From positions 558,001 through 622,000 of the forward strand of contig JANFAH010000001.1 of NCBI GenBank assembly GCA_024663395.1: a stretch of 64,000 nucleotides of DNA, in the 5' to 3' direction. The stretch's first letter is position 1, and each line of letters opens with the position of its first letter. The stretch comes from Pisolithus tinctorius. Lineage: Eukaryota; Basidiomycota; Agaricomycetes; Boletales; Pisolithaceae. The notes below the pieces were generated by a model. That model did no database searches. It had not been told where the DNA came from and saw only the letters and a program-made list of their open reading frames with translations. Shown in pieces: positions 1 through 64,000 of this stretch. The position numbers and the translations under genes are program-made.

Positions 1-3000
1 CCTGTTATGTAACACCATTGGATTCTGCCTGTTCATTGGTTTTGGGACACAACTGCCTCACCTGCTACAATCCATCAATTGACTGGGTATTGAGCAGTAT
101 CTCATTCTGACCATTGATACAAAGAATGCTGACACCCTTGGTGCCTCTGTTACCTTCTGTTGCGACTTCTGCTTCAGTACTGACACCCTCCATTCTGTCC
201 ACTCCTCTGACATCAGCTCTGCTGCCTACTCCAATGGCTGGCTTGCCACATGCTGCTCTGCATATCTCCCTCATCGGAGTTGCAGCCTTTGTCCATGCAT
301 GTGCCCTTCCTGGCTCCACACAGTTCTGCTTGCACCTCCACCCCAAAGATATGAAACTCTGAGCCTCTTTGATGCCCTCTGCACCTCCTGATCTCTCTGT
401 GGTACCCTCCAACTACCATGAGTTTGCTGATGTCTTTAGTAAAGCAAAGGCTACTGAACTCCCTCCACACTGCAGCTTTGATTTAAATATAGATCTCGAA
501 GAAGGGGCTTCTCCACCTCTTGGCACTGTCTACTCCCTCTCTCCACCTGAGCTAGAGGTGCTCCACACCTTCATAGATGAGCACCTCAGCTATGGTTTCA
601 TTAAACAGTGAACCTCTGCCCATGGTGCTCCTGTCCTCTTCATTAAGAAGAAAGATGGCTCACTCCACCTCTGTGTGGATTACTGAGGACTCAATAAAAT
701 CACCAAGAAAGACTGCTATCCGCTTCCTCTCATCTCTGACTTGCTTGATTCTCTGAGCCACACTAAAATCTATAGTAAAATCAACCTCTGCCATGCCTAT
801 CACTTAGTCCGAATCAGTGCTGGTGACAAATGGAAAACTGCCTTTCACACTCACTATGGTTCCTATGAATGGTTGGTATGCCTTTCAGTCTTACTAATGC
901 GCCAGCGGCTTTCCAGCAGTTTGTTAACAGCATCTTTGCCAACATGCTTGATGTCTGTGTTTTTGTTTACCTTGATGACATCCTCATCTACTCCCACAAC
1001 AAGGAGTTGCACCACCAACATGTAAAAGAGGTCCTCCACTGCCTCTGCCAGCATAGTCTCTTTGCTAAGCCAGAAAAGTGCAAGTTCCACAAAGACTCTG
1101 TTGAGTACCTCAGCTATGTCCTCTCCCCATCCAGTCTGACCATGTCTGCTGATAAGGTCCAGTCCATTCATGATTGGTGTGAACCACACAAGGTTAAAGA
1201 CATCCAATCCTTTCTTGGGTTTGCGAACTTCTATCATTGGTTCATTGGTAACTACTCTGACATAGTTGTTCTGCTCACCTGCCTCACTTGGAAGGGCGCT
1301 CCTTGGAGCTTCTCCAAAGAGTGCCACTCCACTTTCCTCCACCTTAAGACTGCCTTCACCTCCACTCTGATCCTTACTCATTGGGTGCCTGATGCCCCTG
1401 TCACAGTTGAGACTGATGCATTGGACTATGCTATTGTGGGTATCCTCTCAATTACCTGCTCCAATGGTGAACTCTGCCTGGTTGCCTTTTACTCCCATAC
1501 ACTCACTGCTCCAGAGCTCAACTATGACACTCATGATAAGGAGTTGTTGGTGATTTTCGAGGCCTTCCACCACTGGCAACATTACTTGGAAGGCTCTGCC
1601 ACTCCTGCTGACATGGTGACTGACCATAAAAATTTGGAGTATTTCTCCACCTCTAAGGTCCTAACCTGCTGTCAGGCTTGTTGGTCAGAGTACCTCTCCC
1701 AGTTCAACCTAGCCATCCATTTCCACCCTGGCTGCCTTGGAGCCAAGCCTGATGCACTTACCCACTGCTGGGATGTTTACCCAAAAGAGGGGGATAAGGA
1801 CTATGTGCAGGTAAACCCTCATAACCTCCGCCCTGTGTTTACCCAGGAACAGTTCGCTTCATCCCTCCATACTACCCACCTCTTGGCCCCTGTGCTCCAA
1901 GCCACCATGATCTTCAATGTTGAGCAGCTCCATGCTGACATCATCTCCACTCTACCCTCTGACCCCATCTCTGCTTCCCACCTCCCAACTCTGACAGACC
2001 TCTGCTGGTCATTAGACCACAAAGGTCTCCTCCGCCTCGATGGCTGCATATTTGTCCCTGACATTGATGGCCTCTGCCTCTGAGTGCTTCGGTTTAAACA
2101 TGACCATCCACTTGTGGGTCACTTTGGGCAGAGCCACACTGTAGAGCTTGTTTGCTGTGAGTACATATGGCCTAACCTCCACACTGATGTAAAAAACTAT
2201 GTCAGGTCCTGCACCACTTGTGGTCACAGCAAGGTCCCTCGTCACCACCCCTTTGGCCTGCTGAAGCAGCTTCCTGTCCCTGAGAAGCCATGGAACTCCA
2301 TCTCCATGGATTTCATCAAGCATCTCCCCAACTCCACAGGCTACTCTGCCATCTTGGTTGTTGTAGACCACCTTTCTAAACAGACCATGTTCATTCCAAC
2401 CCATGACTCCATCACCTCTGCTGACCTAGCAAAACTCTTCCTTACCCACATCTTTTCCAAGCATGGAGTACCTGCTCATGTCACCTCTGACAGGGGTCCA
2501 GAGTTTGTGTTGCACTTCTTCTGCTCCCTCAGAAAGGCCTTAGATATGTGCCTTCATTTTACATTGGGCTACCACCCCGAAGGCAATGGCCAGACAGAGC
2601 ACATGAATCAGACCCTCAAGCAGTATCTCCACACCTACTGTAACTATCAGCAAGATGATTGGTCAGGGTTACTCCCACTAGCAGAGTTTGCTTGTAATAA
2701 TGCGCCAAGTGCTACTACTGGAGTCTCTCCCTTTTTTGCTAATAAGGGGTACCACCCAAACTTGTCAGTTTACTCTGACCATGATCTCACCTCTCCAAAA
2801 GCCCATAACTATGTTGTGGAGCTTTCTGCCCTGCATGACTTCCTCTGCACTGAGATGGCTGCCGCTCAACTCCACTATCAAGGTCAAGCTGATGCTAGAC
2901 ACATTCTGCCACCAGAGTTCAAAGTCAGTGACCAGGCTTATGTCAAGGCCAAGTACTTCCGCTCCACCCACCCTTCAGCTAAACTTGCAGAGAAGAACTT

Positions 3001-3390
3001 GGCCCCTATGCTATCATAGCTAGGCCTGGTACACACTCTGTCACCCTCCACTTACCTGATGTGATGCAGGCCATCCACCCTGTCTTTCACATGTTGCAGT
3101 TAGAGCCTGCTACTCCAAACCCCTTCCCTGATCAGCACCAACCTCTGCCTCTGCCTGTTGAGGTGGATGGTGACCTTGAGTATGAGATTTCAGAGATCCT
3201 TGACTCAAAGGTGGATCACTGCCACCACCATTGTCAGTTACTGTATCTAGTCTGCTGGGCAGGCTATGAGAACACTGATGATGAGACCTCTTGGGTGTTG
3301 GCAATGGAGTTAGAACATGCCTCTGAGTTGTTGGCTGCTTACCATGCTTGCTATCCTCACAAACCTGGACCTTACTCACCTCCATTGTAG
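1..3390 (+). pseudogene. Decayed Ty3/gypsy (family C) pol polyprotein, 5' end outside window
   Basis: The sequence enters near the end of the aspartic protease region. It continues through reverse transcriptase (369-1380, with the active-site motif YLDDILIYS near 970), RNase H (about 1400-1740), integrase with an HHCC zinc region and catalytic Asp/Asp/Glu segment (2084-2760), and a C-terminal chromodomain (about 3170-3390). It aligns domain by domain with the intact pol at 19188-22826 but is broken by in-frame stops (for example TGA at 609 and 684) and frameshifts. Nearly every difference from the intact relative is TG or CA where that copy has CG, which indicates CpG deamination rather than random decay. 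It would have reverse-transcribed and integrated its own RNA. It is followed directly by a G-rich polypurine tract and an LTR. The family assignment is secure; the copy is not functional. Confidence 0.93.
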
Positions 3391-3418
3391 CTTTGCTATG
3401 GCCTTCAGGGGGGGATAC

Positions 3419-3868
3419 TGTCATGACCATGACACCAATGTAAGCCCCTAACACCTACTCCACCCTCCTCCAACATGTTCCTGCACTTCTCCACCCTCTT
3501 CCAATGTGTTCCTGCACTTCTCTGCCCTCCTCTGATGTGTTCCCATGCTCCTCCAACCCTCCTGACACATCTCCACACCTCTTCTGAGGTCCCCTGTCCA
3601 TGTTCTGATCAGCTCTGCTCACCTCTGCCCTAAGGTCAGTTGTGTGGGCTGTTGGACTTGTGGCCCTGCATTCTAGATAGGGTTCCACCCTTGTGTCAGT
3701 TTTCTCCATTCTTCTGCTCCTTTGGTATTTACCCTCTCTTCCTCGTTGTAGTAGTTTCCTTGTCTCAGTTAAGGTCCCTGTCATCCCTACCCTCTATCCC
3801 TTGTGTTGGAGGGACTACTCACCCATTATACACTTATTGGTTTACATTCTGCACTGCACTGCCCTTGA
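3419..3868 (+). repeat. Truncated 3' LTR, family C
   Basis: The LTR starts TGTCATGACC immediately after a polypurine tract (seven Gs at 3408-3414, then ATAC). It matches the first half of the complete solo LTR at 30825-31677 up to the shared string CTGCACTGCCCTTGA. Similarity then stops and unrelated sequence follows, so about 400 bp of the LTR are missing. No target duplication can be assigned because of the truncation. Confidence 0.85.
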
Positions 3869-4377
3869 GGATGGGATGTACCAGGATGCTTCAGGATGGG
3901 AGCTGGTGGGAACTCCTGGTAGATATATGTAGCCATGGTCCCTAGCAAAGGGGACAAGCAAAATGACTGATGTGGAGGTGGCCATATCAGAGAAATTAGC
4001 AAAATGAGCATCTTTTGGAGGGAGTGCTGTAGAAACATATGGAGCATGCAGATCCTTTCCAATTTTGGAAGGCAGGATCACATGGCTAAGCACTACAAGT
4101 GAGTGTGGGAATGGTGTTAGTATCTGCAGAAATGGTGGAGATATGTTGAAAGCTGGAATGCCATACATGGGCACTTAAGAACTTTTATTGGCACTTAATT
4201 TGCTTCCTTCCTTTCTCCTTGGCATTGATGACTCATTCTTGTGCAAGGGATGACTGCTGACATTTCTGGCTGTCCTTCTTTGCATGAGGGCTATGGTCTT
4301 CATCTCCATTCATCAGCAGTATCCATGTCCACCTCACCAAACACCTTTGGTGTGTGACAGCACTATCTTGCCATGCT
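3869..4377. other. Unclassified interval between LTR C and the palindrome
   Basis: I see no convincing gene. The two overlapping minus-strand frames here (about 80-110 codons) have no recognisable motif. The last 60 bp before the palindrome can be read in frame with the integrase fragment that resumes at 11142 (LSCHADD then TPH), so this end probably belongs to gypsy element E, interrupted by the palindrome. Confidence 0.4.
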
Positions 4378-4560
4378 GATGACACACTTCAGTCAACCCC
4401 CCTCGGAGACCTATTAGGTCTGGAGATTTTGATATAAGTATTAACCTAATAGGTGTCATTTTGTTGGGAATTCCCAACTTTTGGGGATTCTCCACCACCA
4501 TTCCTGGAGATTCTCCATTCCCTAGCTGGAGATTCTCCAGGGCAGCAATTTGATATGGTT

Positions 4561-4578
4561 GGAGAAAACGTTTTCTCC
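4561..4578. repeat. Perfect 18-bp palindrome near left end
   Basis: GGAGAAAACGTTTTCTCC is its own reverse complement. It lies about 175 bp inside the left terminus, is followed by an alternating TA run, and is preceded by smaller palindromic GGAGATTCTCC units. Its partner in the right arm is at 10948-10965. The position suggests a subterminal protein-binding or hairpin site; this is inference. Confidence 0.7.
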
Positions 4579-4629
4579 GTAATATATATATATTATACAT
4601 CAAATGAAAGGGTAGCTGGGGTCCAAGTT

Positions 4630-5100
4630 GGACTTTCTCCAGGCTAAATAGACCCCCTTTCCAAGTTGATCCTGGGCTTTCCCCAGGCTAAATAGACCTG
4701 CTTTCCAGGCTGATCCTGGGCTTTCCCCAGGCTAAATAGACCTACTTTCCAGGCTGATCCTGGGCTTTCCCCAGGCTAAATAGACCTGCTTTCCAGGCTG
4801 ATCCTGGGCTTTCCCCAGGCTAAATAGACCTGCTTTCCAGGCTGATCCTGGGCTTTCCCCAGGCTAAATAGACCTGCTTTCCAGGTGAACCTGGGATTTC
4901 CCAGGATAAATAGACCTGCTCTCCAGGTGAACCTGGACTTTCCCCAGGCTAAATAGACCTACATTCTAGGCTGACCTGGGTTTCCCCAGGATAAATAGAC
5001 CTGCTTTCCAGGCAGAACATGGGCTTCCCATGGGCTAAATAGACCCATGTCCAGGGTGAACCTGGGTTTTCCCCAGGCTAAATAGACCCACTTTACCAGG
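4630..5100 (+). repeat. 44-bp tandem repeat array, left arm
   Basis: About ten imperfect copies of a 44-bp unit containing GGCTTTCCCCAGGCTAAATA and CCTGCTTTCCAGG. The first copies are almost identical and later ones drift. There is no coding potential. Confidence 0.85.
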
Positions 5101-5262
5101 CCATGTCCTGGTGGGGATTCTCCATGCATCAGGAAAACAGTGGTTGTTCTAACTGTTCTAATGACAACTTATCTCAGAAAGGTAGATGTATAAGTGGAAT
5201 GGATGCAAAGGAACATATAGAGCAAGTGAATTAAGCAAGACACATATGGTTCTATAGAGTAC

Positions 5263-5930
5263 TGTCAAGTCTGAGCCTACTCTGACCAACTCTGATGCTT
5301 AACCAGGTCTGGAGAGAGGTGTGGAAGCAAGTCTGACACAGATGAATGGAACTCTGACTAGTGGAGGATTGGCAGGGACAAAGTCAACTGAGGCAGAAAT
5401 GGAGCAGAGTGAGGGTGTTGGGTTTAGCTTGTGCACTACCCCCTTGCACAATGTCAGCCCTCATATTTCAGAGGAAGAGACCAGACAGATGTTTGGAGAT
5501 AACTCTGACAGACAGAAGATGGAGAGAGATGGAGTATGAACTTTGGTGATATTCATACTGAAGAACAGTGGAGTACTGTACATGCTTTGATGCTGCTATG
5601 GAGGTCCAGTAACTGGAATCAGGACTGACATATGGAGACTCATGAGTTTTCAAGTAACACTTTCTGGATGATGAATGAAGGGAAGATGGAGAACATATGA
5701 CAGGTAACACAGAACAAGCCAAAAAGGAAACAATCCAGGTGATGGACCATGTGGTGCACAAGGATGGCCTGCATGGTCTGATGAGAGACTGGTACAAGTC
5801 CAACAGAAGGCAGAGTGGAGGAGACTCATAAATGGTAGAGTGCAGGCAGAGTTGGTGCAGAGAGTGTGAATGAGCAGTGGAGTGGGGTGTGGAGTGAGTA
5901 GGGACTTAGAGTAAATGCATGGTTGTGACA
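5263..5930 (-). repeat. Solo LTR, family A, left arm
   Basis: A 668-bp sequence begins TGTCAAGTCTG and ends GTTGTGACA, with the direct repeat AGTAC on both sides (5258-5262 and 5931-5935). It is a CpG-depleted relative of the 715-bp LTRs of gypsy element A. No internal retroelement sequence remains, so it is a solo LTR left by LTR-LTR recombination. The mirror copy lies at 9596-10263. Confidence 0.9.
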
Positions 5931-5935
5931 AGTAC

Positions 5936-6154
5936 TATGAATCAAGAGTTACAGTGATATAGTGGGCATGAAGATGTCAATAAGTCACTTACAGACCACA
6001 TTAGGACCACAGAAAAAAAAGTGTGTCAGTAAGACAGCATGAATTAGATGATGTTAGACAATGAGCACTAAAGTGCTGCAAATATCAAGACATCAATAGA
6101 TGCAGTGTAGACTATTAGACCACTTAGAAAAAGTTTTGTTTTCCTGATGCAGCC
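5936..6154. other. Unique spacer in left arm
   Basis: AT-rich sequence between the solo LTR and the minisatellite. I see no gene or repeat in it. It is mirrored at about 9372-9590. Confidence 0.5.
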
Positions 6155-6159
6155 CACTG

Positions 6160-7116
6160 GGGATTCTCCATGTCATGCTGGGGATTCTCCATGCCTGGCT
6201 GGGGATTCTCCATGTCACAATGGAGATTCTCCATGGTGTGCTTGGGATTCTCCATGGCTCCTGGGGATTCTCCATGGCATGCTGGGGATTCTCCATGTCA
6301 CAATGGAGATTCTCCATGGTGTGCTTGGGATTCTCCATGGCTCCTGGGGATTCTCCATGGCATGCTGGGGATTCTCCATGCCTGGCTGGGGATTCTCCAT
6401 GGCCTGCTGGGGATTCTCCATGCCTGGCTGGGGATTCTCCATATCATGATGGAGATTCTCCATGTCATGCTGGAGATTCTCCATATCATGATGGAGATTC
6501 TCCATGTCATGCTGGAGATTCTCCATGTCATGCTGGAGATTCTCCATGTCATGCTGGAGATTCTCCATGTCATGCTGGAGATTCTCCATGTCACCTGGGG
6601 ATTCTCCATGTCTGGCTGGGGATTCTCCATGTCATGTTGGAGATTCTCCATGGCCTGCTGGGGATTCTCCATGGCTGCTGGGGATTCTCCATGTCATGAT
6701 GGAGATTCTCCATGTCACCTGGGGATTCTCCATGGCTCCTGGGGATTCTCCATGACTCCTGGGGATTCTCCATGTCTTGATGGAGATTCTCCATGGCCTG
6801 CTGGGGATTCTCCATGGCTGCTGGGGATTCTCCATGTCATGATGGAGATTCTCCATGGCTGCTGGGGATTCTCCATGTCATGATGGAGATTCTCCATGGC
6901 TGGCTGGGGATTCTCCATATCACCTGGGGATTCTCCATGTCATGATGGAGATTCTCCATGTCATGCTGGAGATTCTCCATGTCACCTGGGGATTCTCCAT
7001 GTCTGGCTGGGGATTCTCCATGTCATGTTGGAGATTCTCCATGGCCTGCTGGGGATTCTCCATGGCTCCTGGGGATTCTCCATGGCATGCTGGGGATTCT
7101 CCATGACTCCTGGGGA
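6160..7116 (+). repeat. 21-bp minisatellite, left arm
   Basis: About 45 copies of a 20-21 bp unit of the type GGGGATTCTCCATGTCATGCT, with alternative spacers such as GGCTCCT, GCCTGGC and TCACAAT. The core TGGAGATTCTCCA is palindromic except at its centre. Because the period is near 21 bp, long open frames with repeats such as MENPQHA appear in several frames on both strands; these are artefacts of the repeat, not proteins. Confidence 0.93.
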
Positions 7117-7269
7117 TTCTCCAATCCTAATTGACATTGAGGTCTGGTGACATTTTGTGTATACACTTGTGTTTTTCTTAGTATTCTGTGTTTTTCTCAC
7201 GCAATTTTCCACTTTCTGATAAGATAAGCATACTGTCATGATTGCACAATCAGGGGCTACAACTTTCAT

Positions 7270-7866
7270 TATGACCATATCACTCCATTGTCATTCCCTG
7301 TGGTATTAATGCAGTATGATTACAAGTAGCAGTCATCATTAGTGTTGTGTAGTGTAGACTATGCTACATTTTGGTAGTCCGCATTTTTGACTACCACTGA
7401 CTACAAAAAGTGTAGTGTCGAGAGGTAGTGGTAAGGTCACATGACAACAGATCACATGATAGGGGGTCACGTGATTTTGGTCACATGACCGATGTCATAA
7501 TGGTCATGTGACTGGAAGGTGCCCCGAGGTGACGACATCTCAGTCATGTGATATATGGTCACGTGAGAACCCGCCGCGGAGTTAGTGGGGGCTTGGTCAT
7601 GTGACATTAGTCACGTGGTCTGGTGCCTTCGGTCAGCGCAAAGGTCCCTCACGTGATTTGGCGCTCCGGGACACGGCAAAAAGGTGGCACATGACTGCAA
7701 TCATGTGATCCGGAGCTTCGGCTCACCACAAAGGTTTGTCACGTGACCCTCAGTCACGTGATCCAGAGCCTTGGCTCACCACAAAGGTCTGTCACGTGCG
7801 CTCAATGGTCACACGGTGACGCAAACCTCAGGTCACGTGATATCATGTGATGGGAATTGAGTGAAC
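7270..7866. other. Palindrome loop with clustered CACGTG motifs
   Basis: This 597-bp non-repeated centre contains at least eight CACGTG hexamers, mostly as TCACGTGA (near 7470, 7561, 7612, 7650, 7740, 7755, 7793 and 7833), plus several CACATG or CATGTG variants, typically 30-60 bp apart. CACGTG is the E-box bound by bHLH factors in eukaryotes. Unlike the arms, the loop keeps many CpGs. No convincing gene is present. A regulatory or replication role is possible but unproven. Confidence 0.65.
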
Positions 7867-8014
7867 TGAAAGTTGTAGCCCCTGATTGTGCAATCATGAC
7901 AGTATGCTTATCTTATCAGAAAGTGGAAAATTGCGTGAGAAAAACACAGAATACTAAGAAAAACACAAGTGTATACACAAAATGTCACCAGACCTCAATG
8001 TCAATTAGGATTGG

Positions 8015-9370
8015 AGAATCCCCAGGAGTCATGGAGAATCCCCAGCATGCCATGGAGAATCCCCAGGAGCCATGGAGAATCCCCAGCAGGCCATGGAGAA
8101 TCTCCAACATGACATGGAGAATCCCCAGCCAGACATGGAGAATCCCCAGGTGACATGGAGAATCTCCAGCATGACATGGAGAATCTCCATCATGACATGG
8201 AGAATCCCCAGGTGATATGGAGAATCCCCAGCCAGCCATGGAGAATCTCCATCATGACATGGAGAATCCCCAGCAGCCATGGAGAATCTCCATCATGACA
8301 TGGAGAATCCCCAGCAGCCATGGAGAATCCCCAGCAGGCCATGGAGAATCTCCATCAAGACATGGAGAATCCCCAGGAGTCATGGAGAATCCCCAGGAGC
8401 CATGGAGAATCCCCAGGTGACATGGAGAATCTCCATCATGACATGGAGAATCCCCAGCAGCCATGGAGAATCCCCAGCAGGCCATGGAGAATCTCCAACA
8501 TGACATGGAGAATCCCCAGCCAGACATGGAGAATCCCCAGGTGACATGGAGAATCTCCAGCATGACATGGAGAATCTCCATCATGACATGGAGAATCCCC
8601 AGGTGATATGGAGAATCCCCAGCCAGCCATGGAGAATCTCCATCATGACATGGAGAATCCCCAGCAGCCATGGAGAATCTCCATCATGACATGGAGAATC
8701 CCCAGCAGCCATGGAGAATCCCCAGCAGGCCATGGAGAATCTCCATCAAGACATGGAGAATCCCCAGGAGTCATGGAGAATCCCCAGGAGCCATGGAGAA
8801 TCCCCAGGTGACATGGAGAATCTCCATCATGACATGGAGAATCCCCAGCAGCCATGGAGAATCCCCAGCAGGCCATGGAGAATCTCCAACATGACATGGA
8901 GAATCCCCAGCCAGACATGGAGAATCCCCAGGTGACATGGAGAATCTCCAGCATGACATGGAGAATCTCCAGCATGACATGGAGAATCTCCAGCATGACA
9001 TGGAGAATCTCCAGCATGACATGGAGAATCTCCATCATGATATGGAGAATCTCCAGCATGACATGGAGAATCTCCATCATGATATGGAGAATCCCCAGCC
9101 AGGCATGGAGAATCCCCAGCAGGCCATGGAGAATCCCCAGCCAGGCATGGAGAATCCCCAGCATGCCATGGAGAATCCCCAGGAGCCATGGAGAATCCCA
9201 AGCACACCATGGAGAATCTCCATTGTGACATGGAGAATCCCCAGCATGCCATGGAGAATCCCCAGGAGCCATGGAGAATCCCAAGCACACCATGGAGAAT
9301 CTCCATTGTGACATGGAGAATCCCCAGCCAGGCATGGAGAATCCCCAGCATGACATGGAGAATCCCCAGT
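8015..9370 (-). repeat. 21-bp minisatellite, right arm, with 391-bp duplication
   Basis: Reverse complement of the array at 6160-7116 but longer. An internal block is repeated in tandem with a 391-bp offset: the frames starting at 8217 and 8608, 8279 and 8670, and 8320 and 8711 encode identical strings. This accounts for the arm length difference (2885 versus 3275 bp). Confidence 0.9.
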
Positions 9371-9595
9371 GGGCTGCATCAGGAAAACAAAACTTTTTCT
9401 AAGTGGTCTAATAGTCTACACTGCATCTATTGATGTCTTGATATTTGCAGCACTTTAGTGCTCATTGTCTAACATCATCTAATTCATGCTGTCTTACTGA
9501 CACACTTTTTTTTCTGTGGTCCTAATGTGGTCTGTAAGTGACTTATTGACATCTTCATGCCCACTATATCACTGTAACTCTTGATTCATAGTACT

Positions 9596-10263
9596 TGTCA
9601 CAACCATGCATTTACTCTAAGTCCCTACTCACTCCACACCCCACTCCACTGCTCATTCACACTCTCTGCACCAACTCTGCCTGCACTCTACCATTTATGA
9701 GTCTCCTCCACTCTGCCTTCTGTTGGACTTGTACCAGTCTCTCATCAGACCATGCAGGCCATCCTTGTGCACCACATGGTCCATCACCTGGATTGTTTCC
9801 TTTTTGGCTTGTTCTGTGTTACCTGTCATATGTTCTCCATCTTCCCTTCATTCATCATCCAGAAAGTGTTACTTGAAAACTCATGAGTCTCCATATGTCA
9901 GTCCTGATTCCAGTTACTGGACCTCCATAGCAGCATCAAAGCATGTACAGTACTCCACTGTTCTTCAGTATGAATATCACCAAAGTTCATACTCCATCTC
10001 TCTCCATCTTCTGTCTGTCAGAGTTATCTCCAAACATCTGTCTGGTCTCTTCCTCTGAAATATGAGGGCTGACATTGTGCAAGGGGGTAGTGCACAAGCT
10101 AAACCCAACACCCTCACTCTGCTCCATTTCTGCCTCAGTTGACTTTGTCCCTGCCAATCCTCCACTAGTCAGAGTTCCATTCATCTGTGTCAGACTTGCT
10201 TCCACACCTCTCTCCAGACCTGGTTAAGCATCAGAGTTGGTCAGAGTAGGCTCAGACTTGACA
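9596..10263 (+). repeat. Solo LTR, family A, right arm
   Basis: Mirror image of the solo LTR at 5263-5930, also 668 bp, flanked by GTACT (9591-9595 and 10264-10268), the complement of the left-arm duplication AGTAC. The same insertion being present in both arms shows the LTR landed before the arms were duplicated or homogenised. Confidence 0.9.
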
Positions 10264-10429
10264 GTACTCTATAGAACCATATGTGTCTTGCTTAATTCAC
10301 TTGCTCTATATGTTCCTTTGCATCCATTCCACTTATACATCTACCTTTCTGAGATAAGTTGTCATTAGAACAGTTAGAACAACCACTGTTTTCCTGATGC
10401 ATGGAGAATCCCCACCAGGACATGGCCTG

Positions 10430-10895
10430 GTAAAGTGGGTCTATTTAGCCTGGGGAAAACCCAGGTTCACCCTGGACATGGGTCTATTTAGCCCATGGGA
10501 AGCCCATGTTCTGCCTGGAAAGCAGGTCTATTTATCCTGGGGAAACCCAGGTCAGCCTAGAATGTAGGTCTATTTAGCCTGGGGAAAGTCCAGGTTCACC
10601 TGGAGAGCAGGTCTATTTATCCTGGGAAATCCCAGGTTCACCTGGAAAGCAGGTCTATTTAGCCTGGGGAAAGCCCAGGATCAGCCTGGAAAGCAGGTCT
10701 ATTTAGCCTGGGGAAAGCCCAGGATCAGCCTGGAAAGCAGGTCTATTTAGCCTGGGGAAAGCCCAGGATCAGCCTGGAAAGTAGGTCTATTTAGCCTGGG
10801 GAAAGCCCAGGATCAGCCTGGAAAGCAGGTCTATTTAGCCTGGGGAAAGCCCAGGATCAACTTGGAAAGGGGGTCTATTTAGCCTGGAGAAAGTC
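10430..10895 (-). repeat. 44-bp tandem repeat array, right arm
   Basis: Mirror image of the array at 4630-5100, with the same order of unit variants. Non-coding. Confidence 0.85.
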
Positions 10896-10947
10896 CAACT
10901 TGGACCCCAGCTACCCTTTCATTTGATGTATAATATATATATATTAC

Positions 10948-10965
10948 GGAGAAAACGTTTTCTCC
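10948..10965. repeat. Perfect 18-bp palindrome near right end
   Basis: GGAGAAAACGTTTTCTCC again, about 175 bp from the right terminus, flanked by alternating TA. It is the mirror partner of 4561-4578. Confidence 0.7.
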
Positions 10966-11141
10966 AACCATATCAAATTGCTGCCCTGGAGAATCTCCAG
11001 CTAGGGAATGGAGAATCTCCAGGAATGGTGGTGGAGAATCCCCAAAAGTTGGGAATTCCCAACAAAATGACACCTATTAGGTTAATACTTATATCAAAAT
11101 CTCCAGACCTAATAGGTCTCCGAGGGGGGTTGACTGAAGTG

Positions 11142-12869
11142 GATGACACTCCTCATGTTACTGCAGTAGTGACTGTTGAGGTGGACAAATCACTAATGGT
11201 AGAAATCTTGAAAGGATACATGGAGGATCCTTTCTGTAGGAAACTGTTCTCTCTCCTTGACTTGCTCCCTGGCCCCCAGGAACATCATGGTTTGTTGTAT
11301 CTTGTGGGCCATTTGGTGATCCCTCATGTACACTCACTTCACAAGCATTTCTTTCATCTCACTCATGATGCCTTGGGCAACTTCAGCACTGCCAAGACCT
11401 ATGCAGCACTGCACAATTCATTCTATTGGCCTAACATGTGTCATGATCTTGCAAGCACATACATTCCTGCCTGCACCCACTGCATGTGCAACAAGTCTCC
11501 TACCACAGCACTGGCTGGTCCTCTCCATCCCTTTCCTGTCCCTGACACTCATGCAGATTCAGTAGCCATTGACTTCATAGGCCCCTTGCCAGAAGATCAT
11601 GGGTTTAATATGATCATTATGATGATGGACCATCTTGGGGCTGACATGTGGCTGGTCCCTTGTCATAGTTCCATCTCAGCCTCTGAGTTTGCCACACTCT
11701 TCTTTGACCATTAGTATTGCAAGAATGGCCTTCCCTTGGAGGTTGTTTCAGATTGTGATAAGCTTTTTGTATCCTGCTTCTGGAGGTCCCTTCACAAACT
11801 GACAAGTATTAAACTGAAGATGTCATCATCATATCATCCACAGACAGACAGGGCCAGTGAATGCACCAACAAGACTGTTAATCAATGTGTTTGCTTCCGT
11901 GTTGAGCACAATCAGAAAGGCTGGGTCAAGGCCCTGCCCTGAGTGCATTTTCACATTATGAATACCATTAATAACAGTAGGGGCTTCTTGCCCTTCCAGC
12001 TTCATCTTGGTTGTCCCCCCAGCTGTTGCCCCCCATCTCCACCTTGGCCATGTTGGAACATAAAGTGCCACTGTTTGTTGGTACTTAGGTGCCATGCTAG
12101 TGTGCTTACATAAGCACAAAAAGCGCACATACTTGTAGTATTTTCTACTAGTATTCCCTCAGTAGTTTGTTCACTACTGAGGGTAAGTCTGTTCATATTA
12201 TGAGTAATCTACTATACTGACATCCTGTAGTAGCCTACAGGTACAGTAATACACTTAGTAGTTTGTTCACTACTGAGGTAGCCTTCAGATATTTCTACAG
12301 GGCAATGCTCTGATGGATCACTCTGATGCAAGTGCCTTTTTGGCCTGCCTAGAGATGGATGTCCTTGAAGCACATGACAATCTTCTTGCTGCTCAAGCTC
12401 ATGTGGCTAATCACCACTGCATCCCTGACCCAAGGTTCTTGGTTGGGGACAATGTTTGGTTATCTACTAAACATCATAGACACAAGTACATTACTAATGG
12501 TACCAATTGCATAGCAAAGTTTATGCCATGGTATGACAGCCTATATACTATCTTGTCAGCTTTGCCTGAGATGTCTTCATATGTCTTGGATGTGCCCCAT
12601 GCTAAAGCATGCACCACATTCCATGTCAGTCAGTTGCAAGCATTCATGCCCAATGACACTGTGCTCTTCCCCTCATGTGAACTGCTTTGCCTGGGCCCTG
12701 TGGTCATGGTGAATGGACAGTTGGAAAACTTGATTGAATATTGGATGAGAGGAGAGTGGGGAGGATGAAGAAGTACTTGGGGTGGTGGTTGGGGTATGGG
12801 CTGGAGGATGATGAGTGGTTGATGAAGAAGGATCTGGCAGACTGCAAAGCCTTGGATGTTTGGGAATGA
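11142..12869 (+). pseudogene. Decayed Ty3/gypsy (family E) integrase and chromodomain
   Basis: After the target duplication the frame reads an integrase zinc region (His pair near 11330-11370, CTHC near 11475), then a catalytic core with IDFIG (first Asp, about 11570), a decayed SDCDKLF segment (about 11750) and a YHPQTD..SE segment (about 11840-11860). A stop at 11712 and a further break near 11940 interrupt it. After an unrelated insert (about 12060-12290) the polyprotein tail resumes at 12313 and ends in a chromodomain readable in another frame, including KKYL, YGLEDDEWL and LDVW, with TGA at 12867-12869. This is a third gypsy lineage, distinct from A/C and B. It is CpG-depleted and not functional. 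Confidence 0.85.
12060..12290. repeat. Small insert with two copies of a hairpin motif
   Basis: This stretch breaks the family E reading frame and contains AGTAGTTTGTTCACTACTGAG at about 12160 and again at about 12260 (the arms CAGTAGT/ACTACTG form a hairpin). It resembles a MITE-like insertion. I could not define termini or a target duplication. Confidence 0.45.
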
Positions 12870-13126
12870 GAACACCTGATGTAGGGTGGTAGGATGGATG
12901 AGGATAAGTGGGTGAGGAAAGAGATGGCAAGAAGAGGAGGTTGATGAGGAGTACTGAACTTATACATGAGCCCCACCTTGCCCCCCTTTTGCTCTTTTTT
13001 ATGGGTTGGGAGGGTGTAAGCATACTGCTTACCACTAACATGCCACACTCATGCTATTGACACTGCTACCACTAACACACCACTCACAATGCTGCTGCTA
13101 GCATGTCACACTATCATGTCTCCTAT
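12870..13126. other. Flank between gypsy E and gypsy B1
   Basis: Purine-rich then simple sequence with repeated ACCACTAACA-like words near 13030-13090. Minus-strand frames of 114-122 codons here have no recognisable motif and look like low-complexity shadows. The last five bases, CCTAT, are the left copy of the B1 target duplication. Confidence 0.4.
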
Positions 13127-13578
13127 TGTTACGCTCGACTGAAGTCAAGATGTAGGGAGAGCTCAAATGCAGTCTAAGGGTTTCTACTGAGCAACAGCTG
13201 CAGTAACCTCTGTAAATGACAGAGGATTTAGGCAATGCCAGTAAAAGTGATCCAGGTTTGGAACACTGAGGGTGAAGTTCTGAGAAAACACTGCATATGA
13301 TTGAGCAGCTCAAGTCTGGAGTTCCAAGACTTGAGCTGGCAGCCTAAATACTACAAGAGAATGGACCATGAGGCATCTGCATGTAACGAGCTAACTACAC
13401 CATTGGTTGAACAATGACGACACATGTCCTAAGCATGTTATGAGAATGTAACGCTAGTGGTGGAAGTAGAGAGCCATTGGATCAATGAGAAGACAGCTCT
13501 AAAAGGAAAAGATGTCCAATGGATCAAACACAAGTAAAACATACAGTGGAAAGGAAAAGTTAGGGGTGAAACATAACA
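13127..13578 (-). repeat. 3' LTR of gypsy B1
   Basis: In plus orientation it begins TGTTACGCTCGACTG and ends GTGAAACATAACA, 452 bp. The adjoining inner sequence TTACCCCCCTTC is the complement of a polypurine tract, as expected beside a 3' LTR on the minus strand. Confidence 0.93.
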
Positions 13579-13615
13579 TTACCCCCCTTCTAAGCATTGA
13601 AGTCCCCAACTTCAA

Positions 13616-14529
13616 CTACTCTCTGTAAGGCTCTTCGGTCATATTGCTGATGGCAGAGTCATCAAAATCAAAATCATTGTCATACAAATCATTATCCTCG
13701 CTCCCAATGAGGGTACAATCATCCACTAAGGTGGGGGTGGTGATTCTGTCCTGTAATGGATGACGAGGACATAGAGAAGGGCATTGGGCCTGAGTGTGCC
13801 CAGGACGAGTGGCATGACAAAGGGGACATTCATAGAGTCCACAGTCGACACAGATGTGGCCCAAATGGTGACAAACGTAGCATGCTTGACAATAGCCTGG
13901 GTCGGACAGAGTAAGGGGTCTGTCAAACTCAGTCATGGCATTCAGGACAGGCGACAGGGGTAGTTGGGCCAAGGTCTCGATGATGTTTAATGTGTAGTCG
14001 AGTTCTGCACGGGAGACACCAAACATGGTCTCAGGGTTTACTTCAGACAGAGAGTCATGAGACTCGCAGGGTTGGGGAGTAGGGCCTGATAAGCAACAGG
14101 CATGAGGTCTATCAGCTCTTTGAAGAGAGCAGGACGAATGGGAGGAGGACAACAGCGATGATGCCAGAGGGGAGGATGACATGGAGGAAAGCAGTGGAGA
14201 GGTTGCAGTTGAGGGCCTTCGAGACCCAGGAGGAGGGGGTGCGATCAAGGTAGGGTACTGGTGAATGTTATAGATGAGGTCTGCGCCTCCAAGGACATTG
14301 AAAAGTTTTAAAAGCAGGGGGACCTGCTGGATGGCAATCTCATTCAAAATGGTTCATGCGGGGGACAGAAGGGGGTTCTGGCAATTGACATAACGGAAAG
14401 TTCCTTGAGCTGAAGGGCTTGGATGGTGGCATGATAAATGAGGTCAAGAGGGGAGTTTTCATCCACCTCATGATAAACAGTGCTGATAACAGCAGGGTTG
14501 GTGATGAAGAGTTGGTAAGAGGTGATCAT
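13616..14529 (-). CDS. Gypsy B ORF3, downstream of pol, with two CCHC-like knuckles
   Basis: A sense-strand frame follows the chromodomain. The main frame (14347-13616, 243 codons) is preceded by a 61-codon frame (14529-14344) that the second copy at about 45280-45470 shows to be the same protein with a frame break between. The C-terminal half has a CX2CX4HX4C zinc knuckle (CYVCHHLGH..C) followed closely by CX2CX6HX4C (CPLCHATRPGH..C), then an acidic tail rich in Asp. The N-terminal part is Ser/Pro-rich. Gypsy elements normally place CCHC knuckles at the end of gag; B has one there too (near 26560), so these are extra. The function is unknown; nucleic-acid binding is the likely biochemical activity. 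The upstream frame break makes it partly degenerate. Confidence 0.7.
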
Positions 14530-14700
14530 TTGATCACTGGCTAGCTGTCACTGTCGATGGGTGAATGGGTGTGACGATGAGAAGGCTCTCGGGGGTAAGT
14601 GTAACAGTGAGGAGGCATTTCAAGAGAGACGTTTCTGACAGTACGAGTGGAACATCAAGTGGATTGTTTCTGGGGAGGGAAGTCTTTAGGAAAGCATTTC

Positions 14701-16895
14701 TTATATGCAGAGTGTATCATCTGCATGTTCAAGGTGGGCTTCCTTTTGCCACAAGTTTTCAGAAGAAGGGTAACCTTTCCATTTGATCAAAAAGGCATGT
14801 CCATGGCTGGACCTCTTATGGCCGACTATTGCCTCAACTTCATACACTTCTTCTTCGTTGATAAGGTCAGGTGGTGGAGCCAGGAAGTTTGGTCTGTGGA
14901 CGTCATTTTTGCGATAGGGCGATAAGAGGGAAGCATGGAAGATATTGTGGATCTTCCAGCATGTGGGGATCACAAGGCAATACGGGATTGGAGACAGGAT
15001 GTTGGTGACAGTGAAAGGTCCTTCTCGTTTGGGTGGAAGCTTACTATTTTCATAGGAGCATTTCAAATTTCGTGCTTCTAGCCAGACCTTATCACCTTTC
15101 TGGAATGGGGTGAAGGGTCGTGACAAGCAGTCTTTCATTGTTTTTCTGGCTAGATCATGGGCTGCAAGGGCTTCCTCTCCAGCTTTTCGAAGTTCATCAA
15201 GTCTAGACTCAGTGGCAGGAAGGTGGGTTTCCATGATCAGGGATGGAAGTGGTTTCAGTTCGTACCCATACATGAGGTAGAACAGCAATTGATGAGTGAT
15301 GGAATGGGGGCAGTGATTGTGAGCGAACTCTGCCATAGGGAGGTTGTCCACCCACAAGGCAGGGTTGTTCTGGCAGAAGATGCAGAGATAGGTCTCCACC
15401 TCTTGGTTTACACATTTGGTTTCCCCATCAGTCTGGGGGTGGTAAGCGGTGGATAGGGCGAGGGAGTATCCCAAAAGGGATGCGAGTTCTTTGGCGAATG
15501 TAGAGGCAAACTGAGGGCCTCGATCAGATATGATTTTGTTGTACAGCCCAAAGTGGGAGTAGACTTTCTTGAAAAATAGTGTTGCGATATCAGCAGCAGA
15601 GGCAGTTTTCTTCATTGGTGTTAAAATTACCCCCTTTTTAAGCCCATGGTCTACCACGACCAAAAGGGAATCATAACCCTTAGAAAGGGGCAGATTGGTG
15701 ACCAGATTGCAAGAGATCTGTTGGAACAGGCGAGTCGAGGTGGAGGGGATGGGTGTGAGGGGTGGGGTCGTCAGGTGAGTGTTGGCTTTATTCTGCTGGC
15801 AAGTAGCACAGCCTTCGACATATTTTCGGACAAAGGACGCAAGTCCAGGCCACCAAAACTCAGACGAGACGAGTTGTCGGGTTTTCAGGACACCAGGGTG
15901 TCCAGCAGAGGGGTGATTGTGATGGTTGGACATGTCAGTCTGTTGGAGGGTGGGGTTGTCAGGGATATACACCCGGTCTTTATAGAGTAATACTCCATTA
16001 TCAAATCTCCAATCAGAGAGGTGGGATTTGAACAGGAGTGGCATGTCGACATTTTCTATAGCATGAAGTGCAGTCTGGACGATGGGGTCTTTCATAGATG
16101 ATGAGGCAACCTTCTGAGTAAGGTTGGTATTGATGAGGTTGATGAACAAGGTTTGTGGAAGGAGAGTGACCCCCTTGTTGTCATCATCATCATTGGGAAC
16201 GTGGTCAGGTCGGTGGGAGAGGGCATCAGGTGCAGCCAGGTCCTTTCCTGGTACGTGTTCAAGCTGCAGATTGAAATCTGCAAGGTCAAGGAGCCAGCGG
16301 GCCTGGCATCGATTTAGGTTTTGCAGGGCCTTGAAGTAGGTCAGGTTCTTATGGTCTGTGAAGACCTTGATTGGGAAAGGGGATCCATGGGGGTAGTGCC
16401 TCCAGGTTTTCAAGCCTCAAATAACCTCAAGCAGCTCTCTATCATAGATGTCATAGTTTTGTTCTGCTGGGTTAAACAACTGTGAAATGAAGGCATAGGG
16501 TTGCCACTGGCTGTTCGAGTCTTCCTGGAGGAGGACACCTCCAGTTGCATACTTGGATGCGTCTGTAGTGATTGCGAATGGTCAAGAGGTGTTGGGCATT
16601 TGAAGAGTTGGCTGTGCCATAAAAATCCTTTTCAGGAGTTCAAAGGCGGTCTGGCATTTCTTTGACCATTCCCAAGTAGTTGTTTTCTTGGTTAGGTCAA
16701 TGAGGGGGCAGGCGATGTCTGAATAGTACAGGACAAATCTTCTGTAAAAGTTTGTGAACCCAAGGAAGGATCGCACATCTTTGACCTTCTTTGGGACAGG
16801 CCATTCTGCGATGCCTTGGACTTTAATGGGGACCATGGCTATGGTGTTTTCTTTGATGATCATACTGAGGTATTCTACTTCGGTAAGATCGAAAC
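14701..16895 (-). pseudogene. Gypsy B1 pol, 3' half: RT end, RNase H, integrase, chromodomain
   Basis: The frame from 16863 carries the RT connection (RSFLGFTNFYRRF). RNase H follows, ending in the frame opening at 16413 (VFTDHKNLTYF, then HVPGKDLAAPDALSHR). The integrase zinc region has CATCQQNK near 15795; the catalytic core has VVDHGL (about 15650), ISDRGPQFAS (about 15510) and YHPQTDGETKCVNQE (about 15430). The C-terminal chromodomain ([26 protein letters not shown]) lies at about 14845-14740. Gypsy A separates it from the RT half at 24969. A stop near 16412-16414 and one at 16580 break the frame, so it is a recent pseudogene. Confidence 0.92.
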
Positions 16896-17610
16896 TGTCA
16901 AGTCCGGGCCTACTCTGACCAACTCCGATGCTATATAGGGTCTAGAGAGTGGTCCGGAAGCAAGTCTGACACACAGGAACAGAACTCCAACTAGCGGAGT
17001 GTTGGCAGGAACGAAGTCCGCCAAGACAGAGGCAGAGCGGAGTGAGGGCATCGGGTTTAGCTCGTGCGCTACCCCCTTGCACGATCTCAGCCCTCGTATT
17101 TCAGAGGGAGAGTACAGACAGAGAGTCAGAGGTAACTCCGACAGGCAGAAGATGGAGTCAGGAGGAGTAGGAACTAAGTTGATATTCGTACTGAAGAACA
17201 GCGGAGTACGACACATGCTTTTATACTGTTACAGAGGTACAGTAACCGGAATCGGAACTGACATATGGAGACCCAGAAATTTTCAAGTAAAAACTTCCTA
17301 GACGACGAATGAAGGGTAGACAGAGGACATACAAGCGGGTAACATAGAACACCCAGAAAAGGAAACAGTCCAGACACTGGACCATGCGGTGTGCGCGCTG
17401 CGGAGTACCTGACTGCGCAGGTAGTCACATGACCCCTCAGAGAACGGACCGCTCGGTCCAGTAGAAGAGAAACACAAGTCCGACAACAGTCAGAGCGGAG
17501 ATGGTTCGTAGATGATAGAAGGTGGGCGGAGTTGGTGCGGAGTGAGTGAATGACCAGCGGAAAAGGTTGCGGAGTGAGTAAAGACCTATGATGAACGCAC
17601 GGTCATGACA
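16896..17610 (-). repeat. 3' LTR of gypsy A
   Basis: 715 bp, TGTCAAGTCCGGG to GGTCATGACA in plus orientation. It is internally adjacent to the polypurine tract. Compared with the other LTR, about nine differences occur in the first 170 bp, all fitting loss of CpG in one copy or the other. Confidence 0.95.
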
Positions 17611-17803
17611 GTGCCCCCCCCTTAGGGCCTGAACCCCTGAAGGCCGTATGTACAGAACGAGATCAACACGAGTTGATCATTTGAAATTACCTTGATGCCT
17701 CGAGGATAATGGCTTTAACCGTGGCGGAGCTCCATCGGAGTTCGAAGTACCGCTTAAAAACACGTGTTAGGGTACTGAACCTTCGTCCTTTCTTCCCATC
17801 ATC

Positions 17804-18986
17804 ATGCCTTCCCAGCGCCAGAGCAACACCCCCCAGCCAACCCCCAGCCACGTCCGCGACTACTCTCAAGTCGCGGATGAAGAACTGGTTGTCCTCACCG
17901 ATGACTCCACCGACACCGAGCGGGAGAAGTCTGCGGAGAAGGTGCGCCGACGAGAGGAGACTGAGCGGAGAGAGAGAGAACGCGAAGTGGAGCGCAAGGC
18001 CAAGAGGCGGAAGGTGGAGGAAGAGAGCGGAGGAGGAAGAGGAGGCTTGAAGGAAGAAGGCGGCAGAGGAGGAGGCAGAAAGGCAGAGGCAAAGGGCCTC
18101 TGAAGAGAGGGCTCAGGCCAGGCAGGACGAGGCCGCACAAAGGTGAGTGGCGGAGTGCTGTGAGTCAGGCGGAGCTGACTCGCAGACTTATTTTTCTTAG
18201 ACTAAGCGGCGCGGTGTATGATGTCAACACCGCCCAGAGGGTCCCTGGACCTCTGTGGTGGTTACCACGACCAGGCAGCCCCCCTGTACTCGCTGTGTAG
18301 CGAGCTTGACAGCGGGGCAATGCGAGCCAGGGCATGGCAAGACCAGGGCTTGCCTGCCCTGTCACAAGAAGAAGAAGGTATGTAGCTGGACGAGGGAGGA
18401 CACGGTGGCAGGGCCATCGCGGAAAAGAGCGGGAACAGGGAGCTCACATGGGGAGAAGAAGAAGAGACCGCGAGGGAAGGGGAAGGAGAGAGCGATGGAG
18501 ACGGAAGAGGCGGATGATGAGCGGGAGGCGGTCAGAGAAGAAGAGGAGGAACCAGAGACACCGCTCGAGGGACCCTCGGGGGTCTCCTCCTGGTGGATGG
18601 AGTGGGAGCGGGAGCGGCAGCTGCAGGCTGCAGAGAGGTACGCGGCGGCACATGAAAAGGCTGCGACAGCCTTCGAGAGGATGGCAGAGGCAGCAGAGCG
18701 GATGGCGGAGGCAGCGGAGCGGACTGCCGACGAGTGGGGAATGTACCGCGCATGGGCGGAGTGGGCGGAGATGAGGAGGAGGGAGGATGCGCGAGAGGCC
18801 AGGATGGCCGAGCTCGAGCGCACAGGCAGAGGATGGAAGTGGCCTCAGTCGGAGGCGGCGGAAGACAAGAACGAAGAAGCGGATGAAGGTGCGGAGGGGG
18901 GTAACGAGGAAGAGGAAGAAGTCGGAGGAGAGAAGGAAGGCGGAGAAGAACAGGAGGGTGGCGGAGGACAAGTGATGGAAGAGTAG
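17804..18986 (+). CDS. Antisense Cys-cluster protein inside gypsy A
   Basis: This gene runs opposite to gag-pol. Exon 1 starts at 17804 (MPSQRQS) and has an acidic DEELVVLTDD patch followed by a Glu/Arg-rich stretch. That stretch contains a frame change near 18020 and a TGA where CGA would be expected (near 18047). A probable intron GTGAGTGG...TTTCTTAG spans about 18142-18199. The second exon encodes a cysteine cluster CTRC-x8-C-x9-CLPC-x6-C followed by SW (about 18282-18385), then basic residues and a long Glu/Ala/Arg-rich helical tail ending EQEGGGGQVMEE at 18986. The six-cysteine spacing recalls fungal Zn2Cys6 modules, though the internal spacing is unusual. A nuclear DNA- or RNA-binding role is plausible. 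A similar cluster is encoded by the KDZ element at about 60600-60660. Exon 1 is damaged in this copy. Confidence 0.65.
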
Positions 18987-19187
18987 AATAGTTTTGTTTT
19001 CTTTTTCTTTTTTTTTTTTTTTTTTTTTGTCTTTAGTTTGTATATTTTGTATTACTACGAGATAGACTTGTGGCCTTGTTTGTGACTCTGAGAAGTGAAA
19101 CGGATAAGCGGAGAAAATTCTAAAGTACTTAAGACAGTTCGGTAAGAGGTGGAGTTGGCCCGAGGAGGAAGGTTATGTGGGCGGAGT
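18987..19187. other. T-rich tract between convergent gypsy A genes
   Basis: A run of about 26 T residues with few interruptions (18996-19029) is followed by AT-rich sequence. It lies between the 3' ends of the antisense gene and pol and probably holds transcription-end signals for one or both. No gene is seen. Confidence 0.5.
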
Positions 19188-22100
19188 TTATGGCGGAGGT
19201 TGGTATGGGCCAGGTTTGTGTGGATAGCATTCATGGAAAGCGGATACTATGTCGGAAGCGTGATCTAGCTCAGTTGCAAGCAACCAAGAGGTTTCCTCGT
19301 CGGTGTTCTCGTAACCAGCCCAGCGGACTAGATACAAGAGCTGACAGTGGCGGCGACGGCGGTCCACCTTAGAGTCGAGTATCTCTGATACTTCGTACTC
19401 AAGGTCACCATCGACATCTACTGGCGGAGGCGGAGGTTGTTGTCGGTTTGGGAAAGGGTTGGCTGCTGCGGCTTCCAGTTGTGAGACATGGAAGACCGGA
19501 TGTACCGAGCGCATAGAGTCAGGGAGCTTAAGGGTAACGGAGTGCGTACCTGGCCTGGCCAAGATGGTGAACGGACCTAAGTACTTTTCGGAGAGTTTCT
19601 CCGAAGGGCGAGTGGAGCGGAAGTACTTGGCTTTGATGTAGGCCTGTTCTCCGACCTTGAACTCAGGCGGAGGTATGCGTTTAGCATCTGCTGGACCCTG
19701 GTAGCGCTGTTGAGCAGTGGACATTTCGGAGCGGAGGAAATCATGAAGGACGGAGAGCTCAACGACATAGTCGTGAGCCCTTGGAGAGGTGAAGTCTTGG
19801 TCAGGGACCACGGACAGGTTTGGATGGTATCCCTTGTTAGCGAAGAAGGGAGAAACTCCAGTTGTCGCACTTGGTGCGTTGTTGAAAGCGAACTCTGCTA
19901 GAGGTAACAGCTCAGCCCAGTTATCTTGTTGGTAGTTACAGTAGACACGAAGGTACTGCTCGAGGGTCTGGTTCGTTCGCTCGGTCTGGCCATCGCCTTT
20001 TGGGTGATAACCCGAAGTGAAGTGAAGACACATGTCGAGGGCCTTTCCTAGGGAGCGGAAGAAGTGTGAGACAAACTCAGGACCTCTGTCGGAGGTGACA
20101 TTAGCTGGTACTCCGTGCTTGGAGAAGACATGGGTTAGGAAGAGCTTAGCGAGTTCGGCGGAGGTGATGGAGTTGTGGGTGGGGATGAACACCGCTTGCT
20201 TTGAGAGGCGGTCCACTACCACGAGTATGGCGGAGTAGCCATCGGAGTTAGGGAGGTGTTCGATGAAGTCCATGGAGATGGAGTTCCAAGGTCTCTCTGG
20301 GACGGGGAGTTGCTTCAGTAGACCATAAGGGCGGTGACGCGGAGTTTTGCTCCATCCACAGGCGGTGCAAGACCTGACGTATTCCTTCACGTTGGAGCGG
20401 AGGTTAGGCCACACGTAGTTCCTGTGGACGAGTTCTAGGGTGCGGTTCTGCCCGAAATGGCCTGCTAGAGGATGGTCATGCTTAAACTGAAGAACTCGGA
20501 GGCGGAGATCATCAATGTCGGGGACAAAGATGCGACCGTCAAGGCGGAGTAGACTGTCGGAGTCCAGGGACCACCGAGGCTTAGTCGGAGTCAGGAGGTG
20601 GCTGGCGGAGACAGGGTCGGATGGTAGGGTGGAGATGATGTCGGAGTGCAAGCACTCAACATCGAAGACCATGGCGGCGCGGAGCACAGGTGCCATGAGG
20701 GTAGTGGTACAGAGGGACGACGCGAGTTGCTCCTGTGTAAACATAGGGCAGAGATTGTGAGGATTTACCTGCGCGTAGTCCCTATCCCCCCCTTTTGGGT
20801 AGACGTCCCAACGTTGCGTAAGTGCGTTGGGTTTGGCTCCTAAGCAGCCAGGTCGGAAGCGGATGGAAAGATTAAACTGCGAAAGGTACTCCGACCAGCG
20901 GGCCTGTCGACGAGTGAGAACCTTAGAGGTGGAAAAGTACTCAAGGTTTTTGTGGTCCGTCACCACGTCAACAGGTAAGGCGGAGCCTTCTAAGTAATGC
21001 TGCCAATGGCGGAAGGCCTCGAAAATAGCCAACAGCTCCTTGTCGTGGGTATCATAGTTAAGTTCTGGCGCGGTCATGGTGTGGGAGTAGAAAGCGACTG
21101 GGCGGAGTTCACCGTCGGAGCAGGTGATCGACAAAATGCCAGCAATGGCATAGTTGGAGGCGTCAGTTTCCACTGTAAGCGGAGCATCAGGGACCCAATG
21201 AGTGAGAACAGGAGCGGAGCTGAAGGCATTCTTCAGGCGGAGGAAGGCGGAGTGGCACTCCTCGGAAAAGTTCCAAGGAGCACCCTTTCGCGTGAGGCGA
21301 GTGAGCGGAACGACAATGTCGGAGTAGTTATTAATGAATCGTCTGTAGAAATTTGCGAAACCAAGGAAAGACTGGATGTCTTGTACCTTCCACGGCTCAG
21401 GCCAGTCGCGGACTGCCTGAACCTTCTCAGCGGACATGGTGAGACTGGAGGGAGAAAGAACATAACCGAGGTACTCGACGGAGTCGGAGTGAAACTCGCA
21501 CTTCTCTGGCTTGGCATAAAGACCATGCTTTCGAAGGCGGCGGAGTACCTCTTTTACATGTTCGCGATGCAACTCCATATCCTGCGAATAGATTAAGATG
21601 TCATCAAGGTATACCACGACGCAGACATCGAGCATGTCTGCAAAGATGCTATTGACGAATCGCTGGAAAGCCGCAGGCGCGTTAGTCAGACTGAATGGCA
21701 TTACCCGCCACTCGTAAGAACCATAACGAGTGCGGAATGCTGTTTTCCATTCATCTCCATCTGTGATGCGGACTAGATGATAGGCATGGCGGAGGTCGAT
21801 CTTGGTGTAGACTTTAGCACGGCTTGGGGAGTCGAGTAAGTCGGAGATGAGCGGCAGCGGATAGTGATCTTTTTGCGTGATTTTGTTGAGTCCTCGATAG
21901 TCTATGCAGAGGCGGAGTGAACCGTCCTTCTTCTTTACGAAGAGGACAGGGGCACCGTGAGCAGAGGTGGACTGCTTGATGAAACCGTAGCCAAGATGCT
22001 CGTCAATGAAGGTGCGGAGAGCTTCAAGCTCTGGCGGAGAAAGAGAGTAGATTGTACCGATGGGCGGAGTTGCTCCTTCCTCGAGGTCGATCTTGAGATC

Positions 22101-22907
22101 GAACGAGCAGTGTGGCGGAAGTTCAGTGGCCTTGTCTTTACTAAAGACATCGGCAAACTCGCGATACTCAGAAGGAACCGAGGAGAGGTCAGGAGGCGGA
22201 GATGAAGCGGAGGACGCACGAAGCTTCACATCATCAGCGGAGAGCTGTAAGCGGAACTGTCTAGAGCCAGGGAGAGCACAGGCTCTGACATACGCAGCAG
22301 CATTGATGAGTGAGACGAGCGGAGCGGAGTGCGGCGAGTCTGTTGGAGGTGCAGTCGGAGCTGCAAACGGAGCGGAGGGTGTCGGATCCGGAGCAGAGGT
22401 CGCAGTGGAAGGTGACGAAGGCACCTGGGGCATCGGCATTCCCTGTAATGGTGGTTTGAACGATATACTGCCCAGTACCCAGTCAATCGACAGATTGAAG
22501 CGGGTGAGCCAGTTGTGTCCTAAGCCCAGCGAACATGAAGAATCCAACAGAGTAACATAAAATGAAGCGGAGTTGACATTGCCGGAAGGAAAGCGGAGGG
22601 AAAGATCTACTTCTTGGGAAATGACAGCATTTGTACTACCATCGAACAAGCGGAGCGGAATTGGCGGAGAAACGGAGGAAACAGGAATGGCATATTTTTT
22701 AATTACAGACGGGTCTATGAAGCAATGAGAAGAACCAGAATCGATCAACGCAGAAAAAGTATCGACAGAATAATCCGGAAGAGTTACAGACGGAAGTAAA
22801 GAATTGGGACTAGAAAGAGCGGACACGTTGAGTCGGATGTCCGGTTGCGCACAGTTGGGTTCAACGCTTCCTCCAGGCTGTGTGAGCTCCCTGGAGGAGC
22901 GGACTAA
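19188..22907 (-). CDS. pol: Gypsy A pol polyprotein, open (protease, RT, RNase H, integrase, chromodomain)
   Basis: The frame is uninterrupted: 1212 codons from the first Met at 22826, with about 27 upstream codons continuous to the gag frameshift site. Domains in order: retropepsin with LIDSGSS (about residue 30); RT (about 290-470, LCIDYRGLN and YLDDILIYS); RNase H (about 555-680, TVETDAS and VTDHKNLEYF); integrase zinc region (HPLAGHFGQN..CTACGW, about 790-840); catalytic core with MDFIEHLP, TSDRGPEF and GQTERTNQT (Asp, Asp, Glu, about 860-975); chromodomain (YEVSEILD..YLVRWAGYENTDEETSW, about 1125-1190). It makes cDNA from element RNA and inserts it, with the chromodomain expected to steer insertion to marked chromatin. 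All catalytic motifs I can see are present, so it may still be functional. Expression probably uses the -1 shift at 22907. Confidence 0.96.
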   Translation of the reverse strand, partial: LVRSSRELTQPGGSVEPNCAQPDIRLNVSALSSPNSLLPSVTLPDYSVDTFSALIDSGSSHCFIDPSVIKKYAIPVSSVSPPIPLRLFDGSTNAVISQEVDLSLRFPSGNVNSASFYVTLLDSSCSLGLGHNWLTRFNLSIDWVLGSISFKPPLQGMPMPQVPSSPSTATSAPDPTPSAPFAAPTAPPTDSPHSAPLVSLINAAAYVRACALPGSRQFRLQLSADDVKLRASSASSPPPDLSSVPSEYREFADVFSKDKATELPPHCSFDLKIDLEEGATPPIGTIYSLSPPELEALRTFIDEHLGYGFIKQSTSAHGAPVLFVKKKDGSLRLCIDYRGLNKITQKDHYPLPLISDLLDSPSRAKVYTKIDLRHAYHLVRITDGDEWKTAFRTRYGSYEWRVMPFSLTNAPAAFQRFVNSIFADMLDVCVVVYLDDILIYSQDMELHREHVKEVLRRLRKHGLYAKPEKCEFHSDSVEYLGYVLSPSSLTMSAEKVQAVRDWPEPWKVQDIQSFLGFANFYRRFINNYSDIVVPLTRLTRKGAPWNFSEECHSAFLRLKNAFSSAPVLTHWVPDAPLTVETDASNYAIAGILSITCSDGELRPVAFYSHTMTAPELNYDTHDKELLAIFEAFRHWQHYLEGSALPVDVVTDHKNLEYFSTSKVLTRRQARWSEYLSQFNLSIRFRPGCLGAKPNALTQRWDVYPKGGDRDYAQVNPHNLCPMFTQEQLASSLCTTTLMAPVLRAAMVFDVECLHSDIISTLPSDPVSASHLLTPTKPRWSLDSDSLLRLDGRIFVPDIDDLRLRVLQFKHDHPLAGHFGQNRTLELVHRNYVWPNLRSNVKEYVRSCTACGWSKTPRHRPYGLLKQLPVPERPWNSISMDFIEHLPNSDGYSAILVVVDRLSKQAVFIPTHNSITSAELAKLFLTHVFSKHGVPANVTSDRGPEFVSHFFRSLGKALDMCLHFTSGYHPKGDGQTERTNQTLEQYLRVYCNYQQDNWAELLPLAEFAFNNAPSATTGVSPFFANKGYHPNLSVVPDQDFTSPRAHDYVVELSVLHDFLRSEMSTAQQRYQGPADAKRIPPPEFKVGEQAYIKAKYFRSTRPSEKLSEKYLGPFTILARPGTHSVTLKLPDSMRSVHPVFHVSQLEAAAANPFPNRQQPPPPPVDVDGDLEYEVSEILDSKVDRRRRHCQLLYLVRWAGYENTDEETSWLLATELDHASDIVSAFHECYPHKPGPYQPPP

Positions 22908-22913
22908 TTTTTT
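22869..22913 (-). promoter_or_regulatory. Programmed -1 frameshift signal between gag and pol
   Basis: On the minus strand the last gag codons read TCA AAA AAT TAG. The heptamer A AAA AAT (22913-22907) is a classic slippery site and pol lies in the -1 frame. Eight bases downstream begins a perfect 9-bp stem, TCCTCCAGG (22898-22890) with CCTGGAGGA (22877-22869), closing a 12-base loop. Site, spacing, stem and frame agree with the known -1 frameshift design of retroelements. There is no experimental proof. Confidence 0.85.
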
Positions 22914-24187
22914 GACTCTGCCTTCTCCGCAGGCGGAGTAGGTGGAGTATCAGCCGTAGCTGCACGGGCTTTGGCTGCGCGAGAGGTGGACTTGGGACAG
23001 TCCTTGGCAGAATGGCCAGCCTCGCCACAGAAGAGGCAGAGGTTATTCTTCATCCTGCACTGGCGTTCAGCGGAGGTGAGTTTGCCATCTTTACCCAGAA
23101 GGTGGGCAATATCGGACTTAGACACGTCAGACTTGGGCGGATCTTTCTGTTTACCCTTGCCCTTGGCGTCGGACTTTGGAGCGGAGGCGGAGGACGACAA
23201 TTGAGTTTTGTTGTCGGAGTTGGAAGACTGCGACTTGTCGGAGGTGGACTTGGTAGTACGTGAGATCTCCGCTTTGTGCTCCCAGTAGCGCGCATCGATG
23301 GTCTGGGCGAGTTCGCGGAGTTGTGCGAGGGTAGAGGGTTTTCCAACACGAGCGATCTCATCCTTGATGTGGTCTGGAAGTCCGCTATAGAAGCAGTGGC
23401 GGAGTGCACCGACACCGTAGTCCTTGACCTGTGAAGCCCAGCGATTGAACTCCATGACATATTTGGTAATTCGAGAACCATCCTTCATGGTAAGGTTCTC
23501 GAGTTGTTGGACGGCATCCGCTATAGCATCATGCGGACCGAAATTAGCTGTGAGCTCTTGTAAGAACTCATGATAGTCGTCCATCCAGAGCGGGCGGTCA
23601 TAGTTGTCGGGGTTTAGCAAGTCTGGCTCGAACCAAGCCAGGGCCATACCCTTAAGATAAGATTGAGCGAAGGTAACCTTTGCTCTGTCGGAGTGGAATG
23701 CGCGAGGGCGGTCTTGGAAGTTCAACTCACATTGTATGAGGAACTCGTGGAGTTTCTTAGGATCGGAGCTGTCGAAAGTGTCAGGCTCGCGGACTTTGGT
23801 TTTCGGAGCGGAGTCCCCAGTGCGTGAACTAGACCGCGCAAGTGCATGGACAGCTCTAGCAAGAGCTACGAGGGGATCCTCTGGCGGCTCAGCTGGGTCT
23901 TCGGGGATATCCCTGTCACCGCTGCCCCCGCCATCGGGATCACCGTCAGGATAGTCAGGGTCAGGGTACGGTCCATCATCTCGGTTACGAGGAGACGGAG
24001 TATGGAAAGCTGATGGGTGGAGGTCGGAGCGACCAGCTTGCGAAGCGCTTTCGCCTTCAGCGCGAGAGCGGCGTCGAGTGGAGAAGGATTGGAACTGTTC
24101 GACGACGGAAGGGAGTCGATGCGGATTAGCTAGCGCTGCAGCGAGGTTCTCAGCGACCTCTCTTTGGGATTGAGCTCGAGTTCTCAT
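22904..24187 (-). CDS. gag: Gypsy A gag, open
   Basis: 427 codons, MRTRAQS to AESKN. The N-terminal third is charged and disordered. The middle has the capsid-like retrotransposon gag fold signature (FLIQCELNFQDRP, YLKGMALAWFEPD, TANFGPHDA, YVMEFNRWAS). The C-terminus is Lys/Ser-rich with one CCHC zinc knuckle, CLFCGEAGHSAKDC (about residues 390-403). It would form the particle that packages element RNA. It ends on the slippery heptamer. Length and order are normal for chromoviral gypsy elements, and no break is seen. Confidence 0.95.
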   Translation of the reverse strand: MRTRAQSQREVAENLAAALANPHRLPSVVEQFQSFSTRRRSRAEGESASQAGRSDLHPSAFHTPSPRNRDDGPYPDPDYPDGDPDGGGSGDRDIPEDPAEPPEDPLVALARAVHALARSSSRTGDSAPKTKVREPDTFDSSDPKKLHEFLIQCELNFQDRPRAFHSDRAKVTFAQSYLKGMALAWFEPDLLNPDNYDRPLWMDDYHEFLQELTANFGPHDAIADAVQQLENLTMKDGSRITKYVMEFNRWASQVKDYGVGALRHCFYSGLPDHIKDEIARVGKPSTLAQLRELAQTIDARYWEHKAEISRTTKSTSDKSQSSNSDNKTQLSSSASAPKSDAKGKGKQKDPPKSDVSKSDIAHLLGKDGKLTSAERQCRMKNNLCLFCGEAGHSAKDCPKSTSRAAKARAATADTPPTPPAEKAESKN

Positions 24188-24248
24188 GATGGCGTAAGTT
24201 TTTTGGAAGACAGAAAAGGAGACCGTACAAGTGCAAGTACGAATATAC

Positions 24249-24963
24249 TGTCAAGTCTGGGCCTACTCCGACCAACTCCGACGCTATATAGGGTCTAGAG
24301 AGTGGTCCGGAAGCAAGTCCGACACACAGGAACAGAACTCCGACTAGCGGAGTGTTGGCAGGAATGAAGTCCGCCGAGACAGAGGTGGAGCGGAGTGAGG
24401 GCGTCGGGTTTAGCTCGTGCGCTACCCCCTTGCACGATCTCAGCCCTCGTATTTCAGAGGGAGAGTACAGACGGAGAGTCGGAGGTAACTCCGACAGGCA
24501 GAAGACGGAGTCAGGAGGAGTAGGAACTAAGTTGATATTCGTACTGAAGAATGGCAGAGTACGACACATGCTTTTATACTGTTACAGAGGTACAGTAACC
24601 GGAATTGGAACTGACATACGGAGACCCAGAAATTTTCAAGTAAAAACTTCCTAGACGATGAATGAAGGGTAGACGGAGGACATACGAGCGGGTAACATAG
24701 AACACCCAGAAAAGGAAACAGTCCAGACACTGGACCATGCGGTGTGCGCGCTGCGGAGTACCTGACTGTGCAGGTAGTCACATGACCCCTCAGAGAACGG
24801 ACCGCTTGGTCCGGTAGAAGAGAAACACAAGTCCGACAACAGTCGGAGCGGAGATGGTTCGTAGACGATAGAAGGTGGGCGGAGTTGGTGCAGAGTGAGC
24901 GAATGACCGGCGGAAAAGGTTGCGGAGTGAGTAAAGACCTATGACGAACACACGGTCATGACA
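24249..24963 (-). repeat. 5' LTR of gypsy A
   Basis: 715 bp, carrying the minus-strand promoter for gag-pol. It is followed on the right by GAAAC, the second copy of the target duplication, and then by the B1 RT gene. Confidence 0.95.
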
Positions 24964-24968
24964 GAAAC

Positions 24969-25704
24969 GACATTTTTCCAATTTCAGAGGGAGTGAAAGC
25001 TCTCTCATTCTTTTGAGGATGCAACAGGTTCTTCTTTTGTGTTCTTTGGGGTCATTGGAGAAGATGAGAAGGTCATCCATGTAGACAACCAGCCAACCTT
25101 TGGCGATCATGTCTTGGAAAGAGTCATTCATGAATTGCTGGAAGGTGGCAGGGGAATTGCACAGCCCAAAGAACATAATGGTGGGTTCGAAGAGCCCTTT
25201 GTGTGTGATGAACACAGCTTTCCACTGGTCTCCTTCTTTTATGCAGACATTGTTGTAGCCCAATCTTACATCCATTTTTGTGAAAATAGATGCTCCTTTG
25301 AGTTTGTCGATGAGATCTGAGATAAGGGGAAGGGGATATGCGTCCTTCACTGTATTCTTGTTCAGATATCAGTAGTCCTGGCAAGGATGAAGGGAGCCAT
25401 CTTTCTTTCCTATAGAGAAGAAGGGGGCGGCTTGAGGAGACTTCAAAGGGTGGATCTTTCCTTCTCGAAGGCTCTCTTCAATAAACTTTTCTGCAGACTC
25501 TCTTTCTGAGGGAGAGAGTGGGTATGCTTTAGCCACCTTGGGGATGAAGTCCTCAACAAGGTTTATAGCATGATCATACGGTCGTGATGGAGGTAAGACT
25601 CCATCAGAGGGTTTCTCAAAGACCGAGGCGAACTCTTTATACTCTTCAGGGAGGACAGCCTTTGGTTTCTTCTTATGTTCTTCTTGGGCCAACTCAGTGG
25701 CCAT
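24969..25704 (-). pseudogene. Gypsy B1 pol, 5' half: reverse transcriptase
   Basis: Frames 25704-25369 and 25350-24969 together encode the N-terminal RT: EYKEFASVFEKPSDGVLPP, then FSIGKKDGSLHPCQDY, NTVKDAYPLPLISDL, FTKMDVRLGYNNV and the catalytic YMDDLLIFS (about 25080). A stop lies between the two frames (about 25366), where BY comparison with B2 the reading is continuous (QDYQYLNKNT). Gypsy A cuts the coding sequence at LEKCRF, and the protein continues at 16895 on the far side. Confidence 0.92.
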
Positions 25705-25788
25705 AGTAATTTTTCAAAGAAGACTATTGTTGGGATTTATCTGCTTGGCTTCTTTGACAAGTTTTCCAACCAACATCACGAAGTGTGC

Positions 25789-26391
25789 TCAGATGGTTTC
25801 ATCTTCGGGTTCTTCATAATCCATGAACTTGTTTATGCCTTTCTTTTCAGCAGGTGAGACAAGGTTCATGGTGGGTTCTTCAACTGCAACAGAGGAGATG
25901 TTGCATCTGAGTTCTTTAGACCTGTCAGTCTTTTCATCGATGGATAATGTGCCCATCCTCCAGTCAACGATGGGGTTGTTTTCTTGTAGCCAGGGGAGAC
26001 CCAAAATGACATTTTCTGTTCCACAGTTGATGACATGGAAAAAGGACTGATGAACAAGTCCCTTAATTTTGAAGTAAAGGGTGGTGGAAAACAAGATTTT
26101 CCCTTTAGAATTTTGGGTTCCATTGGCATTTTTAGTGAGGATCGGTTCAGCAAGGCATTGAGTGGGAATTCGATGCTTCCATACAAATCCCCAATCGATA
26201 CAGGAGATCTCTGCTCCAGAGTCAACTAGAGCGGTGGTGTTGACAACTATTGAGGTAGTTTCTGATGCAAAGAGGGAGATGGGGATCTGCATAGTATGTT
26301 CTGGTGTGGATGTTACAAGTACAGGTGCAACAGAAACTAGACTGTCCTTAGTTTGGGGAACATCTGGTGTCAATGCAGAGTTCCCATTCAA
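25789..26391 (-). CDS. Gypsy B1 aspartic protease region
   Basis: A 200-codon frame contains ALVDSGAEISCID (about residues 55-67), the active-site motif of retropepsins, and ILGLPWLQENNP (about 129-140), the second conserved block. It processes the gag-pol precursor in related elements. It is continuous in B2 (41508-41978), where it ends at a TGA in place of an Arg codon. Here the frame ends EEPEDETI just upstream of the RT. Confidence 0.85.
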   Translation of the reverse strand: MNGNSALTPDVPQTKDSLVSVAPVLVTSTPEHTMQIPISLFASETTSIVVNTTALVDSGAEISCIDWGFVWKHRIPTQCLAEPILTKNANGTQNSKGKILFSTTLYFKIKGLVHQSFFHVINCGTENVILGLPWLQENNPIVDWRMGTLSIDEKTDRSKELRCNISSVAVEEPTMNLVSPAEKKGINKFMDYEEPEDETI

Positions 26392-26399
26392 AAATCCTT

Positions 26400-28013
26400 C
26401 CCAAGAGCCCTAGCAATGTTTACCAAGGCGATGGATGGACCAGCGACTTTTTCTTCATCATTGCTTTCTTCAACCTCCACAATTTTGCAGATTTTCTTCA
26501 CTTTCTTTTGGGGAGTTTTCCCCTTGTCTGGACATTCTTGAGAGAGGTGTCCCTTGTTTCTGCATCCGAAACATCTTCCTTCTTTGATGTGTCGGTGTCA
26601 AGTACAGGATTTCCAGGTTGAGACTGGACTGGAGACCGAAGTGGGCATGAGGCCAAGGGGTTGGGATCAGGGAGAATGGGCAGAGGTACAGGTGGTGGAT
26701 TGTTTGGACTTAGTGACTGAGGATACAGTGCTATTCCCTTGCATGGGTCTCAGTCCAAGTCCGAGGCCGAGATGGAGTTATCAGAGGTAACTTAGTTGAT
26801 TTCAGACTAAGGGGTACAGGCCAAGTATCTACGAGTTTATATACCAGAAGTAACTATAGTATGGAGACCGGTAATGCCGGTCTTGCAAGGATCGCTAAGA
26901 CAATTGGTAAGACAAGGATTACTAATGTATGACTAAGGTAGCGGAGACCGGGACAGGTGGACCAGAGACAGGACCAGGGACGGGACTTAACCGAAATGAC
27001 AGACACTGCAAAGCAGTGTTCACTGCGCTAGGACATCTGGGGATAGAGAACAGGTGAGGCCGAGACTGGACTAAGTGAGTGCAAGGCCGAGTCTGGCTGG
27101 GATCGAGACATGGCTATGACAGTCGGTCTCTTTCTTCTTTGGAGAGTCTCACTCCATCCATGTCCATGGTGTTTGGATCTTTTTCTTTGGGGAAACTGTT
27201 CCTGGGATGGAACATTTTCTTGTCTTTTCTTCCAGAGAACTCGTTCACCTTCCTCCATTTGGTGTCAAACTTTTGCACCTGAGTGTACCACCCTTCGATC
27301 TTGGTGGGGGTGGTTTCCATCATGTGGATTCAGTTTGCAATGAAAGGTTTGAGTCCTTGTGAAAAGAACTCAATCAAAGTGATGTCTTCCATGATGGTAG
27401 AGTCAGCAGCAGTGGTTTGGAAATCAGTGATGTATTGTTCCACTGATTCTTTTTGTTTCAGGGTATGCAGCTTGGCGATTGCAGTACCTGCAGTGTCAGC
27501 AGAGGTGAACAATTCTTTGAAGTGTTTGGTAAAATCAGCAAAGGTGCCAAAACTTGGGGGGGTCTTCTCCAGAGATACCTTCTGGAAGGTGGCAGCCCAG
27601 GAACAGGTGACACCCTTCTTCATGTATGACAGTGTGTAGACTACCTTTTTGGTGTCAGTGTCATACAATTCTTCGTTCACCAAGAGGTAGGTCTGTATGG
27701 AGTACAGCCAGCTCATGGCATTCTTCTGGTCTCCATCAAAATCAGATGGAGCACCAATCTTTAATTCTGTGTGTTTGACTCCAGTAGTGGCAGTTGCTCC
27801 CTTCGATGATGATCTGGACATCGTATTCAGAGGTGGGGTCGGGGGTGTAGGAAATGTGGTGGTGGGTACTGGTGGGATGGGAGTACCGAGCGATGAGAGG
27901 GACTGGGTGAAAAGGTTCGAGAGGATACCAGAGGTAAAGCCTCTATCTGGATGTTCAGGTTTGTTGGAGGAGGTGTCTGTGACAGTGCTTTCCTGTTCTT
28001 TGTCAGATGACAA
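26400..28013 (-). pseudogene. Gypsy B1 gag, split by a solo LTR
   Basis: The frame from 28013 (MSSDKEQES) runs 227 codons through an acidic Ser/Pro-rich leader and a capsid-like region (LKIGAPSDFDGDQKNAMSWL, FADFTKHFKELF, SVEQYITDFQTTA) to a stop at 27330 (TGA; the B2 copy also stops or shifts here). It resumes at 27323 and is cut at 27122 by the solo LTR 26596-27121. Beyond the LTR a CCHC knuckle, CFRCRNKGHLSQEC (about 26570-26530), and a Lys-rich tail finish gag. Confidence 0.88.
26596..27121 (-). repeat. Solo LTR, family F, in gypsy B1 gag
   Basis: 526 bp from TGTCAAGTACAGG to GGCTATGACA, with target duplication GTCGG at 26591-26595 and 27122-27126. Relatives with perfect duplications lie at 38538-39059 and 62764-63262. 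Orientation is inferred from the TATATAA-like box, which reads on the minus strand. Confidence 0.95.
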
Positions 28014-28120
28014 TTCTTCATGAGTGGGTCACAATGGTGCCCAATGTCAGTTGTTTTGGGGGTTCGTGGTGGTGCACTAAACAGTGACCAATTCAGCCAA
28101 AGGCTGTAGACTTGAGCTTT

Positions 28121-28572
28121 TGTTATGCTCGACCAAAGTCAAGATGTAGGGAGAGCTCAAATGCAGTCTAAGGGTTTCTACTGAGCAATGGCTGCAGTAA
28201 CCTCTGTAAATGACAGAGGATTTAGGCAACGTGGGTAAAAGTGATCCAGGTTCAGAACACTGAGGGTGAAGTTCTGAGAAAATGCTGCATATGATTGAGC
28301 AGCTCAAGTCTGGAGTTCCAAGACTTGAGCTGGCAGTCTAAATACTACAAGAGAATGGACCATGAGGCATCCGCATGTAATGAGCTAACTACGCCATTGG
28401 TTGAACAACGACGACACATGTCCTAAGCATGTTATGAGAATGTAATGCTAGTGGTGGAAGTAGAGAGCTGTCGGATCAATGAGAAGACAGCTCTAAAAGG
28501 AAAAGATGTCCAATGGATCAAACATGAGTAAAATGTACAGTGGAAAGGAAAAGTTAGGGGTGAAACATAACA
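28121..28572 (-). repeat. 5' LTR of gypsy B1
   Basis: 452 bp, TGTTATGCTCGACC to GAAACATAACA, followed by target duplication CCTAT (28573-28577). It pairs with 13127-13578. Confidence 0.95.
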
Positions 28573-29454
28573 CCTATCACATGTTGTCTGGGCATGCAGA
28601 TCCCTACTGTGTTGTGTTGTTTGGATGCTGGGGATATCTACTGGTGCTGTCTGTGTCATGGATGATATCTCTCTTTTTTCCCTCTTTCTCTCTCAATTGC
28701 CTTGTATCAGTGTATATGCTTGATCATTTAATCACACACACCTGTCCATGTTCTGTTATCATTGTGATCCATCTTGAGTGTGCACACCCCTACAGTGGTG
28801 AGTTCCAGTGGCCCTTGCATTCACAGCAAGTTTTCCACTATATAGTACCCTGTTATATGTAATACAATCAGACCCTTCAGTCATGTGTAGTCCTGAAAGT
28901 GGGATTGGTTGATGCCCCACTGTAGGGTGTAACCCCCTGAAAGTGGGATGGGCTGATGCACCACTGTAGGGTGCTACCCCCTGAAAGTGGGATTGGCCCA
29001 CAGCATTGGTGGATGATCTCACCCCCTGAAGGTGGAGTGGGCTGACCAAACTAGGGGATAGTCCTACCCCCTGAAAGGATCAGTGGATGTCACCATGGGA
29101 TGTAACCACCCCCTGGAAGTGGGATTCAGATGACCTCACTGGTGGAACCACCTATTGAAAGTTAGATCAGCTGACCACACTGCCCTGTGGAATCACCCCT
29201 TTGGAGGTGTCATAGATGGACATGGCTGGGTGATGGGCATACTGGTCTTGAAACTGAACCACCATTATTCTCACCATGGCATGTCATCCATCTCAGGTGG
29301 TGCTAGCTAGTAGTTGTATTTAAGAAATGTTATTTGCAACATTGTTTCATAACCTGTAGTACATATCTTTCCAAACTGTTGAAATAGTCCTGATGTTATG
29401 GGTATGACTAGAGTCACCAAGATTGCATAGGTATTTACAAGGATTTCTAAGTAT
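28573..29454. repeat. Flank of B1 with a degenerate tandem repeat
   Basis: From about 28895 to 29225 the word CCCCCTGAAAGTGGGAT recurs about seven times at 40-65 bp spacing with diverging spacers. The remainder shows no gene. It lies just beyond the 3' end of the broken gene at 29455-33226 and may have been its downstream region. Confidence 0.6.
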
Positions 29455-30388
29455 TTACATCTTCACTTGTAGCCATGAAGATGTTCCTCTTTTTCCCTGT
29501 GTAAGGTGAAAGGGATTTTCAGGGGTGGAGAAAGTGAATGTCTTTGCTGGGAGGGAAGTGCCATCAGGCCCTTTTCCCTTTCCACAGTCAGCATAGCAAC
29601 ACTCATAAGAAATAAATTCCCCTGCTGACCCCCAATGCCACTTCTGCATGGTTGCACATTGAGGACATGCAACTGGCAAGTGATGACCCCAGGGCCTGAG
29701 ATGCTTGTCAGTCCAGATATACTTTTCTACCACCAGCTTTTCTTCCTTCCAAACAATCAAAATGGATGTTTGAGTGCCTGCCAAGTTTGGCACAGTCCCA
29801 CAAAGCATTCTTCACTGCATTTCTGACAGGAAAACCTTCAATCACAGTTTTGTCCAGGAGACTCGGGAGGTAGGGTGCTGTTGTAGGGATTTGGAGCCTT
29901 GGAGCATCAAAGAGGAGGATGGACCTTGGCTTGAAACTAGCAAGCGTCAGGGATGAGTCAGCATCAAAGAAGGAAACTTACAGTTTGGCAGCCTGTTTTA
30001 CCCCATTGAAGCTCTGTGCCTTTGTAACCACAGAACCACAGACATAGAAAACCATGTCAGCTCCCTCTATAATCTCTGCAAGGGGGGTAAGAAGGAGTTG
30101 GAGAACCTGTTACACTTGACTGAAGTCAAGTCATAGGGAGAGCTCAAATGCAGACAATTGGTTTCTACTGAGCAATGGCTGCAGTAACCTTTGTAAATGA
30201 CAAAGGATTTAGGCAATGCCAATAAGAGTGGTCCTGGTTAGGGACACTGAGGGCGAAGTTCTGAGGACAACAGCATATGATCGAGCAGCTCAAGTCTGAG
30301 GCTTCAGGACTTGAGCTGGCAAGCTAAATACTACATGAGAACGGACCATGAGGCATCTGCATGCAACGAGGTAACTATGCCATTGGTT

Positions 30389-32169
30389 TGTCAAGTACAT
30401 GTTTACCCTCGGAGTGACCAGGCTTCAAGACCAGTGACAGGGGTTAAGTCTGAGTGACCAAAGTCAAGGCTGAGAGACAGGGGCCAAGTCCAGTTGGACT
30501 GGAGTTGAGGCTGGAGGTCAGGGGCTAAGTCCGGAGGACCAGACTTAAGGCCAGGAGTGCGGGAACAAGGCCGGTAGCGTGGGAAACCGACTGGTCTTGG
30601 GGTGCGCACAAGGGGAAGCCAGTCCAGGGTTGGATCTACCTCCCTTGATCTCAGCTTATGTGCTGTACCCTTATGCAAGCCGGGGAGAGGTCCAGGACAG
30701 GGGCTGGGGATAGCTTAAGGCTTGGCCTTAGCTATAGAGTAGTCTCAAGGGGCAAGACAGGAGTTGAGGGTAATACTTAATTGATATTCTGACTGAAGGT
30801 GCTACAAAGTATGTACAGGGGTTATGTCATGACCATGACACCAGCATAAGCCCCTAACACCTACTCTGCCCTCCTCCAACATGTTCCCACACTTCTCCGC
30901 CCTCTTCCGACATGTTCCCGCGCTTCTCCGCCCTCCTCCGACGTGTTCCCACGCTCCTCCGACCCTCCCGACACATCTCCACACCTCTCCAAGGTCCCCT
31001 GTCCATGTTCTGACCAACTCCACTCAACTCCGCCCTAAGGTTGGTCACGTGGGCTGTCGGACTTGTGGCCCTGCATTCTAGATAGGGTTCCGCCCTCATG
31101 TCGGTTTTCTCCATTCTTCTGCTCCTTCGGTATTTACCCTCTCTTCCTTGTTGTAGTAGTTTCTTTGTCACAGTTAAGGTCCCCGTCATCCCTACCCTCT
31201 ATCCCTTGTGTCGGAAGGACTCTAACCCACTATACACTTATTGGTTTACATTCCATACTGCACTGCCCTTGACCTACATCGTATATAAGGCCACGTAGTA
31301 CTCCGATGTAATCAGTACGAATATCGAATAAAGTCCCCACCTTCGACTCCCTCTCAGTCCCCTCTGGAGTTTTGTCTCCACTTCCTCTGAGTCCGCTTCA
31401 CCTCTGAAATATGAGGGCTGAGCTCGTGCAAGGGGGCAGCACACTAGCTGAACCCAACGCCCTCTCATCCGACCTCTGACCTCCGATCTCTGACCTCCGA
31501 CTCCGACTCCGCCCTCAGCCTCCGAAACTTCCCTTCATACCCCTCCGCTCACTGTTCATCGAATATCTCGCCACCCAGTGGTCGGATTCGCTTCGGACTT
31601 TGACCGCTGTACTCCGCAGCCCAACCCGCTCCAACTCCGCCCTAAGAAGGAGCCAGGGGTGTTGTCCAACTTTGACAGGTTAAATACATGAGGCTGGTCC
31701 AGGATAATGAACATAGAGCCGGACTTGTGAATAAGCTATTAGTGAGATGATTAGCAAGACAAGGATAGCCACAGTGGCTATGCAGAGGCTAATAGCCAAA
31801 GTCTGGGTGACCGGCATAACCAGGGTCAGACACAGGATTGTACAGTAAGCAAAGTCTGATGAATGGGCTAGACTAAATATAGTACAAACAAAGGGAAACA
31901 GACCGGAGTTATGTCCGGGTGACCCGGACATAGACCTGGGAGGACCGGGGTGGAGCAGCGCAAGGCCGGGAGGCTGAAATGGACCGGAGATAGGGGTAAA
32001 ACACCGGACTTAAGTTATTTATACCGGAGTTGGGTTTCCTAGGGCTGGAGTTGAGTTCTCTAGGCCGGAATTTGGTTTTCTAGGCTGGACTGGGACCGGA
32101 CCTGACCGGAGATAGGGGCTAGGGGTCTGGACTGGACTGGGACTGAGTCTGAGAGTCATGGATATGACA
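30389..32169 (-). repeat. Solo LTR, family D, nested in LTR B
   Basis: It begins TGTCAAGTACATG and ends GGATATGACA; about 920 bp remain after removing the inner LTR. Flanks share only GTT, so the target duplication is imperfect or eroded. Ends resemble family F but the body is different, with many CCGGAGATAGG-like words. Confidence 0.8.
30825..31677 (+). repeat. Solo LTR, family C, nested in LTR D
   Basis: 853 bp, TGTCATGACC to CCAACTTTGACA, with target duplication GGTTA at 30820-30824 and 31678-31682. It contains a TATATAAGG box near 31282. It keeps more CpG than the copy at 3419 and is the innermost, hence youngest, of three nested LTRs. Confidence 0.95.
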
Positions 32170-33467
32170 GTTGAGCAATGATGATACATGTCTAAAGCAT
32201 GTTATGAGAATGTATCACTAGTGGTGGGAATAGAGAGCCATTGGACCATGGAGAAGACAGCTCTAAAAGGAAAGATGTCCAATGGATCAAACGTAAGATA
32301 ATTGTACAACAGAAAAGAAAAGATAGGGGTGAAATGTAACAGAACCTGGACAAGCTTAGCTGGGGCAGCCAAAGGGAGGGGATGGTACTCACCTGAAAGA
32401 CTTGAGATGCATGGGGGTTGTTATCCTCATCATAACTAGCAAAGAGATCACCCTGTCTTCATCACTGTGAGTGGTGAGGAAAAGGACCATGCTTGGATAA
32501 GAGGAGAGGGAGGTAGCCAGGCTTGTTGCTGCCTTTTGGTATGTAGCCTGGGAATCTTGGGTGGCCAGGTTAAAAGGTAACTTGGGGAAAGAGTAGGCTT
32601 TGTTAGGAAAATAGGTCTGGAGAAAGTCATTAAGCATGTTGACTTGGGCCTGGCCAACCTGTAGAGTCTCCAGGTGAAGATGCACCAGTGTTGTTGGGAG
32701 GGAAGCCACCTGGGATGCAGTGGCATGCTCAAAGACACCTTTGAGGTGAGGGGGATTGGGAAGGACAGGTTCCCCTTTGGAGTAGAAAGCCTTGACATGT
32801 TTCAGTTTAAGGATGAAGAGGGCTGGGGAGTTTGGACTTATAAGGTAGGGCTTTGGTTCACCTCTGGTTTGCTTCCAGTGACAACAGACACACTTGAACT
32901 TGACATGGTCTTGTTGCACCTTCTGCAAATCCTCTACAGGGACAACTAAACACAGATCACAAACCACTCTGTAACATCCTCTCTCCTGACAAATCCACAT
33001 CTTTCCACCATCCCTACACATAATACAGTGCTGGGGTAGATGTAAGATGGTGTATGGCAGATAGGAAAGCACTCACAGAATTTGTACCAGGCTGCAACTT
33101 GATCTATTTGACAGGCCTCTTGGAAGCCACCTTTGCCTGTGCCTTTTTCTTCTGGAGGGTGAAAAGGTTGAGCCTTGGGGCATGGCCCCCAGTTACCTTC
33201 TTGGCAGTCTGTTTGGTTCTGGCCATCAAGGACACCTATGGACTGTAGATGTAAGGTGATTATTGATGTTGACCAGGGTGGCACAGCAGCAAGGACATAG
33301 GTAATTTAAGAATACAGAGGGTTTGAGTCATCCAGGATACAGGTAATTTATGTATATAAACAAATGACAGGGAGGGGGGGAACTTACCTGGTGTGTGGTG
33401 TTGATGTTATCAGCAGCAAGGGCTGTGAGATTTCTGACTTCAAGGACACAGGTAATATAAGTATATA

Positions 33468-35073
33468 CAGTGGCTCAAAAAACTGTCTGCATGTTTGTAT
33501 GTTTTACATTAGTTATGACTAAACACAATAGCCCCTAACCCTAGCCCTAAACCATGAGTGTATGAAATAAAGTACTTACTCTTGGCTTTCTATTGGTCCA
33601 TGAATCAAGTGATTTGGATAGGAATTGATAGAATAGCAGCCATTTGAAAATGACATGTGATGCAGACAGTTTTTTGACTTAATGTTTTGATTATATATAT
33701 TGACACTGGCATGCTATTATATTGTTACATACATCCATCAAGGGTTCTATTATGTTACCTTTATGTAATGAGTATGATCCAACATGTATAAGCCCCACCA
33801 CCCTCTGCTCATTTTCTCATCATCACCATGAAGTCCATTTCCACCTCTGAAAGACAAAATGTCACCCCCCTTGCCTCCATTGGCCTGTCCACTAGGAAGA
33901 TTGCCTCACAGACTGGTCTAGGGAAGTCTAAAGTATCCCAGGTTCTTCAGGAAATCCAACCAGAGAGGTCTAGGCTTCATGGTGGTTGCCCTTACAAGCT
34001 TTCCTCTACCAACAAGAGAGCTATTGTTCAGAAAATCCTTACTGGCAAGGCCAAAAATGCTGTTCAAGCCACTCATTTCATCAACTCTATTGTTGATAGT
34101 CCTGTTTCTTCTCAGACAGTGAGAAATACCCTCATTGAAGCCTCATTGAGGGCTGTGGTGAAGAAGAAAAAGCCATTGCTTTCTACTGGTCACAAGAAGA
34201 AGAGGTTAGCCTTTGCTCTTAAGTATCAGCATTGGACTGTGGAGGACTGGAAGAGAGTTATATGGTCAGATGAGACCAAAATCAACAGGATTGGGTCAGA
34301 TGGACAAGAGTTTGTGTGGAAAAAGAAGGGTGAAGGCTTATTTCCAGAGAGGTCAAAGGTACAGTCAAATTTGGAGGAGGTTCACTCATGGTTTGGGGAT
34401 GTATAGGGTGGAATGGTGTTGGGGTCTTGAGTGAGGTTGAGGGAAGGATGGATGCTGAACAGTATGTGGCCATTTTGCAGGAAGGGTTGCTTCAAAGCAT
34501 GGAGGAATCTGGAATTCCAGAAGATGACATTATCTTTCAACATGATAATGACCCCAAGCATACCTCTAAAAGAGCCCAGAAATGATTTGAAGAGCAGGAT
34601 ATCAAGCTTCTAGACTGGCCTGCACAATCTCCAGACCTCAACCCAACTGAACACACTTGGAACCACCTCAAAAGATCTCTCTCAGGTTATGAGAGTGCTC
34701 CTACAGGAGTTCATCAATTATGGGAAAGGGTGGTAGTGGAGTGGGGGAAGATTTCTGTGGAAGAGTGTCAAAAATGGATAGAAAGCATGCCTAGAAGGGT
34801 TGAAGCAGTTATCAAGGCCAAAGAAGCTCATACCAAGTACTAGATAGTTGGATTTTTATAAAGTCAAAAAACTGTCTGCATGACATGTCATATTCAAATG
34901 GTTGCTATTCTATCAATTCCTATCCAAATCACTTAATTCTTGGACCCATAGAAAGCCAAGAGTAAATACTTTATTTCATACACTCATGGTTTAGGGCTAG
35001 GGTTAGGGGTTATTGCATTTAGTCATAACTAGTGTAAAACATGCAAACATGCAGACAGTTTTTTGAGCCACTG
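33468..35073 (+). mobile_element. Tc1/mariner element with long terminal inverted repeats
   Basis: It starts CAGTGGCTCAAAAAACTG and ends with the complement, with TA on each side (33466-33467 and 35074-35075), the signature Tc1/mariner target. Terminal repeats are about 213 bp (33468-33681 and about 34862-35073). Each repeat has the outer word TCAAAAAACTGTCTGCAT repeated in inverted orientation at its inner end, and a CCTAACCCTAGCCCTAAACC-like stretch. One transposase gene lies inside. The element is inserted in the exon-like array. Confidence 0.95.
33828..34843 (+). pseudogene. Tc1-like DD34E transposase, frameshifted
   Basis: The first frame (33828-34406) has an N-terminal helix-turn-helix (LSTRKIASQTGLGKSKVSQ), a second DNA-binding region, and the first catalytic Asp in VIWSDETK. 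A one-base shift near 34365 moves the reading to the frame with GGSLMVWGCIG. The second Asp is in FQHDNDPKHTS; 34 residues lie between it and the Glu of SPDLNPTEHTW, hence DD34E. A TGA at 34583-34585 interrupts it and the reading ends HTKY at 34843. About 338 residues is normal for Tc1-type enzymes, which cut and paste the element at TA sites. The frameshift plus stop make this copy inactive. Confidence 0.93.
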
Positions 35074-35900
35074 TAATGTAAGTATATAAACAAATGACAA
35101 GGAGGGGATGAACTTACATGGTGTGTGGTATTGATGTTGTCAATGACAAGGGCTGTGAGACATCTGACTTGGAGGATGCAGGTTATATAGGTACATAACT
35201 AAATGGCAGGGAGGGGGGGCCATAAGTCATCAATGATGATGCAAGTAATGTAAGTATATAAACAAATGGCAGGGAGGGGATGAACTTACATGGTGTGTGG
35301 TGTTGATGTTGTCAACAGCAAGGGCTGTGAGATGTCCAACCACAAGGACACAGGTAATATCAGTATATAAATAAATGGCAGGGATGGGGGGAGCTTACCA
35401 ATCTTGATGTTGCCAATGCATGGGGACTGTGAGCTGTTGAGGACACAGGTAATGAAAGTACACAAATAAATGACAATGAAGGGGGGGACTTGCCAGGCAA
35501 GTGGTCTTTGTGTTGTCAAAAATCCATTTGATGGAACACATGTGGTGAGCTGTCAAGGATGCATGGACACTTCTGTTATGCTGAGTGTGGAGATGGAGGG
35601 CAGTTAGTCTGAAAGAAATGAACATGGGGGTGGGGGGGACTTACCAGGTGTGCTATGGTTGTGTCATCAAGGACACAGTGATACACAGGTGCTGGCTGCA
35701 GAAATGGAGGGCAGTTAGTCTGAAAGAAATGAACATGGGGGTGGGGGGGACTTACTGGGTGTGCTGTGGTTGTGTCATTGAGGACACAACAATGCATGGG
35801 GGCTGGCTGTGGAAACAGACAAACATTAGTGTAAAAGAAGGAAAGTGGTACAGTATAGGGGGGGACTTACATACCTGGCAGACTGCAGTCACATCATCAA

Positions 35901-36549
35901 GGACACAGGACATGTGGGGTGATTTTATGGATGTGGGTGTAGAGGTGGGGGAAGGCAGAGAGTGGGGGGGACATATTACTGCATTGTGTGAGCTTCAGCT
36001 GATGGTGGGAAAATGACATGCATTGACAGCACAAGAAGCACATGATCCATGTGCACATGCTTGGGCCTAGGCATGTTGAAAATTTTACTACATGTGTGGT
36101 GAGCAAAACATTCCCAAACAGAGGGATTTATATACTGGAACTGGTTGTAATTTCTTTTCCCTTATTCTTCCACTTTTTCCTCATCATTGACACACAATCC
36201 CTTCATCCCACCCTCATTGTCAATGCCCACTCCCTCTGTCACACCCTTGTTGTTGATGTTACACCCTCTGTCCCACCCTTGTCATTGACATGTATGCCCT
36301 CCATCCCACCCTTGTCATTGATGCATGCTCCCTCTGTCTCACCATCATCATCAACACCCAAATGCTGCTCACTATTGATGCCCCATCCCTCCAACCTGCC
36401 CTTCTTGTCAACTGGCCATACTTGATGACAGAACTCAGGTAGGTAAGTCAGCATGATCATGTTTTTGATGTTACATTCACCAATTATAATGCTTATGCAG
36501 TCCTCATCCACCATGAGACATCTCCCAGTGTGTCTTCCATGACTGTGAT
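35901..36549 (+). repeat. Spacer and short coding-like tandem repeat
   Basis: From about 36180 to 36360 a unit of about 45 bp recurs, encoding in the plus frame from 36042 variants of PSVPPLSL.. with words such as CATCCCACCCTTGTCATTGA. The frame from 36042 is 127 codons with no known domain. A GTAAGACCC donor-like word follows at about 36562. Part of the exon-like repeat landscape; no confident gene. Confidence 0.45.
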
Positions 36550-37140
36550 CACATAGATCAGGTAAGACCCCCCCCTCACTTTGTTTTTTGTTTCATATAA
36601 ATTAATTCTCAATTGTCTAGTATCCCTCATGATGGATATCCTGCCTTCTGCATCCATCATTCACAATGCAAAGGCTGCTTGCCTGGTAAGTCCACACCCT
36701 TCACTGTCCATTGTTAATATACATTAATCATTGTTCAGCCACCTTTGTCTTGGATATCATACCATCTGCATCTGTCATTGATGATAACAAAGGTACATGT
36801 CAGGTGAGCCACCCCCATCACCATCTGGGGTTTATGTAGATGAATTATTTTTCTTGTTCAGTCCCCTTTGTCTGGATATCATACTGTCTGCATCCATCAT
36901 TGACAATGACAAAGGTACATCTCAGGTGAGCCACCCCCACCATTGTCTGGGGTTTATGTAGATGAATTATTTTTCTTGTTCAGTCCCCTTTGTCTGGATA
37001 TCATACCTTCTGCATCTGTCATTGACAATGACAAAGGTACATGTCAGGTGAGCCACCCCTGTCACTGTCCACAGTTTATATAGATTAATTATTTCAATTG
37101 TTCAGTCCCATGTGTCATGGATATGATACCCTCTGTGTTG
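36550..37140 (+). repeat. Tandem array of exon-intron-like units, plus strand
   Basis: Five units of about 120 bp lie at about 36620, 36745, 36865, 36985 and 37105. Each has a block of about 65 bp followed by GTGAGCCACCCC (or GTAAGTCC) and about 60 bp ending in TTGTTCAG. In one frame the blocks read LDIIPSASVIDNDKGTCQ with few changes. Donor and acceptor recur at the same places, so this looks like serial duplication of one exon with its intron. The gene of origin is unrecognised. Confidence 0.6.
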
Positions 37141-37302
37141 GCATTGACTATGGTCAGACCAGTCAGACCCATAGGGTTAATAATATGGGTTAACCAATGA
37201 CAGACCAGTTGATCCCACTGACCATGAGTCAACAAAGTTGAAAAAACAAGCATGTGAAGATATGCTAAGTGGCAGAAATAGGAATTAAAAATAATAGAGA
37301 TA

Positions 37303-39320
37303 TTAAGATAACATTGCTGAAGGAAGGCCTGACACTGCAGAAACAGAGCTGGAATTACTACAGAAACACTCATAAAACTCCAATTCATTCTCTAACTTAC
37401 TGAATCCACCTTTCCATAGTTCAAGGGGCCCAACAGGGGCTGAATAATCAAAGAGGTCCCCAAGTGGAATTTGTGCATTTGTTTCAGGCATAGTCAGATG
37501 GTCCAGTGGCTGTGTAGGGCAAATTTCAACCATGTCATCAACAAGCTGTGTGAACAAGGGCATGTCTTTTGTGTCACCTCCCTCACTGTCACTGCTTTCA
37601 GCAGCTGGGCAGTCAGAAGGCAAAGCAGGCACAGGTTCTGTGGCTAGGGCAGAAGTGTCCAGCTGGGAAAATTGGCACTTCCCACATGGTGTAGGGAATG
37701 TAATTTCCCTACTGGGGGAATTGTTTTATTTTGATGGTTTTACTTTATTGTTGTTCCAGCTATCCCTCTTCTACTTGTTCTTAGAATTTCGCTTTTTTGT
37801 TGCTTAGTCAGCACTACATAGTGACTGGCATAGTTAGTTTTCTTTACAAATATAGACAAGTTACCCTAAGACAAGAGATGAGTTCAAGCAGGTCATTTCC
37901 CTGCACCCAGACAGCCATAGAAGCCCTCAGATGTCCCCTCCACCCTCACTCAGGCTATAGAAGCCCCTCTGGCCTTACTCACCCCTTCAGAATCCTAACT
38001 GCATCACCCAGTCTTCTCATCTTGTTTAATCCTTTTCCTACAGTGGTTGAATCAGTCTGGCTCCCAATTGTTCTCATTGCAGATCCATCTTGACCATTGC
38101 CATCTTGTGGAGCTTTTCTTCTGACAGGCAACTTCAGCACTTCATATATGTGATGCCAAATTCACTGAATGCATGTTCACAGCTGGCACTATTGGTCACA
38201 ACACTGAGTAGGTGGATTTCAAAATGAACAAGGGTATTGCGACCAATTGGAGGGCCTGTATCAAGGCACTCCCACACAGTTATGAGGTTGATGTCCATTT
38301 TCTGTAGTTTGGTGAGTTTGCTAGTCAGGCAACTTGGAGAATATGTCAAATATCACCTTTTCATTGTACAGCTGCCTCATTTCATCAAGACCCATTCCTT
38401 CATATGAAAACCCTTTTGAACCTAGTAGGTAATCAAAGAATGCATTGTGAAAATCAAGGTTGGGCTCTTTGTGAAGTAAACATTTGGCAGTTCATTTGGA
38501 AATATTGTACAGTCCAATTGGGGTGAGCTGTGGGTTGTGTCAAGTACGGGTTGTCCGGGTTGAGTCCAGGCCGGAGACCGAAGTGGGCGCGAGGCTGAGG
38601 GGTTGGAGTCAGGGATAAAGACAAAAGTACAGAAGGATGGACTGCTTGGACTTAGTGACTGGGGATACAGCGCTATTCCCCTGCATGGGTCTCAGTCTGA
38701 GTCCGAGGCCGAGGCGAGGTTATCAGAGGTAACTTGGTTGATTTCAGACTGAGCTCTACAGGCTGAGTATCTACGAGTTTATATACCGGAAGTAACTATA
38801 GTACGGAGACCGGTAATGCCGGTCTTGCAAGGATTGCTAAGATGATTGGTAAGACAAGGATTAGTAATGTATGACTAAGGTAGCAGAGACCGGGACAGGT
38901 GGACCAGGGACAGGACCGGGCAGAGTTTATCCGAAGTGACACACTGCAAAGCAGTGCTCACCGCACTAGACCAACTGGGGACTTGGGATTGGCAAGGCCG
39001 AGGCTGGACTGAGTGAGTGCGAGGCCGAGTCTGGCTGGGGTCAAGACATGGCTATGACAGGTTGCTGCATGCAAAGCACTGGGAACAAATGTATGGGTTC
39101 ATAATGACAGCAGAAACAAAGACATCTTGATCCATCTGTTGCCAGCCCTTGGTGAGGGTATTGAGAACCTGAGATTGGACAGTTGTGTCAAGTGTTGGAT
39201 CACTGCAGATTCAATGAAGGTTGCCCCAAGTCAGGATTGTGGTGTCAAGCTGAGTGTCAGTGGATTGGAGAATATTTGCTGCAACAGCAAGAGGTTCAAG
39301 ATGAATCTTGATGCTGGGAT
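37303..39320 (-). pseudogene. hAT-family transposase, C-terminal half, decayed
   Basis: Read on the minus strand, the fragment starts at 39320 (next to gypsy B2) with PLAVAANILQST and ILTWGNL, then a region resembling hAT cores (VLNTLTKGWQQMDQDVF, AVIMNPYI). A solo LTR (38538-39059) interrupts it. Beyond are GLYN-like and FFDYLLGS segments in shifted frames, the dimerisation motif LLSVVTNSASCEHAFSEFG (about 38220-38165), and an acidic tail LGDLFDY..WKGGFSKLENELEFYE (about 37470-37370). Many stops and shifts are present. hAT transposases excise and reinsert elements with 8-bp duplications. The N-terminal half must lie beyond the B2 insertion, outside this window. Confidence 0.75.
38538..39059 (-). 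repeat. Solo LTR, family F, in hAT gene
   Basis: 522 bp, TGTCAAGTACGGG to GGCTATGACA, target duplication GGTTG at 38533-38537 and 39060-39064. Very similar to 26596-27121. Confidence 0.95.
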
Positions 39321-40296
39321 TGTTACATTTTGCCCCTGTTTCTCTTGTTCTGCCTTATGTTTACCTCATGTTTTGTTCTGATGGACTTGTTTTCCTTTTC
39401 TGGCTGTCTTCTCTTTGATCCAATGGCCTTCTATCTCCACCACTAGCATTTAGACCTTGTAGCATGCTGAGGACATGTGTCATCATTGTTCAACCAATGG
39501 CATAGTTATCTCATTACATGTGGATGCCTCATGGTCTGTTCCTTTGTAGTATTTAGTCTGCTGGCTCAAGTCCTGGAACCCCAGACTTGAGCTGCTCAAT
39601 CATATGCAGTGTTCTCAGAACTTTGCCCTCAGTGTCCCTAACCTGGACCACTCTTACAGGCAAAGCCTAGTGTTATGTTTCACCCCTACCATTTCTCTTT
39701 TCACTATACGTTTAATTCGTGTTTGATCCGTTGGACTTAATTTCCTTTTTGAGCCGTCTTCTCTCTGATCCGATGGCTCTCTATTTCCACCATTAGCGTT
39801 ACTTGCTCGTTACATGCTTAGCACATGTGTCGCCGTTGTTCAACCAATGGCATAGTTACCTCGTTACATGCAGACGCCTCATGGTCCGTTCTCTTGTAGT
39901 ATTTAGACTGTCGGCTCAAGTCCTGGAAACCCAGACTTGAGCTGCTCAATCATACGCAGCGTTCCTCAGAACTTCGCCCTCAGTGTCCCTTACCAGGACC
40001 ACTCTTACCAGCGTTGCCTAAATCCTCTGTCAAGGTTACCTTCAGCCATTGCTGGGTAGACTACCTTTAGCCATTGCTAGGTAGACAAATCCTCTGTCGT
40101 TTACAGAGGTTACTGCAGCCGTTGCTCAGTAGAAACCATAGTCTGTGTCTGAGCTCTCCCTACGCCTTGACTTCAGTCGAGCATAACACCTAGATCCTCT
40201 GTTGTTTATAGAGGTTACTGAAGCCATCACTCAGTAGAAACCGAAGTCTGCAGCTGAGCTCCTCTTATGCCTCAACTTCAGTCTTGATGTAACAAA
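39321..40296 (+). repeat. 5' LTR of gypsy B2, interrupted
   Basis: TGTTACATTTTGCCCC to CTTGATGTAACA. Removing the nested LTR and one duplication copy leaves 452 bp, the exact length of the B1 LTRs. Confidence 0.92.
39671..40189 (+). repeat. Solo LTR, family B, nested in the B2 LTR
   Basis: 519 bp, TGTTATGTTTCACCCC to GAGCATAACA, with target duplication CCTAG at 39666-39670 and 40190-40194. It is 67 bp longer than other B LTRs because of an internal repeat of CCATTGCTGGGTAGAC-like words near 40045-40095. Much richer in CpG than the host LTR, so clearly younger. Confidence 0.94.
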
Positions 40297-40380
40297 AGCT
40301 CAAGTCTAACAGCCTATTGGCTGAAGGACACTGTTTAGTGCTCCACTGTGAACACCTGAAACAATCAACATTGGGCACTG

Positions 40381-41457
40381 TTGCAACCCACACAAGAAGA
40401 ATTGTCATCTGATGAAGAACAGGAGAGCACTGTCACTGACATCTCCTCCAATGAACCTGAACAACTGGATAGAGGATTTACCTCTGGTATCCTCTCAAAT
40501 CTCTTCACCCAGTCTCTTGCAATGCTTGGTACTCCTATCTCCCCTGTACCTGCACCTGCCACATTTCCTACACCCCCACCCCCACCTCAGAACACAATGT
40601 CTGGTTCATCATTGAAGGCAATGACTAGTGCTACTATTGTCAAAGCCACTGAATTGAAGATTGGTGCCCCATCTGATTTTGACAGTGACCAGAAGAACAC
40701 CATGAGATGGCTGTTTTCAGTCCAGACCTACCTCATGGTCAATGAAGAAGTATACAACAGTGACACCAAAAAGGTTGTCTTGCCCTGTCATACATGAAGA
40801 AAGGGGTTGCTTTCTCTTGGGCAGCAACCTTCCAGAAAACATCTCTGGAAAAGAACCCCCTGAGTTTTGGCACCTTTGCTGATTTTATCAAAGATTTTAA
40901 AGCCTCATTCACCTCTCCTGACTCCACCAGTGCCACCAGATCACAAAATTGCACACCATGAAACAAAAAGACTCAGTGGAACAATACATCACTGACTTTC
41001 AAACTGCTGCTGCTGACTCTACCATCACAGAAGATGTTGCCTTGATTGAGTTCTTCTCCCAAGGACTCAAACCATTCATTGCAAATCCACATGATGGAAA
41101 CCACTCCCACTAAAATCAATGGGTGGTATGAATATGCACAAAAGTTTGATGCCAAATGGACAAAGGTAAACAAGCTTTCAGGAAAGAAAGAAAAGAGGAC
41201 ATTCTACCCCAAGAACAACCTCTCAGAAGAAAAGATCCAAATGCTATGGACATGGATGGAGTGAGACTCTCCAGAGAAGAATGAGACTGACACATCAAGG
41301 AAGGAAGATGCTTCAGTTGTGGAAACAAAGGACACCTCTCTCAAGAATGTCCAGACAAAGGGAAGACCCCCCAGAAGAAGGTCAAAAAGATAAGAAAAAT
41401 TGTTGAGGTTGAAGAAAGTGATGATGAAGAGAAGTCACTGGACCCTCCATCACCTTA
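40381..41457 (+). pseudogene. Gypsy B2 gag
   Basis: Parallel to B1 gag: LSSDEEQES leader, LKIGAPSDFDSDQKN, then shifted frames for the rest of the capsid-like region (AATFQKTSLEK, SVEQYITDFQTAAA) and the CCHC knuckle CFSCGNKGHLSQEC near 41320, with a Lys/Glu-rich tail. At least three frameshifts or stops. Confidence 0.85.
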
Positions 41458-41507
41458 GTAAACATTGCTAGGGCATTAGGAAAGGATTTTTAGAAGGGAA
41501 CTCTGCA

Positions 41508-44500
41508 TTGATGCCAGATGTTCCCAGCAAAAAGGACAGTTCTATTTCTGTTGCACCTGTACTAGTATCTTCTACTCCAGATCATACTATGCAAATCCTC
41601 ATCTCCCTTTGCACATCAGAAAAGACTGGAAAAGTCATCAACATCACCACACTGGTTGATTCTGGTGCAGAAATATCCTGTATTGACTGGGGTTTTGTGC
41701 AAAAGCACAGAATCCCTACTCAATGCCTTGCTGAACCCATCCTCACTAAAAATGCAGATGGATCTCAGAATTCTAAGGGAAATATCCTGTTCTCTGCCAC
41801 CCTCTACTTCAAAATCAAAGGACTGGTCCATCAGTCCTTCTTCCACATTATAAACTGTGGCTTGGAAAATGTGATCCTTGGCCTCCCTTGGCTACAAGAA
41901 AACAATCCTGTTGTTGATTGGATAATGGGAACACTCTCCATTGATGAGAAGACTGATAGGTTGAAAGATCTATCATGAAACATCTCCTCCATTGCTGTCA
42001 AAGAACCCACCATAAATCTTGTGTCCCCTGTCAAAAAGAAAGGGATCAACAAGTTTATGGATTATGAAGAACCAGAAGATGAAACAGTTCATGCTCATTT
42101 TGTAATGACACTTGGGAAACTCATTGAAGAAGCAAAGAAGGTCAATCCAAAGAATAGCCTTCTTAGGAAAATCACTACAGCCACTGAGTTGGCACAGGAA
42201 GAAGCAAAAAAGAAACCAAAGGCAATCCTTCTGGAAGACTATAAGGAGTTCATCTTGGTTTTCAAGAAACCCTCTGATGGACTACTACCTCTGTCCAGAC
42301 CTTATGACCATGCCATCAACCTTGTAGAAGACTTTGTCCCCAAAGTGGCTGAGGCATACCCACTCTCTCCATCTGAAAGGGAGTCCATGGAAAAGTCTTT
42401 CAAAGAAAATCTTCAAGAAGGAAAAATCCATCCTTCAAAGTCTCCTCAGGCTGCCCCATTCTTCTTTGTTGGAAAGAAAGACAGCTCCCTTCAACCATGC
42501 CAGGATTACCAATATCTGAATAAAAACACAGTGAAGGATGCATACCCCCTTCCCCTGATTTCAGATCTTGTCAACAAACTCAAGGGAGCATCTATCTTCA
42601 CTAAGATGGATGTATGATCAGGCTACAACAATGTCCATATCAAAGAAGGAGACCAGTGGAAGGCTGCATTTATAACACATAAAGGACTCTTTGAACCTAC
42701 TGTCATGTTCTTCAGCTTGTGAAATTCTCTTGCCACCTTCCAGTGATTCATGAATGAATCCTTCAGGGACATGATCACCAAAGGATGGCTGGTTCTCTAC
42801 ATGGATGACCTTCTCACCCTCTCCACCAATGCCAAAGAACATAAACAAAGAACTTGCCATGTCCTTGAATGAATGAGCAAGCTGTTGCTACCCCTCAAAT
42901 TGGAAAAGTGTCATTTTGATCTCACCAAGGTGGAATACCTTGGTATGATCATTAAAGAAAACACTGTTGCCATGGACCCTGTCAAAGTCCAAGGCATTGC
43001 TGAATGGCCTGTCCCAAAGAAAGTTAAGGACATGTGATCCTTTCTAGGATTTGCCAACTTCTACTGCAGATTTGTCCCTTACTACTCAGACATTGCTCAA
43101 CCCCTTATCGACCTAACCAAGAAAACTGTCACCTGGGAGTGGTCAAAGAAGTGTCAGAATGCCTTTGAACTCCTGAAAAGGATCTTCATGGCCCAACCAA
43201 CTGTTCACATGCTTGATGTTTCTCAGCCATTTGCAATCACCACTGATGCATCTAAATATGTGACTGGAGGCATTCTCCTCCAGGAAGATTCTAACAGCCA
43301 GTGGCAACCCTGTGCCTTCATCTCCCAGTCATTTAACCCTGCAGAACAAAACTATGACATCTATGACAGAGAACTGCTAGGGGTCATTCATGGATTGAAA
43401 ACCTGGAGACATTATCTCCATGGATCTCTATTCCTGGTCAAAGTCCTCACTGACCACAAGAATTTGACCTACTTTAAAGCACCCCAGAACCTGAGCCATT
43501 GCCAGGCTCACTGGCTCCTTGATCTTGGAGATTTTGATCTGCAACTTGAACATGTCCCAGGAAAAGACCTGGCAGCCCCTGATGCACTCTCCCATCGACC
43601 TGACCATGTTCCTGATGGTGACGAGGACAACAAAGGAGTAACCCTCCTCCCACAAACCATGTTTATTAACCTCATTGACACAAACCTCACCCAGAACGTT
43701 GCCTCCTCCTCCATGACAGACCCAGTTGTCCAGACAGCCCTTCATGCCATTGAGAATGTTGACATGCCACTTCCATTCAAATCTCACCTCTCTGATTGGT
43801 GATTTGACAATGGTGTCCTACTTTATAAAGATTGGGTGTACATCCCTGATGACCCTTCTCTCTGATGGACCATGGTGTCAAACCATCATGATCACCCCTC
43901 TGTGGGACACCCCAGTGTTCTCAAAACCTGACAGCTCATCTCATCTGAATTCTGGTGGCCTGGACTCACATCCTTTGTCTGAAAATATGTTGAAGGCTGT
44001 GCTACATGCCAGCAGAATAAAGTAAATACCCACCCAATGACACCACCCCTTACACCCATCCCCTCAACCTCTACCTACCTGTTCCAACAGATCTCCTGTG
44101 ATCTAGTCACTGATTTGCCCCTTTCCAAGGGTTATGATTCCCTCTTGGTCATGGTAGACCATGGGCTTACAAAGGGGGTAATTTTAGCACCAACAAAGAA
44201 AACTGCTTCCACTGCTGACATTGCAACCCTCTTTTTCAAAAAAGTCTATTCCCACTTTGGGCTATATGACAAAATCATCTCTGATCAAGGCCCTCAGTTC
44301 ACCTCAACATTTACTAAAGAGCTTGCATCCCTTTTGGGATACTCCCTCACCCTTTTGATGCCATATCACCCACAGACAGATGGAGAAACTGAAAGTGTAA
44401 ATCAAGAGGTTGAAACTTAGCTCTGCATCTTCTGCCAAAACAACCCCACTCTCTGGGTGGACAACCTCCCCATGGCTGAATTTGCACATAATCACCACCC

Positions 44501-45262
44501 CCATTCCATCGCCTGCCAATCACTGTTTTACCTCATGTACAGCTATGAACCAAAACCCCTTCCATCCCTGATTGTGGACACCCACCTTCCTGCTGCTGAG
44601 TCTAGACTCAAAGAACTCTGAAAAGCTAGAGAGGAAGCCCTTGCCACACACAATCTAGCCAGAAAAACTATGAAAGACTGCTTGTCTAAACCCTTTGCCC
44701 CATTCCAAAAAGGTGATAAAGTTTGGCTAGAAGCACAGAACTTAAAATGATTCTATGAAAATAGAAAACTTGCCCCAAAAAGAGAAGGACCCTTCACTAT
44801 CTCTGACATCTTATCTCTGATCATGTACTACCTCATGATCCCAGCATGATGGAAGATTCACAATGTGTTCCATGCTTCCCTCTTATTGCCCTATTGTGAA
44901 AATGACATTCATGGGCTGAACTTCCTGGCTCCACCACCAGACCTTGTCAACAAAGAGGAAGAATATGAGGTCAAGGCAATAGTCAGTGATAAAAGGTCTG
45001 GCCTGGACATGCCTTCTTGATTAAATGGAAGGGTTACCCTTCTTCCAAAAACTCATGGCAAAAAGAAGAACATCTAGAACATGTGGATGATACACTTTCT
45101 GCATATAAGAAATGTTTCCCCAGGGACTTTCCCTCCAAGAAACAACCCACTCAACATTCCTCTTGCACTATCAGAACCATTTCAATCGAAATGCCTCCTT
45201 GTTGTTTCACCTACCCTCATGAACCCTCTCGTTGTCACACCCCCTTTGCTCATTGTCAGTGA
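41508..45262 (+). pseudogene. Gypsy B2 protease-RT-RNase H-integrase-chromodomain
   Basis: Protease LVDSGAEISCID near 41660; RT from 42021 with SDLVNKLKGASIFTKMDV, a TGA at 42616, and YMDD near 42800; RNase H in the open frame 43188-43802 ([36 protein letters not shown]); integrase from 43850 with CATCQQNK and the catalytic region SDQGPQFTS..YHPQTDGETESVNQE (44037-44420); chromodomain FMIKWKGYPSSKNSWQ near 45015. In-frame TGA and TAG stops are scattered. Most TGA codons correspond to CGA or TGG in B1. Confidence 0.92.
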
Positions 45263-45279
45263 CAACCTGCTAGTACCCA

Positions 45280-45710
45280 GATGACAAACTCTTATTGTCT
45301 TTTCATTGCTGACCCTGCCATCATTGGCACTGTTTACCATAAGGTCAATGAGGATTCCCCTCTTGATCTTGTTTATCATGCAACCATCCAAGCCCTTTGG
45401 CTTGAAGAACTCTCTCACTATGTGAACTGACAGAACCCTCTTCTATCCCCCACCAGAACCATCTTGAACAAGATTGCACATGAGCAGGTCCCCCTGCTTC
45501 TTAGACTTTTTGATATCCTTGGAGGTGTGGACCTCATTTACAATGTCTGTCAACACCCTACATTGATCACCCCCCTTCCTCCTGTGTCTAGAAGACCCTC
45601 GACTGCAACCTCTCCCCCAGTTTCCTCCATGTCATCCTCCCCGCTGGTGTCATCCCCATCATCCTCCTGCTCCTCTGGCTCTCTTTGAAGAGCAGACAGA
45701 CCTCAGACCC
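45280..45710 (+). pseudogene. Start of gypsy B2 ORF3, cut by KDZ
   Basis: Aligns with the N-terminal part of B1 ORF3: NSYCLFIADPAIIGTVYH, then VPLLLRLFDILGGVDLIYN and a Ser/Pro-rich stretch to 45688 (TGA). Similarity to B1 fades at about 45707, next to the KDZ terminus. The knuckle region is missing. Confidence 0.8.
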
Positions 45711-45720
45711 CATGTAGTCC

Positions 45721-47440
45721 ATTTAGTCACAACATATAGGTAGCCTGCATGCCAAAATGCCAACACTTATATAGACCCCGCGACAGGCCCATCTAAATAG
45801 ATTAGTCATGACACATGGACAGGCCTGAGGGCCTATAGTGAGAGCAACATATGTATGGGCCCGTAAGTGCAATTCCACAACATATGGGAGGGCCTGTGGA
45901 GGGTAAGGATGCTGCAACATATAGACAGGCCTGTGACCAAGTAAGTATGCTGAGCTACTGTAAGACATGGACGGGCTCGCCTATTGTATCATGAAGAAGG
46001 TTGCAACATATGGACGGGCCCACCTGTCATATGCTTTATAGGGTCACAACATAAAGAGGGGCCCCTCTATGATAGATTACAGAGTTGGCAGCATATGGAA
46101 GGGCCCGTCTTTGGGATAATATACCACTGTCACAACATATAGACGGGCCCGTCCATAGCAAGATGTACACCTGTCACAACATAAGGACAGGCCCGTCAGT
46201 AATATCATTGACAGCGTCACAGCACATAGATGGGCCTGTCTGGTAAGATGCATCGCTGCCGCAACATAAAGACGGGCCCATCAGTAATATCATTTATAGC
46301 GTCAAAACATATGGATGGGCCCTTCCATAATATCATTTATACCATCACAACACATGGGCAGGCCCATCCATAGTAAGATGTACCTGTCACAACATAAAGA
46401 CAGGCCCTTCAATATATATCATTTACAGGGTCACAACACATGGACGGGCACGTCTAGTAAGATGCACCTGTGTCACAACATAAAGACAGGCCTTTCAGCA
46501 AGGTCAATTACATGGTCACAGCACATGGATGGGCCCATCAATAGCAACATGTATGCCTGTCACAACATGAAGATGGGCCCATCAGTAATATCATTTACAG
46601 TGTCACAGCACATAGACAGGCCCGTCTAGTAAGATATGCCCCTGTCACAACATAAGGATGGGCCCGTCAGTAATATCAATTACACGGTCACAATACATGG
46701 ACGGGCCCGTCTAATAGCAACACGTATGCCTGTCGCAACATAAAGACAGGCCCATCAGTAATATCATTTACAATGTCACAACACATGGATGGGCCCATCA
46801 ATAGCAACACATATGCCTGTTGCAACATAAAGACGAGCCTGTCAGTAATATCATTTACAATATCACAACACATAGACGGGCCCATCTAGTAAGATGCACC
46901 CCTGTCGCAACATAAGGATGGGCCTGTCAGTAATATCATTTTCAATGTCACAACACATGGACAGGCCCATCAATAGCAACATGTATGCCTGTCGCAACAT
47001 AAAGATGGGCCCATCAGTGATATCATTTACAATGTCACAACACATGGACGGGCCCATCAATAGCAAGATGTACGCCTGTCACAACATAAGGACGGGCCTG
47101 TCAGTAATATCACTTACAGTGTCACAACACATAGACGGGCCCATCAGTAATATCAATTACACGGTCACAACACATGGATGGGCCCGTGTAGAAAGATACG
47201 CCCCTGTCGCAACATAAGGACGGGCCCATCAGTAATATCAATTACAAGGTCACAACACATGGACAACGGGCCCTTCAGCAGTATTATTTATATGGTCATA
47301 ACGTATGGACAGCCCTTCAGTAATATCTTTTATATCGCCATAAAACAAGGATGGGTCTGTCTAGTAAGATCCACCCCTGTCGCAACATAAGACGGGCCCA
47401 ACACCAATAGCACATATGGCATCACAACATATTGATTGGA
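45721..47440 (+). repeat. Left terminal inverted repeat array of KDZ
   Basis: Unique terminal 200 bp, then about 20 imperfect units of about 80 bp, each with two half-units of the form CACAACATATGGACGGGCCCGTC and spacer words TAGTAAGATG or CAGTAATATCATTTACA. The core GACGGGCCCGTC is a perfect 12-bp palindrome with two CpGs; exact copies occur at 46142 and 46700, and most others are TG/CA variants. Probably transposase-binding sites. Confidence 0.9.
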
Positions 47441-47542
47441 TCACAGTAAAATATTGAGGCAAGCATCCCAACATGCCGTAATTTTCCAACAAGCTGCAAG
47501 CGGCTCGCCCGCTATACAACTCCAACCTCATCCACCCCAAGC
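47441..47542. promoter_or_regulatory. Probable TET/JBP promoter region
   Basis: Short CpG-bearing interval between the terminal array and the TET/JBP start. No clear TATA box; TACAACTCCAACC lies just upstream of the ATG. Function inferred from position only. Confidence 0.35.
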
Positions 47543-48784
47543 ATGAATACTACGCAAGACATGTCTAAAATCCCCCATGGATGGCGAATGGAACTAACAG
47601 ACTGCATTGCGTCATACATGAAAGCAAGGTTTCAAGAGGAGGTATTCAGTGGACCTCGTGCCCTTCCAGATATATCAATTCCATTTCCGGTGTTATGTGA
47701 AGCGGATCGCATATCATCAGTAATCTCACAGGCCTATCGCTGCCCAAGTACGTCCATCATAATGGTGCGATGGAAGTTTTCATCTTTCCGCAGTCAACGT
47801 TGGGAAAAATCGGGGTGGAAAAACCTGCAATGCAGAAGCTGCTGAGAGATATGTGGAAGTGACTGAGCCATCCATTCTGGTGACCGACTCAAACACCATC
47901 CACGTATGGTATTTGCCGGATGCTCTCAGCCCAAAAAGAAGGGTAAGGAAATGCAGAATCTCACATTCTACTGACTGAATGGAATGGCAGGCCGACGTAT
48001 GGAACTGCCTTCATCTTCTGAGGGAACCACTGCGGGAGAGCATAAAGGCTTCCCCACAGGCATGGCAGATGGACAAGTCATATTTCCGTGATGATGCTGA
48101 GTTGAAAGGCGCCATCAACCTGTCACCCGCATGGTTTCAACAGGGTCGTGGGGTGGGTGATCATTGCTCACCTTGTAAATAAAGTGCTCATCTGTCTTGA
48201 AGCCCCAAAATGGCTTCCTGGAAGCCTCACAGCTGCTCAAATCCAGGACAGAAAACATTTCTACAAGGGAATGGGTCGACCAAATGTCCGACACCAATGC
48301 CCTGTTATCTGCGATCCTGCATGTCATCCACCTGCGAATGTATGCAGATGGCAGGGAAGCATTGATCTGCCTTGGCAAACAGGCAGAACAGTGGGCGGAT
48401 TCGGATATGAGCTCCATACTGCCGATATGGAGCTCCACGTATAGCAGCATGTCCGTGATGGTGAATCGGGCAACTTGTTACCACAGGGATATCAATGGAC
48501 GGGATCCATGGTATGACCTGCTGGTAACCGTGGGCGACTACCCACCTTTGGACTTTGTCATTCCAACACTGAATCTGCAGCTGCGCTACAACCCAGGGAC
48601 CATCATTTCATTTTCAGGTTCAGCATTGGAGCATGGGGTGGAAGCTGTAGACAGTGACAGAGCATGCCTGGCATACTACATGCATGCCAACATACATCAG
48701 TTGGTGCACATTCCCATGTGTCAATCACCGCAGATGGACAACCTACTACCTAGACCAGTTGCAACTGGAGAACTGTTGATTTGA
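47543..48784 (+). CDS. TET/JBP-family 2-oxoglutarate, Fe(II) dioxygenase
   Basis: Predicted to oxidise the methyl group of 5-methylcytosine in DNA. Exon 1 (from 47543, MNTTQDM) changes frame near 47810 before VTEPSILVTDSNTIHVWYLPDALSPKRR, followed by a GTAAGG...GGCAG intron (about 47943-47989). The next part (ADVWNCLHLLREPLR..LSPAWFQQ) leads through a second intron to the open frame ending at 48784. That frame holds the catalytic core: His and Asp of HRD (48482-48490), YNPGTII, His of LEHGV (48632-48634) and Arg of DSDRACLAYYM (48659-48661), the expected iron and 2-oxoglutarate ligands. It is the first gene inside the left terminus. The core looks intact; exon 1 may hold a one-base break. Family assignment is by motif order, without a search. 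Confidence 0.82.
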
Positions 48785-49082
48785 AGCTGCAAAATTTAAT
48801 GTAAGATTTAGTAGGTGATGCAGATCTCGTATTTTAGTAGGATATGCTGGCTCTCAAACTTTGGATGGGCAGTGTTGCCAAGATTTTGCAAATGGCTGGG
48901 TGCTTATACATCATAGATTGGGCGGGTACTCAGAGCTAAAGGGTTTGCATCAAAAACTGCAACAAAAGTAAAACTACTCAGGCCATCATGCAGATGGGTG
49001 GATTGTGAGACATCGTGTGGATGGGTGGGGGTTCAGACATCATGCGAATGGGCAGCATCTCATAAATGATCAACATTTACAG
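48785..49082. other. Spacer with short degenerate repeats
   Basis: Contains three imperfect copies of a unit of about 34 bp with GATGGGTGG..AGACATC near 48985-49060. No gene. Confidence 0.5.
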
Positions 49083-51230
49083 AAATGTCTATACAACCAA
49101 CTCCACAGTCAAAAACACATAAACTATTGAAGCGGCATGCCCAACAACCCACACAATGCCCACCACCTAGCATAGAAATGGTCGATTTGTCGACCCCAAC
49201 TGTGGACAACATCGGCATATTTCCGAATATTTTCGATGCAGTAGTTTACCTGCTCCTCGATATGGCCATCAAGACGGTCTGTGATTGGCGCCTCAGGCAA
49301 TGGCCATAAGCCCTGGGCCATCATCAACGATTTGCAGCAATGAGAATAAGCAGCATACCTTAAAAAAAACCCAAGCTGTGGAAAACAATCCTTTGCCTTG
49401 CAATCTTTGGGAATCCACTGCGTATTCCTCGGAACGATATAGCCACCAAGGGAATGCAAAGCCAGAATTGGGATCAGCTGTGTGCGGGGTCCAATGCGGG
49501 ACAATGGTGCTGATATTGTCGATTATGCAAAATGCGCTAAGGGGAATTAGCTGCATTTGCTCGTGGAAGCTAACCTCATCATCTTGGTGTCTGAGGTACG
49601 CATGGTAGCATGCTGGGAGGGGAGGGGTATAGCTGGCACGTGACACTGTCACCAGAATCAAGCTATTAAGCTGATTCTGAGGGAATTATGTATCAGTCCC
49701 ACATTGTGAGAAATTGATGTAAAACCTACCAAGTCCATCGCTAGGTTTGCAAACCAATGCACGGGCCATCCCGTGATATCGGCAGTCTGCTTCAGATGTA
49801 CAGAGGCCACCTCAATCTGGCACGCCAAGTAGATGATACCCATCTCTACCACAGACTGGCGAGATGGGTGTGATTGGCTGGCGATGAATGGCTCTGGACA
49901 ATTTTCAAAGGCGGAATGCGGATAACGAATGACTTCCATCAAATCGAGCATATTGATGAGTCGAAGGCCCTGAGATGCTGCACCATACTGGTCCCTTGCA
50001 GCTGTGCCCAATTCTCTCACAATGGCATTCACAGCACGCACAAGGTGCCTATCAAGGGTGGGATCGAATGGCGTGTCGCTGGGAGTGGTGTTTCCGTGGT
50101 AGCGAGATACCATGGCATGTAAGGCGTGCAGGACTACAATTATCAACGTCAATGGCGTATCAGATTAAGTGCATGCCCATACCCTGATCGCAACGTGGAA
50201 CAGGTGCCAATCCCCATTTTTCCATTTGAAGAGATTGCTGTTTGGATGGAAGTTCACCTACATAATTGATGGATATCACTGATCACACGAATGGAACCAA
50301 ATAAATGCTCACCATTGCATATTTCTTCGAAAAGATCCCTCATCTCTGATCGTTCAGGCATGCCAAAAGTCAAATGGTTTCCGCCATTGTCCTCATCTGC
50401 TGTCAAGTCAAAAGATTCGACAGGTACATTTGAATCAAGTGGGGGAGGTGTTGGTTCCCTCATATCCTGCAATTGAGCAAGCAGGTTAGTCGGAGAATTG
50501 GGTCGAGGAGATGGGTCCCTCAGATTTGATGATTCACAGGTGATGGGCAGAGGAGACAGTTCCCACACATTCTGCAAGTCTGCCAGAAAATTGACCTGCA
50601 TAGTCATGTCTTGTGCAGGTGTTGAAGACCCATCCATCCTGTTCAATTTCTCGTCTGTGACTGGCGGTGCCGATGGTTCCCGCACATTCAGCAATTGCTC
50701 GAGTAGATCCACATTCATACCATCTGCTGGGGGAGCAGTGGTTCCCATTCATTCAGGAACCGATTCATTAAGTTTTTGTGTGGATCCATTACTAGAAAAT
50801 TAGTTTGTTCATTAGCTTGAAGGGCAATCATGCCAACTCACCGGCCATGATTCTGCCCTCTGCCAGAGCAGTTGGCTCCCTTTCCTGCAGGAACTGAGCC
50901 AGCAAACTTTCAGATGAATCTATAGCGAAAGAACTTTGTTGTTGAGCTTGGAGAGAAATCATGTTCACTCACTGGCTGCGATATCGATGTTCGACCCCGC
51001 CATATCCACCCTTCCACTTGAGACAATTGGTGGCAGGGTTGGCTCTCGCAGCTCATGCAGTTGTACTAGCCTCTCCTCCAGATTTTTGGACTGCTTCACG
51101 CAGGAGCTAGATTGCCTTGGCTCGATTGGTCTTACATTAGCTGTGGATGGCTTAGGTCACTGGATCCAACAATGAAGACAACCTCACCTTGACGATGGAA
51201 ACGAACTTGGCGGGACTGTTTGGTGGACAT
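49083..51230 (-). CDS. KDZ cargo gene 2, unknown multi-exon protein with repeated REP motif
   Basis: The likely start is ATG at 51230-51228 (MSTKQSRQVRFHRQ) before a GTGAGG donor. The N-terminal half has repeated segments LL.QL..REP(S/T).PP (about 51080-51030, 50905-50870, 50715-50660, 50590-50540, 50490-50450), separated by intron-like gaps. An acidic stretch (SFDLTADEDNGGN) follows near 50410. The C-terminal part, in frames 50152-49658, 49661-49293 and 49504-49124, is helical without a recognised motif and ends GLLGMPLQ. I do not recognise the family. It is transcribed toward TET/JBP (convergent). Exon borders are approximate. Confidence 0.55.
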
Positions 51231-51653
51231 ATTCGACGACGATGGGTTCACTGATAGCTCGATGATCAATAAAGATTTAAACTTGTAGGAACAATGGCGA
51301 GAATATCATTCACACTGTGGGAAGCAAGGTTGGACAATGGCGGATGGAGCCAAATTTTGGGTAACAGCAATACATGGGAGATGAGCAGCAATATCTCCCT
51401 ACATAGATAGCTACCAGTCGCTTCCACATGGCCAATACGTAGACCTGTCCCGCTCAGCTCTCCGCTCAATTGTCCCACTTAACTATCCCTCTCTCCGATA
51501 TCAAAGACGCCTCTCACAACCACCATGGTGTCATGAGCTACCATACATTCCATACAATTGTATTCTAATGTGTAAAACTAGGCTAAGCCCTCTATAGACC
51601 GTACACGAGTTCCAAAAAAGGTTTCCGCTCTGAATGTTTGAGGGATTCGACAA

Positions 51654-54194
51654 CTACTTCTGCTTCTGATTGCTGCCTGTTTGCTTGCGTGATCTCTTTG
51701 CATCAGGAGATGGAACATCTGCATCTGGCCTTGCAGGGGCCTTTCTGACACGAGGTGACTTCCAGGTGCTCCCAGGGACGCCCTGTTTCACATTCGTGGA
51801 TGCTGCATTGGAGGTCACAGATCCATTATTGTTGGACTTGGACAAGTATTTGGCCCCAGGTCGACGTCAATTCATGTCTGGCTCACTCGATTCTGACAGA
51901 GCTGACTTAACACACAATGCAAACTTGTTAGCCATGACAACTGATTCAACATGACCGAACTTGCCTTGTGCGTGCGCTTCAGGGTGGATTTCAGCTTTCC
52001 GCCTTTGTTTCTGCTCGTTGACCCCTCCTCAGTTGGGAGGTCAGTGAAAGGAATGCTCTCTAATCCATCTGCATCTGCATATTCTGAGTGGTCCTGTAGT
52101 TCAGTTGTGTACTCACTCCCTGAGTGCAGATCAGAGTTTGCTGCGAATACAAGTTGCAGCGGGAAGCTCACTATTCAGGGATGTTGCCAATTTCTTTGAA
52201 TTGGATAGGGTGGGCAAATAAGTGTCTTCATCAGCTTCATCATCGGAATCATGGCAGTTGCTTTCCCTCCCATTATCGTCAGTTAGTGCTTTATTTTGTG
52301 GATGATGCACCGGGGTGTTTGCATGGGCTGGAGGTGCAGAGAGCTGCTCACTATGGGAACCATCAGCTGGTGGGGGATTTGAGTGGGAACGAGAAGGGAA
52401 TGGTGTCTTGGCATGGTTTTGCCTCCCGCCAGATACCTGAAGACCGGAATCGCATTAGTGCTGATCTGTCATGCATGAAAATCACACATGGCGCACCTTT
52501 TTAGTGGAGGGATCATCTGTTGCAACATCGCTCCCCTCAGCCTCGCCGTGATCATCCAAACTGTCATCCACGCTATCATCTGCACTATCATCTGCACTAT
52601 CATCCGCCAGTCCCTCTTCCTGTGCTTTACCCTTGCCCTTGACATTTTTCCTTCCAGGATTCTTTTTGTATTTGGGGGCAGGTGTCTTTTGGTATTTCCA
52701 CTGCCTCACAACCTGGAGGGGTACCAAAGTTCTATCCACTGGTGGCTGCAGCTCACCAGATCGATCGATCCATTTCTGAAATCCAAACACATCATTTGGA
52801 TGGGTTTCCTGTCGCTTGCGCCAAAAGGACAGCAGCTGGGTAGCTGTTGTCGTCCATATGTGACTTGGGTCACGGTCGAAGGTAAATCCTTCAGGATGAT
52901 GGCGGGCTGCTATCATTTCTGCTTGATGATGACCAAAGTTCTTGAATGGCACTGCTGACGAGGGATTTCCGCATGCTAATCCTGATAGCACTCGTCAGAG
53001 ATTGAGGAGACTAAATACTCTGGCCACTCATGGTAGTGAGCAGTCATAAATCCGCAAACCGTTTTTTGTAGTTGGTCCCAGCTAAGGCCCACGATTTCTC
53101 CAATCCAAATCTCTCCATTGGCATTTTTCACCAATTGCATGGAGTCAACCTTGCCTGTCCTCATTGCTTTGGCTGCTGTCTTTTTCCAAGCACATTCGGG
53201 ACTTGACTCGCCATCATGCTTGGGTGGTGTTCCTGGTTCCTCAAATGTTTCCCCAAGGTACTCTCTCCAGCTTCCTTCCAGTGTGCGGACATCATTGAAG
53301 GGGATCCCATCCGTGATTTCGTTATTGAAGTCCATACTGTCATTGCATGAGTCTTACTTAGGCCTAGAGGAGAATATGGTGGACTCATGTGCATGCCTGT
53401 ATAGTTCCCTCCTCATTTTTCCACCCAGCCATACACACTATGCGAATTCCACAATATCTCCACATCTCCATCGCAAAGTTTCAGACATACTTGTACCCAT
53501 ACTTGGCTGCATTCCTGGGAACCAGGATAAATTGAAGACTGGGAAGTTGACCTCATAAAATCGCACCTTGCTTTTGTCTCTGGCACAGGGCCTTCCCACC
53601 CATTCCACCTTTCCACTATATCTTCAGCTGCAGCCAATTGTTCCTCCGTCAGGTCGTCCTGAATAAAAGCTGTCAATGCATTCTGATACTGTTGGATCTG
53701 CTTGCTTCCATGGGTATCGCCTTCTTCTACTTTCATTTTTGCAAGCCTCTCCTGTATTTGCTCTTGGTACAATTTGCGGACCACTGCCCGCACAGAGTAT
53801 TTGTAACTGGATCTAAGGGTAATGTGGGGCTTCTTTGAATGGAGGGGCTTTTTCAACCAATCTTGTATTAGCTACAAGGGTGCTTTGAATTGTGAGCATC
53901 CAAATCAGAACTTTTAGAGCATACCTTGCACTTGGTCTGGACTTTGCTCCCTCTCAATTCTTTGTTCCTGTCCAATCCCTGCATCTCCTCCCATATGGAT
54001 AGCAGAACTGCAGGCTTCTTCTTCTTCCCTGCTTGCCTCCATTCCTGGCATCGGCGCCCAAGGATCTCCAACTCTTCCACTTCAAATGTTTCTTCCTCCC
54101 TTTCCCCCACATCTGATGGTTCTATATCTCACTCACCATCAGCATCATCTCTTTCCATCTGATCCCAGGTGTCTGATTCGTACTGGGACTCCAT
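51654..54194 (-). CDS. KDZ cargo gene 3, unknown mushroom-type protein
   Basis: The start is probably at 54194 (MESQYESDTWDQMERDD), with a TGA after GE where Arg would fit. Exons include an acidic, Cys-containing part (54110-53868), a basic helical part (SYKYSVRAVVRKLYQ..LTEEQLAAAEDIVERWNG, 53856-53570), ERFA-like and GEIWIGEIVGLSW segments (53335-52976), FTFDRDPSHIWTTTATQLLSFWRKRQETHP (about 52880-52800), acidic DDSADDS repeats (about 52610-52540), and a Lys/Arg-rich end PRVRKAPARP (about 51760) to 51654. It resembles a large family of uncharacterised Agaricomycete proteins by memory only. Whether that family is always KDZ-linked I cannot say. Function unknown. Confidence 0.55.
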
Positions 54195-54309
54195 GGAGTA
54201 TGAGGTGGTATGATGTATAATGGTGTATAATAGATGGTTGGCTGCTAAGTTTTTTCATGCCCTTGTTTGGTCTCAATGCATTTCAGTACTAGTACGGTCA
54301 TGCCAAGGA

Positions 54310-54425
54310 ATTCATTTGGACCTCCATGAAGCAACCAAAATATCCAATCAGGCTGATATCTTTGACGGGAGCTCCGTGAAGCAACCAAAATATCCAATCG
54401 GGCTGATCTCTTTGACAGGATCCCA
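54310..54425 (+). repeat. Direct repeat of about 60 bp
   Basis: GAAGCAACCAAAATATCCAA occurs at about 54328 and 54388, followed by TCGGGCTGAT or TCAGGCTGAT and TCTTTGAC. It lies in the intergenic stretch between cargo gene 3 and the KDZ transposase. Confidence 0.7.
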
Positions 54426-54794
54426 CCCAAAGGCGGATTAGCTCCCGGTTTGCATCCGGGCTGTCAGTTGGCTGGCCCAATCATATCCATACTTATATTG
54501 ATACTGAACATCTCGTTTCACCTACATCAGCTAATATAGCATCCAAATTCACCATCATAATCCAGGCAAAGCACCCAGGTAATGTTGCAGCAGGAAGGGA
54601 ATGTGCAGGCAGGGATTGAGCAGTAATAAGAAGGCAGCGCCATGCATTGCACAAGGCCAGTGTAGTTGCATTTGTATTTATGCCCTGACATGTGTTAAGG
54701 TACTGACATCAATAGAGCTAAATGATAAAGCGACTTGCACTAGCAGTAGTGTTTCTAACAACTGACCTCATACTGTCAAATCAGCAACCTCCAG
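54426..54794. other. Upstream region of the KDZ transposase
   Basis: AT-rich, no gene seen. It presumably contains divergent control sequences for the transposase (plus) and cargo gene 3 (minus). No specific promoter motif was identified. Confidence 0.35.
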
Positions 54795-57700
54795 ATGGCC
54801 AAGGGAAGTACTCAAAAGGGCATGAGAATGATTGGTCCTACCCCGGGCCATCGGGTGAAGCAGCTGGAAGTCAAGACTCGGAGAACTGGAGGTAGATATA
54901 GATCGCAATTGGTGGAAGTCGCGATCAAACAGCCAGATCCAGCAACCCCTGTCCATTCTCCCCGATCCTCGCCATCCAAGCATTCAAGGTCTCGCTCCCA
55001 CAAGTACTTTGATGCATGGGCGGATTCAGCCTTCAACGGACATGAAAGCATGAGCCCACCGGTCCAGCAGCTGATGTTACCACGGAAAAAGGTATGCAGC
55101 AGTTCGCCAACCCAAAAGCGGACTTCACATGGTGTGTCAGACACAGAACGATTATATCCGTGAATGGGTTCCATGGAAGGGGGAGTTCTTGAAGATACTC
55201 CTGGAGCTGGAAGCATCCCCAGAGCCAAGGAACTGCACCTGGTGTGGCAACGACGGGGTGTACAGATGTCCGGATTGCTTGCATCAGCCCCTATTCTGCA
55301 CAGAATGTTGCCAGAAGAGTCATGAGAGTCTGCCTTTCCACAGGATCCAACAGTGGACAGGGGACTGCTACAAGGAATCTGCCCTCCATATGGTGAGAGA
55401 TCAGCTGGTTTCCCAGAATTACATTCACATCAAGACCCACAGACTGGCATTTGGTTGCACCTGGGACATGGTGGAGCACCCTGTCCCCATGCGATCGCAC
55501 AAGCCCAGCAAGCAGCAGGCGAACCTCTGCCCATGGATGATCAAGAGTGGGAAGATGTGGAAGATATTGAAGAAAACCCAAAGCACCTCTGTCCTCCAGC
55601 GGGGTCAAGATATCTCACCATCGTGGATGTCACAGGTGTTCATTTCATTGTAGTGAATTGGTGTGAATGCGAGACTGCAGAAGCCCGATACATACAGTTA
55701 CTCAGAGCCAAACTATTTCCCTCAATGTTTGAGAAGCCAAGCACCACATTCACATTCGCAGTTCTGGATGACTTCCTGAGGGACAACCTGGAATGTGGAA
55801 CGTCCAGTATGAACTATTACAGCAAGTTGCATCGGATCACATCCAGTGTGTTTCCACACCTAGTTCCAGTAAGATTTGGTATTTTGGTTCCAAGTGTTGG
55901 AATATCTGAAGGGTCAATCAGGATAGATACCATGAGCTTCTATGGGTTGCGCAGAAATGGTGATACCTCAAGCTACTTAAATGGAATGGATTCTGCGGCA
56001 CAACCAGGTCAGCAGAGAAAGGCGGACTGGCATTATTTTGCGCAGCATGCCCCCAGCCTGGAATAAATGTTGATACCAATGAGGATTTGGACCAGTAAGC
56101 TGCTCCAATACTGCAATCCTCATATGCTAACCTTCTCCAGCTGGCGGTTCACCCGCACAGTAGTAATGGACGGAAACTTTAAAGCAGAACACATGCATGA
56201 GTGGAAATCCGAAGATCATGTGTTGTTGATGGACAGACTAGGTTATATGGTGACCAATCCAAACTACACGGACTATTTGAAGGCCACTCCACATATTGCG
56301 GAGGTATGAATTCATTCAACCCGTGCAAAACATGATCTGAGCTCAGGCACAGAAATCTACCTGCAACAACCACAGAGCTATCAGTCAGGCAAACGCAGCC
56401 CAGGGAAAGCTTCATGCGACCGGAATTGGGGCGACTGCATGTGCACAGCACGGATGCTTTTATCCGCATTGTGTTGTTGACTTCCAAAAAGGAGAAAGGT
56501 ATGAGGTTGAATCGTCGATTTTGACACCCGCTGATGGCACTGCAGACAGTTGAACATGGACTACTGTTTGGCAAATGCGTTGGGATACAATATGGAAGGG
56601 ATCAAACAAGTGGTTTGCTTCTACAACATTAACTGCTCCTACATGACAAATCTGCGGAAGCATGTGGGTTGAAGTGAGTTGATTGATATCCCATCGTCAC
56701 TTCGGATTATCCCTGGAATCGGCATATGGCATGTGCATGGGCACAAGAAGGAATGTTATGCACGGTATGCCCCGCTGTTCATCAAGGGGGCTGGATGGGT
56801 AGACGGAGAAATCATTGAAACGTTGTGGTCCGTCCTTAACGTGGCATCCACATCTGCATGCGGGATGACCTCACCACATTGCCAAGAACTGCTGGATTTC
56901 CAGATGAATGATTCCAACTTCATGAAGATGATTCAGATTGGTTAGTCTGAGCATCCACTTGCAGCGCACTCTCTGACATCCAAGATTAAGCAGATAGCCT
57001 ATCATGGAAGCTCAAAGCGGCTCGAGCAGCAGCACCATTGGCGAGGCAGGCATATATAAAGCTAGATGAAGCCTTGACTGCAGAGCAGCGAGACAGCTGG
57101 TGAACACAAGAGATTTGTGCACTGCAAGATCGTGTCACCGACCCATCTGCCATGGACATCTTCGAAGTTCAATTAAGGGTGGGTATGGCGTTCGCCTTTT
57201 TGGATAAATGCAAAATACTTACATATCACGAGAAGCACCAACAGTGCGTGCCATCGAACTAACGTTATTGGAGGAACCAAGACCCAGCGGAAGCCTACAT
57301 GGAGTGGCTAGTTGGCTAGCATGTGGTTTATGCTTAGAAGAGGCCATAACCTCACTTCACATGGACAGAAAGGACATCGGGGAACAGGCATCGGAATTGA
57401 AAAAATTGGCTATGGCACACCATGCTGATCGCATTTCATCTGAACAATCGGGTTTTATCACAGATGCCGTGATTTACTTGAAGCTGCACCTTGAAGCGGG
57501 CTCCAACACTTCTGCCAGCGAATCTGTACAGCCGACTGCGTTTCTTGACGCAAATTCCGAGCAGGATTATGCTTCGGATGATGGTTGGCTGGACAATGTG
57601 GGGGATGAGTTGCCCGCCTCAGATGGAACCCTGGCAGGACCGCAGGACAAATTGCCACTTCCATCTGCTCTTGGCATTGACGCATGTCGAGCTTGAGGGC

Positions 57701-58446
57701 TTCAAAATCTTGCAGAAATGGAGCTGAAGCTTCGCACAGGTCAAGCTAATGATGCGCTACATGGCCTCCATCTTATGTTGGCAGACAAGGCAGCTGTCTT
57801 TCGGGGGGTGGTGCACACAGCTAAGAGCTATTCTACGAAAACTCGGGCCTGGGATATGATCTGCGCTATCAATGTCTCAGTAAAAAAACAGGCCACAATT
57901 TATAATCGATGCAGAGATGCCATGGTTGCACTTGGCACAGGTGCAGATATCTCAGGACATTATCAAGAGCTTCATAAAGAAGACCTGGCTGTGCAGACAG
58001 CAGCCTTCTCCCAAAATGCACAGGAGCACCACGGAACCCATCTTCCATGGTTTTGGTCAATTGACGTCCCACAGGACACAGAATCAAAGAGTTGGATGTC
58101 TGAATGTATGTTGACCTTACTGTTCAACAGTGCTTTGAGGTTGATGAATTTGCTTCAATTAGTTTATCGCATTCATTGGCTGCGAGCAAAATCCGTCAAA
58201 GATTGTTGGGAAGAAGAGGAAGAGCTCGTAATATCAGAATTTCAATGGGCTATAAGTTTCTTCAGATTTCGAGCAAAAGAATGGCATAAGATACAGATGA
58301 GAAACAGCGCTATTGGAGCTCCTGGGGTGTGGTGTTATGCAGCGAGGCAGAGGATGATGTATTCGAGGTTGGCCGAGCATGCTGAACGCAAATGGCAGGC
58401 CATGAATGCGACTGATATTCAGTTTGTCCTGGAGAAAGATTTGTAG
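54795..58446 (+). pseudogene. KDZ transposase with CxC2-type cysteine cluster
   Basis: About 1000 residues over at least seven exons. Exon 1 (54795-55092) is basic and Ser/Pro-rich. After a GTATGC...ACACAG intron comes the cysteine cluster CTWCGNDGVYRCPDC..CTECC..H..LPFHRIQQW (about 55237-55355). Then GIWLHLGHGGAPCPH (about 55445), LLRAKLFP..FTFAVLDDF..SMNYYSKLHRITSSVFPHLVP (55700-55868) and, after another intron, DRYHELLWVAQKW. The RNase H-like core follows: MDGNFKAEH (Asp 56169-56171), YNINCSY (56622-56642) and VDGEIIETLW (Glu 56808-56810). The helical C-terminus has RAKSVKD near 58180 and ends at 58446. In-frame TGA codons at 55961-55963 and 56670-56672, and Asn where Asp is expected in the second motif, indicate inactivity. 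It would normally excise and insert the element. Confidence 0.88.
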
Positions 58447-59758
58447 TTAAATGTTAGCTCAATGTGAACCTGCAGTTTCCGTCCCCCACCCTTGCATTCC
58501 GCCCTGTAGCTGATGGGCGGGTCAGCGGGTACTTCACAGGAGACGCCCAGTGGCAAGCTAGCCCATTCATTTACCTTTCGCATGTTTTATTTCCATTGTG
58601 GATATGTCTGGTATGACATGCATATGTATATCGTCTGTCTTGAAAGGCTCATGCATCTGCGGGCTGAGATGAATGGCAACAAACCATTGTTGGGAAACAG
58701 AATATTTATTGCTCAATGCAGAGGGTGAATTGGGCACTAGTTACTGGCTGAATGCCCTTGGTGGTATTTCTGTCTGCTGAGAAATATTTATCCGCTCATT
58801 TGCCAAGCTTCTGCCTATCAAAATACATTGGCTCCTACAATAGCAGAATGCAACTTTCTCCCTGAATTGAACCTTGCGAATCTCATACTCTGCTCATTTG
58901 CACATGTCCAACCTGTGGGCATACCTTGGATCCTACGTTAGTGCAATGAGAATATTGCTTTGCATTTGCATCCGATGACCAATTGCTCTCAGCCTTGCAT
59001 CTCACGCAGTCCGCTCACTTTGAAGGGTTCCGTCTATCAGGATCCATCAAATTCCATGTTAGCAGGTTGAGACAGTCCATATCAACCTTGCATATTGCAC
59101 AGGCCACTCATTTGGAAGGGTTCCATCTATCAGGATCCGTGGAATGCTGTTTTTGCAGGCTGACATCTTCCTTTGCATTGTTATCCTATTATTAGCCATT
59201 ATCTTGTTTTGTAACTCCCAAGTGAACGCTGTAAATAGCATAGCTGCTCGTTCGCCAGGTGTCTGTCTATTGGGATTCATCAGCGGCCATATTAGCAGAC
59301 TCAGATGTGTCTATCAGGATCCATGGAATGCTGTTTGCGCAGGCTGACATTTTTGTTTGCATTGTTATCCTATTATTAGTCATTATCGTGTTTTGTAAAT
59401 CCCAAGTGAACGCTGTAAATAGCATAGCCTGCGCATTTGGGTTCCGTCTATCAGGCTCCATCAGCTCCGGTTTTAGCAGAATGAGACCATCCCGCTATCT
59501 CATTTTTTAAGCTTCATGTTAACTATGCTATATCGCAAAGCCATGCATTCACTAAGCTTCTGCCTATCGGGATACATCAGCAGTTGTTTTAGTAGAATGA
59601 GATTATCCTTTGCAATTCTGTTGGCTGTCTAGCCATTGTCTTTTTCTCACTCTAAGTAAATGTTGAGTATATGATGCGGCTGCAGTGGTCAATTAAAATG
59701 CGAAATGTAAAAAAACATTGTATATACCACGGAGGAGTAAAATTATAGACAGCCTCAT
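58447..59758 (+). repeat. Non-coding stretch with degenerate tandem repeats
   Basis: From about 58780 to 59640, units near 90-195 bp recur around the words TCTATCAGGATCCATCA, TTAGCAGAATGAGAC and TTGCATTGTTATCC. The best pair is 59135-59240 and 59320-59430, which share ATTGTTATCCTATTATTAG and CCCAAGTGAACGCTGTAAAT. Short frames here are repeat artefacts. No gene. Confidence 0.7.
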
Positions 59759-61010
59759 TCACCCTGCTGTCCTATCTGCCCTTGTCTCATCTGCCAGAGG
59801 CCCAAAGAGATCGATGAGGTCGTCACCCAATGGTCGTCCATACACCCGAATATGCAGAGCCTCCAGCTCATGCGCCATCCTGTCCAGTGTCTGCGTGGTC
59901 TCATCCTGTTGTATTTGGAAATCGTACATTCGATCCTCGTAGTATTGGCGGTGGGCCTCAGCATCGTGGAGTCGATGTTCCAAATCTTCGATTCGCTGTT
60001 CGATTGTGTTGGATGTTTGCGAAACATCGGCAATTGGGGCACAGACAGGTGACAGTGCGCTGGGAGTTGCAGTGGTTGTGGGTTGGACGGGTGCCGCCGT
60101 TGTTGATGGGTGGGTTTCTGCTTTGAATACAAGGGTTAATGACGATACTTAGTGTAGATGTGGAGTGGTTAAACATACCTGCTACCGTAGATTCCTGTAC
60201 CTCCTGTGCAACGGATGGGCCAACCTCAACGATCGAATCTGCTCGTACAGTGGCTGGGATTGGGCGGGAATCCCTGCGTTTGAATGCAGGAATACGAATC
60301 TCTGAATAAAATTTGAGTCAGCGGTAAATACATGAAATTGGAAACATACTGAGTGAAGATCCCTCAGGGATCGTCTTTCCCTGGTTGGAGGGCCCAACCC
60401 CAGTATTGATGGCTTTGGAAGCCATCAAAACGTGTCACTTTTGGGGACGTTCCACTGGGCTTTGGGGTTCTTGGGCCTCCATTGTTGGGGACAGACTTCG
60501 AGCTCGCTTTTTCCCCCTGGCTCGCCATGGATTCTGTCGAGTTGGAGCGGTAGTGCTGCCTTTGGCATGGTTGCATCGAATCTTGCGACCATCGCACAGG
60601 AAGCAGGACTTCCCAGGGTTCCTGTAGCATCGGACCTTGTGTCTGCAGCACGACTCGCAGGATTTGGGGTCAGGGGAAGGCATCCTTCTGAAAGCTAAGG
60701 CAGCACGACCGTATAGTCCGTCCGACGGTGGACAAGGCTTGTGTTTCGATTGGCCTTGAGCAGAAACATCATCTTCATCATTGGTTTCCGCTGTTGCCTT
60801 CGTAGTGCGGGATCAACATCTGGATTGACGGGTCATCATTTTCATGGCAGCTTAGCGCTTCTGCCTGCCTCGTACTGGTTCTTCCTCCTTGTCCTCCTTC
60901 TCTGGCACCTCCTCTTCACCCTCATTGTCCACCTCCATCCTGTGTGAGCCCTCCGCTATCATTTGCTCCACCTCCACCTTGGTCACTTTCCATTTTCCTT
61001 TATTGCTCAT
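59759..61010 (-). CDS. KDZ cargo gene 4: Cys-cluster and coiled-coil protein
   Basis: The start may be at 61010 (MSNKGKWKVTKVEVEQ, acidic EEEVPEKEDKEEE follows) or, if that exon is separate, at 60683 (MPSPDPKSC). The exon 60683-60360 carries CESCCRHKVRCYRNPGKSC then CDGRKIRC, a six-cysteine cluster (C-x2-C-x6-C-x7-C-x2-C-x6-C) resembling fungal Zn2Cys6 modules, followed by a basic segment (ARGKKRARSLSP). Later exons (about 60300-60182 and 60123-59759) encode a Thr/Pro linker and a coiled coil (IEQRIEDLEHRLHDAE..HELEALHIRVYG). Likely a nuclear DNA-binding factor, possibly controlling the element. It parallels the antisense gene of gypsy A in having an acidic part, Cys cluster and helical tail. 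Exon joins are uncertain. Confidence 0.6.
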
Positions 61011-61339
61011 AGGCATTTCGGTCTCTTGAGCCGAGGTCTTCATGCCACTTCAAGAACATGTCGACGCCAATGAGGGTCATCAGAATCTCATCCATCCTAG
61101 CGATGAGGTCGCGTACAGAGTCCTGAATACATCAGTTAGTGAAAAAGTGTGATGAGGCTATGACACACTAGTTCATTGTTTATCGCCTTGATGGCACCTC
61201 TCCACTTCGCAATCTTGTCTGCCTTTCCCAGCTTGCTGCTTTCCACGATATCCTTGAAATAAATTTGAAGAATGAGGTTGGCTGCAGCATCGAGCTCAGG
61301 CGATTTCTTGAAGAGCTTGTGAGACAATGACAATGGCAT
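61000..61339 (-). CDS. KDZ cargo gene 5, small helical protein
   Basis: Exon 1 begins at 61339 (MPLSLSHKLFKKSPELDAA) and runs to about 61165 (AIKAINNEL). A short intron precedes DSVRDLIARMDEILMTLIGV..MFLKWHEDL, ending NAYEQ with TAA at 61002-61000. About 95 residues, mostly helical, no known motif. Its stop region overlaps the first ATG of the downstream frame by 11 bases, so the two could instead belong to one spliced gene. Function unknown. Confidence 0.45.
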
Positions 61340-61759
61340 GTTTCTGATGATGAGACGATGAGGTAATTTGACAGTGAGAGTGGTGATGGTGATTGGAGAG
61401 AGGAAGAGTCAGAAGTGAAAGACGGACAATGAGATATGCGGATGTTGCACTTTTTATCCCGCCTATGAATGATTCCCACAGCATGATGGCAATACTGGTA
61501 CAAGTCCATAATCCTGGATGCATATATGAAGCAGAGACTCGGATAAAAATATTATGCGTTGTTCTGAATAGCATTGCCATTTGTTTTGTGTGTTTCCTGT
61601 CTGCTCCAATGGTGGAGTCCTGGCTCGTGGCTACATAGACCAGCGCCTGAGATTCCAACTGAATAGACAAATCATCCAACATGAAACACAATTTATAGTG
61701 GGAAATTCAGATACTTCATAGTGCGAGAGGTTCCCCTTTCTTCATTTCTTGTCTTCCTG
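61340..61759. other. Spacer before the right terminal array
   Basis: No gene with support; a 131-codon minus frame here has no motif and runs into cargo gene 5 out of frame. Probably the promoter side of the minus-strand cargo genes. Confidence 0.4.
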
Positions 61760-64000
61760 GGCCCATCTTATATTGTGACAGGGGGATAACCCAATATGGA
61801 TAGGCCTGTCCATTTGCAGTGAGCTATCTATGATATGACGGATTTGCCCGCCTTATGCGGTGCCAAGGGTTTGTAATCCTGCGATGGACAGATTGGCCCG
61901 TCTTATGTTGTAACACTGGTTTTTGTTTTCCCTTATCTGCTGCCTGAGAATACCATGGATGAGCCTGTCCTTATGTAGATCCCTTTGATCTCCCTTTCTG
62001 CTGCCTGAGAATGCCTTACACGGGCCGTCCTTATGTAGATAGCTTGGATCTCCCTTTCTGCTGCCTAAGAATACCATACATGGACCCGTCCTTATGTTTT
62101 GACAGGGGTGCATCTGGCTAGATGGGCCCGTCCATTTGTTGTGACGATATACATGATACTACTGAAGGCCCGTCTTTATGTTTCGTCAGAGGTACATCTT
62201 ACTGTGGATGGGCCCGTCCATATGCTGTGACAATGTAAATAATACAACTGAAGGGCCCGTCTTTATGTTTCGACAGGGTACATCTTACTGGGGCCAGGCC
62301 TGCCCATATGTTGTGATGATATAAATAATACTACTGAAGGGCCCGTCCATATGTTGAGATGCTATACATGAGATTACTGATGGGCCCATCTTTATGTTTC
62401 ATCTGAAGTACATCTTACTATGGATGGGCCTGTCCTATGCTGTGACAATATAAATAATACTACTGAAGGGCCCATCCACATGTTGTGATGATATAAATAA
62501 TACTATTGAAGGGCCCGTCCATATGTTGTGACTCTATTAAATGATATTAGTGACAGGCCCGCCTTTATGTTTCGACAGGGTACATCTTACTGGGGCTGGG
62601 CCCGCCCATATGTTGTGACGATATAAATAATACTACTGAAGGGCTCGTCCATATGCTGTGACTCTATTAAATGATATTAGTGATGGGCCCGCCGTTATGT
62701 TTCGACAGGGTACATCTTACTGGGGCTGGGCCCGCCTATAGTTGTGACGATATAAATAATACTTGTCATAGTCATGCCTCGACCCCGGCTGGACTCGGCC
62801 TTGCCTGTCCCGTATCTCCAGTTGGTCTAGCGTGGTAGACACTGCTTTGCAGTGTCTGTCACTTCGGTTAAGCTCTGCCCAGTCATGTCCCCAGTCCACT
62901 CTGTCCTGGTCTCCATCGTCTTAGTCATATCTTACTAATACCTGTCTTACCAATCACCTTAGCAATCCTTGTGAGACTGGCATTACCAGTCTCTGTACTA
63001 TAGTTACTTCTAGTATATAAGCTTGTAGATACTTGGCCTGTAGACCTCAGTCTGAAATCAACTAAGTTAACCCAATAACCCTGCTTCGGCCTTGGACTCG
63101 GACTGAGACCCACGCAAGGGAATAGCGCTGTACTCCCAGTTGCTAAGTCCAATCAGTCCAATCCTCTGTATCTTCGACTCCCCTTCTGAATCCGACCCCT
63201 CGGCCTCGTGCCTCCCTTGGTCTCCGGTCTGGCCTCAACCTGGACAATCCTCGTACTTGACAATACTACTGATGGGCCCGTCCATATGTTGTGATGCTAT
63301 ACATGAGATTACTGATGGGGCCGTCTTTATGTTTCATCAGAGGTACACCTTACTGTGGATGGGCCTGTCCATATGTTGCATAATACTACTGACAGGCCTG
63401 ACCTTACATTGTGACTCTATTAAAAGATACTTGTGACAGGCCTGTCTTTATGTTTCAACAGCAGTACATCTTACTGTCGACAGGCCTGTCCATATGTTGT
63501 GACATTATGAAACGACATTACTGACAGGCCCGTCTTTATGTTGCGACAGAGGTATGGCTTATTATGAACAGGCCTGTCTAGATGTTGTGACACCATAAAT
63601 GATATTACTCCTGGGCCTGTCCATATGTTGCCAACTTTGTATTCTAATCATAGACGGGCCCGTCCTTATGCTGTGACCCTCTCCATGTTATGATAGGCAG
63701 GCCTGCCTTAATGTTGAGACAGGGGTGTAACCTACCAGGACGGGCCCGTCCATGTCTTACAGCAGCTCAGTATACTTAATTGGTCATGGGCCCGTCTAAA
63801 TGTTTCAGCATCCTTACCCACCATGGGCCCTCCCATATGTTGTGGTAATGCACTTACGGGCCCGTACATATGTTGCTCTCACTTTAGTCCCTCGGGCCTG
63901 TCCATGTGTAGTGGCTAATCTATTATAGGCAGGCCCATCTCGGGGTCTATATAAGTGTTGGTGTTTTGGCACACAGGCTGCCCATGTGTTGTGACTAAGT
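61760..64000 (-). repeat. Right terminal inverted repeat array of KDZ
   Basis: Inverted counterpart of 45721-47440, with the same half-units (GGGCCCGTCCATATGTTGTGAC, shortened here) and the same terminal unique 200 bp. Exact GACGGGCCCGTC palindromes lie at 63653 and 63739. After removing the solo LTR (62764-63262) and one duplication copy it is about 1.74 kb, matching the left array. Confidence 0.9.
62764..63262 (+). repeat. Solo LTR, family F, in the KDZ right terminus
   Basis: 499 bp, TGTCATAGTCATGCC to GTACTTGACA, with target duplication ATACT at 62759-62763 and 63263-63267. A TATATAAG box lies near 63013. Opposite orientation to the copies at 26596 and 38538. It inserted after the KDZ element arrived. 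Confidence 0.95.

Follow-up and report, generated by a model that had tools for sequence, protein, structure and literature searches.

A Kyakuja-like KDZ transposon of Pisolithus tinctorius with a TET gene, a zinc-cluster gene and terminal CpG-palindrome arrays

Delimited KDZ elements that bear TET genes and are flanked by 7-bp duplications have already been published as the Kyakuja transposons of Agaricomycetes, Boletales included (Kojima 2025, PMC12730594). Two Laccaria families, Kyakuja-1_LB and Kyakuja-2_LB, are described there with 5′-CA..TG-3′ termini and no TIRs, and the function of fungal transposon TET genes is stated not to have been experimentally validated; the same source names plant VANDAL elements with sequence-specific anti-silencing proteins (PMC12730594). 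A further point of comparison is soybean TgmR, of CACTA/Spm type, in which short repeated sites lie at both ends, a protein is thought to bind them, and activity is tied to methylation of these terminal sites (PMC4219821).

Here we analyze an element of Pisolithus tinctorius located in a 64,000-nucleotide stretch of DNA (the window), which an earlier note, made from the sequence alone, had read as a near-complete KDZ transposon carrying a TET/JBP enzyme. VANDAL elements are MuDR-type elements, of which the Pisolithus element is not a member, and we know of no VANDAL element with a TET enzyme. Like TgmR it has short repeated sites at both ends, whereas TgmR has another transposase and 3-bp duplications (PMC4219821); the Pisolithus element adds an enzyme of a 5mC-oxidizing family, and methylation of its sites is presumptive. 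With Kyakuja it shares a KDZ transposase, an AG-type TET resembling CcTET, target duplications of 7 bp and a right end in TG, but its left end is GA and it has a ~380-bp inverted repeat with arrays, where the Laccaria families are described with CA..TG and no TIRs (PMC12730594). Given its GA..TG termini and inverted repeat, we therefore file it as KDZ and Kyakuja-like, not as Kyakuja.

Boundaries and insertion site

The element is 18,311 bp long, extending from window position 45706 to window-equivalent 64016, and is colinear with two other full copies (c2 and c3); 45706..64000 lies within the window, which ends 16 bp short of the right end as seen from right-flank sequence (features other than genes are given without strand). 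Both limits are fixed by conserved termini. The sequence GACCCCATGTAGTCC starts all 30 of 30 left-end loci (26 distinct flanks), placing the true left end at 45706, and GTGACTACACTATGTG closes 12 of 12 right-end loci, placing the right end at window-equivalent 64016. The genome search for further copies that the earlier note had called for thus recovered the same termini repeatedly, and its delimited 18-kb unit holds, as does its 17/20 terminal match, which is part of the longer alignment between the two ends; its boundaries of 45721 and 64000, however, must give way to 45706 and 64016.

The element is flanked by the target-site duplication GACCTCA, with the left copy at 45699..45705 and the right copy at window-equivalent 64017-64023. 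Among the matches listed, from which the positions of right-end and duplication loci were copied by hand out of search tables, the 7-bp duplication is exact in nine of the ten elements tested and matches at 6/7 positions in the remaining one. An 8-bp duplication, as had been anticipated, was rejected, as comparison of the right-end loci gives 7 bp. The element sits inside a gypsy-like retroelement, and on the right flank, where the earlier note had located a possible failure of its reading, gypsy-like sequence picks up again; moreover, 8 of 19 gypsy relatives align across the insertion point without the element (7 of these 8 displayed). As a delimited element with target-site duplications and a KDZ domain of 86.8 bits (Pfam cut-off 26.6), this is confirmed as a KDZ transposon, Kyakuja-like, structurally complete yet decaying. 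The description "near-complete" therefore applies to its structure and not to its genes, since the transposase, gene 3 and the zinc-cluster gene are broken.

Genes of the window copy and of its relatives

The window copy carries five genes, in the order TET (+), gene 2 (−), gene 3 (−), KDZ transposase (+) and zinc-cluster protein (−); three genes thus accompany the TET and transposase genes, not the four previously reported. Gene models were derived from annotated relatives with tblastn, and a home-made gene finder recovered only part of the genes. The TET/JBP dioxygenase gene (47543..48784, +; exons 47543-47747, 47794-47942, 47991-48152 and 48203-48784) has an open spliced frame of 365 codons, and the 365-aa protein matches Pfam Tet_JBP at 51.7 bits (cut-off 34.9) and the solved CcTet at 82 bits, which bears out the homology that the earlier note had named as its test. 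The dioxygenase core proposed there is likewise present: HRD, the distal His and the Arg align to CcTet, giving a CcTET-like active site. CcTET of Coprinopsis cinerea (7vpn, 7w5p, 8jkk) is the best solved relative, and the activity of the Pisolithus protein is a prediction from this likeness; the Gly and Asp that are tied to CcTET's use of 6mA and 5mC (PMC12730594) are also aligned in it.

The CxC2-KDZ transposase occupies 54759..58446 (+), given as a whole span with uncertain exon borders, as the annotated relatives used covered the other genes. Its CxC2 (55590-55844; 77.5 bits) and its KDZ domain (56151-56918) both exceed their Pfam cut-offs, in agreement with the CxC2-type KDZ transposase first reported. 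A stop at 57694-57696 is absent in c2 and c3. Gene 2 (49127..51230, −) was placed by tblastn of annotated relatives, with exact exon borders uncertain; its homologues were found only in Pisolithus (51 of 51 matches), and its predicted structure has a mean pLDDT of 41. Gene 3 (51935..54194, −) has two in-frame stops within aligned exons and, again, homologues found only in Pisolithus (53 of 53 matches); its predicted structure (pLDDT 49.9) gave no match in the PDB at E ≤ 0.001. The Zn(2)-C6-like protein gene (59837..61339, −; cysteine cluster 60573-60659) has lost ~150 bp and acquired several stops, and six cysteines are retained. A 499-bp solo-LTR-like sequence (TGTCA..TGACA, with ATACT on each side) at 62764..63262 is a later insertion in the right array, missing from c2 and c3. 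We rejected the possibility that the window copy is active, given the premature stops in the transposase, gene 3 and the zinc-cluster gene.

Relatives of the transposase fall into a main family of 51 loci (at least 67% identity; hand-picked among the matches listed, second fragments of a locus excluded) and a subfamily B of 30 loci (46-55% identity, hand-cut among the matches listed); a third group, at 39-44% identity, was excluded from both counts, and the weak tail was left out of the TET table. At 40 of the 51 listed family loci the zinc gene lies downstream in opposite orientation, TET lies upstream at 31, and 24 loci combine the two; among the 30 listed subfamily B loci the corresponding numbers are 28, 20 and 19. 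The fixed gene set suggested earlier is therefore recognizable in both groups, although among these hand-cut matches TET is not listed near 20 of the 51 family loci and 10 of the 30 subfamily B loci. Identity of subfamily B to the main family is 54% in the transposase C-terminus, 51% over 170 residues of TET and 33% in the zinc protein, and subfamily B keeps the termini, the 7-bp duplication, the palindrome and a 42-44-bp spacing.

Terminal arrays and the zinc-cluster protein

The left terminus and subterminal array (45706..47440) consist of a ~43-bp unit with the CpG palindrome GACGGGCCCGTC, mostly decayed in the window copy, and the right subterminal array (62122..64000) is inverted relative to it. 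Palindrome-like sites number 23 on the left and 15 on the right, against a block-shuffle mean of ~0.04, and are mirror-arranged, consistent with the matching terminal arrays noted previously. Genome-wide, the palindrome occurs at 403 sites versus 3 for the reversed pattern, and a longer unit at 84 sites versus 0; 78 of these 84 lie within 2.6 kb inside an end, among the ends listed. Palindromes are spaced ~43 bp apart at both ends and have the core CGG-GC-CCG. To our knowledge, a 2-bp gap between inverted CGG triplets is not among the spacings known for the Zn(2)-C6 class. These palindromes and the zinc-cluster gene, which the earlier note did not name, are less ordinary features than the TET cargo. 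CpG-palindrome arrays were not found in the main text of Kojima 2025 or in literature searches, though its supplements or Iyer 2014 (PNAS) may mention such features; a word search of that main text gave zero occurrences of zinc, Zn2, subterminal and Pisolithus (PMC12730594).

One may postulate that the arrays are passive tandem repeats, homogenized by unequal exchange and without any role. Unit number does vary among copies, and array pieces align between the two subfamilies at 76-88% over 41-88 bp, so that common descent accounts for part of their likeness. In CAACA-anchored units, however, the palindrome varies less than the spacer does (mean majority-base share 0.82 and 0.83 vs 0.56 and 0.64), ACGGGCCCGT is the sole palindromic 10-mer that recurs within every one of the four arrays compared, and the two ends mirror each other; we therefore judge passive repeats improbable.

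A candidate reader of the arrays is the zinc-cluster protein. Zn(2)-C6 fungal transcription factors have the pattern C-x2-C-x6-C-x5-12-C-x2-C-x6-8-C, and the spacing here, C-x2-C-x6-C-x7-C-x2-C-x6-C, fits it in the window copy, c2 and c3; the strict pattern has three matches in 359,419 bases searched, all of them this gene in those three copies. Subfamily B keeps the spacing, and there the pattern holds in spacing only, as one of the residue classes that the strict pattern requires is absent. Pfam Zn_clus (PF00172) matches weakly, in 2 of 14 relatives (best E 0.0022), with no match for the c2 protein at E ≤ 5 and 11.2 bits for subfamily B (cut-off 21); 5 of 17 UniRef matches are named Zn(2)-C6 fungal-type. 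Matches to Sugarporin_N, MscS_porin and similar Pfam families were rejected as probable coiled-coil artifacts.

The weakness of the Zn_clus match leaves room for another arrangement, in which the transposase itself, for instance through its CxC2 cysteine cluster, binds the arrays and the zinc-cluster protein acts as a conventional activator of genes of the element or of the host. The CxC2 match above its cut-off favors this, and multiple subterminal sites for transposon proteins are known from soybean TgmR (PMC4219821). Against it, the zinc gene accompanies the transposase at the listed loci of both groups as regularly as TET does, and inverted CGG triplets, a motif of the zinc-cluster class, as for AmyR (PMC5468973), are contained in the palindrome. 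We would give this arrangement somewhat less than an even chance.

CpG decay and a possible role of the arrays

Among 519 CpGs common to c2 and c3, 262 have become CA or TG in the window copy, versus 156 changes at 12,813 non-CpG sites; as a control, 808 of 910 GpCs are kept, a count that includes GpC overlapping CpG. This decay is a strong mutational mark of CpG methylation, which we infer from it. The idea that array CpGs are spared was rejected, since palindromes keep 21 of 62 CpGs versus 254 of 519 elsewhere in the window copy. Across left ends holding at least two sites, intact palindrome CpGs range from 38/42 to 0/10 in one genome. Codon-position counts between copies are mixed and, being confounded by CpG decay, are not taken here as a sign of selection.

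An open TET frame did not keep the window copy from decaying, nor were the palindrome CpGs of this copy protected, which is in keeping with a TET that lacks targeting: it may oxidize 5mC genome-wide in trans, or produce a lasting modified base, with the arrays irrelevant to it. Oxidized cytosine is found on retrotransposons as well in Coprinopsis and Laccaria (PMC12730594). The regular spacing of CpG palindromes in two diverged TET-bearing subfamilies is nonetheless a circumstantial reason to consider a site-related role, and we regard untargeted action as quite possible, if a little short of probable.

The anatomy of the element, comprising termini, duplications, gene order and arrays, is directly observed; binding, methylation and demethylation at the arrays we infer. 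We propose that the transposase would insert the element, producing the 7-bp duplication, and that the arrays would be the assembly place for an element protein, the likeliest being a dimer of the zinc-cluster protein, alone or together with the transposase, on palindromes roughly four helical turns apart. As each palindrome holds two CpGs, host methylation could switch the ends off by blocking this binding, and the on-board TET, in cis or in trans, would oxidize 5mC, returning ends and promoters to a readable state. The window copy would show the fate of a copy left silenced, in which CpG transitions erode the arrays and put stops in genes. With this mechanism included, we consider it reasonably probable that the window copy is an old, partly inactivated member of a large cut-and-paste KDZ family of Pisolithus tinctorius. 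The narrower proposal, an anti-silencing kit in which a zinc-cluster reader brings TET to the element's CpG-palindrome ends, and hence sequence-targeted demethylation encoded by a eukaryotic mobile element, is tentative and on balance unlikely. What the family offers is a candidate TET target written in DNA, a countable CpG-palindrome array at each end with a candidate reader gene alongside; together with copies that span nearly intact to fully eroded palindromes, this makes the action of a TET on its own ends testable.

Boundaries and genes of the transposon

We searched 92.5 Mb in 221 contigs of Pisolithus tinctorius, a member of the Boletales (PMC10066745), in which the window occupies C1:558001-622000. 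All 30 left-end loci, representing 26 distinct flanks, start with GACCCCATGTAGTCC, which sets the left end of the window copy at 45706, 15 bp further left than the 45721 given in the earlier note, and all 12 right-end loci finish with GTGACTACACTATGTG. Given these conserved termini, the element extends from window 45706 to window-equivalent 64016 (the same numbering continued past the end), a length of 18,311 bp. The 17/20 terminal match reported previously is real, and the two ends can be aligned over ~380 bp. When the right flank was checked, the gypsy-like sequence was found to pick up again past the window end (locus L009), and 8 of 19 fetched gypsy relatives align across the site with no insert (7 of the 8 are shown in the flank alignment). 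The target duplication of the window copy is GACCTCA, 7 bp rather than the 8 bp that had been claimed; in eight paired ends, 7-bp duplications are exact in 7 and match at 6/7 positions in 1, while 8-mers match at no more than 3/8 positions. Exact 7-bp duplications also flank a ninth pair of ends (ATCCAGA) and a tenth, from the diverged subfamily B (AAACAAG). Taken alone, the identity of the element as a KDZ transposon with a TET gene appears nearly certain.

The TET gene comprises 365 codons in four exons with GT..AG introns; the window copy and the full copy c3 have an open frame, and the full copy c2 has one stop. Its proposed TET/JBP homology was confirmed by matches to Tet_JBP (51.7 bits) and CcTet (82 bits), and the alignment to CcTet contains the HRD, distal His, and Arg expected from the earlier note, together with the Gly and Asp tied to the 6mA and 5mC activity of CcTET (PMC12730594). 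The transposase is of the CxC2 type as suggested, with CxC2 and KDZ domains both exceeding the cut-off. Four further genes had been claimed, but only three were found in the element: gene 2, gene 3, and a right-hand zinc gene. Database matches were from Pisolithus species in 51/51 cases for gene 2 and from Pisolithus in 53/53 for gene 3; those of the zinc gene were all from P. tinctorius (17/17), with 5 bearing the UniRef name Zn(2)-C6 fungal-type. These searches scored the best 7,993 (zinc gene) and 7,996 (gene 3) candidates ranked by shared words, and as short words in common are needed, remoter relatives of both may escape. In both P. tinctorius and P. orientalis, the locus tags of genes 2 and 3 are consecutive (database proteins P0018/P0070, P0031/P0076, and P0041/P0098); the pair is therefore common to both species, and the whole element probably is as well.

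Copies, subfamilies, and the CpG palindrome

Searches of the genome returned at least 40 left-end matches (the best 40 of 253 candidates) and at least 40 right-end matches. A listed right end lies within 60 kb of 20 of the 40 listed left ends, with a span of 17.9-18.9 kb in 8 of those 20; the longer spans were probably enlarged by nested insertions. Profile matches number at least 150 for Tet_JBP and 160 for KDZ. Only array length and indels break the colinearity of the window copy with the full copies c2 (C1:2049350-2067651) and c3 (C2:1403791-1421883). Two groups of left ends (L031, L032, L034, and L036; L011 and L012) have identical flanks on different contigs, reflecting either segmental duplication or uncollapsed haplotypes of the assembly.

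Subfamily B is represented by an 18,975-bp element (C18:753563-772537) with the terminal sequence of the window copy and a 7-bp duplication. Its CpG observed/expected ratio is ~0.9-1.2, and it is therefore a young copy. Identity to the window family is 54% in the transposase C-terminus, 51% across 170 residues of the catalytic part of TET, and 33% in the zinc protein, which keeps the cysteine spacing but departs from the strict cluster pattern at one residue class. Gene order is constant across both subfamilies: the 51 transposase loci of the window family include at least 40 followed downstream by an oppositely oriented zinc gene, at least 31 with TET upstream, and at least 24 with both, and among 30 loci of subfamily B the corresponding values are at least 28, 20, and 19 (counts from hand-copied listed matches, such that misses include matches outside the lists). 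A third TET+ KDZ group, known by coordinates only (C27:178717/181923, C16, C50, C66, C3, and C96), has a transposase ~40-44% identical and, in a layout that differs from that of the window copy, TET ~3 kb away from the matched transposase segment; weak zinc-protein matches (E ~1e-4) lie close to some members (e.g., C66:231511).

Both ends carry mirror-arranged arrays of a ~43-bp unit, the best-conserved part of which is TGTCACAACATNNNGACGGGCCCGTC. By a strict 12-bp pattern, full palindromes occupy 17/21 left and 9/15 right sites in c2, 2/10 and 7/17 in c3, and 2/20 and 2/11 in the window copy. Over 30 left ends 403/926 palindrome CpGs are intact, ranging from 38/42 down to 0/10 at ends that have two or more sites. 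Genome-wide, GACGGGCCCGTC occurs at 403 places versus 3 for the reversed pattern, and the longer unit at 84 versus 0, with 78 of the 84 no more than 2.6 kb inside a listed element end. The subfamily B arrays are diverged (best matches to window-copy arrays 76-88% over 41-88 bp), yet here too ACGGGCCCGT is the sole palindromic 10-mer present more than once (9 left, 20 right), at sites mostly 42-44 bp apart or near multiples.

Decay of the window copy

The window copy has a stop in the transposase (57694-57696) that c2 and c3 lack, two in-frame stops within the aligned exons of gene 3, and, in the zinc gene, a ~150 bp deletion and several stops, with all six cysteines retained. No lesion was established in gene 2, for which the exon model is uncertain. 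At 473 sites c2 and c3 agree and the window copy differs; CpG transitions number 314 on the window side and 14 in reverse. Of the 519 CpGs common to c2 and c3, 254 are kept and 262 are now CA or TG, while non-CpG changes affect 156 of 12,813 sites. Core CpG observed/expected is 0.52 in the window copy, 0.85 in c2, and 0.67 in c3, and the ratio averages 0.32 in the 45.7 kb to the left of the window copy. This pattern suggests decay of methylated cytosines, of which CpG loss is the usual mark. The palindrome CpGs are not spared: 21/62 are kept versus 254/519 in the core (Fisher p 0.03, assuming that all sites were initially full palindromes).

Across nine 5-kb pieces of window 1-45700 the ratio varies from 0.05 to 0.96 and exceeds 0.6 in two. 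The pieces that start at 15 and 20 kb stand out as CpG-rich islands amid strong depletion. The right array holds a 499-bp TGTCA..TGACA sequence flanked on each side by ATACT (62764-63262) that neither c2 nor c3 has and that resembles an inserted solo LTR. A further ~124 bp (59237-59361) missing from c2 and c3 adjoins a tandem 93-bp repeat (58989-59163).

Relation to known elements and a proposed mechanism

Complete TET+ transposons have already been described in fungi, and escape from methylation-based silencing has been proposed for them (PMC12730594). Among these, TET+ Kyakuja, also present in Boletales, resembles the window element in having a TET gene and 7-bp duplications (PMC12730594). 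TET gene numbers and oxidised cytosines have been given for Laccaria and Coprinopsis (PMC8889193), and "KDZ" is absent from the main text of the Pisolithus genome paper (PMC10066745). In the main texts searched, we found no TET+ KDZ element reported to carry a zinc-cluster gene or arrays of CpG palindromes; both features thus appear to be new for these elements, which are otherwise of a known kind.

Our proposal starts from the observed anatomy, the conserved palindrome and zinc gene, and the CpG decay. Two observations speak against a protective role of TET in cis: the window copy has decayed with TET still in an open frame, and its palindrome CpGs were not spared. From what is known of these families, the element would move by cut-and-paste transposition, its TET would oxidise 5mC, and CGG triplets would be recognised by a dimer of the zinc-cluster protein, AmyR being an example of such recognition (PMC5468973). 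For soybean TgmR, methylated subterminal repeats have been proposed to prevent binding of the element protein (PMC4219821), and by analogy methylation of the arrays would block binding here. At the core of the proposal, the zinc protein is the putative binder of the palindromes and TET their putative clearer.
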